Below are positions 1 to 64,000 of a stretch of 64,000 nucleotides of DNA, piece after piece. The translations under genes and the position numbers were made by a program. Source of the DNA: Polytrichum commune (lineage: Eukaryota; Streptophyta; Polytrichopsida; Polytrichales; Polytrichaceae); contig OX485803.1 in the NCBI GenBank assembly GCA_950295325.1, positions 65,611,554-65,675,553 on the forward strand. The letters are read 5' to 3'. Under the pieces are notes generated by a model, which ran no database searches, was not told the DNA's origin, and saw nothing but the letters and a program-made list of their open reading frames with translations. How positions within the stretch are numbered: the first letter of the stretch is position 1; every line of letters begins with the position of its first letter.

Positions 1-241
1 CCTTCACTCCTTTGATCGTGAAAAGGTCGGTGGCGAACAAGGTGGTGATCAGGCATACGATGATACCGGAAGCGCTGATAAGGAGTGGGAAGCACATGGC
101 AACGAAGTTCCTGTCTGTTCCGAAGGAAGACAGTGATGAAATCACTAAAGCGGCGCAGGTAGACTCAGCGAAGGATCCAAACAAATCGGCTCCCATTCCC
201 GCAATATCCCCGACATTGTCCCCAACGTTGTCAGCAATCAC
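1..241 (-). CDS. AVP1: H+-pyrophosphatase coding exon 3 (cut by window edge)
   Basis: The exon starts with GTG (Val) directly after a CAG acceptor and reads [20 protein letters not shown], then a helix ([20 protein letters not shown]). It is in phase with exon 2. It continues past base 1, so its end is unknown. Confidence 0.92.
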
Positions 242-3156
242 CTGTAATGCACATACTCGTTTCGTTAATCTTCAACCATCTCAGTAGCCAAAGACGTACT
301 ATATTTGAAACCACAGCTTCTATAATTGACCGTGACACCGAGTTGTTCTGTGGAATCACTTGGCTTCAGAAGGTGGAAAACAAAATATCAGCATTTAGTG
401 CATCTGTCTGTTTTTGGTTCATCAATAGCCAATCACGTCATGCATCATTCCGCATCTGATGCGTGGCCACCATTACGCGTATCTCAGAGAAAGTCTCCAC
501 AAAGTTTATAGAATATGGCTTCAGGCAATATTGAGTGTGTCAACATTGACAATGCCCACAAGCATTGCCCTCAAAATAGTAAGGAATATTGAGCATCACA
601 AGCCAGATCCAATAGAATTGACAATCGATTTCTTGAGTGAAGATAAATATGAATACCGGCATAAATTAAGCCAAAAGACGTACATGGCTTCAGACAATAT
701 TGAGTTTGTCAGCATTGGCTATGCCCTCAAAATAGTAAGGAATATTGAGCATCACAAGCCGGAAAACTTCGAAATGCCAAAATACGCTATATCCAATCAA
801 ACGATTCCAATGGTGCCAAGTTTCCGGTTTTGTTACTGACAAAGAACGCAAACTCACGACAACCCACCCTCCTACTTGCCGAACTCTCATTGTAAAAGAA
901 ATAGCCTCAGACAGTCATGTCTAGAGCATTGGCACAGCCTCAAATGGTACGGTCAGATAAGAATCATCACAAACCGCCACTTCAACTACATAAAATGTAT
1001 ATTGCAATATGGCTCCACGGACGTAGAATACTATCCCAACCCAATGGACACTAGATGTAGACATTATGAGGGGGCTTACATATCAGCATATCCTCACAAT
1101 GTCTAGGTCCGTGCCCTCCGGACGCAGTTTAAGACAATAATTCACTTTTTCCGTCGTGTCTAGAATAAATGTATAGGACACAGAACGAACAACAAATCAG
1201 CGGATAAGGTTCCTTGGATTGGCTTCAGATAGTGTCAAATTGTCAGCATAGCAAATGCCTCAAATGGTACGGACAATTCCTCATCATCACAAACCAAACC
1301 GCTTAACAAGTTCTACGACAATACAATAAGGGTACAAACCATCTTAACATGGGAGACAAACTTGAGTTACAAAGCAGCAAACTTACAGCTGGGTTCCTGG
1401 GATCGTCTTCTGGAATATTTTGCTCAATCTTTCCGACCAAATCAGCACCGACATCAGCAGCCTTGGTGTAGATACCGCCACCAACACGTCCGAAAAGAGC
1501 TACAGATGATCCACCCAGACCGTAACCAGTGATAGCCTCGTACAGACCAACCCAGTCATCTCCAAAGTACAACTTGAAGACCAAGATGGTGATGAACAGA
1601 ACAATGAGGCCGTTGGCGGCGAGCAAGAAACCCATAACTGATCCAGATCTGAATGCAACAATGAATGCCTTTCCAACACCCTTGCGTGCCTCCAAAGTGG
1701 TCCTTGCATTGGCGTAGGTAGCAATCCTCATGCCAAGGTATCCTGACAAGGTTGAGGTCAGGGCACCTAAGATGAACGCCACAGTGCTGAAGAATGCGTT
1801 GGCAATGGATGAGGGGCAGCTTATGGTCTCGTCAAAGTCGCATGGCACCCTATCAAAACTGAAGCCTCCGACGGAAGCAAGGAATACAAAGATGATCACG
1901 GAGAAGATACCCATGAAGATACACAAGTAGTAGTACTCGGTAGCGAGGAAAGACTCGGATCCTGTAAAGACACATGTCACAATAAGTGAGCCCGCCTAAG
2001 CACATTTCATTTTCTCCAGAAAACACCAGCTGCACCGAAACACTCTCGGTATGAGAAACTCAATATGCCCACAACTCAGATCAAAGAATCCGCATTGCTC
2101 GACGCAACCACAAATACAAATTCATATATCTAATCAAATAACAGACCAGTCCAGACCAGGCTAGCATCTTTGTTAAATGATCCCATTCGGCACCATAGCT
2201 AGAATATAACCAGATCCTGAATGTCAACAAACATAAACCACGCGTCCACAACATATACGAGAACCTTGATTTGTTTTAAATTATAAATGCGCGAATATCT
2301 CGACATCTCAACAAACACAACCACGGCTTTCAAGCACAGCATGCTGCAAGCAGCCAGAAATGCACCAATCGCTTACAGACAGAAACAGGCACGTAGATCG
2401 CATTTCTAACTAGGACGAGACCAGACCAAGCCAAGCTGACTGTGAAGCGCAAACATAATTTAAGACCAGCTCACATTGGACACCAAATCTAAAAAGACAG
2501 ATACTTGACTCTAGATCACTCTGCATGTAACCCTTCAACCTATACAGGACTTTCATTTTACGTCAAGGACCTCAGTCAAAACCACTCGCCTCTCGACTAT
2601 ACAACTTAAGACATCATATCTAACATACAAACCACATAGGAAACGGCGTCAATGTCTAAAAAGCTCGCATTGCGAAACCTAAACCTCCTCATTAACGCAA
2701 GAAAACTTAAGATGGGAGAAGTGGACCCTCGTGAACAAGGTCCGCATTCCGATAACAAGGGAACTAGTCACCTCGTCAACTACACATCTGAGATACAGTA
2801 GCTTAGGCATACAAACCACATAAACAGATAGACACCGCTCAAACTACCTAAAATAACAACAACCAAGTATCTAAAAATCTCACATTGCGAATCCTAAACC
2901 CCATCGTCAACACAGAAAGAGAAAAAGTTGATAGAAGCGGACCCTCGTGAATAGCAGCCTGTATCTCGGCGCACTTGGCGACAACGCTATGCTCGTCGAC
3001 ACCGTCCTCGTTAACCTCCATGTAGCCATTGTTGCTGTGCGCTCCTCCGCCAACGGAGACCTGTGAGACGATGTACCACTGGACAAGTGCGAACACAATG
3101 CCCACGACGCACGATGCTGGCACAAAGGCCAGCACGAACGTCGCTCCCAGCACCAT
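1..3156 (-). CDS. AVP1: Vacuolar-type H+-translocating pyrophosphatase (type I), 5' part of a spliced gene
   Basis: Membrane pump of the vacuole that couples hydrolysis of pyrophosphate to proton transport into the lumen. Three exons are joined on the minus strand (3156-2943, 1961-1387, 241-1), giving about 343 residues of a family that is usually near 765, so the gene runs off the left edge. The start ATG (3156-3154) has an AACCATGG context and is followed by a hydrophobic first helix. The joined frame contains [10 protein letters not shown], the catalytic DVGADLVGK motif, and across the exon 2/3 junction [15 protein letters not shown], another conserved Asp-rich pyrophosphate/Mg site. Exon 2 ends at a perfect GTAAGT donor and exon 3 begins after a CAG acceptor. 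The exon 1 donor (GAGG/GTCCGC) is weak. No stop or frameshift is seen. Whether it is the K+-dependent form depends on residues outside the window. Confidence 0.95.
242..1386 (-). repeat. H+-pyrophosphatase intron 2 with degenerate internal repeats
   Basis: A 1145-base intron. On the plus strand, variants of a block that begins TGGCTTCAGA and ends AATATTGAGCATCACAAGCC recur near 515-615, 685-775, 905-990 and 1215-1300, with a shorter start near 360. The first two copies are near-identical over their second half. The intron therefore grew largely by tandem duplication. No ORF here is credible as a gene. Confidence 0.7.
1387..1961 (-). CDS. AVP1: H+-pyrophosphatase coding exon 2
   Basis: Exon of 575 bases encoding several membrane helices and the cytosolic catalytic loop. 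[20 protein letters not shown] (about 45 to 25 residues before the exon end) is the family signature. The acceptor is a TTTACAG tract. The donor is GTAAGT at 1386-1381. The reading frame is uninterrupted. Confidence 0.93.
2600..2955 (-). repeat. Diverged tandem duplication spanning the exon 1 / intron 1 boundary
   Basis: Segments 2600-2745 and about 2800-2955 share order and wording, for example TAACATACAAACCACATA-like, CATTGCGAAnCCTAAACC and GGACCCTCGTGAA. The second copy includes the real end of exon 1. The first copy is therefore a decayed pseudo-boundary in intron 1, with a second CACGAGGGTCC donor-like site. Confidence 0.6.
2943..3156 (-). CDS. AVP1: H+-pyrophosphatase coding exon 1
   Basis: Encodes 71 residues plus one base. 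There is a short hydrophilic start, a transmembrane helix ([15 protein letters not shown]) and an acidic loop ending [11 protein letters not shown], the typical run-up to the second helix. The last base (2943) joins GA at the start of exon 2 to make a Gly codon. The preceding donor sequence is unusual for a plant intron, and a diverged duplicate of this boundary lies at 2661-2745. Confidence 0.88.
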
Positions 3157-3830
3157 GGTTGGTGTCGAAAGCCGCTCCTCCTCCCTCCTTTCTAACCAAG
3201 CTCCAGGGAGATTGCAAGGTCCGTGTTGCGCTCTCTCGGCGGACGGGGTTTCCGAAAGGGAGGAGAGGAGAGGGCAGCGATGGCGGGGCTCCGATCTCGC
3301 TCTGCAACAAGAAGGCCTCTGAGGAGCCCAAGCCTGCCTCTCATGGCCACGGACACCGCCCAAACCTAGCTCCAAACCCGGGCCGACCCTTCGTCCGACC
3401 CTACCCCTCAGGTCCGGGGCTCGGAGGAACGTTGGGGTGGTGGACCCTGGTCGGAGGCTCGGCGCTGCGATAAGGACGGGTTGGGCCCCACGGGTGACGA
3501 AAGCCTGCAGGCTCGGGACCGGGCCTGGCCACCGAAGAACGGTGGATGCACTGGAACCTTCTGGACGGGGTTTCCGGAGCTGCGGTGCGACCCGGAGCCG
3601 AACCGGGCCGCGTCCTCCGAGCCTGGCTGAGTCAGATAAGGTCCATCGCGTCCTCCTCGGTCCACCTCAGTTTGCCTTTTTTTACTGCAGTTGTTTTTAC
3701 TTTCACCCTGTATTTACTGGCGCCGATATTGGGAGGCCGTGGTTCCCTTTTTATACTGCGCCCGGCCGCTATTTTGGGGTCTTGGAGGGCCGTAAAACTT
3801 TCACTTGTTGTAGAGGAAATTATTTAGAAG
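3157..3830 (-). promoter_or_regulatory. GC-rich leader and presumed promoter of the H+-pyrophosphatase
   Basis: Upstream of the start codon on the minus strand, the sequence from about 3200 to 3650 is markedly GC- and CpG-rich compared with the AT-rich surroundings, as expected for an expressed housekeeping gene's 5' region. Overlapping open frames here on both strands are a by-product of the composition. No single TATA box or transcription start can be assigned by eye. Confidence 0.5.
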
Positions 3831-5030
3831 TGTGATCGGATTTTGTTTCCCCACACGTACCTTCAAGGGGAGTGGTAAACAAATTGCCCCATGTAGGCTT
3901 ATTGTTGATTCATCTTGAACCAACTTCCTCAATAGACTAATTTGGGGATCTTCAACCCCAAATTTGATGTTAATTTGGTTTTAACATAGTAATAATTGTT
4001 GTTCTCACCATGTTGATAGGCGTTGTGATTGTTTACCCAAGTGTATCGGGTTGGCGAGCGATCTCAGGAGTGTTTGTTATGTGGTACATTTGAAATATGG
4101 GTGTTTTGAGATAACACCAACTCTATGTTGATGTGAATGAGGGACACTTCACCCTTAATGACAACGGCAAACTCATATGTGAACTCATAATGTGGACACT
4201 TTATAGGAAGAATGTTTGTCATTGAAACGAAAGATTTAAAGGTAGGGACATTTTCCTCCCTGCACAAGCTTCGTGGTGTCTATGTAAATTCATCCGTTGA
4301 GCCACCAAATACAACAAGCTATTATATGGCCTAGTTATCTTTACTTCTAACTATTTGAGTCCAAAATGGTCTAGGAGATCCCAAAATTGCAGTACTATAG
4401 CGGAGTCTAGTTAGATTGAATCAATCTCCATGTGTGATGTATAAATCTACTTGAATGATGTAAAGCCGAAGCCCCTCTAATAATGTATTGGGTACATATA
4501 GACTTGTACACGAGTAAAAGGATATAATGAAATTATATACATGGCGTTCTATCCACGTGTCTGACGATGGAAATGACAAAGACTATCCTCTAGTTGTGGA
4601 CTATGTCTCATGTTACAAACACGTTCTTTGTTGCAAGTACGTTGTGTTTGTTGTGGAAAAATACACACCTACCAAATTATTTTGGTCACATTGCTTCTCG
4701 AAGTGTGTACAATTAGGATTTTGATCACATTCTCCTAGTTTCCTTCCCTCAAAATAATTTGCAAGTTGTATGCATCAATGGTGCAAATGATACTCTCGTG
4801 TGCATTATTATTCACGGACAAAGGACTCGGTTTCTCATCATGTTCGAATATCGTAGAGGGCTCTCTATTGCAACCACGTTGTATCTTATTATTGTCTATC
4901 TCAACTTTGGCTACATAAGATTCTCACTTTGGGTTACAAGACCCACGTGAATGCCAAGTTACAACTATTTTTCTTGCACCATTAAAGATGAAATAAAGTG
5001 CCATCTAGGGTATATACATATATCACAGGC
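3831..5030. other. Intergenic stretch, no gene seen
   Basis: AT-rich sequence with only short chance frames. I recognise no element or RNA gene in it. Confidence 0.5.
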
Positions 5031-5033
5031 TTA

Positions 5034-5191
5034 TAGCCCACCCACACTTATTGGTGGGGGCCACCAGTGAACGGTGAGTACCAACATGGACCACTTTTAG
5101 AGTTGGTTTAGCCAGTGAGAGCCACTGAATGAAACCAATGCTGATACTCACCGTTCATTGGTGACCCACACCAGTAAGTGTGGGTGGGCTA
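5034..5191. mobile_element. Short fold-back MITE with TTA target duplication
   Basis: A 158-bp element with ends TAGCCCACCCACACTTA and its reverse complement (with small gaps), followed inside by matching GTGAACGGTGAGTA / TACTCACCGTTCA arms. TTA lies directly outside both ends (5031-5033, 5192-5194). This fits a Tourist/PIF-Harbinger MITE. It has no coding capacity. Confidence 0.8.
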
Positions 5192-5194
5192 TTA

Positions 5195-5789
5195 GGCAAT
5201 AAGTTGAGATGAATGGCTTTGCACATGTCACTAAACGGGAAAGGTTACAAGTACTAAGCACTGAAAATCCTCAACTGATTGCATTTCTTATTTATATAGC
5301 CGGTGCACGTTAGGATGCTCCAACTTCAACAAATTGTCAAATCGTTTTATTTTAGACGTTAAATTGTTGAATCGTACTACACGATTTATTTAGTGATAAG
5401 ATAGGACCGTTGGATCACACGAGGTACTCTAGCAAGCAGGCGCATTAGCAAGCTAGAGCTTCCCATTGGCCTTGTAAACTCATCCATTTGTGGATGCATG
5501 AGTGTCCAATGTTTTGATGCTCCTTAACATGTCCTCGCTCTAAATGTTTGTTGTTTATGTCATCGCGAGCAAACTTCAATGGACCAAACCGGGATCGTTG
5601 ATGTCGATTCCGGAGTGGATTCGGCCACATGCGTCATGTATATTCTCGTGCTCACATTTACGAGTCCATGATCGCACACAAGCAATAAAATAAAACGAAG
5701 CGAAACGGGGGACTTGGAAAGAAACCTATCACATGATGCGACTCTTGGAATGATTCGTGTGCATATGTGCAAGACCGCAAAGTACTAAC
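5195..5789. other. Intergenic stretch, no gene seen
   Basis: Nothing recognisable. Short frames on the minus strand show no family motif. Confidence 0.45.
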
Positions 5790-5792
5790 TAA

Positions 5793-6329
5793 GGGCCGCT
5801 TTACACCTTGAGGCCTGGCCAATTCCCCTTGAGGCCGATTGCATGAAATTTCAGCCCCTTTTGGGTTGGAGGCTGGCCTCATCTACACATTATATAAGAT
5901 TATAACGAGGGCCAATTTTTCCATATGTAAAGGTCTTAAGGCCAAGAAGCTACGCGGATTCAATAAATATAGCATAATCCATCGGATCTAGCATAATCTA
6001 GCATAGAGCCGTTCATATTTCCACATAATCCAATGGATACGGTTCGTTTAAAAAACCATATTTTATTTTATTTTTAAAATTATTTTTATTGAAATGTGAT
6101 ATTGGCCCCGAGGCCAAGAATTGGCCCTCCATTTGGGTGCACCCAATTCAACGAGCTCGGGTTGTGTTAGACCATACCTTTTTTGATTAAAAAATTCATA
6201 CTTCCAAATCGGTCCGGCCTGTAGGTGTAAAGGGGTTGGGACCGATTTCAGCCTTTTGGCCAATCATAAGTGAGGATTTCAAACCTCTTACACAACGAAT
6301 TGGCCCGGCCTCTAGGTGTAAAGGGGCCC
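5793..6329. mobile_element. PIF/Harbinger-type non-autonomous element, subfamily 1
   Basis: A 537-bp element beginning GGGCCGCTTTACACCTTGAG and ending in the inverted counterpart GGTGTAAAGGGGCCC. It is flanked by TAA on both sides (5790-5792, 6330-6332). The interior has further copies of GGCC-rich inverted motifs and no transposase. The end sequence and 3-bp TWA duplication match the PIF/Harbinger superfamily. Confidence 0.82.
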
Positions 6330-6332
6330 TAA

Positions 6333-8516
6333 CTTAATTAGTTGGAAATTGGACAACCACAAGTTCGAAAAGGCCTCGCAATCCATTTCGGGTCACGTTT
6401 TTTGTCTCCACCGCAAGGAATGGAGATGCCGGACAGATGCCAAAGGAGATGCCGAATGGTCCACTCCGGACAAGGACTTAAGCTTACTAAGTACGCGCAA
6501 ATCATGAGTGACCGAGCTTTTCCCACATTCCACATCATGCTAAGGCACAATTTCCAAAGAAACCACAATCCCATGGAAGCCCAACATTTGTGCATCCATT
6601 CACCTTTGAGTTAACTTAGCCCCGGCTTCGCCAAAGAAAGTGACTTTCGACTCCGCAAAACAACGTTGGCCGTTGCATTGGAGTTGGAGGTGTCCCATCG
6701 GTTAGCTTTTTTGAAGCATAAAGGATCGTCATTTCAAGGTTTCCGATTGTAGTTGATATGCAACAATTACAACACGTCAAAGTGAAGATTCTTGTTCTCT
6801 TTTAATCGATTTCATAGGTTCTCTCGTATTTTATGTTACATGTCGAATCTTTAATGATTGATACGTAGTGAGCACACAGTCCAATCTCATTGTAACACAT
6901 GTTTTTAAAGAAGACAATCTTGTTCCCAACATTCGTGGATCCATTCGCTTTGGTCAAACTTTACCAATGTGAGGAATGTGGTGGATCTATCGTGCGCTCT
7001 TTGAACTCCATCGACACTTTTGGCGGTTGGATCATCTTGGAAATCGTCTCATCTAGCTAGCAATTTCGGAGTGTAAATATTGCCATTTCAAGTTTCTATA
7101 ACCATTGGTCATATGGGGAAGGTACAAGAGGTCAAGCGAACATTGTTGATCTCTTTCATTGATTGTACAAGTTGGCCAAGGCTAAATGCCCACCTCCTTG
7201 AGTTGGGAGAGGGGGAGTTATTGCATACAAGCATACCTCTCATGTATCCAACACACACGTATAAAAAGAAAGAAAGAAAGAAAGAACTTTAAATAGTGTG
7301 AAATCATGGGTGTTGCTATTTCAAGTCAATTGACACTGGAATTAGTTTCAAAGACCCCAATTTAGTCCAGTCCAAGTCATTTGAGATGAATTGGCCACAA
7401 ACCTACAAGGGGGTCAAGTTTACTATGACAAATAAGAGATGCGCTCGTATGCGATAATTCCCTCTCTCTCCCCTTTGAGATTGGTCCTCCACTGCTATTA
7501 CCGAGGTAAAGGGTGCCTAATATAATCTTGAATCCAACATGATAGATTTACCGCATAAACCCTTGATAGGAAAACCACAAAGTACCAACCGCTCATCAAT
7601 AACATTATCTCAAGGGGATGGAATGTAACCCCGCTCATGGTATTAGTCGCAAGCGCAAGAGTCACTACACACATCCCATCAATGAAAAACCTGGAAACAA
7701 CACTTAAACACCCTCTCATAAAAATAAAAAACACATTTTCAACAAATTAACATTATCGCCACACAATATGAACACTCAATACTAGTCCATAAACGAAGAC
7801 TAGAGAACAAACAATCAATCACAGACCTCCATGACCCAACATAACTAAATAACCTATCTCATAACCCGGTACACCTTACCATATAAAATAATGCCACCTT
7901 ATTGGAAAACACCAATAAACAACTACCACATACTATCAGTTACCGGTTAACCGGCTATTTGCTACTAATATAGTGTCTACTCCCTGCAAAGGGTGAAGTA
8001 GTTCTACATCTAACGCCATTGCCCTAGGGCGTGGCTAAGGATGTTTTACGAACAAATACTCTATTCACTCCGGCCTCCTCCGGAGACCAGAGTTCTTCTT
8101 CTTCTGAATCCAGCAAACTCGTGGTTGATTTATCTAGAACAAACACATCTACACTAACACAAGGCCTTTGATGATACTTATGGAATCAATCATCTAGGGA
8201 AAAGGAATTACAAACTATAATACAACGGACTGTGATTTCACCTTGTGTAAGAGTGGCGGGGGACAAAACTCAAAAGAGACATGTGTCTAGTCGTATAGGC
8301 CCTCCCAATTACGTTACCCACTGAATCTAGAATGATTAATACACTTTACGCACAAAAGTCCAATCTCATTGTAACACATGTTTGTTTGGTGTCCGTTCTT
8401 CACCACGAGCCTTGCCGCCACACACATACCACTCAAATAAACTTATTACATGTGTTTTGAGACAAAAATGATTTTGATGGATTTAAAAATAGAATTATCC
8501 ACCAAGGTTCAGATTG
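6333..8516. other. Intergenic stretch, no gene seen
   Basis: AT-rich with no recognisable coding region. It contains a short (GAAA)n microsatellite near 7264-7287. Confidence 0.45.
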
Positions 8517-8525
8517 TTGATGACA

Positions 8526-8946
8526 GCCCCGGGCTAGATCACATCTTCATTCGGTTGGGCCCCGGCCCTCCCACGCCTCCTTCACTGCCTGGTCTTCTTG
8601 CCCATAGTTGCGTGGGAACTCTTCCTCGTTGGAAACCAATACCTGGTCAAAATTACAAGTATTCAAGTTGACACCACTTTCACAATTCCCAAGTTCCTTC
8701 ACATGCCAAAGGAGGATTTGGGCGAACCAACCCACACACTCGTTCTTTGTTGAATGCCTAAACCCTTGTCTCCAAGAAACCAATGTACAGATTCGTTCGC
8801 CCCTAATCCCAAAGGAGCTCAATGTCACATTGGTTCCCAAAGGGGAAGAGTTCCCACGCAGTTGCGGGCAGGAAGACCAGGCAGTGAAGAAGGAGGCGTG
8901 GGAGGGGCGGGACCCAACCGAATGAAGATGTGATCTAGCCCGGGGC
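8526..8946. mobile_element. Fold-back MULE-type MITE, copy 1
   Basis: A 421-bp element whose ends GCCCCGGGCTAGATCACATC and GATCTAGCCCGGGGC are inverted repeats that continue for more than 100 bp. Flanking 9-mers TTGATGACA (8517-8525) and CTAATGACA (8947-8955) match at 7 of 9 bases, as for a decayed Mutator-type target duplication. Copies 2 and 3 lie at 12538 and 33530. The open frames inside reflect the symmetric GC-rich arms. Confidence 0.82.
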
Positions 8947-8955
8947 CTAATGACA

Positions 8956-11286
8956 TGGCATTTTATTACAACGCCTATCTTGTTCTCATTTGTAAGTTAG
9001 TTTTGCTCTATAATTAGCTCACTTCGCAAACCACTGGAGGCAATTATGAGGACAGGCTCTGCATTTTAAGCTATATTCGAGAGAAGCCAAGCTTGAATTT
9101 GCACACGTATGTGACTGTTGGGACAAGACCCCTAAAGTTAGAAGGAAGTGCTAGGCTTTGCCAATTTGGTACAAACTTTTTTCACAAGAGACTTTTTTCC
9201 CCCTTTCGGGCAGGGCCCATAGACAACCACCCCACATGAATTATGTGCCCACATGCGGGGAAAGGGGGCGTGCACCATGGGGTGTGTCACGTGCTTATTA
9301 ATGACCGGGACCACAAGAATCATGCCGGCCCAATGTGGCCCAATGTTTGGGGATAGGTGAGCATGGGCCACGAGTTGGCCAATTGGGTACTCGGGCTCGG
9401 GTGCTTCTCTTATACAAGTCCCACCCTCGATATCCGTTAACACTTTGGAGCAAGGAAACTCGTAACACGTATGTGGTGTTTTAAAAGTTTTAACACTTGC
9501 CGGGAGTAGCATAGACCACTCGTAACGCTTCCATGGATAACATTTATGTGACTGGAGTTGAAAACAATAAAAAAAACTTGTATAAATTAAAGGACAACAA
9601 TACGCACATATAGGGTTGTCATCATACGTCTAAGCGTGAGTGGAAGACCGAATCTAGAGTAGCTTGATGTGATTCTGGTGCTCGCCATGATTTCATTTCC
9701 TCTCGAGGTTGTTTCGGTTGCTCTGGATGAGAAGTGTGACACCACTGGTTGTTTTTTCTTTTCTTTTCTTTTCAAAAAGTGTTTCGAGGTTACTAATGCA
9801 CTTTCATCGAAGGTCTAGATTAAAGTCCGGTTTGTAATTGATAGTAAAAATTTATAGTGGGTCCAATTCCACTCTTTACAAAAGTCAAATATGTGATGGA
9901 CCTAATTCAATTTCATCCAAGATATGAAATTTCATAGCCTCACTTTCATCCAAATTGACACTTATTGAGGTGAATTCATTGACAAGGGGAGCATACTTTA
10001 AAAAAAATCTCTTAACAGTTAGCACTTACCAATGTATTTTAATATATTTAGTGATGATGATGATGATTATTATTATTATTGGGGACCACAATTTTCCTCA
10101 ACACATAACCGATTTCAACACTTCTCGGAGTAACACATATCGAGGGTGGATTGTACTTCTCTACTTGCTTTAATTACTCCGCCCAATGCCCACAAACTCA
10201 GACCACTTCTTGGGTACAAAACCCCTTTAATACAATCATTTCGAGGAAGCTCCGGTTTGATGATTTTGGATAAAGCTTTACACGTGTCTTGATAGATTAT
10301 TCATGTTGTTGGCATGAAATACATTTGAAATGAAATAACCACAATTTCATAGAGGGATACATTTTGAACGTTAGTGGATGAGAGTTGTACGCATGTGCAA
10401 CCTTTTCTTCTCCTCCGTTAAAGTACACGATGATGATCATCATTTACTTTTCGTATGAGATCCCCACACAATCAGTTACAAGATGAGGAAATCGATATTT
10501 GGTAGAAAACTAGGATTTTAAGTATATTTGGATTTATGCATGAATTTTGGACAATTCCAACCTCCAATATGATGTACACTAGATCGCAAAACTATATAAT
10601 CACGGTGGTTGGCAAACATGGAATACAAACATTCAAAGTTATGGTTGTTAGATGTTTGTGTTCCCACAAGTGCACATCCCTTCATTTTTTTGGATTGTAG
10701 TTTGTAAAATATACTTAAATTCACATTGGAATTAGTTTTCAGGCTCACACACCAAAGACACAACTCTAAGAAATTTTCATGTCTTTGAGCATGTCTATAA
10801 AATACAAAAAGGGATGAAATATAAACCTTGTGTTATTGTCAAAATTTGAAAGGTAATTATAACATTTGCCACAATATTCCTTAACTTTAACTTTTTGCAA
10901 TGGGAAAAAAAAAGCTGGAGATTTTTGTTATGCTACATAATGTTACAACCTACAAAGAGTACGTTTTGTAATGGGTTGGAGTGGAGTGGAGGAGGGGAGG
11001 TATCCAAACATTTACTAGCATGTTCCATAGAAATTGTAGTGTTATTTTACCTTGTGACGTGTTGTGTATTGTGGGCTGTGGACATAATTTACTATAGTAA
11101 TATGACTTCATTGCTTTTAAAGCTAACTCTATGTAGATTACCGGTATTACATTGATGTCCGTCATTGAGGATCTCAAACAATACTTCGCTGCATTTGCAC
11201 ATTGGTGTGACATATGTGCCCTCTAGTATACCATACATAAATTCATAAACCAAACTACACATAGATGTGTGCAATCGAAACCAAGT
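8956..11286. other. Intergenic stretch, no gene seen
   Basis: No recognisable gene. It contains (GAT/TTA)n simple repeats near 10053-10080. A 124-codon minus-strand frame at 9138-9512 shows no motif and is treated as chance. Confidence 0.45.
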
Positions 11287-11293
11287 CAAACCT

Positions 11294-11572
11294 CGGAATA
11301 ATAATAATAATAATAATAATAACCAATGTTGGGCAATCCAACATGAATTTGAGCCTGTTGGTCCTACCTTGCACAAGAATCCTCTTGATGCATGCTGGGG
11401 TTTATTGCCTATGTTGCGGTGGGTGGGCTCTTGGGGTTCCTTCCCACCCACCTACCTCGTTTTTTTCATCAAGTAGAGAGAAGATTTCACAACGGGAATC
11501 GAACTGCTAACCACTTCATTTGGGAATGGGTACCTCTCCACTATCACCCGGTAGTATAGGGTCATCTCGGAC
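11294..11572 (-). mobile_element. tRNA-derived SINE, copy 1
   Basis: Read on the minus strand, the head at 11572 carries a tRNA-like region: GATAGTGGAGAGGTACC resembles an A box and AGTTCGATTCCCG is a clear B box. A tRNA-unrelated body of about 180 bp follows, then an (ATT)n tail at 11297-11322 (plus strand). CAAACCT flanks both ends (11287-11293, 11573-11579), a likely target duplication. Copies 2 and 3 share head and body order. Confidence 0.8.
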
Positions 11573-11579
11573 CAAACCT

Positions 11580-12086
11580 TAAACTAAAGTTTTGTGATAT
11601 AGTGTTGCTCCTTCCACACTTTAAATTGATGCATGAGTTGTCAAGTAATGAAGTGGCAGTCATATAATGGTAAAAACACGGCGATATGGTGATGCACAAA
11701 CTTAGAGTCATGGGGAAAGATGCCATCACAATCACCTCGATACCCCAATTCCATGCCACACGAATTCGTTTCCATTATGGGTAGTTTATTGGGCCGCGAA
11801 TTTTGTTGCGAAGTGGAACTGGGACGTATCATTGTTAAGTAGTGTGCGTTCATTCATGTGGACCCTGAGAGTATAACCATGAGATGCCCCAACTTAATAT
11901 GAATCTCCTTGCACTAGGTCGAGACATCCCATGGTTATATTCTCAAGGCCCATATGAACGAACGCATGTTGCTCAATAATGTTATGAAGATTAGCATTTC
12001 ACTATGAAAGTGTAAGAAGCACAAGGGTATAATACCAAGGGTGGGTCGAACGGGCATTTCAATCACGCTGACCTATGGTCAGCATT

Positions 12087-12122
<36 letters not shown>

Positions 12123-12528
12123 GAAGCACTTCCAACAACTGTGATTTGGGAAGGCTTAAGATGACTACCCAATATAATAATCTCGTAAAAGCAAAATTGT
12201 GATTTCTTAAAGATCTAAAGGGCAAGTTGAGTATTAGTTTGTAGTTTTTATTCTCTGCAATCAGCTCATCTCAAATTGTACTAAACTTATGAATTAAAAC
12301 ATAGATTGTTGAACATGAATATAGTGGATGCATCCCAACTACTTGCATAGACTCGTATGCATACTTTGAGGTCATTATGATTCCAATGTCATGGACCCGA
12401 GATCATTTGAATTCCACGCAACAGCCTCTCTTGCCTGATCTCTCTCAAGTTAGTTGGTTGCTTATTCTTTCTTTTTTTAAATAAAAACTATAATGGTTTT
12501 TTTTGGGGGGTGGGGGGTTGAAGTGCCT
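11580..12528. other. Intergenic stretch with a CT microsatellite
   Basis: No gene seen. A pure (CT)n run of about 14 units lies at 12090-12118. Segments near 11840-11880 and 11925-11960 are loose inverted copies of each other (GTGGACCCTGAGAGTATAACCATG / CATGGTTATATTCTCAAGGCCCAT-like). Confidence 0.45.
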
Positions 12529-12537
12529 ATGTGAAGG

Positions 12538-12893
12538 GCCCTAGGCTAGATCACATCTTCATTCGGTTGGGTCCCCTCCTTCCCACGCCTCCTTCATTGC
12601 CCAATATTCTTGCATGCACCTGTGCGGGAACTCTTCCTCGTTGGGAATGAATGTGACAATACCCAATCAAAATTACAAATATTTAAGTCGACATCACTTT
12701 CATTATTCCCAAGCTAATTGATGGAGTTTCTTCACATGTCAAAGGAACTTAACGGCTTAAGTGACGGGGTATTGTCGCATTGGTTCCCAACGGGGAAGAG
12801 TTCCTACGCAAGTGCAGCCAGGAAGACTGGACAATGAAGGAAGGGTGGAAGGGGCGGGGCCCAGGCGAATGAAGATGTGATCTAGCCCGGGGC
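12538..12893. mobile_element. Fold-back MULE-type MITE, copy 2, perfect 9-bp duplication
   Basis: A 356-bp relative of the element at 8526, with left end GCCCTAGGCTAGATCACATC and right end GATCTAGCCCGGGGC. The 9-mer ATGTGAAGG lies immediately outside both ends (12529-12537, 12894-12902). This is diagnostic of Mutator-like transposition. It has no coding capacity. Confidence 0.9.
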
Positions 12894-12902
12894 ATGTGAA
12901 GG

Positions 12903-13550
12903 ACAACGGACTTTTCTACTTGCCCCGGCTTACCTTTGTTACAATGAGGCAAGGCCCGAAGTTTTATTCTCCCTTAATGAAAGACAACTAACTTGCTTGT
13001 GTAGTGGGGGGGGGGGGGAGGGAGTACACCAACCATCTTTCATGTCCACTTTGGGCAAAAAAGTTGTTGTTTATTTATTTAATTATAACTTATATAACTA
13101 AAATATTGGGTACAAGTTGAGAAACTAATTGCAAAGAATAAGAAAACTTCTGTCCATTTTGGCATAAAACTTGAAAAAGAACAAACAGACTTTTCTTTGT
13201 GGAAACTAACTGTATCGTGCTTTTTTGGGTTCAACTTTATGTAGACTTTGTGATATACACATGTTATTGACTAGTGATGGCCCACGCTGGACTCCAGCTA
13301 GGTGACTATATCATTCAACAAAAAATATATTGAAATTAGAAAAAGTACAAAGATTTTTTCATTCTACACTACTGATTGAATCTAAATCTTTGGAACTCTT
13401 CTTGAGAATAAAGCTCATGTGGGGACAGTTCTTAAAGCACTCCAATCTCGCTATTCTTAGCCGGTTTAAGCTTCATGACACATTTAGGGTAACTAAGAGA
13501 CTTTTGAAGGTATAGGTACAACTTATAACTTACGCATAATAAGTTGAATG
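12903..13550. other. Intergenic stretch with a poly-G run
   Basis: No gene seen. A G13 run lies at 13006-13018. Confidence 0.4.
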
Positions 13551-13755
13551 CTACATTGTTTATGGTATATAGTGTCACTTACTATTTGGAATTGTGCAAC
13601 GTCATAATTCCTTATTATAGATTTGTCTGTTTTACCAAAAAATGGTTTATAAGTTGTATGGACCTTGCTTCATGAAAACTTATATTCTCAACAAAAAGTT
13701 AGAGCATTGCGTAACAATGTATAGTAAGTGACACTGAATACCATAAAGTTAAAGT
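13551..13755. mobile_element. CACTA-like MITE, subfamily B, copy 1
   Basis: Inverted termini contain TTTATGGTATWYAGTGTCAC and ACTATTTGG-type sequence at the left and their complement near 13715-13750. A second copy with the same organisation lies at 32330-32550, and a lone end at 34461-34486. The outermost bases CTACAYTG suggest the CACTA group, but no duplication is clear. Confidence 0.6.
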
Positions 13756-14904
13756 CAACAAAACTATTAAATAAGTTGAAGTTGGGCCCGACCATTTGGT
13801 GCGGTCAGTTTAACCCCTAGCTTACTGTGCCCAATTTCCCTCGAATCTACCCATAAAACATGACCTCAATTTCACCAATTATAGTTGAAGATTTGAAGTT
13901 CTTTTGACAAATCCAACTGTATAGATGTTTGCAGGCTAGAGGCGACTACTCACAATCCAACTTTTGAACATTGAAGTTTTGTTATGTAATAGATCATAAT
14001 AAGAATGTCAATAGTGGTCTTGAGGGGCAATAAATTAGAAATTAAATTGGGGTAGGTTTTCTGATTGAACCTCCACCCAAATCATCTCCGGATGACAAAA
14101 TGTTACCCTCGTTCAAAAAAGGGGCAATATACCTACTCAAGTTAGCTTACAAATCATGAACCCACTGTCTTGTGCTTTTTGGGGGGGAAGTTTTGCAATT
14201 TGAAGTAGCGGTGCCACAAATGCGCATCTTCCACATGAATTTACACCCATCAACACATATCCAACTGAAAACTCTAACGGTAGATATTTAAGATACGTTG
14301 TGTATGAATGTTCATGCAACTTTTCAAATCAATTAGGAATGTTACTAAAGTTGTCGTGTGTGGGAGGGACAAAGTTTTTTTTCCGTGGCCTAAACCGTCA
14401 TCCGATCATAGACCCAAAAACATTATTCCTCCATATATACGAGATAATAGAGAGAGAGAGAAAGAGATAACTAGATTTATCACGCGTCTCCGTCATTTTG
14501 GTCAAGATCCAAAGGATCCCGCATGGAAATTACTTTGTGACACTAAAAGTGTTGAAATCCCCAAATATGGCATTGTACTAGACCACACAATGCAATTATC
14601 GAGTTCCTTCTAGTTGACGCGGTAAAGTGTGCCAACTTTACAAGATGTATTTTCAAAATGTGAAGATATTAGAAATATCCATTACAGGTCATCATCGATT
14701 ATTGACATTCTCATAATGCATCATGAAAGAGTTGGGTTGTACTCGAAAAAATGGCAAGATTATTTCACTAGACTATTTTAAGTATACATGGTAGGGTCCT
14801 CCAGTGACTGCAAATGGCAACCTCGTGGACAAGTAAGCATGAAGTGGAATCATCCCGGGTGTTTCCACTTTCAAAATAGACGGAACACGTGTTCACAACG
14901 GGCG
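13756..14904. other. Intergenic stretch, no gene seen
   Basis: Nothing recognisable beyond a short GA-rich repeat near 14449-14466. The 101-codon plus-strand frame at 14308-14613 has no motif. Confidence 0.4.
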
Positions 14905-15170
14905 AGAAATAAATAAATAACCAACATCGGGCAATCCGGCTTGAATTTGAGTATGTTGGTCCTACCCTGCTTAAGAATCTCTTTAATGCAGGGTGGGGTT
15001 TACTATCTACCTTGCGGTGGGTGAGCTCTTGGCTTTCTAGATACTTAACTAGTTCTTTTTTTCTGTCAAGTGGAGAGAAAATTTCACAATGGGAATCAAC
15101 ACAACCAACCACTCCATTGGAATCGGGCACCTCTCCAGTGTCACCCGGTAGTTTAGGGTCATATTGGACC
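14905..15170 (-). mobile_element. tRNA-derived SINE, copy 2
   Basis: Same orientation and body as the SINE at 11294. The head at 15170 reads CTACCGGGTGACACTGGAGA. The B box is decayed (GTGTTGATTCCC). The body shares AGGTAGGACCAACA-type blocks, and the tail is (TTAT)n at 14907-14921 on the plus strand. Flanking duplication is not evident. Confidence 0.72.
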
Positions 15171-16402
15171 ACATCAGATGAGAATCTAGATGCTCGTGAC
15201 AAGATTTCAATAATATTGGGAACGAGACCCCAAAGGTAATTTTTTTCTCCCGTCTATTGTAGCATGTATGACATACAAGTGTCAAATTGCTTTGAAACAT
15301 AACTCAAAAAACACAACAAACAAACAAAACAAACATATGATTTCAAGACAATTTGCTCCCCTCTAGGACCTTTTAAGGATGATTGTGTTCACCACCACGA
15401 TATATTTGAGTATCGCTACTTCCTCCCCCACGTCAATTGCATGGAAAACATAGCAAGGTGAAATATGTTGACAATAACCGTAGCTTGATAACTAATCAAA
15501 CAAAAGCAAACCACGATAGTCCAAAATCAAAAGGGTTCATAGGTTATGTGCAAGACAACATGACAACCCATAATTTGGTAGGTCATTTGGGACCCACAAA
15601 GAAACAATTTTACTTCTTCGTGATGCTAATTTCTTAGGCCTTTGTTACACTACAAACAAGTAGTTGTGATTGCCAATCTTTCATGGTGATTCCCACTGCA
15701 TCCCGATAAAATTGCAAACTACATTGATTTGATTATGGGCATATATGTAGTGCGACTTACCTTTCGCATCCATGTGGTGTGGCCCATAGTCAACATTGTC
15801 ATGCATTAGTTATAATTGAATCTTTAATCACTCTTTATGTTCTCGATCTTTTACTTCTAGTTGTGCGATAAGGCATCGTTACAAAACAATTAAGAATGTG
15901 AACCTAAAGAGCATAAACTTACTTAATCCAAAAATCAAAGTATTGAGCATTAAAAGTCGACATGGAGGTGTTTCTTGATTGTAGATGCATAAGTTTTAGA
16001 AGTTAGGGTATAAGATCCCAAACCCTAAACTCACCATCATGGCCGTGGAAGGTAGATAGGGGAGGTGGCCGCTATGAGTTCGGAATCGTAATTGCAAGGT
16101 ATATGAACTAAAATAAAAACCCATGTTGATTGTAATTGTAATAAAAGTGATGACCCAATGCATCATGCTTTAAATTGTAAACGGTACAATAATAGTAATA
16201 AACAGTTACATGCTCAATCAAAAAGAAAATGTTTGAGTATTGTCGCAAGTAAAATGAGATTCTATAGGTAGTCATATCAATCAAGGATCACGATAAATCA
16301 GAGAGGTTTAATATTCGTTGGGTTTGTTTGGAAAGGAGATGGGTGGGGGTGTTTTCCTTTTGTGGTTAGAATATAAAGATAAAAAATAGGCATGTCATAG
16401 TG
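15171..16402. other. Intergenic stretch, no gene seen
   Basis: AT-rich. I recognise no gene, RNA or transposon. Confidence 0.4.
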
Positions 16403-16405
16403 TCA

Positions 16406-16901
16406 GGGCCACTTTACACTAGAGCTTGAGGGCCCTTGATATGTGATTTACAAAAAATCTTGATTGGTCAAGAAGCCGGACACGGTCCAAGTTCACTTTA
16501 CACTAGATCATGAGGGCATGAGAGATTAAAGAAAGCTGAATGGATGAACTCTTTTCATGGAGTCCTACATGACACCAAGTGGATAATGTTTCATGGTCTA
16601 CTGGAAATCAAGCCAGGTCCATCAAAAAGAGGTGACTTTGATGCAAAACTAGAGACCATGACAAGCAATAAAATTGCCATCGGTTCCTAGACATATTGCC
16701 ATGATAGGACCCGGACTATTTACTATTTTGGAATGTTCATAGAATATGTTGTCCTCCCTTAATATGATCCACCTTCACTTTGCACTAAACTTGAAGGCCC
16801 ATCAAAAATTGATTTTTCTATTTCCCATGGCCTTTTGGATGATTTTCAAGGCCCCTCAGATTTTCATGATCTCAGCTCTTGGTCTGTTTGTAAAGTGCCC
16901 C
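16406..16901. mobile_element. PIF/Harbinger-type non-autonomous element, subfamily 2
   Basis: A 496-bp element with ends GGGCCACTTTACAC and GTAAAGTGCCCC. TCA is on the left and TTA on the right (a mismatched 3-bp duplication). Internal wording (GAGTCCTACATGACACC, GGTCCATC) is distantly related to the elements at 20017, 42123 and 51143. It abuts the next element with only TTATTA between. Confidence 0.7.
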
Positions 16902-16907
16902 TTATTA

Positions 16908-17970
16908 GGGGCGGTTTACACTATGGACCATGAAGTTGTCCCACGGCCGTCTAAGCGATGTGATTGGACGTTGAAGTCGTCCCGGGACGACTTGGGTTTA
17001 CACCAAGGAAAAAATGGCAGAGTGACCACGGAGGTTGAGGTCCACAAAATATAAATTTTTAAGCCTACTCTATCCACTGCCATGGTCCAACGGGTTTTCC
17101 GTTGGGACAAGCAAAAGAGGTGGTCCGGGAAAAACAACAAGGGCCCATGTTAGAAAAATGCCGTTTTAATGATTTTTTTAAAATTTTAATGATTTTTTTT
17201 CTGACTTGATTAATGATTTTCTTTGGCTACAGTTAGAAGGCTGTAATATTGTAAATACATATTTCCGTTATGGTTGAAAGCACAGTAGAAAAGGCCCGTT
17301 TTTTTGCAAGTAACCCTAAATTAAGTTTTTTTTCTTCTCAAATACGGATCTAACCTCTCACACAAAAATCTGAATGTATTGTGTGTCACTCAAGTTCGCT
17401 TTCTAAATCCATTCTCCGTCCATGAACCCAACAATAAGCGGTCTACGAATCCAATCATCCGTTCTTGACTCCATATACTCCTCTCTCTATACCCCATATT
17501 CTCATAAACCAAGCTCAAAATTGCTAACTTCTCCCATTCTCCTTGCAAAATCAGCGTTTGAATGTCTACCACATGCTTTACGAGCATGTACAAAAACATG
17601 TACAATCCTAAAAGCAAAACAAATGTCCTCCTCCTCTCCTCCATTGCTTGCTGAAATTTTAGGTTCAAGCAAGCGAAAACTACAAGACAAATGAAGAGAA
17701 AAGAAGTGAAGAGAAGAGAAGTCAATAGAAGTGAAGAGAATGGTCAAACTTGATTTTTTCCAAAAACTGCCTTTTTTTTTATTAAAAAAATTAGTACCCC
17801 CACTTTTTGGTGCATGGTCATTCTTCATGGTCCACATTCGGTTTACACCTAGTGAAGGGCCCATGAACCATGAAAACTAATATTTTAGTAACTCGGACCA
17901 TGGAAGTCGTCCCACGCAAAATAGGCCTCTTACGTGAGACGACTTCATGGTCCATAGTGTAAACCGCCCC
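16908..17970 (-). mobile_element. PIF/Harbinger-type element, subfamily 3, copy 1
   Basis: A 1063-bp element with near-perfect termini GGGGCGGTTTACACTATGG and its complement, flanked by TTA on both sides (16905-16907, 17971-17973). Its ends are reverse-complement copies of those of the element at 18211, so the two lie head-to-head. On the minus strand the interior holds a possible transposase fragment (17390-17690). It is therefore probably an internally deleted derivative. Confidence 0.85.
17390..17725 (-). pseudogene. Possible PIF/Harbinger transposase N-terminal fragment
   Basis: A 111-codon minus-strand frame inside the element at 16908. Its last third reads GYRERSIWSQER, then FVDRLLLGSWTENGFRKRT and a stop. 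The pattern of Arg/Trp followed by a Trp and an Arg-rich end resembles the segment preceding the DDE domain in HARBI1/PIF transposases. The first third is hydrophobic and probably 5' noncoding. The DDE domain itself is absent. This is recognition by pattern only and could be chance, but the host element has the right TTA duplication for this superfamily. Confidence 0.35.
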
Positions 17971-17973
17971 TTA

Positions 17974-18207
17974 GTTTCAACTTACTTTGAGTGGGTTCTG
18001 TCAGGTCGTCACAACTGCTCTATATATTGCACACGATACAACTTTCCTCGGCCATTGAATGACAACATTGCGAAGTATTTTTGGTCCGGAAATGATCACT
18101 TTTCAAGCTAATATGACATCTGAAGTAACAAACATATAATCACCGAGATTTTGTTTGGTGGGACCACCTGAAACACGGAAGAAAAAAAGGGGGTTGGGGT
18201 GGGGGTC
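17974..18207. other. Spacer between two opposed element copies
   Basis: A 234-bp unique spacer between the two head-to-head PIF-type copies. No gene. Confidence 0.4.
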
Positions 18208-18624
18208 TTAGGGGCGGTTTACACTATGGACCATGAAGTTGTCCCACGTAAGAGGCCTATTTTGCGTGGGACAACTTCATGGGACGACTTCCATGGTCCG
18301 AGTTACTAAAATATTAGTTTTCATGGTTCATGGGCCCCTCACTAGGTGTAAACCGAATGTGGACCAAGAGGAATGACCACACACCAAAAAGTGAAGGTGC
18401 TGATTTTTTTAATACATGCCCAAAAAGGGCAATTTTGAAAAAAAAAATTAAGTTTGATCATTCCTTGTATTCTCTTGGGCTTCACTTGCCTTCACTTCTT
18501 GTTAAATGTGTCGAAGATGTGGCTTGCAAATCTTCTCACAACAATTTTTTTTAAATAAAATAAAATGAGCAATTTAATTTGTACATGCTCAATGTAATTT
18601 ACATGTGACATGTACCTTGTGTTG

Positions 18625-18745
18625 TCACTACACTAAATAGGATATTTAGTGTTTGATTATATTTAATGTTGTTACCACCCTACCTTGCTCAACATTAATT
18701 TTCAATTCTTTGATAATTAATGTTAGAAGATTTCCCATTGCACTT
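18625..18745 (+). mobile_element. Truncated CACTA-like MITE, subfamily A, nested in a PIF-type element
   Basis: Starts CACTACACTAAATAGGATA, then TTTAGTGTTTGATTATAT and the body wording found in reverse complement in the element at 41769 (GTTGTTACCA, TTTTCAATTCTTTGA). The far end is missing. Confidence 0.65.
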
Positions 18746-18833
18746 CTTTTGACTACCCTGATCTACAATCACTAAACCACTACAATTTTTGTTTTTTGTT
18801 TTTCAACTTCATTTTGTAAGCATATTGGGGTGT

Positions 18834-18884
18834 GTAATATACCGTTGGAAAGGTATTTTCAAGACCTTTCCAACGGTATATTAC
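18834..18884. repeat. Perfect 21-bp-stem hairpin
   Basis: GTAATATACCGTTGG plus AAAGGT is followed by a 9-nt loop and its exact reverse complement. The stem extends outwards with a mismatch bulge to TTGGGG / CCCCAA. It could fold as a small-RNA precursor or be the centre of a small fold-back transposon. Confidence 0.8.
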
Positions 18885-19348
18885 AAGCCCCAAAATTCCA
18901 AACATTACATTTGGTAGACCAAAAAAACAAATCTGCACTTGAATTCTTGAGTTCTAGATGTCCCGCGTTGTTTGGTGAAACACGTGTGAGCCGGTTTAAG
19001 GGGTAGGGCAAGGTAGTGCTGGTATGTCTCATGGGTTATGGTATATTTAAGGTGCTTAAAAGGTAGATTCATTAAAAATTTATTGAAATGGTATTTCTCT
19101 GACATGGGCCCTTCCCTTTTCCTACCAGACCACCTCTCTTGCCTCTCTCAACGCAAAACCCGTTGGACCATGTCAGTGCATTTATTAGGCCTTAAAATTT
19201 ATATTTTGGGGACCTCGACCTCCATGGTCCCTCTGCCATTTTTTCCTTAGTGTAAACCGAAGTTGTCCCGGGAGAACTTCAACAACCAATCAGCTGCCTT
19301 GCAGAGCCCTGGTCCAACTTCATGGTCCATAGTGTAAACCGCCCCTTA

Positions 19349-20013
19349 GATGAACGAGACACAAATTCACCATTATCTTTTGGTATATATAGAGAGAGAT
19401 CATAAAATCCATGTCAAAACCATGCACTCTATGAATTTGTGGGTCATCTCTTCGCTTAAGAGGCGTTTCATTACATTGATCCAGGTCTTTGAAGCTAATC
19501 TCAATGTGCAATCGTCTTTAAGAAATTATCATTCCATTTACATCACATTCAAGATGACATGTTTGCTCGTCTACATCAATGCCCTATTGCATGATTCGAC
19601 ACAAATTTGGGAATAGATGCAAGAGGCCTTGCCATAATTTATAGTAGGCGTGAACTCATAAAGATGCAGTAACGACAATATATGTAATGGATGCCTACTA
19701 TAACACATGGCAAGGCAATACATAGTCATTGTGTGACGCAGTGGTCATGCCATGGCAAGGTCATCCATTATGCAAGGTGATCTCGCACTAATTATGTGTT
19801 TTGAATCTTACAAAAAATGAATGCAAAGAGCGAAGTATCTGAATTAGGCACATCCACCTTGGACATGTCAACACTATCCCGTAGCCTGCCAACAACTACA
19901 TACATTGACATGAAAATGGATATGAAATACTTGCACTAATTTCAACTACTTTTTAACAATATATCTAACTTACTCACGGTAGGGCTTCGTAGTTTGCCCG
20001 CAATGCTCACAAC
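19349..20013. other. Stretch with a small fold-back repeat, no gene
   Basis: At about 19626-19718, CCTTGCCATAATTTATAGTAG and GCCTACTATAACACATGGCAAGG-like arms form an imperfect inverted repeat. Nothing else is recognised. Confidence 0.5.
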
Positions 20014-20016
20014 TTA

Positions 20017-20507
20017 GGGCCACTTCACACATGAGACTAAGAGCCCGTGCCATTTGTACTTGAAGCACTCTCATTGGTGGAAAAGGCAGAGCCAATCCAA
20101 GTTCACCTCCCACTCCGCTTGAGGAACCAACGGAGCATGTGAATGCACGATGGATATAAAGCCTACATGGATTCCTACATGGCATCGAATGGATCATGTT
20201 GCATGGTCACTTGGACTACTTTCAAAAACCACCTCTTGGAGGTAGGCCCAACACAAAACCGCGAGACCATGGCACTCCAAATGCCCACAACTCTTGGTTT
20301 ATTCTCTTCTATTGTGTGCGAGGATCCACATGAACACAAATACATTGAAATAGCACTCGGTTGAGGGCCCGGTCACATATGACTTCACAGTACACTTGAG
20401 GATCCGTGACCACACTCCATGGTTTTGGGACGGCCTTTGGACACTTTCTTTTGGGCTCTCACAATCCCATCATGGTCACGGCTCTTGGCTCGTGTGTGAA
20501 GTGGCCC
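20017..20507. mobile_element. PIF/Harbinger-type non-autonomous element, subfamily 4, copy 1
   Basis: A 491-bp element beginning GGGCCACTTCACACATGAG and ending CTCGTGTGTGAAGTGGCCC, with TTA on both sides (20014-20016, 20508-20510). It is non-coding. The interior is shared with copies at 42123, 51143 and, in part, 20741, including TTGGAGGTAGGCC and TTCAAGCACTCTCATTGG. Confidence 0.88.
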
Positions 20508-20740
20508 TTATGGAGCCAGAAGTACCCCAGCTGTTCGAGTGCACAAAAGGATTCTGGGCGTCGGATGCTAGGAACCGGCGGCTGAGATTGATTTGGTCAC
20601 CGTCAAGGTTTCCAACAATCTGACGCCTCTCACGTGTGTGTGTATGTGTGTGTTCTCATGCATGTTCATGCTGTCTTCACCACTGGGTGCAGATGGAATG
20701 GGTTTCAAAATATTCCTGTTTTCTGCCATAGTTTGTTTCA

Positions 20741-20935
20741 AGGCCACTTCACACATGGGCCAAGAGCCGTGACCATGAAATTGTGAGAGCCCAAATGGAA
20801 GTGTCCAAAGGCCACCCCAAGACACCTCCAAAATCATCTAGTGTGGCCACATACTTCAAGTGTGGTGTAAAGCCATATGTGACCGGGCTCTCAACCAATT
20901 GCTATTTCGATGAATATCTATTCATGCGGGTCCCT
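20741..20935 (-). mobile_element. Truncated subfamily 4 PIF-type element
   Basis: TCA then AGGCCACTTCACACATGGGCC starts a reverse-complement copy of the right half of the element at 20017. Similarity fades near 20935 and the other end is absent. Confidence 0.7.
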
Positions 20936-23714
20936 AAGAACCGACCGTGTTGGTGGTGGGTCTGCATAGCCTGCACATGGCCAAAATAGAAAACTTACCC
21001 ATTGATACATCTTGTGCCTTCTTAACAAATCCGACTGCACATGTGTGAAGGTTGGGCATGGTGGATGGAGCTTGAGATTTTGGGACTAAATACTCTTGAA
21101 TCCACTAAGAAAATTGTGGATATGTGGCTGCCATTTAAGGCACAAATGCTCCCCCCCCCCCACCCTCCCATATATGCCTCGCTTTGACTCGCATCCACAC
21201 ATGAATATGGATTTGATATCATATGCGCATTACATTGGTCCAAATTTTTTTAAGCCACGATCTAATGTGGGTGTTGGAATTTAAATTTAATTTAAATTAA
21301 ATCAGATATAGATATAGATATATATATATGTATATATATATATATTGTATGAAACCACAATATGCCTTGTAATGTATGGAGCTTGACTTATAACTGAGAC
21401 CTTGCAAATCCTACAAAGTAGTGTTAAAATGGGAAAAAACCAAAATTGGTTGGGTGGATAAACATTGGCCAACCCTACTACCCTAAATCCCTCCTCCATA
21501 GTCACTTGTTTTTGGGCAAAACATAATTAAGTAAGGTTGGATATGGTATGAAGACCTTGTGCAAGGCGATCAACTTCGCCAAGAAGCCTTATGTGTTGGG
21601 GTTGGGATAAAGAGGTGTTGCACCCATGTGGTGAGGTGCCCCAATATTTTTTTGCTTGCCTTTCCACATACATGGTCGACCACCCCCAACTTTGACTCCA
21701 AAAAACCTCCCTCCACTATCTGACGTGACACATGTGTCACATGTGTGGTCCATATATTGGTCACTTTACAATTTCCCCGTTCCCTAGGCAAAAATAAATA
21801 AAATGGACGAGGCCAAGCTATGTTGGAACCCCTTGCAATGTATAGTTCAACTTATATCTATATCTATATCTATATATAGAGTGTCCTCTTATCAATTTCA
21901 AATTGTCATCCATCCATGCCACACAATTTATTTAGGGTTACGCCATCTACTTCAACTTGCCAACAATTCACATGTGCATTTGTACATTGTTATCTTCGTA
22001 TGGCATTTTGTCCAATAGTCCCCAACACAAATTCATTACCCCTTGCATTGTGCACATGCCATCTAGCACAAATCTTACATGTCACACATTAGCTCCTCAT
22101 GTTCATGTTCAAGAGGTGGTGGAGTTGGACATTGTGTGGGCCACACATGGATGTACATGCGTGTAGTTCAACATTTGATCTAAAAATACTCAAGGAAACA
22201 CTCATGGAAGACCTAAAATATGATCTTTAGGGCATCTAGGTGTCTCAAATAAGCTTTATTAGGAAAACTGTAGGTTTATTTTATTTATTCATAATATTTG
22301 GTTGACAAGACATTTAGAACAAGAATTCAAAAGTCTCTCAATCACAATACATTCATGTTGTGACAATCACTTAGTCTCACACCAGTTACTCATGCAATAG
22401 TCCGACAATGAGTTCATTTTATTTGGATCTTGTGCAATGTGCAAGCATAGGCACAACCATGGACAGTAGTCTTGCAATAAGTATCCTATGTTTGTTTATT
22501 GCCAAAGACAATGGCAATTTGGTGTGGTCAATAATCTTGAATTGATTATCTTTTTTTATTGTAACTTGAATTGGCAGTGCAATCACCCACATTGTGTTCT
22601 TGGTCTTCTTTAAATAATTTCGATTTAAATATGTTGTCAAGCAAATTGTATGGTTATTCAGTTATGGTTGCCCCTGATAGGCATTCTACAGGGTAAAACT
22701 GGAATAGACCAACTAACAACCTTTCAACTTTAGCATGCGGATTCATCTATAACCTTCATCATTTTGTTCAAAGACAATTGTTTGTTCGGAAAACCCTTCA
22801 CCTCCTATGTACCCCCAAAGGCCACATGACGGTGAGCCTTTGAGCTTCTTACTTGTAAGTTGTTTTGACAATTGTCTTGACTAACATTACTGATATTCGG
22901 TCGCTCATCCTCATTCATATGGCCAAGATAAATCTCCCACATTACTATGACAAACATTCACAATTTGCAAGGTGGCTATTCAATGTGATCTTGGTTCTAC
23001 ATTTACCAATTACACAGTACTCTTGTCAATCTTCTTCCATGACTAATTCTTAAATAATATTTTGTCTCCAGAGCACAACTTTTCACCATTCTAAGTCCCT
23101 ATTCTTTGTCCAAATCTTAATATTGTTGATATGAACCTAGAAGGTCCATGATCACAGTCGCAAATAGATGAGAGTCGCCTTAGTCTTGCTTCTAAATCAA
23201 CCAAGCATATGTACTCACCCATACTAGACATCTCAGAAGTTAGCAACCGTGACTTCTAGGGACAAGCCTATCCCTAATCCCTGGTTAATCTTCATAAAGA
23301 CAAGTAATTCAATCCCATCCCCTCATAAATCGAAACACTTCCAAGTTCTTGGAATCAATTCACTTCTAAAGAGTCTCGCGATTCTTTGGAAATTTCAACA
23401 ACATCACTCTATTGTCATAATTGCGTAACATTCAAGGACAAAACATTTCTCTCCGATGGCCCAACGGTCAATCGGATATGAGACCAATCACTCTGAATGG
23501 TTGGAAAGTAATGATCCTATTCAATCATCTCAGATACAATTACAATAATCAAGCACAAGACAATCGACTGGTAGCAATGGCTCCTATCAATCAGAAACTA
23601 CGTTTATTTCACAATTTTCTATGAGTGCAACATTCTCATAGTGTTATGATATCACGATAATGTTTCTCTTCCTCTCAACCGAGCAACTCAAATCAATCAA
23701 AAGGAGATTGCAGT
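20936..23714. other. Intergenic stretch with AT microsatellites, no gene
   Basis: Contains a C11 run (21151-21161), (AT)n/(ATAG)n near 21302-21346 and a GATATA-type run near 21855-21880. No coding region is recognised. Confidence 0.45.
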
Positions 23715-23717
23715 CGA

Positions 23718-24283
23718 GGGCCGCTTCACACTATGGCCGTCCGAGTTGAGAGGCCGTGGGATTGAGTGGCCAAACTTTGTTGAGAGTCCAAAGAAATGGG
23801 CTGAAAATAGCCGATAAAACATAGTAATTGGAGCCTTCGGCTGGGCATAGTGTGAAGCCTCCAAAGGCCAAGCCCAAAGTCCAAATCTTTGGCCATGAAC
23901 TCCCACGGCCTCTCGACTTGGACAACCATAGTGTGAAGCCTCCAAACGCCAAGCCCAAAGTCCAAACCCAAACGACCATCCCACTTCATTCTTTGCTCGA
24001 AATAACCCCTCCAATCTAACGACCAAGATCTTGTTAACGATTGATTTTTGAATGAAAAAAAAACTGACGGCCTCTCGACCATAGTTTGGGTTTCCATTGT
24101 CCGACCCAATTACTTCCTTCAAGAGTCCGTTGCCTTCTTCAAGAAGTAATCATTTAAAATTGCGATGGCCTTTGGACTTTGGCCACAATGTGAAGGATCG
24201 AGAGACCGAACTCTTGGTTTCTTGCAATTTGATTGGTGGAGATCGATAGCCTCTCGACCTTTGGCCATAGTGTGAAGCGCCCC
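23718..24283. mobile_element. PIF/Harbinger-like element, subfamily 5, with internal subterminal repeats
   Basis: Ends GGGCCGCTTCACACTATGGCC and GGCCATAGTGTGAAGCGCCCC are inverted repeats. Inside, two direct copies of CATAGTGTGAAGCCTCCAAA followed by CAAGCCCAAAGTCCAAA occur about 95 bp apart (23847 and 23928). The flanks are CGA and GGA rather than TTA, so the target duplication is decayed or atypical. The overlapping minus-strand frames of up to 141 codons are carried by the repeats and look non-coding. Confidence 0.75.
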
Positions 24284-24285
24284 GG

Positions 24286-24880
24286 AGATCGTAAGTGTGT
24301 CCACCAGTATGAACACCCGGGACCTGTCAATCATCCAAATTCTCCGACAATGGCATTGTAGTCTAGGAATCACTCCTTGAATGTTACATGCAATAGACTT
24401 TCTTGCTCACCAAGGAGTTGAAACTTTGTTTATAGACTCGGGAGTAGTATCAGAGCTTCTCAAAGACTCAAGAAGAAGCAAAAGTCGTCCCAAAATATCT
24501 TTCTTTGGGATTGCTAACCTATGTGTATGTTTCAATAAGCACGTGTCAATTTCCAATATACACCATATTTTTTCAATCAAACTATGGTCTTCTAAATACT
24601 ACTTCTTGAAATCTCAAAACGACAGCCTGTTCAAACCTACCTTATTTAGGAATGTTATAGTTCAACTACTGCCCTATACTCATTGGTTCCAAATTAGACT
24701 TAAAAAAACAAAAATTTAGCATCACAAGGTCCCTTGCCACTCCCACTTCAAAGCAAGCATATCCACCATGGCCGATAAAATTCCAAATGTCCCATGCGTT
24801 CCAAGTACCGTTTGCTACAATACACTTGGTCATGATCATGGGAAGCTAGCATGTGAGGGTGAGCGGGGACTCCCACCACA
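24286..24880. other. Spacer, no gene
   Basis: A 112-codon plus-strand frame at 24381-24719 shows no recognisable motif. Nothing else is seen. Confidence 0.35.
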
Positions 24881-24882
24881 TA

Positions 24883-25300
24883 AGGTAGAAATACCATAAC
24901 CCATGAAAACAAGGTGATTCGCACTCAAGATCTGGTCTAACAATCATGAGATAATTTTCCAAGATAGACGAGAAGGATTCATGAAGAATGCAAGTTGTTT
25001 CATATTTTTCTGCCCTATACAAAAAATACTACAATTTTTCAAAGTGGAAAGTTGTCCGAACCCCTACTTGTTCACTAGATTTTCCCTACACCGAACACGG
25101 TAATCCGCATTTCCATACAAAAGATCGTCTAAATCGGTTATCTCATGAGTACATTAACACTTGACTCCCATTGGCTACACTAAGTGTACACGCATTGAAG
25201 CCACCGAGCCATGATCGGTTTTAGAAATGACACTTCACCATTATGACGGTAGTCTTGTGCACGGCTAAAGGGTGGTTAATGGGTTATGGTATTTCTACCT
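24883..25300. mobile_element. Tc1/mariner-like (Stowaway-type) MITE, copy 1
   Basis: A 418-bp element with termini AGGTAGAAATACCATAACC and complement, flanked by TA on both sides (24881-24882, 25301-25302). A second copy lies at 42526-42946. No coding capacity. Confidence 0.85.
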
Positions 25301-25302
25301 TA

Positions 25303-26955
25303 ATACCCATCCATATGTCACGGGGAGGTCACTCCATTATCAAGTTGAAGACCACGTGCGAATAAAGTTTGCTACCCTTGTAATACATGCCATAGATAAT
25401 TTAAAAAATTATGATATTTTTTCTACATATACATAATCATTGATAGTATATATTATAGTATATATATATATATACATATATATATTGAAAATTAGTCATC
25501 TTCAATTTTGTAGTATTTTTTAGTTCAATTTGGCGTCATTCTAGTAAGAAACAATGTATTTTATTTAAGAAATATGAATAATCAAATTTAGTTACCATTT
25601 TTTACTTTGTAATAGGTACCATGTATATCTACTCATGAATTTTTTTTGACAAAAGTTTGACCCATTTTGGTGATGCTTTATGTAAAAAGTAAGATTTTTA
25701 ACATGTAAAGTGTTTGCACGTGGTTGTTGGACTTTACAATGGAGTGACCTCCCCGTGCCATATGTAGCACGCTCTTCCATTTATTTGTGTGGTCCGGCAA
25801 CGGCGCCGCCATGCTACAACGAACAACCTTGGAAAACCGCGTGGTGGGGTGGGCATGTGTGTTTGTTGGAGCACGGAAATGCAAGGGAGAGATGGGAAGG
25901 TTAGGCATTGTACGCAAATGACGATGTGGTGACAAGGTCTCTTATTGTTGAAGTTGAAACCCAATGTCCTCCAATGCAAAAACCTCCTCACATGTAAGGT
26001 TTGTGCCAACCCTCATTAGCCACACAATTGGAAGATTTGGCCAATCAAACACCCATTTATTCTTGCTACCTCTCACATATCAGTTGATGTCAACTTAGCA
26101 ATACCAAAATCTATAGGTATGTGGTTGTTGGAATGGAACTTTTCTATGAAACTCTATAAGTTGGCGTGGATGTGCCATGTATATTCTATGCCAACTTGGC
26201 CTTGCATGGATGCCATGTGTTGGCTTGCAACACTTGGCAAAAAAATTTCAACGAGTAAGGCAATTTAGAAATGTGCAATTTCTAGACAACTTTGATTCCA
26301 ACACATTTTGGTGTGAGACACCACATTCTCATCATGTGTGAAGGACTCCTTAGTGCATGCCCTAGTGGATCTTGTGTTAGGCCATGGGATGGAGTAATTC
26401 GCCTTGTCTAAACAATGAGAATTGTACTCCAGACCCCAAAGGCAAGTCCAACTTTTTTTCCGTTGACCCAAACAATTCGGATGCCTCCAACGCATAGTTC
26501 CTTGTATTGAGATCATAGTTTGTGTAAGGAGTTTGGGATCACCAATGTGAGCTTTCAACTTTCAACTTCAATGACGTTTGGTCAGGCCCTTTTCCTAAAA
26601 AGCCCCCTTTAAGCCACATATGCTAATTACTGATTTTTTATAGATGTTGGATCATATCATCAATTGTTGCCTTTTGGAGGCATACCAGTTTGTTACATGA
26701 CTATTGTAGCCATTTGTTGTGAACTAATTATGCCAAGTTGCAAGTAGGCAACATGTTGCTCTGAAGTAAGGTCTTCGGAGAGTTGTAGAAACCGGAATTA
26801 ATTAAAGGTAAAAAAACGATGACAAATAAAAACACAATAAGGAGATATATATATATATATATATATATATAGATAGATAGATAGATATGAGGTCAATTAC
26901 AATAATCATGTGACCCCCCCCCCTCCCATTGTCTAAATCGATAATTCTAGAACCC
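25303..26955. other. Intergenic stretch with AT/GATA microsatellites
   Basis: (TA)n near 25452-25486, and (TA)n followed by (GATA)n near 26846-26888. Short frames around 25700-26000 on both strands show no motif. Confidence 0.4.
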
Positions 26956-26959
26956 CGAC

Positions 26960-28180
26960 CGCTCTAACAAACCATACATACCTTCCTCAATGGTGGCGCT
27001 TGAGGACAACCACCATGCCCGAAGCACATTGTATTTGATGTTGGCTTTTGCCATAGTCTTGGAGTCTTTGTACTCTTTACACAATTGCTTGTGCTAATGT
27101 TGCAATGAAGGGTTGGTATGCAATTTTATCCAAATCGGTGGACCAATGGAAGAAGCACGTACATTCATGAACCTTAAGGGGAACTAACTTGTCCTCATCA
27201 TCAAAATAAATCCTCCTCACAACAATCCAATAAGGTTGAGCACTATCCATCATGAAATCTTTGAAACATACATTGGGTATACCATTACATTTAAATTATC
27301 CTAGAAAACCTTATGGGCCTGGGAGTCTTCCATTTGGATATCACAACATGTGATTGTGATAATCTTGCAATGCTTGTTGTCACAAACGTGGGATGCCATT
27401 GTAGTCCAATTTCGAAGTTGCTTAACATGGACAAACATGATCCAAGAATTTGTTATGTCACCTCCGCTTGGCATGTGTTTCACGAGATCGATTCCACTTC
27501 CAACTAAATCCACAAACATTTGAACATGAAGACCTTATCTTTGAAATGCCCTTGAAATCTACTATCACACAAATATTTGAACCTAGAATGGTCTTAAGTG
27601 CCATTTATACTAGTCATAGAGCCCATCCCACTACAAATGAAACAATTAGAACTTGCCACAAAATTTATGCAATTAGGAAAGACTAGGGTAGAGAATTTGT
27701 CCATGACAACCTCCAAGGAGGCTCCATGGAGAGGAGACTTAAAGATGTCATCAACCATAAATTGTTTATTTGCAACCATAATTATGGCATATTCTTTGCA
27801 ATAGGGGTTATAGACATCTCATTAGCCACACATTGGTAAGCCAAATATAGTAACTCACGACACACTCCAAGGGACACAAGGTGGTCGTGGGCACCCAATA
27901 GATACAAGCACGAGACATGATATGTGATAGACCGAACATAAAGAATGTTAGGGAGGGGCATGACAAACCTTGCATTGAGCCCTAGATTTTTCCGGTGGGT
28001 CTTTACCAACCACAAATAGAGCGGGTATAATAACAATCCATTTAGAGCAGTTGCGATCCCCACCATTTCGCAAAAGATACACACAAGAGTCAATACTGCA
28101 TTGGAGATGACCAATGTACGAAACATTCGGAAAGTCAAAATGAAGCCATTTTGAGTGTTTGTTGTTTTTGTTATGCACCA
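26960..28180 (-). pseudogene. Decayed transposase-like gene of a plant repeat family
   Basis: Read on the minus strand across frameshifts and stops, a coherent protein relic emerges. First comes a Cys-rich N-terminal block (HFDFPNVSYIGHLQCSIDSC, then QCKVCHAPP) at about 28150-27955 that resembles a zinc finger. A middle part follows (HDHLVSLGVCRELL, LHGASLEVVMDKFSTL). Next comes a conserved region (SWIMFVHVKQLRNWTTMASH with TCCDIQMEDSQA near 27435-27310, then KDFMMDSAQPYWIVVRRIY and TCFFHWS near 27270-27140). Last is HKQLCKEYKDSKTM and LRAWWLSSSAT near 27090-26985. From memory this matches an abundant transposase-like family of seedless-plant or algal genomes. The acidic positions suggest a DDE-type enzyme, possibly MULE-related. 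It is certainly inactive. Confidence 0.6.
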
Positions 28181-28189
28181 AGCGTGTCC

Positions 28190-31100
28190 GTCATAAATAT
28201 TGCCATCCCATCTATAGCCATCCCGTAAGCATCCATGACTCCGACATTCACGGACGGAAAAATGAGAAGGGCATCCCCATTGAAGGTAGACGGTCCTTCA
28301 CTTCCTCTACAACAATGGTGTCAAAGTCTATATTGGTTTATGAGTAAGCCGCTTGGTGATTTTGAACGCATCCAATATATGCACATTAGATGTAGATGCC
28401 TAAGGATGAATTGGAGGTTTTTTGGAAAGCGTATGGGGTTCAATAGCACTCATATATAGTGGAAGGTATGGAATGAAGATATTGGCACTTGGAGCTCATG
28501 CACAAAATGAAGAGCCAAATGTACATGGTGACTTGGATTTACATGTAGTAGTTTGCGTAGATATGTGTGCATATTGAACATTTACAAAGTGAGTACATTG
28601 CTTGCAAGCCCCTTCCATTGCCAAACCCTAACCCTAGTAGGTTGTGGTGTAGGGTGTGCGTGACAACCTCATCTTCGCCGAAGGTACGGAGGGAGGTGAA
28701 GGAAGGTTGGAGGATGAAGGTGGGAGCCAGGACGGCAAATCCAACAACAATGGTGGTGAAGGTCGGAGTTAGGATGGTGTAAGTTAGGCATGAGTGAGGG
28801 AGTTAGAGGCTGGAGCGAGGGCGCACGACATAGGAAGATTGCTAGGATCAAGATCTGGACCAACAACACCCAACAATGAGCTAAGGTGAACACAACCACC
28901 AAGGTAAGTCTTTGTCCACCGTTAATGCAAGCCATTTTGTGAAGTATCTTGCATTTGATACTCCATCATAGCAAGCCACGATCATAAAACTTGGCATATT
29001 AAGCGGAGGCCCCTAAGAATATTTATTATAATGGAGTACTTAGTAGGGTACAAGCTCCTAGTAACCTCATCCAATAGCATTGTATAGAAATCCTTTAGCA
29101 CAATACATCATTATATGTATTGTAAATGTGAAGGGCATGCAACACATATGTCCATGCCTCCAACCAACAAATATTTGAGGTCTAGTTGCATACACGATGT
29201 AAATAATAGTTGGACCCATTTGTCATCCACGTCACACATCATTAACGAAATTTAAATGGGTTGTGGTATATCAAACTATTTCACTCAATGCAAGATGACA
29301 AATGAGTGTACAAACTTGGACCTTTGCCATGATTGGGAAATTTCAAGTAGAATACTCTTCTAATGGATTACCCTAACTTCTCCCACGTTTAGCATGTATC
29401 CAATGCCTTGGTAAGTATGAATAATGTGAGCACCTCCTCTCACTTGTGTGAATGGTAAAAAAGAGGCTCATTTAGGGTTAAGGGTTTATATTGGAGACCT
29501 TAAATGTGGTAAGTTCCCATAAACCCTAGATTCTAACCATGGTGACGTGAATTACGTCTATAACCTTGGTTACTTTACCTATTCATCATTCATAGTGGAA
29601 TATTTGTTTTCATGGTTTGTGTAATACCTTTCCATGTACATGTAGATTTGTGATGAGCTTGAAGTCTTTTTGTTTTCAAAAAGATAATTGCTAAGTAGAT
29701 TAATGTTAGAGTTCTTTTATAAGATATCAAGGCATTTTACGAAAGCTCAACTCACATGTGTTGTAATTCAATAAATTAGCTTTCAGGTATCCAAAGGTCT
29801 TAAAATACATTGCAAAGTCTTGTGTGAGTCTCTTGTCTCACCATTCTAACACTTTCAACCCATAATCTTTCACAAAGGCAACATATCTCTCACACATTAC
29901 AAACCATGTCACATAAGAGTTTAGGATAACTAATGGGAGCTTCGGAGGCGAAGGCAAGGGTTTAGGGTAACTTGGCCACCTTAGATGAGATTGGCAATAG
30001 CCATCCAAAAACCATAAGATAAACTTGGATGAATGTCTCACTTATTTAAGTGTATTTTGAAATTGCCCAATTTTGATATACTAATTTCCAAGTTGCCTAA
30101 TTATTTTGGTCACTCTAATTCATTATCAAACAAAGACCCGCCCAAGTTGCTATCAAACTACAGTAACACAAACTACTTATTTCAAGAGGCTTTTGTTGGA
30201 AAAATGAGAGTAGGCTTCCATGCAATAATTCCTTTAGAATCTCCCTCCCTCCCCCAACACCCCAAAAAATTAAAAAAAAAACAAAAAAAGTGTAGAAAAG
30301 TAGGGAGATGACTTCACTTTAAAGGACATCAACTTGTACATAATACATGAATTTGCCCACACTATTTATGGGGGTTTCCCACAAAATAAGCGCATCCTAT
30401 ACTTGATCCCGAACCACACGTATATTTACTTGTGTGAGTTCTCTACTAACAGTGCTCATCGATGTTGCTTCACCATGAAAATGAAGGCCCTAGCTAGTCA
30501 TAAGATATTGCGTTCCTTCTCTTTCCGCAAGTTTTGATGCATTCTTCACGGAAGTTGAAAGAACGCATGGGTGGGCCATAAGTACCGCACATGTCCAAAC
30601 TCCAATATGAGGCAATGGACAGGAATGGTCTTCAATGAGCTTTGGGCGTGGCTTAAAAAACAAGGGAGCAAATCCCAATAACCCCCATCAGGCACATCAT
30701 GATGTGAATGCATGACCAAAAGTATCCCCATATAGATTAGCGGTGGATCTATACCAACCTTATTATGGACTATATCATCAACGAGAGTAGCATGGATGAC
30801 GAGCCATGGGAATGGTGAGTCATTCATCACCTTGAGTTGGATATCAATCATAATCATATCACATATGAAAAATCCCAACGAGTTCTGGTAATTTTGATGC
30901 TCTTGGATGAACAATTAGTTACAATATAGGATGGTATGTTGAGAACATGTGAATCTATCACCAACAATCAACGAAAATATGAGAGAAGAATGCAACCCTT
31001 GATTCATTGCACGATGCACATCTAGAGCGTTAAAAAAGATCACCAAAAACACACCGCATTTGTATTTTGTGAGTGATGGGAGAAACAAGAATCAACCATC

Positions 31101-31782
31101 CCTGTTAGCTTGATACCTATCTATCACATGTCACTTGAGCATCTCACAAACTTTTTAAGTACAAATATACTTTGAAAGTGCAACTACGATAAGTTGAACA
31201 TGAATTTTGAGACCCCTATTTGTCATCTTATCAAAGTTAGGTTTCACATGATCCGCAGAGTTTTTGTCTATGCGCAATATAATTATGTAAATATGTTAAA
31301 ATTTTCAAAGTGACGTGTTTGTTGGACCATGTGTTTAGCGTTGATCTTTGCATCCGTTTTGTTAGTTGAACCATAACATTGCTCAGTAGATGACTTGTGT
31401 CCGCTTCCCACAGCTAGCTCGCGTTGTGTTTACTTCCCAAATTCAATCCTATACTACCAAATCGCAGTGCAAAGGTTTGAGAATCACAGTTGACCCCACA
31501 TAACATGTTCTTTGTGTTGAAAAATGTCATGTTCCATTATACGAAAATAAACAATATTTGTTTCTTTTTTTTAGCTATACTTTCATTTCTTGTTCCATAA
31601 CATAGTGAGTTGCAAGGCTTGGTCCACCACATACCGAACCTACTAGTTTCTCCTATTTTCACACATAGTTTTTGTTCTTTTCGTTGAAGTTAGACAACCC
31701 TTGAGGTTGCCTCTTCTAACTTGTTGCTTCTTTCACAATTATGTTGTTTTAAGGCCCATAATATGTCTTAAGATATGAGCAA
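28190..31782. other. Intergenic stretch, no gene recognised
   Basis: Long AT-rich stretch. A 122-codon minus-strand frame (30546-30914) and shorter frames near 29840-30040 have plausible-looking composition but no motif I recognise. They may be other transposon relics. Confidence 0.4.
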
Positions 31783-31785
31783 GTG

Positions 31786-32170
31786 CACTACACTAAAATA
31801 TGATATTTAGTGTCACCAATTCTAATTTTCTTGCTCAATACTAATTGTAAACCATGGTATAAGGTCATTAGCACTAAATATTAACCCAACATTATCTGTC
31901 AAACCTCGTTATTTTTTGGGATGATTATAGAGTTACAGTGTTGCAATTACTATCACTCACCAAGTGATTTTTCATCCAAATTTCAATCATCCATGACAAT
32001 AGGTCATCACAAGTTGGTGACAAGAGAAGGTAACGGGGTTTGACCAATGGATGAACTCATCCATCATTCATGACAGTATTTGTAAACTTATTCATAAGAA
32101 GTGTCGTTCAAACAGTTACCATAGTGACATTATATACCATATGGCACTAAATATCATACTTAGTGCAGTA
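31786..32170. mobile_element. CACTA-like MITE, subfamily A
   Basis: Begins CACTACACTAAAATATGATA then TTTAGTG, and ends with the complement (CACTAAATATCATACTTAGTG, then CAGTA). The interior block TTTCATCCAAATTTCAATCA near 31966-31990 recurs inverted in the fragment at 49573. No transposase and no clear 3-bp duplication. Confidence 0.7.
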
Positions 32171-32329
32171 AGCTCGTCATGTAATTGCTCTAAACAGACT
32201 CGAGGTTGTATAAGCTCGAGGAAATGACTAGCCTATGCTCTCCCTATGGACCAAAGTAAGGACAAAAGTGGTAATTTCACTATAAGAGCTACTATAATTC
32301 TTAAGGTTGTGCAACTCAAGGTCAAATAA

Positions 32330-32550
32330 CTACATTGTTTATGGTATTTAATGTCACTTACTATTTGAAATTACACAATACAATAATTTCTTACTCTTGA
32401 CTTCATTTTTTACTTAAAAAAGTTGAATAGGTTGTTTGGACAATATAAAACACAAATGACTTTGCTTGGTAGAATATTACATTCCTAGTAAATAGCTATA
32501 GCACTACGTAACTCCAAATAGTAAGTGACACTGCATACCATAAATAATGG
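32330..32550. mobile_element. CACTA-like MITE, subfamily B, copy 2
   Basis: Same inverted termini as the element at 13551: CTACATTGTTTATGGTA then TTTAATGTCACTTACTATTTG, with complement near 32510-32545. Confidence 0.65.
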
Positions 32551-32677
32551 AGAGCTATGAGCATCTCCACCATGTACCAATAAAGAACAAACAACAACAA
32601 CAACAACAACAACATTAAGCCTCACATTTGCTACGAGAAGATGTTGACTCAACACAAAGTTTGAATAAATACTCTCA

Positions 32678-32823
32678 TAACATTACTCAAATCCATAACA
32701 CTGTTCTTTGGGACTGGCAATATTCTAAAGAACATTCCCCACATTCAGACCGAATGTGGGGGAATGATTCTGCATAATATTGTCAGTCCCAGAGAACAAT
32801 GCTATGAATTTGAATAGTGTTAT
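32678..32823. mobile_element. Fold-back MITE of about 146 bp
   Basis: Two arms of about 65 bp are inverted copies (TTCTTTGGGACTGGCAATATT against AATATTGTCAGTCCCAGAGAA), meeting at a CCCACATTC...GAATGTGGG centre. The flanking duplication is unclear. Nothing is coded. Confidence 0.75.
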
Positions 32824-33525
32824 CCTAGCACGACTTCTCTTTGTTGTTTTAAGTGTTCACATGTGATCAATTCATGATGAAAGTCATGTCAAACAAATGT
32901 GGAGCCCGCGGTGAAGATTAAATGCCTTCTATCTGAATGTTTTGGGCGAGCCTTGGGCGCTTTGGCACCATTGCATCATCAAATGTAATTTTCACTGGTG
33001 CAATTACAATAGTATCTTCAATCGATGTAGTTTTTTAAAAGTACTCAACCCCCCCCCCCCCCCACCCCCTTTTCCAAGCCTAGGTTTCTCAAGTTCGATA
33101 CCGTTGCCGAGCTTGCACCACGTGACCGTCCGAATGCTCTAAAGGCTAAAGAGGCAACACACCAAAGTGGATGCAATGGTTGGATGGCATTCCCCTCATA
33201 AGTTATTGGAGACAACCCGAGTTATTGAAGCCGATTCGAGGACACTCTTGTCATGGATTGTCGGTAGGACATGGTGTCCCATGCATCTACCCACCTACCC
33301 ACTCACCTGCAACTGCAAAATCTCGGCCTGTAAGTATGTGCAAGCCTATGCATTTTGATCTCAATGCGACTGCCACTGTAGTGATAGAATATGAATGAAT
33401 GATAGAATGAATGAATGGGAGGTCCATTATTACTGTGGTGCTGGCCTGGCAAGCGAATCATAATAGACCCCATGACTTGGAAACCCCAGTTCCAGATCTT
33501 ACTTTTGTTTTTTTGGGAACACAGG
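32824..33525. other. Spacer with a poly-C run
   Basis: A C15 run lies at 33049-33063. Between about 33080 and 33360 the sequence is less AT-rich, with two overlapping frames, but no motif. Confidence 0.35.
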
Positions 33526-33529
33526 AGGC

Positions 33530-33889
33530 GGGCCCGAACTACACCACATCTTCATTTGGGTGGGCCCCACGCCTCCCACGCCTCGTTCACTGCCCGGTCT
33601 TCCTGCCCACACCTGCGTGGGAACTCTTCCATGTTGGGAACCAATGTGATAACACCCGGTCAAAATTATTACAAGTATTCAAGTTGGCGTCACTTTCGTT
33701 ATTTCAAAGTTAACTGATGGAGTTCCTTCGCATGCCAAAGGAGCTTAGTGGCTTGAGTGACTGGGTATTGTCACGTTGGTTGGTTCTCAACGAGGAAGAA
33801 TTTTGATGCAAGTGCGTGCAGGAGGATTGGGTAGTGAAGGAGGCATGGGAGGGGCAGAGCCCAATGGAGATGTGATCTAGCATGGGGTC
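33530..33889. mobile_element. Fold-back MULE-type MITE, copy 3 (most diverged)
   Basis: Shares arms with the elements at 8526 and 12538 (CACATCTTCATTTGGGTGGG on the left, GGAGATGTGATCTAGCATGGGG on the right, and GTGGGAACTCTTCC inside). Flanks GAGGCG and AAGAGGCAT are only loosely alike, so the 9-bp duplication is decayed. Confidence 0.75.
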
Positions 33890-33925
33890 AAGAGGCATGT
33901 GGCCACCTAGCTACTGTAGTTTTTT

Positions 33926-34012
33926 CACGGTTGGGAATTGAACCGCCAACCACTCCATTCGGTTTTGGGTACCTCTCCACTATCCTCCGGTAGTTGAGGG
34001 TCATCTCGGACA
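33926..34012 (-). mobile_element. tRNA-derived SINE head, copy 3 (truncated)
   Basis: On the minus strand, CCGAGATGACCCTCAACTACC, GATAGTGGAGAGGTACCC and a B box GGTTCAATTCCC match the head of the SINEs at 11294 and 14905. The body is lost next to the MITE at 33530. Confidence 0.7.
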
Positions 34013-36073
34013 ACTTAGTTCCAAATGTTACACTTTGTGAGTTTGGTTGAGTGCATAACACTAGGCGTAACTTCCAATTGATCAATTTATTGCCTTGATC
34101 CTCCAATAAATGGCCAAAAAATTGGGCAAGGTCTTCAAGTGAAGAAGTGCGAAGTTTTCAATTAAGCGTGAAAGTGTGAGTGTACACAACAAATTGCCAA
34201 TCGTTTCTCAACCATCTAAAAGTGGCATAACTAACTTACTTGGAAGTCATTCATCCTACTCACTTAAGGTAGTAGTGTCTTACACGGATACCTTTTCTTT
34301 GTGCATCCATTTCTCGTAGGATTTAAACGACGCAGATAGTGCAAGATGCTTAAACAAATCCAAACTCTGCTCTTAGTCATTTGCCTCGTAATTTTTGGAG
34401 TTCGTATGAATATTTTTATTCATTTTTTGAATATGCCCGTTCGCCCTGTTCTGAACAAGAGACACTAAATACCATAAGCAGTGTAGGGATACAAAACTCC
34501 CTTTTGGAATTGTGATTTGGCTATGGTGGCATTGTTGATGGGTGTGGCAAACTTCATGGCTCGATGCATTGTCTCGATCCAACAAATTATTGGAGTCCAC
34601 AAGGGGTCATTCTGCATCCATCCTCAAAGTGGCAGAAAAGTGGTAAAGTGCTTGAATGTAAGGTACCTTAGGTGGTCACTCTTCTTCATTGGACACCTAG
34701 ATTTGAAATGATATATGGCAATGCTCGTATGTTGGAGTTAAATACGCAAAAATATGCATGTGTTATGAGGATACTAGACTATGTGTTCAAAATTATAATA
34801 TCTATTCTAAGCTCAACAATTAAGCCACTGAAAGGAGAAACTCTGCAATTGTCTACAAAGAAAGAAAAGTTTCACTTTGGTGTCTTTTAACTTTTGCACA
34901 TTTATTTTGATGTTGAAATTTGAAATGATGATATGTAAAACTCACACTTGTTAACCAAATGAGACGATTCCAATCTTATACAACAACCACAACTTCATGT
35001 GGAGTGGAAAACGCCCACAATAGGGCCACATACCTTAACCCTAAGCGTCGGGCAAGTCCAACACAAGCCTAGGGAGGCTACAATGAGCTAAATGCCTCAC
35101 CTATGGTTGGCATGCTCTCCTTTGTGTAGCCGCGTGGATGAATCAACCAATCCTTATAATAATCCCCTTCAAATGCCACAAGCCATTTCCATGTGGGCAT
35201 AATTATTTTAACCAATCTTCAAACATCCAACAGAGGGATGCAAACAACTCGTTGATTCTTGATGTGACATTCTCTCCCAAATCTAATAAAAAGGAAGGGA
35301 CCATTGTGGAGGTAGGAAGGCACACATAAATCATGGACATAAACAACTACCAACTATTGATCTTCCAAATAAAAAAGGGGATTCACATGAAAAATATGGG
35401 GTGGCTTGCGTTCGGATGTTGGCATAACATGTTGGGACCCCCAAAATCCAATTCATATGGACATGCCAAGCCACATATTTTGACATGGTAGATGGGATCA
35501 ACTCCTCCATACAACTAATGTACCCAATCTTCACACCCAAATCGGTTCGTGATGTTGCCCCATGTATGGCAAGTCTAGCTTGCCCATGAAGCTAGGATAC
35601 CACCGTTGGAGCCATGCCCCTCCTCTTGCACTCGGGGTGACCCACTAGGCCCTGCCACCTACACCTCATCACATCCATACCTTGCATCCTTTCCCCATAG
35701 AAGTGTCCTCTCCATCCATGCTCCAATTGGTTGGGTTACGGTAAACGAACAATTTTTGTGTGATAACTTACCCAAGAGGGGCATGCACACATTCAACACC
35801 TACCCCACTTGTGTGTGTGTGTGTGTGTGTGTGTGATGCTATTTTATGAACACACTCATGTTTTAGGTGTTTCCATGGAGCATGGTCCCATTACCATAGA
35901 ACGGACATGCAAAAAGTTTTTGTCCAAGAGTGGGATAAAGTTTTTTTTGGGGGGTTTCTTGAGTTGCCCCGAATAAAAAAAACAAGGAGAATTGATATAA
36001 AACGGGTACAAAATCAATACAAAATAAGAAGCACATCACGAAAGCAAGATTGCATTAACCTTGAGAGCTCCTC
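34013..36073. other. Intergenic stretch with a lone transposon end and GT repeat
   Basis: At 34461-34486 a single CACTA-like terminus (complement CTACACTGCTTATGGTA) has no partner. A (GT)n run lies at 35813-35834. No gene recognised. Confidence 0.4.
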
Positions 36074-36465
36074 CTCCGAGCTGGATCTCCGTATTTTAGT
36101 GCTACGAGCGTTTGTAGGACGCCTCCCGCGGGCAGCGTTCATGCTCGGGCAGCCCGTTCATGTCCTCCCGTCCTGACCCGTCCTCCCGTCCTGACCCGTC
36201 TTACCTGCCCGAATTGGCCTTCCTGCCCGTGTCCTCCATCCTGCCCGACGCGGCTTTCCGCCTGTCCAGCTGTCCACGCGTCTGTCCATCCGTCATATCC
36301 GTCTCCACCACTACCCCACACCGAACCCGAACTCCGTCATTCTTCCTTGCTCACGCCACTAGACAGCTCCGGAGCGAGTGAGGAAGTTGGGGAAAGGTTG
36401 TTGCATTGCTAGTTTAGGGTTTGGAAGAGTTGTAACTTTGATTGATGTTGTCTTAGTCACCCGCC

Positions 36466-37200
36466 ATGGAGGTGGACATTGTGGATCTGGGAGGAAAATG
36501 TGTCTCTTTCGAAGAAGGGTTTGATTTTGTAATAGAGGAGGCCACGGAAGATGTACAGGACGGATATGATTTAGTTTCAGATCTGGAAATTCCTACAGGT
36601 ACAATCGTCCACAAGGACACCAATACGTGCTTGAAAGCTGGTGCATAAGAAAGGTTTAGGGTGCGGGATGTAACTCTTGAAAATATACGGGCGAGGTTGC
36701 AGATTCCACCCCCTGGGCCCTTTGACATGACAGACATTTCTTGGGAGGAGAAAATCAACCAAGGACGGGGTAGGATCAACCCTAGATGCTAGGACAGTGA
36801 AAAAACAAAATAGTACAAAGACACCTCTTGTTCCACCTTTAGTTGTCCAGTTGTTTCTACAGCCTCTGACACTGATACAAGCTGTCCTAAAAATCTCACA
36901 TGGCAACCACTCCCAATAGGACAGACAAAGCAGAGGAGGGCAAGTAGATTGCAAGCCAGTCTAACCTCTAAGCGAGGATGCCAATGCAATTTTGTGGCGA
37001 AGCAACTGTATATGGACAACACTTTATATGAAATTCAGTACCATAAAATTAACCATTTCAATAAGGTTGGACAAGCCTGTCATGGGAGTTTAGATTATGT
37101 TAGGACAACACTGAAAACAATGGATGTTGCATAGATTGATATATGACATTGATAGGATACATTACAATGTTACTGAATTCAATGAGGAAGGCATAAAGTC
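36466..37200 (+). pseudogene. MULE transposase N-terminal region, broken
   Basis: One plus-strand frame from ATG 36466 (MEVDIVDLGGKCVSFEEGF) runs to 37134 with in-frame stops at 36646 and near 36787 and 36811. After the stops the same frame continues coherently: ERFRVRDVTLENIRARL, later SKRGCQCNFVAKQLYMDN, IQYHKINH and QACHG. The Cys and His spacing resembles the FAR1/MULE-type zinc-binding DNA-recognition domain. A further frame (YNVTEFNEEGIKSFQDTNVV) follows near 37155-37220. The catalytic domain is missing, so the element cannot move by itself. Confidence 0.6.
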
Positions 37201-37723
37201 TTTCCAGGACACCAATGTTGTACATGTCCTGTCATATTTTACTAAATTGCTTGTTTTCCGAAAATTCCCAATTGCCGAAGTTTCACTTACATTCAAAATT
37301 TAACAAACAATGACACTTTATTGAAAATGGGTAGGAGCCAATGTATCAATATTCATGTGTCCGAAGTGGACATGTAATGGTTCTCACCTATCATAAATGT
37401 GTCCTATTATGATTCAACATTACATTGGTTCTACCTTGTCTTATTGTAACATCCCACACCATTATTCTAAAAAATAGCACTAAACTCCACAACACTATCA
37501 ACGATTGCATTGCACTCGCCTTCCACCACCAAAATTTGTGTCTTTTGACGCGTCCAACCACATGACACAAAGATCATCCTCTTTGTCCATAGCCAACATA
37601 TCCAAGCAGGCATTCCAGAAACAAGCTCTCATCCAGGACGAGGCCTCAGCCTGCATGGCCTCAAACCCATTACATGTCCTCATAACTTCCAGATCGGAAA
37701 CTAGCAGGTACAATCGCCTATCC

Positions 37724-37969
37724 TCATAATCGTCCGTCCTGGCAGGAATTTCCAGATCTGAACAGCGTTTCCCCAGCTTCCTCACTCGCTCCGAAGCTGT
37801 CCAGTGGCGTTAGCAAGGAAAAATGACAGAAGAATGACAGAAGAATTTCTAGATCTGAAACTAAACCATGTCCGTCCTGTACATCTTCCGTGGCCTCCTC
37901 TATTATAAAATCAAACCCTTCTTCGAAAGAGACACATTTCCCTTCCAGATCCACAATGTCCACCTCCAT
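37724..37969 (-). pseudogene. Second copy of the MULE start frame in the right inverted repeat
   Basis: The right arm encodes MEVDIVDLEGKCVSFEEGFD on the minus strand, a mirror of the frame at 36466. It then departs into the chimeric repeat segment. It exists because the element's start codon lies inside its inverted repeats. Confidence 0.6.
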
Positions 37970-38361
37970 GGCGGGCGACTAAGACAACATCAATCAAAGT
38001 TACAACTCTTCCAAACCCTAAACTAGCAATGCAACAACCTTTCCCCAACTTCCTCACTCGCTCCGGAGCTGTCTAGTGGCGTGAGCAAGGAAGAATGACG
38101 GAGTTCGGGTTCGGTGTGGGGTAGTGGTGGAGACGGATATGACGGATGGACAGACGCGTGGACAGCTGGACAGGCGGAAAGCCGCGTCGGGCATGATGGA
38201 GGACACGGGCAGGAAGGCCAATTCGGGCAGGTAAGACGGGTCAGGACGGGAGGACGGGTCGGGACGGGAGGACAGGAACGGGTTGCCCGAGCATGAACGC
38301 TGCCCGCGGGAGGCGTCCTACAAACGCTCGTAGCACTAAAATACGGAGATCCCTCCGAGCT

Positions 38362-39035
38362 CTCTCTTTTATATCCCAAAGGAACTCATAGTCTTATCCT
38401 TCTTTATCCATAGTATTTAGGAGATACTTTTAGAAGTCTTAAGTCTTACTAATATTAGACTTAAGTTTCCTTTTCTATGTACATAGATATTTTCACTCTA
38501 AATGACGAGGTTGGATCTACGGACACCTAGTCATCGACAACAATGTCATAATAATGAACCTTGAAAATGAGCTAGTTACAATGACATAAAACCACATTAC
38601 CAAAAATGATCGAGTTGCTTCTTTTAGGCATTTGCATAAAAACCAAAGTAAAATATTATTATTATGTTTTTTTATAATGTGGTAATCAATATTTGACAAT
38701 AATGTGGATGGTTGATATATTAGCAATGGCCAAGTCCAAACTAGGTGGTTGTAAGGATGTGTGGCATAAAAACACACATTGAAAAAAGAAATAAAAAGGA
38801 GGGCAAATTTGGGAGCCACGCACTTGTTATTAATTATAAGCCACATTTGAAAAGTAGAGCAACTACAATAACACCAAAGAATTTATAAATTAAGAAGAGA
38901 AAAAGTTTGACCCAACCCTCGATGTACAGTATATGCACTCAAACCCAATTCCTCAAATCTTTGGCAAGCATATGTCATCAATCCCACGACAATTGAAGAC
39001 TGAAACATCCACAAGAAGATCAACAAGAAGAATAA
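38362..39035. other. Intergenic stretch, no gene seen
   Basis: AT-rich. Nothing recognised. Confidence 0.4.
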
Positions 39036-39039
39036 AAAA

Positions 39040-39575
39040 AGAGGGCCATCTATGGAAGACCAACCCTCAATGCACCCAACCTCGATCCCAAAATGCATTC
39101 AAGTGTTATGTTGTTCAATGTGCATTTGGTGGTCCTCCACCCAAGACAAACCCCACAAAAACCCTTGAAAATAAGCAGCTGAGCTCTTGAGCCCCACCTT
39201 TTGAGGACACTTGCCACCTCCAAATGCACTCTTAAATACATAGTATTTAAGTACTATCTTTTAAAGTTGCATTCGGTGATCATCCACCTAAGATCAAACC
39301 CAAATTATATATTAGAAAAAACAACCCAGTTTTTGACACCCACCTTTTGAGGATGAACTCCATCTCCGTACGCATTCCCAAATAGATAGCATTTAAATGC
39401 TATGTTTTTTACCATGCATTTGGCGATCCTCCGCACGAGGCCAAACCTACATACACCGTTAAAAACAAAATGGCCAAGTTCTTGAGTCCATCCAAATGGG
39501 GGCAACCCTCACCCTCAAATGCACTTTCACATTGTTAGCATTTAAATTTTATGGTTTTTAGAGTGCATTTATTGA
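39040..39575. repeat. Tandem repeat of about 147 bp, roughly 3.6 units
   Basis: Four successive blocks share the order CCACCTTTTGAGGA, CAAATGCACT, a TAGCATTTAAATGCTA-type palindrome, GCATTTGGYGATCCTCC and CAAACC. Units start near 39040, 39186, 39333 and 39481. They are diverged (roughly 65-75 percent by eye). Short minus-strand frames repeat with the unit and are not genes. Confidence 0.7.
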
Positions 39576-41766
39576 ATATTAGGAAAAATTACATATTGCC
39601 CAAAAAAATCCAATAATTTTTCGGACAACATGTAAAATAATTTATGGACTCACGTGTACCATGCGGAAATTGAAGGGGATGATCTAAATATAGACTAGTG
39701 TACATGAATATAAGCCCTTTGCTCATGCTCATGTTATAGCTTCATTTTCCCAATTGGTCCACAAAGTATGACAACGAGTCTTCCACACCACACATTGGCA
39801 ACGTAATTTGGTGAAAACTAAGTAATACAACACACGTTGTGCAAGTCATCTAGTCACTCACATGCCCCTCACTACTCCCATTGGGAGGTCAACATTTTTG
39901 CCACACCCAAAATGAATTGAAGTTACCTAATGGCTCCATCTCATGGGGGCCATGTTGGCATAATGTAGAAGCCACATATTTGTCATGCTAATGTCAATGA
40001 AGAAATTCGGTGCTACTAGTTGTGGCTATGCTCCTAACATGAATAAAACCACCTCCAATAGCCAACCACATCCATAGCTCTCATGAATATGGTGTACTCA
40101 AGGTGCACCCGCGAAGTGTCAATTTGCTCTTGGCATGCACCCATCCTCCAAGGAACCAACAATGGCATGCCAATTGCAGTATGGGGAAAGAACGCGTAGA
40201 TTGAAAAAGTACATGTTTTTATTTTCTACCCAAACAACACACGTCAATTGTTTTCATGTGTGCATTGCCCAACCTAGTGTTCCATGTGGTAGTTTCTCCC
40301 ACACCTTCCTAGTTACAAATGCCTTAGGAAGGCCTATCATGCAAGCCTCACCGTTTGGGCATAAGGAATGTCTGGGCAGGTTGGGCATTTTCCCGGGTGC
40401 TATCCCTAAAGCATGGTGTTAGCATCTTATTAGGTATAATTAGGCATACTCACTAGCTAGCCATGCACGTAGACCTCACATAGTCTAGTCATGCAACTAT
40501 TTTGTCCAATCCACTACATAGGTAGGATGTTTCTCCTTACCCCCGACGACCATTTTTGGCTTTGCTGGTGCTTCAAATTTAATGTGAAAGTACTTACATC
40601 TAGTTGATCGTGACTTGTGACATTGGCTTGAGTCATTATAAAGACTTATTGGAGATGTGATGTTATTGAGAGAATAGATGTGGCAACGATTTAAACCTTA
40701 TTATCCCTACAATTTTTTCAATTTTCAAGATGAGTTATAAAATGAGATTTGCAAGCTCGCTTTACGAAATATTCATGAAGCAAGGTTGTTGACACAAAGT
40801 CAATAAAGACATCATCACAGTTAGACCTTTAATATAAGGTCACGAGCTTCATATAAGCATTTTCAAAGCGAAAACTCATCAAGAACAACTTCATCAAATG
40901 GAAATGACATTAACTTGCCTAGATATTTTGTAGACATGGTTGTCTAATAAATACTTATGATTTGCACTAAAGTGCAATGAAAATAATATTAAATGGTCAT
41001 GTGCATATAGTGTGAACAACATCTATTAATGAAAGTGAAGACTTGTCATTTTATTCATTCATATTGAGAATTTGTTTCAGACTCTTTATCGTGCACACAT
41101 AATCTTGTAGTTTATTGGTGCATCTTTGTTATGTCCTTACTTGGAAGCCTTAACCCTTGACATCAAGTTTTTTGTGGTCTTTCATTACGGTACCTAAAAG
41201 CCGAAAGCGAGTAGTGTCAAATCTTCTATGGTATTTGAATACTGTACATCAAAGCAAGCAACACCAACTCAACGTAGTTAGAGTGCACAATCTCGCGGAT
41301 TTGAGAGTGTAGAGTGGTCGTGGATCTGATTGTGGGAAGAGTGTTGGCCATGTTCGTGGTTATACAATTCACGAAATTGGTTTTGTGGAGTTGTGAACAT
41401 GGGTACCAAATCATGAAATTGGTTGAGAGTTCAAGGTAAATCCGTTGTCTATATAGTGATCTCAATTCATTATTTTAATGAATTTGCACTTCTATGAATC
41501 CATCTTACCAAGGGAGTAAGAAACTTCCGGTTTGCATACTATTTCATGACTTTCATGCGGGATGATTGAGAGGTACATTCATATCAATTTTTGAGGGAAT
41601 TTTTTGGGCAGAATCAATCGAGATCCTAGTGTTCCCAATTCCCACCAGTCCCATGTTGATAATATCTTTCAGTTTTCCCCTACCAATTCAAGGTATATCC
41701 TCTAAATTCCTCTAAAACGATTGCTGGTTTCCTGATCCTCAAACTCATCCAGTTCATCTGTAAGTC
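39576..41766. other. Intergenic stretch, no gene seen
   Basis: A 95-codon frame at 40135-40422 has no motif. Otherwise nothing recognised. Confidence 0.4.
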
Positions 41767-41768
41767 AA

Positions 41769-42093
41769 CTACACAAAATATGATATTTATTGTTTGATAC
41801 ACTAAATACGAACACGTACACTAAATATCAATAACTCTATGAAAGTAAGTAACATCAAATGTAAACTCAAACACTACATATCAACTATGGTAATATGTGG
41901 AAGTTACATGTTTGAATTTAGTGATAGTAAGGATATGGGAAAAAATGATATAATAAGGGAGGTGGCAGTAGGGAAGGTAGCGGCATGTTTATGCCTAACA
42001 CTAATTGTCAAAGAATTGAAAATTAGTGGTGAGCATGGTAGGTTGGTAACAACACTACATATAATCAAACACTAAATATCGTATTTTGTGTAG
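41769..42093. mobile_element. CACTA-like MITE, subfamily A, full length
   Basis: A 325-bp element with termini CTACACAAAATATGATA and complement TATCGTATTTTGTGTAG. Subterminal TAGTGTTTGATTATA-type sequence is shared with the fragment at 18625. The following PIF-type element lies 30 bp away. Confidence 0.72.
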
Positions 42094-42122
42094 CGTCTCG
42101 CTCTCCCTGTGTCATCGGCTCA

Positions 42123-43047
42123 AGGCCACTTCACACACGAGACTGAGAGCCCAAGACCAGTACACTTCAAGCACTCTCATTGGTGGAGAAGGCGGACCCA
42201 ATCCAAATTCGCTTCACACTACGCTTGAGGGACCAATGGAGTATGTGAATGCAAGATGGATGTAAAGTCTACATGGATTCCTACATTGCATCAAATTGAT
42301 CATGTTTGATGGTCACGTGGACTATTTTCAAAAACCACCTCTTGGAGGTAGGCCTAACACATAACCGGGAGACCATGGTGCACTCCAAACGCTCACAACC
42401 GTTGGTTTATTCTATTTTATCATGCGTGAGGACCTACGTGAATAGAAACTCATCGAAATAGCATTTGATTGAGGTCCCGGTCACATATGACTTCACACTT
42501 CACTTGATGGTCCGTGGCCACACTAAGGTAGAAATACCATAACCCGTGAAAATAAGGTGATTCGCATTGAAGATCTCGTCTGACAATCATGAGATAATTT
42601 TCCAAGATCGACGAGAAGGATTCATGAAGAACGCAAGTTGTTTCATATTTTTCTGCCCTATACAAAAAATGCTATAATTTTTCAAAGTGGAAAGTTGTCA
42701 AACCCCCTACTCGTTCACTAGATTCTTCCTACACCGAACATGGTAATCCACATTTCCATAGAGAACATCGCCTAAATCGGTTACCTCATGAATACATTAA
42801 CACTTGACTCCCATTGGTTACACTAAGTGTACACGCATTGAAGTTGCCGCCGAACCATGATCCGTTCTAGAAATGGCACTTCACCATTATGACGGCGGTC
42901 TAGTGCACGGCTAGAGGGTGGTTAACAGGTTATGGTATTTCTACCTTACATGATGTTGGAGGTGTGTTGGGACGGCCTTGGGACCCTTGTCTTTTGGGCT
43001 CTCACAATTTCATGGTCACGGCTCTTGGCTCGTGTGTGAAGTGGCCC
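42123..43047. mobile_element. PIF/Harbinger-type element, subfamily 4, copy 2, interrupted
   Basis: Ends AGGCCACTTCACACACGAG and CTCGTGTGTGAAGTGGCCC, with TCA on both sides (42120-42122, 43048-43050). It totals 925 bp because a 421-bp TA-flanked MITE has inserted at 42526. Without it the length matches the sister copies at 20017 and 51143. Confidence 0.88.
42526..42946. mobile_element. Tc1/mariner-like MITE, copy 2, nested
   Basis: Same termini and length as the element at 24883, with TA on both sides (42524-42525, 42947-42948). The sister element at 51143 shows the uninterrupted target as AAACTACATGATTTTGG, which proves insertion at TA. Confidence 0.9.
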
Positions 43048-43050
43048 TCA

Positions 43051-44680
43051 TACATTATGCGATAACTCCCCCTTCTCCGTACTCCTGTTACCTTATATCT
43101 TATTATTCAGTCAATGATGGTGGTGCACCAGAGCCTGGACTTCAACTTACCTGACCTGGCTCCACATGGGCGATGGATGGGCCACATCAGCTCAAGCGGC
43201 TGGACAACTTTAACTCCTCCCATCATGGCCAGCATACGCGATGTGGCCCTGACACGCGCCTTGATTGAAGGGAGCCTGTGGGCCAACAGGAGGTTCATGC
43301 ATTACCGAAAAAAAGGTGCTTCCTCGTTCACCTTTCCTGATGCCGAAATATATGATTTCCACGTGGGATGTGAATGGGTCCCAAGCAATCAGAGACCGCC
43401 ATGTGGCGACCGGATCCGTAGAAGCCGAGGAAGAAGGAAAAACTGGAGGGTGTTGTTGTGAGGGACAGGTTTGAGTTAGAGCCCCGGATGCTACCGATCA
43501 AGGTATGTTTAAAGAATTTGGCTCGATTTGGGGTGTCAAAGGCCTTGTTGTGACTCATAGTAATTTCATGGGTGGTTACTTGGAAGGTTAGAAACCATAT
43601 GGGCATTATCTCTTGATTTTTCCTCGGGCTGTGTTGGTTCTCCTGGGGTGGTTGTATGTTGTTTTCTTCTTGCAATTGGTTTTTTAGTTTGTGCCGAAAA
43701 AGGAGAGACAAATTTAGAGGAGAGTTTTCGATGTTGTTGTGACGAGAGGTTTTGGATGAATTTGACACGGTTTGTTGTGTGAGAGGCTTTGTTGGTATGG
43801 TCACTTGGAAGATTGGCCCGGGATGGCACCATAATTTGATCCTCCTTCGGTCCCAAAGTGGGAGTTTACAATTTGTACTCGTACTTTTGGTTACCTTTTG
43901 GTGATCGGACGTGTTCAGCTTGTGCCATCGGAAAAAGAAAATGAGATGTTGTTTATTTGCACCTAATTGGTTCGTTACAGTCGTTCATTACAAAGATGGG
44001 AGAGAAAAAAAACTGGAGTTTGGATGCGTCGACAACCAACAAAATTGCGTGCACGCAAATCAATCTCTTTATGACACATACTTTCGGTGTCCATTTTTGT
44101 ATTTGTGAGTTCCACAACCAAAATTCATAAGATACTCATATGAACCTCATGTATAGCCATATCACTTTCACGTTCCTCATATCGGTTTCTTAATGTACTC
44201 GTTCAACTTATAATTTGTTGTGAAACCCCCTACAATCTTGGAATGCTCAAAGTATTCACAATAGGTGCACTCATCTATGCAACAATGCACATCCTCAACT
44301 TTAACTCGACAAAGTGGGTTGGAGGATGTGCACCGTTGCCACCGCATATCCCTTCACCACTATTGTAGAGGTTCCAGATAAGGGCATAATAATAACCACT
44401 ATTGCATCCCACCACATTTCCTTTCATATTGGTCAATGGTGATTTAGAAGGACCAAAACAATGAGGGCGTTGTTTTAAATATATTATGGTGGTGGTGGTG
44501 GTGGTGCCTATGCCAACATAGTCCAAATGCACCCCTGCATGATACTCCTTGAGCTCTACCACCGTGATGTGGAGTAGGCATTGGTAGGAGTGGAGACAAA
44601 CACCGGTTTCGTTAAAAGTGCAATTCAATATGTAAAAGTACACATGAACAAATTATTGCAAACGCATAGATTTCAATTAA
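43051..44680. other. Stretch with a GC-richer block, no recognised gene
   Basis: 43090-43480 is richer in GC and has a 115-codon plus-strand frame (43114-43461). A second frame in the same block contains MISTWDVNG, faintly like the start of a LINE endonuclease domain, but nothing further supports it. A (GGT)n run lies at 44484-44505. Confidence 0.35.
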
Positions 44681-44687
44681 AATATGA

Positions 44688-45118
44688 CCATATGCCCCAC
44701 CCCCTTTAAACTTGAAAAAAAAACTAATTACTGCTTCACAAGGTGAGGCATATGCCCCACCCCCTTAAAACTTGAACAAAAACTAATTACGGCTCCACAA
44801 GATGAGGCATATGCCCCACCCCCTTAAAACTTGAACAAAAACTAATTACGGCTCCACAAGGTGAGGCATATCCCCCACCCCCTTAAAACTTGAACAAAAA
44901 CTAATTACGGCTCCACAAGGTGAGGCATATGCCCTACCCCCTTAAAACTTGAACAAAAATTAATTACGGCTCCACAAGGTGAGGCATATGCCCTACCCCC
45001 TTAAAACTTGGACAAAATTTAATTACGGCTCCACAAGGTGTGGCATATGCCTCACCCCTTAAAATCTTGAAAAAAAATCAGTCAAGGCTCCACAAGGTGT
45101 GGCATGTGCTTCATCGCT
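44688..45118. repeat. 59-bp tandem array with a palindromic core, about 7 units
   Basis: Unit pattern: GGTGAGGCATATGCCCCACC, CCCTTAAAACTTGAAC, AAAAACTAATTACGGCTCCA, then CAA. Central units are almost identical and the edge units are diverged, typical of an array homogenised by unequal exchange. Each unit carries GTGAGGCA-TA-TGCCCCAC, a near-perfect dyad. Confidence 0.88.
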
Positions 45119-45920
45119 CTAAAATATGTAAGGGTAAATACTAAATATGGGAGAATAGAATATAAACAACCTCCCGTTACCCCTAAGTTAAAATGAGCAA
45201 TACTTGAATTGAATTTGAACAAATATGGATATTGATGTAAATATGTTTTTATGATATATATTACAATAAATTATATTTTGAATTTGTATTTATAATATTT
45301 ATATAAATTATATTTTATTTCCAAAAAACTAAAAACATTGCTACGTATGAATAGAATAGTGCCACCGACCCACCTAAAGAAATTCAAGTGTAAATTCTCA
45401 AATTTGTGCATGATAGACCAATACAAAGTTTATCCACACATATAAGATTAAAAAATAAACGTTTGAACTAACCTAAAACGCCGCTTAGGATTAGGTCAAG
45501 TTTTTCAGCCGTTGCTCTTTTCCAACGTCGTTCTTTTCCAACGCTTTTTTTTTCCAATGTCTCTCTTTTCCAACACCGATCTACTCGGCGCCTCTCACTC
45601 CTGCAACTCTTACTCCAACACCTTCTTGTTTCTCTCCGATGGTACCTCTTCATTCTTTCTTCTAATTATTATTTTTCCAAAGTTTAGAAGTTTTTCTAGT
45701 ACTATATCATCTAACCTATTGCTGCATATTTTTTATCGTTTAGCTCTCTATCATCTTATTGCGTTCAATCCACTATCCAATAACTCTAATATCTTTCTTT
45801 GCACCTTAACTGATCTTCGACTCTACTTTCTACTTATATAGGCGCTTCAATACCAACTCTTATTCAATATTCAAATACCATCGTATTTTAATATGAATTT
45901 CTCCTTAAGCTTATACTTAG
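45119..45920. other. Spacer between two related arrays
   Basis: AT-rich. Near 45505-45570 the motif CTTTTCCAACG repeats about four times. A 109-codon frame (45512-45841) is low-complexity. Confidence 0.4.
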
Positions 45921-45922
45921 AA

Positions 45923-46255
45923 GTGAGGCACATGCCTCATTCTTATCAAACAAAATTCTATGTTTCAAATTTGTTTTTTTGGAATGAGGCACATGCCTTA
46001 CCTTCCTTGAAAAATCTAAATTTCTCCTTAAGTTTGTACTAAGAGGTGAGGCACATGCCTCACCTTCTTTAAGAAATCTGAATTTCTCCTTAAGCTTGTG
46101 CTTAGAGCTGAGGCACATGCCTCACCCACATGAAACAAAATTTTATGTTTTGAATTTGTGTTTTTGGGGTAAGGTACATGTATCACCCTCCTCAAGAAAT
46201 CTGAATTTTTCTTTATGTTTGTGTTTAGAAGTGAGGCACATGCCTCACCCTTAGT
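45923..46255. repeat. About 62-bp tandem array sharing the palindromic core, about 6 units
   Basis: GTGAGGCACATGCCTCAC or close variants recur at about 45928, 45983, 46046, 46108, 46171 and 46231. They are separated by AARAAATCTGAATTTCTCC and TTAAGYTTGTGYTTAGA. The minus-strand frame through it (EACASLLSISLRRN-like) is periodic with the repeat and not a gene. Confidence 0.82.
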
Positions 46256-46265
46256 GAGAAAATTA

Positions 46266-47880
46266 AATTTTGTTGTGATTGCATAAAATGTAATGTGTTT
46301 AGAGGATATTTATATGTCCTTGAAATGGTTTATGTGTGTTTGTAGGAAGTGAGTTTGGAGGTGATATCATGCGGGACAAGGGGGTGGGCCTTCAAGGGCC
46401 CTCCGAATAAATATTTGAAGCCTTCGAATGTTTTTAAGGATTATGGATGGTTTCTCACACGCGATGACAAGCATGTGCTCCTAAAGATTTATACTTATCC
46501 GTGGATGGAAAACAAGTATGGTGTTCTAAAGCATGGTCCAAAGGAGAAATTGTTCAAAAAATTGTTACTCCTGCCTATAGACATAATATGGATTCTTGCA
46601 AGATATTCATTGTTTCAAAAGCCTCAAATGCAATTTCTTCTTATGTTTTGAAATGCGCCAACATCATTGGAGATGTTGTTGAAAAAAATTTATATAGTTT
46701 GGAAAAAAAATGTTTGTTATATTATATATTGATATTTCAATATAAGGTGACACAAGTATGTCGTTATTTTCTTTGGAACCATCAACTTCAATATTATTAC
46801 TTCTATAGTGAAGCAAATGTTGTGTCACTTAGTTTCAATTTATTTTCATGTGTTTGGTCCAAGGGTGAGGTGTATGTATCGCATTTTTCATTAGGTTTAG
46901 AAATAATGTATTTTAAGCTATGCACAAACGGATGTGTTTTATTCCTTTGATTTATTTCATAACCTAAATTTTTTTTTACTAAAAAAATGAAACACAATAT
47001 AAATATGATGGTCATATAGTGTATAAGCCTTGTCTTGGAATTATTTGAAACTAATAATATTTGAAAATATTTGTGTCAAAGTACGAATTTATTGCGCAAT
47101 CATTCCAAAAGTTGAGAATAAAATATTAAAAAATAATCCCCCAAAAAAGTGCACATGCTAATGTGCACTTTTAACGAAACCGGTGTTGACACTCTTACAA
47201 TGTTGAAACTAGCACCGCCTACGAGATGTGTTGTAATTGCAGAAATTTTGGTAGAAAATTGAATTGTTTAGAGTTCTGCTAAGAGATAAGAAGTCATCTC
47301 CAAATGACCTTCACAAACACACATTTGAATCCCAACATGTAGAGGTTGGGATCAAAATATGGCAAGTTGAATAAAAGGGATGCTATGGGCACATTTAGTT
47401 TATAAACCTTTCAATGGTGAACTATCCGCTTGATGTAGGCAAGCTAGTTGGAACACATGGGCGTTATATGCAAATAATGAATGTGGTTTTGGCCAATGAA
47501 AGATTGACATGGAGGCAAAGAGCCTTCGTACGTCAAATTGTAGACAACATATGAAACAACATTGGTTTTCCTTAAGCAATGGGGAGTGAGATGATTAAAC
47601 CAACGTTATTTTGCTTTCCATTTAGTTTCCTGACATGATAGATACAACATATAGAAAGTAGGGCACGACTATAGAGAGTAGGGGGAGAGAGGGGGGGGGG
47701 GATCCTCTTGATGAGTTGGAGAAGTCCATCTAATGACATATTTTCTAAACACACCACGGACAACCCAAATTTAAGCACCCCCCCCTACTAGAGCATACTG
47801 ACATACCCAAACATGCTTATCATATGCAACCACTCATGGTTATGTTGGTTTAGCCCATGCATAATATACGATCATAGTAC
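46266..47880. other. Stretch with an unidentified open frame
   Basis: A 100-codon plus-strand frame at 46349-46651 (GWAFKGPPNKYLKPSNVFKD, then KDYGWFLTRDDKHVLLKIYT) and an overlapping 149-codon frame from 46501 look as if one protein frame shifts into another near 46550. I do not recognise the family, so it may be a relic carried with the adjacent repeats. A G11 run lies at 47691-47701. Confidence 0.3.
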
Positions 47881-47891
47881 AACCAATGTAG

Positions 47892-48280
47892 CAGAGCCCT
47901 ACATCGGGCGCCCATACCCATGCCCATGCCCATACCCACCCATGCCCATGGGTTTTGGGTGGGCATGGGTGCAATATTATTGTTCATGGGCAGGCATGGG
48001 TGGGCATGGCTGCGCTATTATTGTTCATGGGCGGGCATGGGTGGGGCATAATTACACAATTACACAATTACACAATACACATTACATAATTTTTGAATAC
48101 ATGGGCGCAATTTGAATAGCATGGGTGGGCATGGGTGGGCACATGTCATGCTATGTGTGGGCATGGGTGGGCATGGGTGCGCACATGTCATGCTATGGGT
48201 GGGCATGGGTGGGCATAGGTCGTTGCTGATGGGCATGGTCTGGGTATGGGTGCAATTAGAAAGGAAAATGTTGGGCTCTG
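47892..48280. mobile_element. hAT-type MITE with CATGGGTGGG internal repeats
   Basis: A 389-bp element with ends CAGAGCCC and GGGCTCTG, flanked by a perfect 8-bp duplication CAATGTAG (47884-47891, 48281-48288). The inside is largely reiterated GGGCATGGGTGGGCATGGGT in the right half and CCCATGCCCATACCCA at the left. The 8-bp duplication and a CAGAG end are hallmarks of hAT transposons. No transposase. Confidence 0.9.
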
Positions 48281-48288
48281 CAATGTAG

Positions 48289-49572
48289 CTATGCTGACAA
48301 TCGCAGATGTGTGAACTATCGAACATAGAATGGTCAACATATTGTGCACATTTTAAAAACAATAATTTACAAATTGGATTGAATTCGTAAAGTCAAAATG
48401 CAAGATCCACCAATTACTTTGGTTCACTTGGAAGAGAACTATCCTAGTGTGTGGCAAACGAGCCAACGGAGGGGGGGGGGACCTCAAAGTCAGATGAGAA
48501 AAGTTGCCCATACAAAGCACCTCGCTAGGGCACCAAATCCTAACAAAGTTAGCCACAAGTGCCACTTGATCTTTTGCACTTCTAAATTCATTGTCCAATC
48601 TTTTGGCGTAATATTGTTTCACTAAGTCCCCCTTTCCATCCGACTTTACCAAATAACCAAGGTTTTTTCCTAAAACCCGGGTAAAGCTCCCTCGGTTATA
48701 GTGGAGGCATCTGACTATCCCAATGCACCTACAAGGACTTGCTCCGGAAATGTTCAAGTAGGTTTTAATTAAGTAGCTTTCACACATGTTCATTCTTTTA
48801 TCTACCAAACAATGAATGTTTTGGGTTGTTTTTATCCCATCCCCAAATGCCTTACTACTCATTTATCTTACCATCAGTTTTTGTTAATGAAGCTCCTTGT
48901 GCCCTCATAGCTAAGACTAAAAATAACGAACCACAAGGGCGGGAGGCAACACTTTCAAAGGTCCTACACTCTTGCCTCGTGTCTAGGTACCGATGGGAGG
49001 GTTGGTGCTTGAGGCTTAAAACCTCCATTTTAAAACCATGCCACATCATTTGCCAGCTAGGCTCGGCACTAGACAACGTCGATGGTGTGAAGGCTGTGGT
49101 TTTTAGCACTACTGTAGCTTTCGGGCCTAGCTAAAGTCAGGTGGGGAGGGGGCATAAGTGACCACGTTGGGTGGGACTGGAAATATATCATGTAAGGTCT
49201 AAAATTATTCCTTATGAATGCTTAACTCTAAATAGATTCAAAATAAAAAAACGAGTGCGATTTGGGTCACTAAACATTATTAGAATGAAACGGATGATAC
49301 TGACAACTGAATGATGTTATGAGTGTCCGCCAATCACTAACTTACACGCGTTACTATACGCCACTCAAATACATGTGTCAATTAATGCGAGGGAAAGTTG
49401 AACGTGAGATCCTTCGTCACTTATGATGAACTCCATTAGATTAATGAAGGAGCAGCAAATGAAGAAGAGCATATAGATGGAGTATGCTATTAGCAATCTG
49501 GTAGTACATGTTAATGACTTAGCTGGAAATAGAAACCATGTGGTGGGAGAGGCATGATGGAGATGTGAAGGT
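48289..49572. other. Stretch with a 169-codon minus-strand frame of unknown meaning
   Basis: 48353-48862 (minus) is one of the longer frames in the window but has no motif I recognise, contains a poly-G-derived proline run (48471-48480) and lacks neighbours. It is probably chance or a relic. Confidence 0.3.
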
Positions 49573-49755
49573 GTGTGAACTACGCTAAATAGGGTATTTA
49601 ATGTCAAATAGTATTAAATGTCACTTGTGGTAACTTTTCTAATGACACTTTTTGGGAACAAGTTTACAAGTATCATCATGGATGATTGAAATTTGGATGA
49701 AATATCAAGTAGTTAGTGACAATATTTGCAAGCGACATTGTAGATCTATATTACC
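49573..49755 (-). mobile_element. CACTA-like MITE fragment, subfamily A
   Basis: CTACGCTAAATAGGGTATTT, then TAATGTCA, AACAAGTTTACAAGTATCA and GGATGATTGAAATTTGGATG match the reverse complement of the element at 31786. The other end is not seen. Confidence 0.6.
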
Positions 49756-49789
49756 CAAATTTTTATGCAAAGTTTGACAAATAATGTTG

Positions 49790-50955
49790 GTTTACATTGG
49801 GAGGGGGGGGGGGTCTTTGCTAGGTGAATCAAAGTTGGGACCCACAACTCTTGGGTGGTTGCATTTAAGCCCTTCCTACCTAATTATAAAATGTTGCCGA
49901 CCTTGTTCGAGCTCAAGAAACTTTTGCCTTTCATTCTTGAAGGGTTGCTTGCCCATAAAAGCCATGTTGATTGCATCTCACTTTGAAGGCTCAAAATGTA
50001 GGTCCATGTCCACTTACATGGTAAGCAATTGACTAGATTCATTACCTGGAGAAAAATGTCAATAACAAATCTTCCATTAAATTTGAAAGAAAAAGTGAGT
50101 TGTTAACGAGGTGATAAATAAAGATTATTTAGCTCTTTGATTTTAATAGAAGGTAAAAAATAATCCTTATTAAATAATCCTTATGAAAAGAATTAAAACT
50201 TGCCACTTAGGTCAAAACTTAAAAACTTCATATTTTATTTGAAATATTCAAGTGGAAACAATGAAGAGACATTTAGACATATTGATAACTACCTTCTTGA
50301 AAATCAACAATTTAACCTTTATTGCTAATGAGGTGATGAAAATTTATTTTTAACCTCACTGAGATTGATATGAGGCGATGAATAATCATTACCTCATTGC
50401 AACTAATGAATTTTCAATATTTCAAGGAAACTCTTCAAAATGTTCTTTTCAAGATTTTTGATCATGTTTTTGATAGAGTATGAAAAAATTGACCTCAGTG
50501 GTAAGTATCAATATTTTTCATAATGATAAATATTCACCTTTTATGGAAATCAAATAGCTATTTATTTATTTATCACCTTATAATAACTATTTAAAAGGGT
50601 TTTCTTTCAATATAATTGAAGATTCATTATTGACATTTTTATGCATGTAATTACATCTAGTCAATTGCTTACTATGTAAGTGGACATGGACCTATATATT
50701 AGGATTTGAGCCTTCAAAGTGAGATGCAGTCAATATGGGTTTTGTTGGCAAGCAACTCTTCAAGAATGAAAGGCAAAAGTTTTTTGAGCCGGGGTGGGGT
50801 CGGGCAACATTTTTTAGTTGGGTAGGAAATTTTTGGGTGCAACTTCCCAAGCGTTGTGGGTTTTGGTTCTTGGCCTTGATCAAACCTAGCACCCCCCCCC
50901 CCCCGCCCTTGCATGTTGAAATGGCTCGTACAAGGGGGGGGGGGGGGGGGAAGGG
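49790..50955. mobile_element. Long fold-back element with about 320-bp inverted arms
   Basis: The left arm 49790-50110 and right arm 50600-50955 are inverted copies (TTTTGCCTTTCATTCTTGAA, GGTCCATGTCCACTTACAT, GTAAGCAATTGACTAGAT and their complements). Poly-G or poly-C runs sit near the outer ends of both arms. The AT-rich centre has no gene. No clear target duplication. Confidence 0.78.
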
Positions 50956-51142
50956 ATAGCATCCATCAATTCAAACTATCATCACTAGAGTGACGAAATC
51001 TATCTATGTATCTATATATGAAAACTTATTGTGATGTTAATTTTTTTTTCAAGAAATTTATTATTGGTTCTTGAAAAAGATTTTGAAAAATAGGCAGTAT
51101 GTTGTAAAAATTATGGAGGTAACATGCGTGATGTTGCACTTA

Positions 51143-51599
51143 GGGTCACTTCACACATGAGACTGAGTGCCCATGACTAGTGAACTTCAAGCACTCTCAT
51201 TGTTGGAAAAGGCGGAGTTGGTCTAAGTTCACTTCACACTACGCTTGAGGGACCAACAAAGTAAGTGAATGCAAGATGGATTCCTACATGGTCAGTTGGA
51301 ATATTTTCAAAAACCACCCCTTGGAGGTAGGCCTGACACAAAATTGGGAGACCATGGCACTCCATAATCTTACATTTGTTGATTTATTATATTTAATCAT
51401 GTGTGAGGACCTTGCGTGAATAGAAATTCATTGAAATAACATTTGGTTGAGGGCCCAATCACATATAACCTACACTACACGTGGGGGCATGTGACCAAAC
51501 TACATGATTTTGGAAATGTCTTGGGACGGCCTTTGGACACTTCTTTGGGGCTCTTATAATTTCATGGTCATGACTCTTGACTCGTGTGTGAGATGGCCC
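51143..51599. mobile_element. PIF/Harbinger-type element, subfamily 4, copy 3
   Basis: A 457-bp element with ends GGGTCACTTCACACATGAG and CTCGTGTGTGAGATGGCCC, and TTA on both sides (51140-51142, 51600-51602). It preserves the empty target for the MITE nested in the sister copy at 42123. Confidence 0.87.
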
Positions 51600-51799
51600 T
51601 TAGTTTCTTGCTCCTAGGCCAAAGGTTTAGTTTTTGAGAATCATACCACTAGGCGTCCAACATTTCGTGACTTAATTGTTTTCATGACTTAATTGTTGTT
51701 TTAAATTATTGATGAACTAGGAACTAACAAATATAACTAAAATATGATAAAAACACACATAAACAACACATCTCCATATGTCCCCCCCTTGGCTGACTA

Positions 51800-51910
51800 T
51801 GGAGTCCCGTCAAGTAGCTAGGACCAATGCCAATCCAAAGGGCATGAATAATGAAGAATTGCCCCGCAACCATCGAGTGTGGTGAATGTCATTTCAAGGA
51901 ATTGTAGGCT
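51800..51910 (-). pseudogene. Reverse-transcriptase motif remnant
   Basis: The minus strand reads MTFTTLDGCGAILHY and, one frame over, FMPFGLALVLAT then stop. Ty3/gypsy reverse transcriptases have (K)TAF-T-R-x-G ... MPFGL-x-NAPATF at this place. Only a short piece survives. It sits about 150 bp downstream of the methyltransferase, which gives the domain order. Confidence 0.5.
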
Positions 51911-52008
51911 GGGTGCAGTATGAACCCCATCTTTAATCGACTATGATGTTTGGCTATCAGATTCCAAAGAATTAAATCCGCCGTCTCACGTTTGATCGTG
52001 TCTCTAAA

Positions 52009-53202
52009 CTATAACTCATCATTATATACATCATTATATATTATTTTATGCAATGCAAGGCGTAAACAAACATTCCACACCATGGTATTCAGATCCATGG
52101 TTTGGCCCAACACGAAGTGTTGTTGGCCCTCAGAAAGGCTAGGAGTTGTTGTGGTGCCCGTGCGAAATCCCATGGCACGTTCCCATACATCAGCCAATGG
52201 TTCGGTATGGATTTTGGTGTGATCATCCCACACCATGCTAGGTCCTGATTGCGGAATGTCAATGATTGTGGGAAAATCATAAAGGTGGGGAAGGCCCTCT
52301 GTGGTGCCCCCACCTTGTAGACTAATGCCAATGGGGGTAATTCATCTTGAACAACCGGCAAAGAGGTCTGGTGTGGATCCAACATGTCATCCACCTTTTG
52401 ATCAAAAGGTGGAAGCATTGCAAAAAATGTTGCAGCTAAAGTGGATGAAGGTGCAAGGTTAGTCCAAAGCCACTGAGGCCGGTGGGAATAAAAATCAAAG
52501 ACTGTGACATCCACAAAAATGGGATCACCAAGGTGTTGACAAATATAATGTTTGCCTTCCAACACCTTGTTACGAGAATCTCCCAATAAAGGTACATTTT
52601 TTAATATGTACCCTTGGGAGGAAGGTTGGTGGGCATACCACCACTGCATGAGCCGGATGAGATCCCTCAAATAACTAGATCTTGGATCCTCCAACCCTTG
52701 GCCCGCTTCAGCACGCGAGTGGCTGTGGCAGGGCCATCCCGCTATCCACTAGATCCACGTGACCCAACCTTTGTAAGTCTGCCTCGCTAATATGTGTAAC
52801 ATCACGAGGGAAACGTGCAAAACACCCACGAATGGCAGTTGGATCCAATTGTTGTGGGTACAACACCATCAACTGGTGGATATGGTGACGAGCCACACGT
52901 GTGGACACCTAACTGTCATCTATATAGACATACTGACGAACCGTGAGACCAATTTCCAACATGGCCGTCAGTCCTGTCCCGATGCCCCCAAACAGTTCCA
53001 CCAAAGTAATCCCTTCGTCTGGCGGATGCCATGAGATAGTATGTGCCAGTGCCGATGAGGTATCACGGACGACTGGTGTTGTAGAACCGAAAGAGAGAAC
53101 AATGTCCTTGCACCTTCGGAATAGGTCGGCGGAATCGCGCCAGGGACAGCAGGGAGGAAGAGGATCTTTGGGATGACGCACCAATACATCCTTAGGTGGC
53201 AT
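52009..53202 (-). pseudogene. C5-cytosine DNA methyltransferase domain in the retroelement
   Basis: Minus-strand reading gives motif I, LVELFGGIGTG (52975-53000), the AdoMet-binding loop. After a stop comes VSTRVARHHIHQLM. A single extra G near 52747 shifts the frame into AGWPCHSHSRAEAG, the catalytic Pro-Cys loop (motif IV; PC at 52728-52733). Motif VI reads KNV at 52601-52593 instead of ENV. Motif VIII is HRPQW. After another shift near 52236 comes ERAMGFRTGTT and FVLGQTMDLN, equivalent to motifs IX-X. The order matches bacterial-type and DNMT C5 methyltransferases, which add a methyl group to cytosine. The Lys for Glu and the frame breaks mean this copy has no activity. Confidence 0.82.
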
Positions 53203-53391
53203 CTGCCGTTAATCCTCAATACTTTCCATGAATGCCAATGACTCCTCCAATAATGCGGAAGCGTATGGTAATGTATCCACACTAGCACCACATCCAAAAA
53301 CCATGGATAAGGATGCTATGGTCGCGGATGCCGTGAATGCCACAAAAATAAGTTCCCTACAGCCGTCTCTAGCCAACCAACTAGGTCGGAT

Positions 53392-53739
53392 TCAAACTTC
53401 CTCAGTCCAGTTGTCCAAACCAAAACTAAGAGGGTAGAGTGCTTGCTGACTAACTAACATATCGTAGTTGGTTGCATCTGTCAACGCACATTTGAGAAGA
53501 AGAGGTGCGGGTGGATCTCTAGGCTTTACGCGGAAACTAAGTTGTAGTGGCTCCACAGTGTAACCAGTGGCCTGCTCAACATGGCCAATAGAGATGACGA
53601 TGGTAAATGGGCAAGAAGTCAAATCATCGACCGTCAAGTGTAATTCCTGGGCAAGCCTTTTGCCGATCATAACTGGTTGTGTCCCCGAGTCCATCATCAC
53701 ACACTGGGATGCAACCCAAATAACATTGCCCCAGCCCAA
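53392..53739 (-). pseudogene. Retropepsin-like aspartic protease domain
   Basis: VMMDSGTQPVMIGKRLAQEL contains the catalytic D-S-G-(T/A) triad typical of retroviral-type proteases, with the usual following hydrophobic strand. TNYDMLVSQQALYPLSFGLD matches the C-terminal (N/T)YD-x-L(V/I)G region, with the Gly replaced by Ser. It is 115 codons long, right for a retropepsin. It processes the polyprotein in an active element. Confidence 0.75.
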
Positions 53740-54227
53740 CTAACCACCAAAATGCCGGTATCATACACCATACACATGACGCCATGTCGAATGCCGCGGC
53801 GCTTGCGAACAAGTCTAATAGCTACATCCGACAGATAAGTTGCCCCCGTGGATTCGGATGAGTCGTAAGATGTGGTTGACCCCTTGTCATCTGAGGTGTG
53901 TGCGTCAAAAGACGCAATGGCGTCCGCCGCAAGCCTCGCTCGTTGTTTGGCCATTTCCGCGGGATCCTCAGTAGCAAGGAAATATGCAGTGACTTGAGCC
54001 ACGGTGAGAAAGTATAAAGATGCCTTGTCTTCCAAAATCCTATCTGCTAGGTGAAAAACCTTAGCCGGTTGGATTTTGGGTGACGACCACTTCATTGCTA
54101 TAAATAAAGGTATGTGCAACACCTTGAATGCCAATGTGTACACCATGTCGGTCGTTGGATTCGAAGCCTCCATGCTCGAATATCGGCCACTGATAGATTG
54201 GATAACATCTGCCAATCCAAAAGACAA
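53697..54227 (-). pseudogene. Gag-protease linker of the retroelement
   Basis: A 176-codon open frame, the longest uninterrupted piece of the element. It has no known motif. It contains KASLYFLTVAQVTAYFLATE and an acidic/Ser-rich tract (FDAHTSDDKGSTTSYDSSES) and ends by shifting frame into the protease near 53735. It is interpreted from position between zinc knuckle and retropepsin. Confidence 0.55.
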
Positions 54228-54358
54228 TGGCAGACGTGCCTGATCAATTTAATCCAGGGGACCATTGTCCCGAGCCGTTAAGGTCTCTACAGGCTCCCAT
54301 GTGGTCGAAGGTGCGGCTCGTGACACGGATTGAGCATGTGTCACAGCTGCCGAATTCA

Positions 54359-54685
54359 TCACCTCCCCCGAACCCCGAACATATAATAATCGGGAGTTGA
54401 CGAACTAGGCTTAGCTCCGAGTGGAGCTGGTGATTCCAAGATTTGGCTAGATGACGCCAAATTCTTGAACCTCTCCTCCAAGGCGCCAAACTCTGCCTCC
54501 AACGTTTTTCCCCGTTTGGAAAAAGGACGATTTTCTGGATGGAGAGCGAAGCAATTTTCCACAGCGTGATTGTTCCGTCCATAATGGGAACACTTAAACT
54601 GCTTCGGTAAATGTTTACCGGCCTCCTTCATTGAATTGTTAGCGAGAATGCCAAGCCAAGGAGGAGGCTCCTCACTTAGGAGCAT
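54359..54685 (-). pseudogene. Gag-like segment with a zinc knuckle
   Basis: A 108-codon frame with FKCSHYGRNNHAVENCF. The spacing fits a CCHC knuckle (C-x2-C-x4-H-x4-C) in which the second Cys has become Tyr. A predicted coiled or charged stretch follows (KTLEAEFGALEERFKNLASS). The protein then shifts frame near 54365 into a segment reading MNSAAVTHAQSVSRAAPSTT. Such knuckles bind the genomic RNA in retroelement Gag. Confidence 0.65.
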
Positions 54686-54764
54686 CTCTCCAACTTCTAA
54701 GATTCATTCATCCAAATCTAAATGGATGAAATCCTACAAATAAGGTGCGCCGCCCGACGTTGTA

Positions 54765-57700
54765 TACTGTGACATCTTACCCATCTTAACGGTGACCTAT
54801 TTTAGTGTAAAAAATTGCAATCATTGTCCTCTTCTATTGAAACATGTGCCACAGAAACACTTGCGTTAGGCGGTGATGAAGCCTCTCACATAATTGACCT
54901 CCCATTTTTCTTAGTAGTTGGAAACTCCCATTACTTACATCTAGAATCGTCGTCAATAACAAATAAATCTAACAAATAAAGGTTGTCTTGAAGGTATGAA
55001 TGGTAGCTAATAACCACATTTGTCTTCTCCAACGCGTAGCTATGATGCTAAGCCTTGCAACAACAAGCCCTTGGTTTCTTCAACAATGATGTCACACCAT
55101 TATTCCTACACAATACCAATGTCGCAAGTAAGTTTTTTTACTTTTTTTTTTTGGTTCTGTTTTTTTTTAAAGGGGGGAGGGGGGTGGGGAAGATGAACAT
55201 GAATAGGAATGATGTATGCTTACCTTTGTAAGAGTATCATTTGGAAATGACCCTATAGGTGATGCCCTCTTTTACAAGAAATACTTGAAATTAATATTGC
55301 ATGAAGCCCACACTCCCAACCATCTATTTGAATTGGGACCTTGCATTGGAGCATTGGGTTGTGCATGAGACTCTCATAGGATGGAGATGCCTTATTAATG
55401 CCCCTTGACGATGCCCCTTGCCTTCTAAAAACACTATGTGAATGCCTTCACACGAATGATGTTGTGGTATTGTTGTATTGAATCAAAATGAAAGGTCAAA
55501 GTGTGGTCAATGATGACAAGACTTCACAAGATAGTTTCCCATATGCAATAACCAATGCTTTGATGTCAAATGTGAATTTTTCAAAAAATAGCTTGAGTAA
55601 ATGTAGGTACTGCTGGAAATGGCAAAATTATTTTGACATGAATAAAGGGAATATGATGGCAAAACAACCATTGGTTATGGAATAACTGTTTGTCTCCCTA
55701 TGACCTCAAAGACAAACATACCAAAATGAAGATGAGCTTATGAAAAACATGGCATACACACACTGGTGACTTTGACCATAGGGAGATATTTGTGGGCAAT
55801 CCTAAACTTCAAAAAAGCAAGAAAACAAAATGAACTAAATCCCAAAAATAAATAAATGAATACAAACCAAGTATGAGAGTATAGTGAACTTATACAACAA
55901 AAGTAGACGATGCGGAAGCAAAGCAAAGGATGTTGTTGGTAGAGAGGCGAGGCAAAGGGAGGAGATAATCAAAGAGTGGTAGCAAAAAAGTTATGTGCTC
56001 CTCCTCACAATTTGTAGCTGATGATTGTTCTCGAGATCAATCACCCCCCTTTGTAGGACAATCTTAAAAGTGTGGCATATGACATCATGTAACTGCCATC
56101 CATAACACATACGTGTTCCTGACCATGTGCCACCTGAAAATGTCTTATGATGTTATGATTTCACATATCTCAAGGGACATGTGTTGTTTAATAAGGATAT
56201 AATCATGTACCATGTACCATTGTGATGATCCATGAAACATGGTGAGTTGGATCATTGTTTTGGGGGCCGGGGCATGGGTGTGTTTCTTGTCAAACACGAC
56301 AATTGGCTCATCCTACATGGTGTTAGAAAGGCATATTGCCACAACTAGCGGTGGTTGGTTTACCCATCTTCATTTAAAGACCTTGGCTCAAATAATGTGA
56401 AGATGATGTTAGTGCTTGGTGTACACTGTGTGGTAATGCTGGATAGTGAGATGCATGAGGCATGAAGGTCTTGGCGGGTGCTAAGCATTTCAAATTCTTC
56501 ATGCAAAGGTAAAGCTTATAAACGATGAGTTTCAAGTGTGGAGGCTAGGCTTTGTAGATTAGGAACTTATTGGTTATTAATAGGGGGATGTTTAGGAGGC
56601 TACAGTTGAAGTTCATCATGTAGTGTAGATGCTCAATAATAAAAGGTTCATGTACTTATAATGAGCATGTTCAAGTCATACATGGCACGCATCTAGACAT
56701 CCTTGATAGGACATTAATTTAAGTTAAGTGATGAATGTCACATTTAAAGCCCATTTGTGACAAATGCAAGACCCACCATATACAACACCAATTCCTAAAT
56801 TTCAAGGATTTAAAAGTGGTTGCAACTGTATATTCAAAACTATATATCTATATATAATTGATTTCAATCACTTAATTAACTTTTCTTTCTTCTTCTTGTA
56901 CTTGGAATTATAAAATATTTACCCAATCAAATTAGAGGTGAAGTGATTTGATTTATCTTGTAGTTTTAATTATATTATTATGGAGTACTTGTAAATGATT
57001 AGGTGCATATCAAGGACAATGGTCCTTACTCCATTTGAATAGATGTAAGTTAAAAATTCATACTCACAACAAGGAAGTAGGGTTCCATTATACAAGGCTG
57101 ATTTTGCTTATGTTATTTAGAACATGTCAAATATGTGTAAGATGACTAGATTTTGCACACATAATACATGTCATAAACTACACATATAATAGTGGCCCAA
57201 TAAAATGGATCCCTACTTCCTTGTAGTGTCTTGACAACTTTCTCTCCTGCTTATGTCGACTCCAAATAACTTGAAAGCCTCTAATATATGATCTATGATA
57301 TATATTTGATTTGAGTTGATAGTACGGACTCACATGCAGTTAAGGGTTAACTTACTTGATCGTGTTCTAGGAAGAGAAGGATTTATTGCATGCAAGCGTA
57401 ACCCTCATCCATCCGACATAAAAATCTTAAAATAGTACGCAACTTGGAAGTACAACTTTTTAAAATAAATTTGACAAGAATGTGCTAAGTTAATTATGAA
57501 GCTGGATATGGAAAGGAGAGTTATCACACCTCACCCCTTTTCTAAACCTCACTCAGCCTTGTGGGTTATAAATGCCCACACATGTGCAGTTTTGGTAGGT
57601 CATCAAAGTTACAGCTCCTTCCAGCAACCTTTATGATGCCATAAAAGCTAGAAAGCATGCTTTGGCATTCGAAAAGAGCATGCAGCTAGTATGAGGTTTA

Positions 57701-57889
57701 ATCAATGTCTTGAGTCTTCGATAACTCCTAACTTCCCCAGCAACCCATTTTTGGTCGATGAATTGATTTCTTCCCTATGTTAATCGTTAACCTTATCTAA
57801 CTCATTCATCCGCAGTCAAAATAACCATAAACATCAAGCCAACATGGATATCTACTCATAGACACATGAGCTGTGCAATTTGGAGATGA
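54765..57889. other. Intergenic stretch, no gene seen
   Basis: AT-rich with a T/G-rich simple tract at 55134-55190. Short frames only. Confidence 0.4.
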
Positions 57890-57892
57890 TTA

Positions 57893-58178
57893 GGGCTGCT
57901 TTACATGGGATCCCAAGTTCTAAGTCCCATTGATGTTAGCAAGTCCCAACTTTTGAGCCTCTAGAAAAATCATTAAAATATGGTTCATTGTCATTAAAGT
58001 TGGATCTTGTTTGTTTTATGCAAAAATATTCATGGGGCTTGTGTTGAGAGTTGGGTCTAGCTTTTTACTTGACCCGGCTCTCAACATAAGTCCCAAGGCT
58101 CACCTCCAAAAAGTGTTGCCATGTAGGCATCCATCTCATACTTGGGACTTAGGATTTGGGACTCATGTGAATCGGCCC
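57893..58178. mobile_element. PIF/Harbinger-type MITE, subfamily 6
   Basis: A 286-bp element with ends GGGCTGCTTTACATGGGATC and complement ATGTGAATCGGCCC, and TTA on both sides (57890-57892, 58179-58181). Inverted AAGTCCCA-type blocks continue inside. A frame crossing its right end (58011-58349) is chance. Confidence 0.82.
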
Positions 58179-58181
58179 TTA

Positions 58182-61100
58182 GAATGTGGAAAAGTATGTC
58201 AAAGTGGAAAGTGGTCATGTTTTAGTTGTGTTGGGAGCTCATGTGAGGGTGTTGACTCCCATCAATGGTCACCATTCCAACGCAAACTTTGCATGAACAT
58301 CAATGATGTTTATTTTGGTAAAAGTGAATTTCTTTTGATGTTCTTGTAAATACAACCTTCGTATTCACATCGACAGTTAAGTTTAGCATTTGGACACTCT
58401 TTCATTTTTAGGGAATTCTTTGTATATATGTGGTTAGAAATATGGGACGATTTTACATACTCCAAATGCTAGGGGGCTAGCTTATTGTGCTTTGCACATT
58501 TTTGCATGAGAATTTATGGAGGTGCTCAACTATTGAGTTGTTCCCACCAAGTGGATCACATAAAAAATTGGCCCTTTTCCAAGTGAATTTGATTGGTCAA
58601 AGGTTTTTTTGGGGGGGCAAAAACATGGCATTGTCTTGTACATCCTTCTCTTAATCTTTAAAATCTAGAATTCTAAAGGGTTATTCATGTTGAATTTCCT
58701 ACTCTAAATAGCTCATCTCCCATGTTTCAAGACCCTACAGATAAATCTCTTTAACCTCAATAGTTGTCCATTAAAATTCCACAACCAACATTAAGTGAAA
58801 TTCATTGAAAACAACCTTTTTCATAGGATTGGGAGGTTAAGGGTTAAGAGGCATCTCTTCCCCCTATAGCCCTCTCCAACTAATTGAGAGAAAACCTCCA
58901 TTAAGGTAAGCAAGCCTTAGACAAACACTTGTAGCTTTGCATGTACTTCTTGTAAGATATGAAACATGCAATTAGTGCAAGATGATTAGGGGGTGCAAGC
59001 GTGGTAAAGTGGACCAAAAAAGTGCTCCAATATATTAGTCATAGTTTTTTGGTCAAACGCATAAATGCAAAAGAAAAATGTTGTGTGTGTATATATATAT
59101 ATATATTTCTCATAATGCCCTCTGTTGTTGTGTTAAGATAGAATACCAAGATGGGAGCTTCAAAACTTATAATTAAAAGTAATGCTCCCCCCCCCAAATA
59201 AGGGTTTAATTTGGTTTTGGAATTAAATTTCATGACCTTAAAATTTTGAACATCGATTTTTTACCTTTCAATTCCTTGAATTTATTATAAACTTGAGGGC
59301 ATCATCAAAAAAAAAATGTATAAGATCATCAATTTAATGTAATTTTATCATATTCCAAAAAATTAGACTATACTTGTTCAACATCACCTACTTGCACACC
59401 ACTTGAGCGATATAAAGTTAGGTGTAGCTCTAAGAATGGACTTCAAGAAGACATGTGACTTCAAATGATTAGAGAACATGATATAAAATCATTAATATTC
59501 TAGGTTCAATAGTCAACATAGTTGAGGAATAACATGTATGATCGTTTAAGAAAAAATGATGTCTTCACTTTGACATTGAATAAGACATTAGAAGGAGTTT
59601 CAAAAAAATTGAGGACCATGGTTACGACCTCGATTTGGATGCACTAATCATCCCATGCTTATTACTATTCACATGCTCAATATCCTAGGACAAGCATATA
59701 AAAACCTAAAAGTGTCAATTATAGGCTTGGTTTAGTTCCCTTAAAGTCCATGTATTTAGTGTATTTGATGGTTCCAACTTCCTTCTTTGCATGTCAATCT
59801 TTCATTGGTTAATCCCACCATTGTTATTTTCTAATAACACTTATATATTTAAGTTATTTGCAAAGTAGAGGGGTGGGCAACAAGACACCATCAAGTACCC
59901 AAATTGAGCTTAACTGTAATGATTTGTCCCCAATTAGAGATAGGCCAGAAAAAACTTGATATAGGGTGTTTATATCATGCCAGTTATTGGCCTAATACCT
60001 TGCAAGAAAGCAAGGCTAGATGGCAAGAGCATGAACTTTCCCTTTTGAAATGGGAATCATATGTTCACCTTGATGCAACTTGTTGCTTTTTAATCATGAA
60101 TTGGCATGGTATTGGTGCAAATGGGGTTGCCAAAGCGGGTGGAAAATTAATATGAAATTTTACGCATTTACATTAAACAAAAACAAGGTTCATACAAACC
60201 CCTAGGTACTGCATTTATGGTCTTGAAAATGCCTACAATGCGATAACAACTCCTAAATAATCCTTCTTAAAAATGGTATACCCTAAACCCTAAACCAGAT
60301 GGATGCCACCCTTGGTTGATGGGCGAGTGATGGGCAATCGAAGATGACATTCCCAAGTTTTGTCATTTAGGTTTGATAGAAACCTTATGTACCTATTACG
60401 ATTTGCTTGATTTGTTGCAATTCAATTCAATTGACAGTGTAGAAATGGTTTTTGGAGGATTGGTTTGTCGCTTCCCATAAAGGTTGGGCTCAACACAAAA
60501 ACGACACTTCTGATATTGGAGGTGTCAGAAGCCCATGCTTTGAATTATACTATCCAGATGGAACAATTTTACGGAGTGTCAAATCCTACAGACTTGAACA
60601 GAGCATGCTCATGGAAAATCCGATGCACAACTTGATGTTTAAGATTCCTTATTCTCTGAAAGTTTTAATCTTGCATAGATTTTAGTGCGTATTGATTGAG
60701 GGTTCTTTCAAGTTGTCATAACCATTCAGAAAGAGCCAGGCCACTGGTCTGTTATGAAAATTCATGTGCAACTATATAGTGGCCAATTCCACTAAGCATG
60801 ACGGTCATTGTACCTTTGTGTTTGATCCACAAGGCAGTTGTGTGGTTCATTAAATCAAAAGACACCATCAGTCCTGAACAGGAATACAAATGTATACTAC
60901 TGTATCTACGGAGACGAGCTTAGTATTGAAGAACTTGCTCCAATGGGTTGAGCATACTTGTAGTGCCACTGTATTATTGCATATGGTTGCTGGAAAAGTT
61001 GGTTGGCTTAAAAGTTGGGAGGTCGCAGATGCTCTTAATGGGTTTGCTTTTCCCTGCAAACACATTCAACCACCAGATTGAACCACTTGGTTATTAGCAT

Positions 61101-61345
61101 ACTGAGTTTCCAAATATGTTGAAATGGGGTTTAATTCCAATCGCACGGTTTGATGTAGCCAGAAGCACTCAAAAGCTGTCCGACCCATCCAACTGTTCCA
61201 CGATTCGGGCATAATTTCCCATAGAACTATCTTCACATCTGCAAATGATATGGATGGCCCCGTGGCACTCATATCATATGAATACCCATGATTAACGATA
61301 AAGGGATGACTCATATCATTGAATACATCAATCATATCCGTGAAA
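58182..61345. other. Intergenic stretch, no recognised gene
   Basis: (TA)n at 59089-59106 and a C-run at 59188-59194. Frames at 60452-60685 (plus) and 61066-61353 (minus) have gene-like amino-acid content but no motif I recognise. They could be exons or relics. Confidence 0.4.
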
Positions 61346-61350
61346 ACTAT

Positions 61351-61537
61351 CAAATATCATAGAACAGTTTATTGAATTCATCAATCATGGATGGCCCCAT
61401 GGCACTCGCAATGTTGGGGGAAGCAGGAGGTTTATCCTCCATCCTTAGCTTTTGAGTTGAGAATAATTAGTAGGGCGTTGTTGAGTCATGGTACCCATCA
61501 TGATTGATGAATTCAATCAACTGTTCTAGGATATTTG
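61351..61537. repeat. Imperfect inverted repeat with about 40-bp arms
   Basis: CAAATATCATAGAACAG then TTTATTGAATTCATCAATCATG at 61351-61390 is mirrored at 61494-61537 with few mismatches. The GATGGCCCCRTGGCACTC block also occurs twice (about 61252 and 61391), so local duplication and inversion both occurred here. Confidence 0.65.
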
Positions 61538-61541
61538 AGGG

Positions 61542-62245
61542 AAGGAGGACTTGGAAGGGGACTGTTGGATTTTAACCTTTTTAGTATGTAAAGAACATCA
61601 TGTTTGAGGCTAACTAAATAATAACATCTTTCTGAGGGAGAATGTGCACAGTGCAACTTAGGGGCCGAGTCGAATTCTTGTATGTGGGGGGGGGGGGGGG
61701 GGGGGTTTGATTATAAACACGTTTTTCAACATTCAGGAGGCTGTAACATCTCCGTGGTGAGAAAGCATGCTGTGAGCAACTTACGCAACTTCAAGCCTAT
61801 GTCTATTTTGTTCTTAATAGTTTGTATATGCTTGTTAGTATATTTTGAGTCTTTTACAACCAAGTTGGAGAGAATGCAAAGAGGTAAGCGGAATATTTGT
61901 CGCCAAACAATGTCGTTTCTATAGTGTCCCATCTACTGTAAAGTTGGTATGGCAAAACATGGGTAGGGTCAGATATTCGAATTTCATCTTATCTAGGGGG
62001 TGGACAGGTTTTGCAAAATAGTTCCTACCCTTTTATAGAATCATTCTTGCTTGCAAGGCAATCACTTTTGGGTCACCCTAGCTTTCATGAACAGGGAATT
62101 CCCATGCCTATTGCACCCAATAAGATGCAAACTAAAATTCACAAGGGACCGATCTTTTGAAAGAGTTGGTAAAATCTGACATCATATGATTTGGATATGG
62201 CTTCAACTCAAAATTTGAAAAGATGTCTATTCAATCCAAATTGTG
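61542..62245. other. Stretch with a 20-base G run
   Basis: G20 at 61686-61705. A region downstream of the EXORDIUM-like exon in which I could not find its next exon. Confidence 0.4.
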
Positions 62246-62249
62246 ATAC

Positions 62250-62558
62250 CCATGTCTTTCCGGAGGTCCTGGCCAATGTGGCTCGCGAGGATTGTGAAAG
62301 CGTCGGGATTTTGGAAAATGATGTCTGCCCTGGAGTAGTTGTCATCGACCTCCTTCCCAACGGTGACATTGTTGTTGACATATTTGCGCACCTCCCCACG
62401 AATCTCTTGGTAAACTTCGCCCTCAATCCGGCACAAGATGCTCAGGTTCGGCCACTGGTTGATGTGTTGAGTCGGTGTGAGCGACTTGGCGGCTGTTCTC
62501 ATCACCACCTTGTATGTTTCGCTCCAGTTACCATACCACACAAAGTAGCAGCGGAGTG
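62250..62558 (-). CDS. Exon of an EXORDIUM / phosphate-induced protein 1-like gene
   Basis: The minus-strand exon follows a GATTAG acceptor and reads RCYFVWYGNWSETYK, then FAKS-like TAAKSLTP, NQWPNL and RKYVNNNVTVGKEVDDNYSR, ending near KDMG at a GTATCA donor. VWYGNW and the NxVTxGxExDDNYS segment are characteristic of the phosphate-induced protein 1 family, secreted cell-wall proteins linked to growth and carbon status. This is about 102 codons, the N-terminal third of the family. Phase is 2 at the acceptor and 1 at the donor. I did not find the next exon to the left nor the signal peptide to the right, so it could be a gene with long introns or an isolated fragment. The 123-codon frame on the opposite strand is its shadow. 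Confidence 0.6.
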
Positions 62559-63875
62559 CTAATCATATACCCATATCACAATATTAATTATTGCAGACAC
62601 CCATCGTTCAAAAGCAGTATCAGATACCTATATATTCCTAGAAGGACATCATCTTAAAGTGACCCTGATATACCACAAGCTGATCACACGAGAGACACAC
62701 ACATTACACATACAAGTAACCAATCCTTAATGTTGGAAATTCAACCTGCAAGTCTGACAGCCATTCGGTAAACGGGAAAAGCAAAATTCAGATATATCCT
62801 GCCGCTAGATATGTTTGTTTACAAAGAACGTTGATGTAAGTAGGTGCGGATGATCGATCTAAGTAGCAGAAACATGAGCATCCATAGAGTGCACACCATT
62901 CATCCCCGATCACAATACTAGTTAATGCAGACAGTGACCCATCAGTTGTGAAAAGCAACACAAGATAACCATACTAAATAGGACAGTATGTGATGCTGGT
63001 AACCACAAGCCGATCATCTGATATACATACGCATATAACTACTAATGAAACCAATCCTCTGTGCTGGAAATACAAGCTGCAAGTCCGACAGTACTTGTTT
63101 GTAAGAAATGAAACAGGAAAATGAATTCCCTGCTGCGATGTATTTTTACAATGTCAAACACTGATGAAACCAGATCCCAACTAGGTGGAGATGCATGACC
63201 TATCCGCAATGGAATTCATAGAGTGCATACCATTCCTCCCCGGTCACGATAGTAATGCAGACACCCCATTGATCAAAAACAGCGAAAGATAAGAATACCT
63301 GAGGTCTGAGTGACACATTACGTGATACTGCTGGTGAATCGGAAGTTGATCATTATATGATACACATACACATATACCTACACTGATTATCCCAATTAGT
63401 GAGGGAGGGCTAATAGTGCGTGTGGGAAATTAGTGAAGATGATACTAAATTTTTGTACGCTATGAAATTATTGCCATCAAAAGATTTAGGAAGTATTGTT
63501 CATCTGGGCATTATTCACTAAAAATACTATTCATAGTAGCACTTTTCAATGAAAATACCGGCATTATTCATCCTAGCATTATTCACTAACAAGCATGTGT
63601 TTGCATATAAATGATTTTTTTATCACTCTACAAGAACCTTAGAGCACAAACTAATTTTCTCAAAAATGTATGATAAATGAGCATGTGGGGAGTATGTATT
63701 CATGTATTTAGTTTCACTTAGTAAAGATTTCAACCTTCGCTAATTTTGAGACTTGGAAAAAAAATGCGTGTTTCGGGAATTAGTACCACACACACTAATT
63801 GGGATAATCAGTCGACTAACTTACCCAATCCTTCGTGTTGGAATTCCAAGCTACGATTCTGATAATACCTATTTG
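62559..63875 (-). repeat. Tandem repeat of about 330 bp, three units, upstream of the EXORDIUM-like exon
   Basis: Units begin near 62559, 62889 and 63225 (plus-strand wording GAGTGCAYACCATTC, CCCCGRTCACRATA, TAATGCAGACA) and continue with ACCAATCCTY, GTGCTGGAAAT, CAAGCTGCAAGTC. Similarity is roughly 70 percent. If the exon at 62250 is real, this would be its upstream intron. The third unit is split by an inserted element. Confidence 0.72.
63382..63812. mobile_element. Inverted-repeat element inserted in the third tandem unit
   Basis: Perfect 20-bp termini ACTGATTATCCCAATTAGTG and complement, 431 bp in all, with further imperfect inverted sequence (ATTCACTA-type) inside. The interruption is clear from comparison with the neighbouring units. 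No obvious target duplication, so superfamily unknown. Confidence 0.78.
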
Positions 63876-64000
63876 TAATAATGGAGAACAACAAAATTAT
63901 TTACTAACTTTGAGTTTTGTGAAAAATAACTAGAATTAAAATTTTGATCTACGAATCCAAGCAACTTATATTGACAAAATCATTTTTTTAAAAAGGTCTA
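63813..64000. other. Rest of third tandem unit and edge sequence
   Basis: To about 63875 this resumes the 330-bp repeat (CCAATCCTTCGTGTTGGAAT). The remainder to the window end is AT-rich and unidentified. Confidence 0.45.

Follow-up and report, generated by a model that had tools for sequence, protein, structure and literature searches.

The window, the whole analyzed stretch of 64,000 nucleotides, carries on its minus strand, from ~54774 to 51723, the remains of a decayed Ty3/gypsy-type retrotransposon. The preliminary description had placed these remains at 51790..54690; repeat pieces at 54774-54639 and ending at 51723 widened that extent at both sides. Translation bore out the order given there, which runs from the zinc knuckle, here a remnant, through a retropepsin to C5-methyltransferase motifs I, IV, VI, VIII and X, and added motif IX between the last two. 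The element opens with a remnant of 5' terminal repeat A (54639..54774), comprising its first ~136 nt and beginning TGTCAC; it is 83% identical to the corresponding repeat in a copy on C5 (L051 282-417; L050 502-640). Translation and tblastx matches to locus L009 (621-725 and 756-899) identified the end of gag and the zinc knuckle (54365..54628), which is present as described but has lost its second cysteine (CSHY...H....C); most of gag upstream of it is gone. The gag-protease spacer (53742..54383) has one in-frame stop and a frame change at each end, and was recognized by tblastx and by blastx to L009 ORF1 292-506 (39%) and P0030.

The retropepsin MMDSGTQPVMIG (53392..53739) ends at an in-frame stop and shares one frame with the downstream linker and the start of the methyltransferase; in this region, relic positions 53700-53152 are 55% identical to L009 1560-2108. 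Frame reading and alignment to L009 and P0033 defined the protease-methyltransferase linker (53041..53391, one in-frame stop). The DNMT3-type C5-methyltransferase domain (52045..53040) holds motifs I (FGGIGTG), IV (PCH), VI (KNV for the catalytic-motif ENV), VIII, IX and X in unrearranged order, interrupted by one stop and two frame changes. It is adjoined by a 3' untranslated region (51779..52023) containing a purine tract at 51790-51781; positions 52023-51723 matched L050 154-452, which covers the untranslated region, the purine tract and the beginning of repeat B at the 3' end of that relative, at 83.7% over 301 nt, and 51942-51904 matched 34 of 39 nt of L009 6750-6788, which lies 3' of the L009 ORF2 stop. 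The reverse transcriptase (RT) motif MPFGL reported earlier at ~51845-51831 falls within this aligned untranslated region, where Pfam found no RT, and is therefore false. The element ends with the first part (~56 of 107 nt) of 3' repeat B (51723..51778), whose start was set by position and of which 51774-51723 are 82.7% identical to the second B copy of L050 (843-894).

The view that this copy is dead was well founded. As read from the translation, its retained coding part is broken by in-frame stops and frame changes, four of each, and the whole RT-RNase H-integrase-PHD frame has been deleted between ~52045 and ~52023. In addition, 20 of 58 shared CpG sites had decayed to TG or CA, versus 77 of 580 other C/G positions, which points to germ-line methylation of the relic, though the host could be the source of that methylation.

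Single broken pieces of the relic scored weakly (Pfam PF00145, E 0.23; Asp_protease_2, E 0.016), both below the curated cut-offs, and the methyltransferase pieces joined with X still fell below the cut-off of NCBIfam dcm (E 4e-5). Against the PDB, the joined methyltransferase gave 36 matches at E <= 10, 35 of which were DNMT3A/B/C or DRM (best E 0.0013). One broken frame and an 1150-aa sequence, used as queries against proteins, gave no match. We accepted the identity of the relic despite these scores because its relatives settle it: 41 protein relatives had E <= 0.01 and identities of up to 72%, a second protein search gave 38 homologues (35 of them new), and blastx of the raw relic DNA matched P0033 at 71.9% over 331 aa (E 1e-157). 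Relic DNA also matched elsewhere in its own genome at 79-86%. From its anatomy and family assignment, the relic is almost certainly an old dead copy of a Ty3/gypsy-type family that acquired a DNMT3-type cytosine methyltransferase.

Searching the 408 Mb of the same genome yielded 353 candidate methylase places, of which 123 were scored, all above the cut-off; at least one of these is a host DRM exon. A vacuolar H+-pyrophosphatase gene, with two long matches of 74% and 76% and a third of 49% to Arabidopsis AVP1, and snoR117 mark the host as a streptophyte. The supposition that the family has members elsewhere in the genome proved right as to intact copies. Ten copies, picked for long open frames, were examined in detail. 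Their ORF1, encoding Gag, protease and DNMT, was 1386 aa (1356 aa in one copy), and in seven of them an intact ORF2 of 1047 aa encoded RT, RNase H, integrase and a PHD finger. All ten had TGTC...GACA ends, which are also found in L051/L050, and 4-bp target duplications; duplications were assessed on intact copies, the 3' end of the relic being truncated. The repeats were laid out as A-ORFs-B-A-B in eight copies and A-ORFs-B in two, so split rather than forming the two complete direct LTRs of a typical Ty3/gypsy element. In those eight, the copies of repeat A within an element were 98.8-99.8% identical, and in the second-subfamily copy on C5 (L051/L050; duplication GATG) the A repeats (334 nt) and the B repeats (107 nt) were each 100% identical as pairs. 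Such near-identity, judged by sequence, is a mark of recent insertion.

The genome holds two subfamilies, with old dead and recent near-identical copies side by side, and both the tree and the DNA matches assigned the relic to an older branch of the second. RT sequence lay behind the DNMT in eight of the nine second-subfamily loci long enough to tell (in two as a short match only; L038, L041 and L043 fell below that length and were left out), the exception being L055, behind whose DNMT no RT sequence was found. These counts led us to reject a sub-lineage without ORF2, and therefore the loss of ORF2 looks private to the relic.

Pfam analysis of ORF1 and ORF2 of L009 and L022 found the gag-protease-RT-RNase H-integrase order with an rve integrase, an order that the relic itself no longer displays. 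ORF2 matched PF00665 rve and H2C2, and its PHD finger matched at E 4e-10 and 2e-10, respectively. The protease matches (E 8e-4 and 1e-3) were below the Pfam cut-off, and no Pfam gag family matched either locus, gag being called by position and zinc knuckle. DIRS retrotransposons have a tyrosine recombinase in place of a DDE integrase and are not known to make a target duplication; with rve and H2C2 in ORF2 and 4-bp duplications, membership of that class was rejected. The coexistence of the DIRS-like layout with a DDE integrase may point to integration from circles or through cleavage at the palindromic B/A joint.

UAG-CARYYA is the leaky stop consensus of the tobamovirus type. The context TAG CAA YCA ended ORF1 in all ten chosen copies, a UAG-CARYYA-type stop separates the two long frames of L009, and among 24 further loci a first stop could be located in 18, of which 12 had TAG-CARYYA. 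It is very likely that the family makes use of this leaky stop. The main product would then be Gag-protease-DNMT, with a minority product extending into the Pol part, and the methyltransferase would be as abundant as Gag and travel in the particle. Protease, methyltransferase and RT occur together in seven of the ten copies and in L009, with a single leaky-type stop between methyltransferase and RT, and in P0068 an unbroken frame spans zinc knuckle, protease, DNMT and RT. The claim that the methyltransferase is encoded by a retrotransposon was thereby sustained by relatives, intact copies and tree alike.

The DNMT profile scored highest in the PDB against DNMT3A (79.8 bits), followed by DRM (56.1), HhaI (41.3) and DNMT1 (10.7). 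An AlphaFold2 model of the element DNMT (pLDDT 95.2, pTM 0.93) gave DNMT3 entries for 50 of 50 among the Foldseek matches listed. With the best profile and fold matches to DNMT3 and motifs I-X unrearranged, we assigned the enzyme to the DNMT3 family; its cytosine methylation activity is a prediction. A DRM type, in which motifs VI-X precede I-IV, was rejected on motif order and profile. The catalytic cysteine was kept in 72 of the 75 rows with a letter at that position. Motif IV reads ECQ or ECK instead of PCQ in distant relatives (11 of the 75 rows with letters), a change that may have altered or ended catalysis in them.

The relic methyltransferase fell inside the element family in the family tree (support 100/99, then 100/98), which used 71 of 79 rows (domain span >= 225 profile positions) and is weakly rooted, as its one outgroup (DNMT3A) is distant and several of its branches are long. 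A quick own-genome tree, with SH-aLRT support only, grouped it with 13 rows from 12 distinct places (SH-aLRT 99); its 29 own-genome rows represent 27 distinct places, L046 and L047 being the same as L011 and L016. These placements, away from any host gene, bear on the proposal that a fragment of a host methyltransferase gene landed by chance beside the protease. We found nothing in its favor, intact copies with the same domain order refute it, and the element differs from the sole host C5-methyltransferase exon seen, a DRM-type one at C2:4702859-4704659 in which motif X precedes motif I; we rejected a host fragment as the source and give it practically no credence. DUF3444 (PF11926), as a guide to native DNMT3, gave 8 matches, and the L068 and L069 neighborhoods (two pairs) had no methyltransferase match.

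Between subfamilies, dN/dS of the DNMT was 0.11-0.13, and 0.11-0.17 over more divergent comparisons, by which coding constraint on the enzyme over the longer term is shown. Among the ten youngest copies the ratios were 0.57 for DNMT, 0.50 for protease plus linker, 0.48 for PHD, 0.25 for integrase and 0.12 for RT-RNase H, and a near-identical pair of subfamily 2 gave 0.43 for DNMT. In the short term a copy may do without its own DNMT, or most of these changes may postdate insertion. The gap between DNMT and RT-RNase H in young copies, like the ECQ/ECK variants, would suit a passenger DNMT that has become dispensable to most copies and is provided in trans by a few source copies. We consider this improbable given the purifying selection between subfamilies, the retention of DNMT in distant lineages and the third-position excess between the relic and L009 (127/93/235 over 368 codons).

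The explanation we favor, as moderately probable, is a gypsy-type family with a Gag-level DNMT produced via the leaky stop, self-methylation and a PHD reader. By their sequence, intact copies begin with repeat A, followed by Gag with its zinc knuckle, the retropepsin, the DNMT and the UAG CAR YYA stop, and continue with RT, RNase H, integrase, PHD finger and repeats B-A-B. In the particle or the nucleus, the DNMT would methylate newly made DNA of the element itself at CG sites, and the PHD finger, as part of the integrase product, would read unmodified histone H3 tails. As both writer and reader of silent chromatin, the element would do less harm to its host and meet less pressure to be purged. 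That methylation of its own DNA is the main role of the DNMT is plausible, at somewhat short of even likelihood. More tentatively, we speculate that this is a self-marking retrotransposon, in which writing and reading, the two halves of a DNMT3-like enzyme, are split over two products, DNMT3 at Gag dose writing CG methylation on new DNA and the integrase-linked PHD finger reading unmodified H3, such that the element inserts already silenced. The placement of the DNMT with Gag ahead of the stop, at structural-protein dose, and its loose constraint in young copies would also accord with a role away from the element's DNA, either as a Gag-linked DNA-binding domain in particle assembly and cDNA protection or in acting on host loci (e.g., dampening host genes), with element methylation a side effect. 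The conserved catalytic cysteine and the low dN/dS between divergent copies favor a kept enzyme but are silent on which DNA it methylates, and we regard such a role as rather unlikely.

Plant chromoviruses, the chromodomain gypsy elements, carry a chromatin-reader domain behind the integrase in Ty3/gypsy Pol, as does the present family, in which the reader is a PHD finger and no chromodomain was among the Pfam matches of L009 and L022 ORF2. Chromodomain gypsy elements are named in PMC6338049. The closest known system is KnitGypsy-Dnmt3 of Klebsormidium nitens (PMC5890265), which likewise joins gypsy domains and an unrearranged Dnmt3 in one element, has repeats described as "the same as that of a DIRS retrotransposon", matched here by A-ORFs-B-A-B, and shares purifying selection on the DNMT. 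Its DNMT is reported within the Pol polyprotein ORF, whereas here the DNMT is the last domain of the Gag-protease frame, followed by a leaky-type stop; in the accessible text of PMC5890265 there is no mention of a PHD finger, of a stop of this type or of a DNMT on the Gag side. Among the protein relatives of the present family, most of which bear no species name, none was labelled Klebsormidium. No activity was seen for KnitGypsy-Dnmt3 in yeast, a result that de Mendoza et al. regarded as inconclusive (PMC5890265). SymbioDIRS-Dnmt3 and SymbioLINE-Dnmt of Symbiodinium are also retrotransposons bearing a cytosine methyltransferase, the former of Dnmt3 type with A-coding-B-A-B repeats as here; they belong to tyrosine recombinase or LINE classes (PMC5890265), whereas the present family has a DDE integrase (PF00665) and 4-bp target duplications. 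Streptophyte DNMT3 (PpDNMT3b, Yaari et al. 2019, PMC6453930) and animal DNMT3 share the unrearranged catalytic domain. Plant DNMT3 carries DUF3444 and animal DNMT3 carries PWWP and ADD, whereas in the present family the enzyme is fused behind Gag and protease, with the PHD finger on the other product.

A retrotransposon with its own DNA methyltransferase is paradoxical because retrotransposons are a main target of cytosine methylation. With dead old and recent undamaged copies in one genome, the use of the enzyme by the element is open to direct study, and methylome sequencing alone can therefore ask whether new insertions are methylated from the start. Two features, the PHD finger and the placement of the DNMT with Gag ahead of a leaky-type stop, offer testable hypotheses on dose and targeting. 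Retrotransposon-borne cytosine methyltransferases have been reported from one charophyte and dinoflagellates (PMC5890265), in agreement with the reference to de Mendoza et al. 2018 in the preliminary description, and a 2019 review gave transposon DNA methylases as absent from land plants such as tracheophytes (PMC6338049). Relatives of the present family include named proteins from the liverworts Marchantia polymorpha and Calypogeia fissa. Viral contigs gave eight generic methyltransferase loci. In another lineage the DNMT is placed between RNase H and integrase, and the distant relatives P0063 and P0068 have DNMT and RT in one ORF.

Translation of the relic and alignment to its relatives indicated a single decayed element on the minus strand (~54774-51723), in which the zinc knuckle, retropepsin and methyltransferase motifs were present in the minus-strand order claimed in a preliminary description. 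On that strand, only the first 136 nt of terminal repeat A remain at the 5' end. Next comes the end of gag, its zinc knuckle damaged, which a spacer separates from the retropepsin; a linker then leads to a cytosine-5 methyltransferase (DNMT) whose motifs I, IV, VI, VIII, IX and X keep their normal order. The 3' untranslated region follows the DNMT almost immediately, with a purine tract and roughly half of terminal repeat B behind it. The protease, linker and first part of the DNMT share a frame, and reading the translation gave four in-frame stops and the same number of frame changes in the retained coding part. This copy lacks the reverse transcriptase (RT), RNase H, integrase and PHD finger altogether. 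An MPFGL motif (~51845-51831) had been assigned to RT in error, as it falls within the 3'-end stretch of the element. Window positions 51942-51904 matched 34 of 39 nt at 6750-6788 of L009, the first intact relative, past the stop of its second frame, and positions 52023-51723 were 83.7% identical over 301 nt to the 3' end of L050, a copy of the second subfamily in the window's own genome; these alignments ruled out an RT identity.

No second copy of the family was found within the 64-kb window. Judged by eye, a MITE-like repeat bounded by terminal inverted repeats (GGGCCACTTCACACATG type) and TTA-like target sites occurs at 51138-51602, adjoining the relic just past its 3' end, and at 20012-20510, 42119-42525 with 42947-43051, and, in part, 20742-20933. 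Long imperfect palindromes resembling foldback elements (65-72% self-complementary) lie at 49799-50908, 17669-18527 and 20322-20933.

Isolated pieces of the broken relic gave weak Pfam matches, and the DNMT pieces joined with X matched NCBIfam dcm at E 4e-5, under that model's cut-off. Among PDB matches of the joined DNMT with E ≤ 10, 35 of 36 were DNMT3 or DRM. Among 5.8 billion proteins searched, 41 relatives were recovered, with identities up to 72%, and blastx of the raw relic DNA against a relative gave E 1e-157. In its own genome (408 Mb, with seven contigs of 42-78 Mb totaling ~406 Mb), the 41 matches listed for the relic DNA were the relic and 40 others at 79-86% identity (40 of 394 candidates scored; one place counted as two matches).

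The PF00145 search of this genome yielded 353 candidates. All 123 that were scored exceeded the cut-off, and 19 of them had open frames of 1300 aa or longer. At least one scored place (C2:4702859-4704659; match C2:4703606) is a methyltransferase exon of a host gene, whose translation places motif X ahead of motif I and is thus DRM-type. Ten copies with long open frames were selected for detailed study. ORF1, the Gag-protease-DNMT frame, is 1386 aa in nine and 1356 aa in one, and is followed immediately and in frame by TAG CAA YCA in all ten. ORF2 is in the same frame as ORF1, with 1047 aa in seven copies and 1009 and 934 aa in two others; the remaining copy had no ORF2 frame of at least 300 aa. 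Pfam identified the DNMT and, below the cut-off, the protease (E 0.001) in ORF1 of one copy, L022, and RT, RNase H, integrase and a PHD finger in its ORF2. The gag assignment follows from position and the zinc knuckle.

In eight of the detailed copies, the 5' end carries A (~440 nt) and the 3' end B-A-B (B ~107 nt), with 98.8-99.8% identity between the A pairs; the other two (L018/L019 and L020/L021) are limited to a 5' A and a 3' B, without a direct terminal repeat. All ten, these two included, have TGTC...GACA ends and perfect flanking 4-bp duplications, and look like recent integrase-type insertions. The joint inside B-A-B, GACA-GC-TGTC, is a palindrome built from both outer ends. Cutting at the B/A joint would produce A-ORFs-B from a one-LTR circle and A-ORFs-B-A-B from a two-LTR circle, and both forms were observed with 4-bp duplications. 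We infer integration from circles, or cleavage at the B/A joint.

The tree resolved two subfamilies in this genome and placed the relic with the second (99 SH-aLRT), twelve loci of which were 79.6-82.4% identical to it in DNA over their longest alignments. In a second-subfamily copy on contig C5, the A pair (334 nt) and the B pair (107 nt) are each 100% identical and the target duplication is GATG, and therefore this subfamily also moved recently. Sequence encoding RT was present 3' of the DNMT in eight of nine sufficiently long second-subfamily loci, two of them with a short match only. Across 24 further loci of both subfamilies, the first stop 3' of the DNMT was located in 18 (the script did not locate the DNMT end in six); TAG-CARYYA occurred in 12 of these and a different stop came first in six. 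Ten of the 11 second-subfamily loci with TAG-CARYYA had TAG CAA TTA.

L009 was the sole locus returned from a scan of prokaryote genomes, a 9285-bp contig of a cyanobacterial (Synechococcales) MAG whose ends overlap by 127 nt, and was taken as misbinned eukaryotic DNA. Eukaryote-type retroelement sequence was also seen in an Obscuribacterales protein (P0003), and both bacterial-record copies are probably contamination. The first frame of L009 runs across the contig ends and encodes Gag, zinc knuckle, protease and DNMT; the next encodes RT, RNase H, integrase and the PHD finger. The two frames are in phase, with TAG CAA TCA between them, a context that fits the UAG-CARYYA consensus of tobamovirus-type leaky stops. 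There is no other TAGCARYYA on the coding strand of the contig, and the RNA 3' of the stop has a folding z of -2.8, with 3 of 200 shuffles folding equally well. Elements with a Gag-stop-Pol layout mostly terminate, with a minority of readthrough. Readthrough into Pol is predicted here from the sequence around the stop and from the frame ends that copies share, which suggests that most translation would end after the DNMT and a minority would read into Pol. Given this putative leaky stop, the DNMT would be present in the particle at Gag level.

Against a profile built from 18 element DNMTs, DNMT3A scored 79.8 bits, DRM 56.1, HhaI 41.3, DNMT2 ~35 and DNMT1 10.7. The AlphaFold2 model of the L009 DNMT domain (pLDDT 95.2, pTM 0.93) matched DNMT3 entries in all 50 Foldseek matches listed; an earlier, poor model from fewer sequences (pLDDT 64.4) gave a list of the same kind. 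Of 75 rows with a letter at the catalytic position, 72 have the Cys, including those of the relic and DNMT3A. Over 368 DNMT codons the relic and L009 differed at 127, 93 and 235 first, second and third positions. DNMT dN/dS was 0.11-0.13 between the subfamilies, where dS of ~2.3 approaches saturation; against L009, dS was saturated and gave no ratio. Within the second subfamily, two pairs gave 0.17 and a near-identical pair 0.43. The ten young copies gave 0.57, which speaks against a strict short-term need for the DNMT; the other ORF1 values were 0.27 (gag), 0.38 (spacer) and 0.50 (protease and linker), and those of ORF2, from the seven copies with it intact, were 0.12 (RT-RNase H), 0.25 (integrase) and 0.48 (PHD part).

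DNMT3-type enzymes are capable of de novo CG methylation. The nearest solved structures to the L009 PHD finger were CHD4, PHF12, Cph2, UHRF1, KMT2D/C, KDM5A/B and PHF21A, several of which bind unmodified H3 tails. Because of this enzyme type and this resemblance, we favor a split, predicted from sequence, in which one element product would carry a writer (the DNMT) and the other a putative reader (the PHD finger). In the accessible parts of de Mendoza et al. (2018, PMC5890265), de novo CG methylation was demonstrated for SymbioDIRS-Dnmt3 of Symbiodinium, and the activity test of KnitGypsy-Dnmt3 of Klebsormidium nitens was called inconclusive by its authors. CpG sites of the relic were more decayed than other C/G (20/58 vs 77/580, Fisher p 1.4e-4), which points to germ-line methylation, by whichever enzyme.

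A wider search (best 7994 candidates scored) found 38 proteins, 35 of them new, with Marchantia polymorpha, Calypogeia fissa and Closterium sp. as named hosts. The six M. polymorpha proteins came from contigs of 0.17-27 Mb, and two (P0062, P0067) continue, by eye, into RT sequence. Three layouts were seen: the DNMT ends the Gag frame in the window's genome, L009 and Marchantia P0060; DNMT and RT share a single frame in P0063, P0068 and, by eye, P0025; and RNase H-DNMT-integrase-PHD is full in P0069, P0072 and P0075 and partial in P0038, P0073 and P0074. Proteins of the third layout form a single clade (100/98), and motif IV is ECK or ECQ, not PCQ, in five of the six. Pol similarity follows the same trend, L009 being 58% similar to P0063 and 39-45% to the third group over long alignments. 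For this tree, which includes no native streptophyte DNMT3, the simplest reading is a single DNMT capture and a later move of the domain, though there may have been two captures.

As far as the available text of each source goes, KnitGypsy-Dnmt3 came from one charophyte and has DIRS-like repeats (de Mendoza et al. 2018, PMC5890265), a 2019 review described land plants, tracheophytes for example, as lacking such elements (PMC6338049), and a 2025 MBE survey again gave streptophytes and dinoflagellates as hosts (PMC12344493). In the journal literature searched, as far as its text was available and with preprints and most subscription papers outside this scope, no report was found of DNMT-bearing retrotransposons in land plants or of a PHD finger in such elements. 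Compared with KnitGypsy-Dnmt3 as described in the accessible text, the Polytrichum family has the basic idea and repeat layout in common; it differs in where the enzyme is placed, in an added chromatin reader and in a wider host range.

A vacuolar H+-pyrophosphatase gene lies on the minus strand at window positions 2-3123, with snoR117 (1220-1295) beside one of its exons. Its exons matched Arabidopsis AVP1 at 74%, 76% and 49%, seemingly low values for a land plant.
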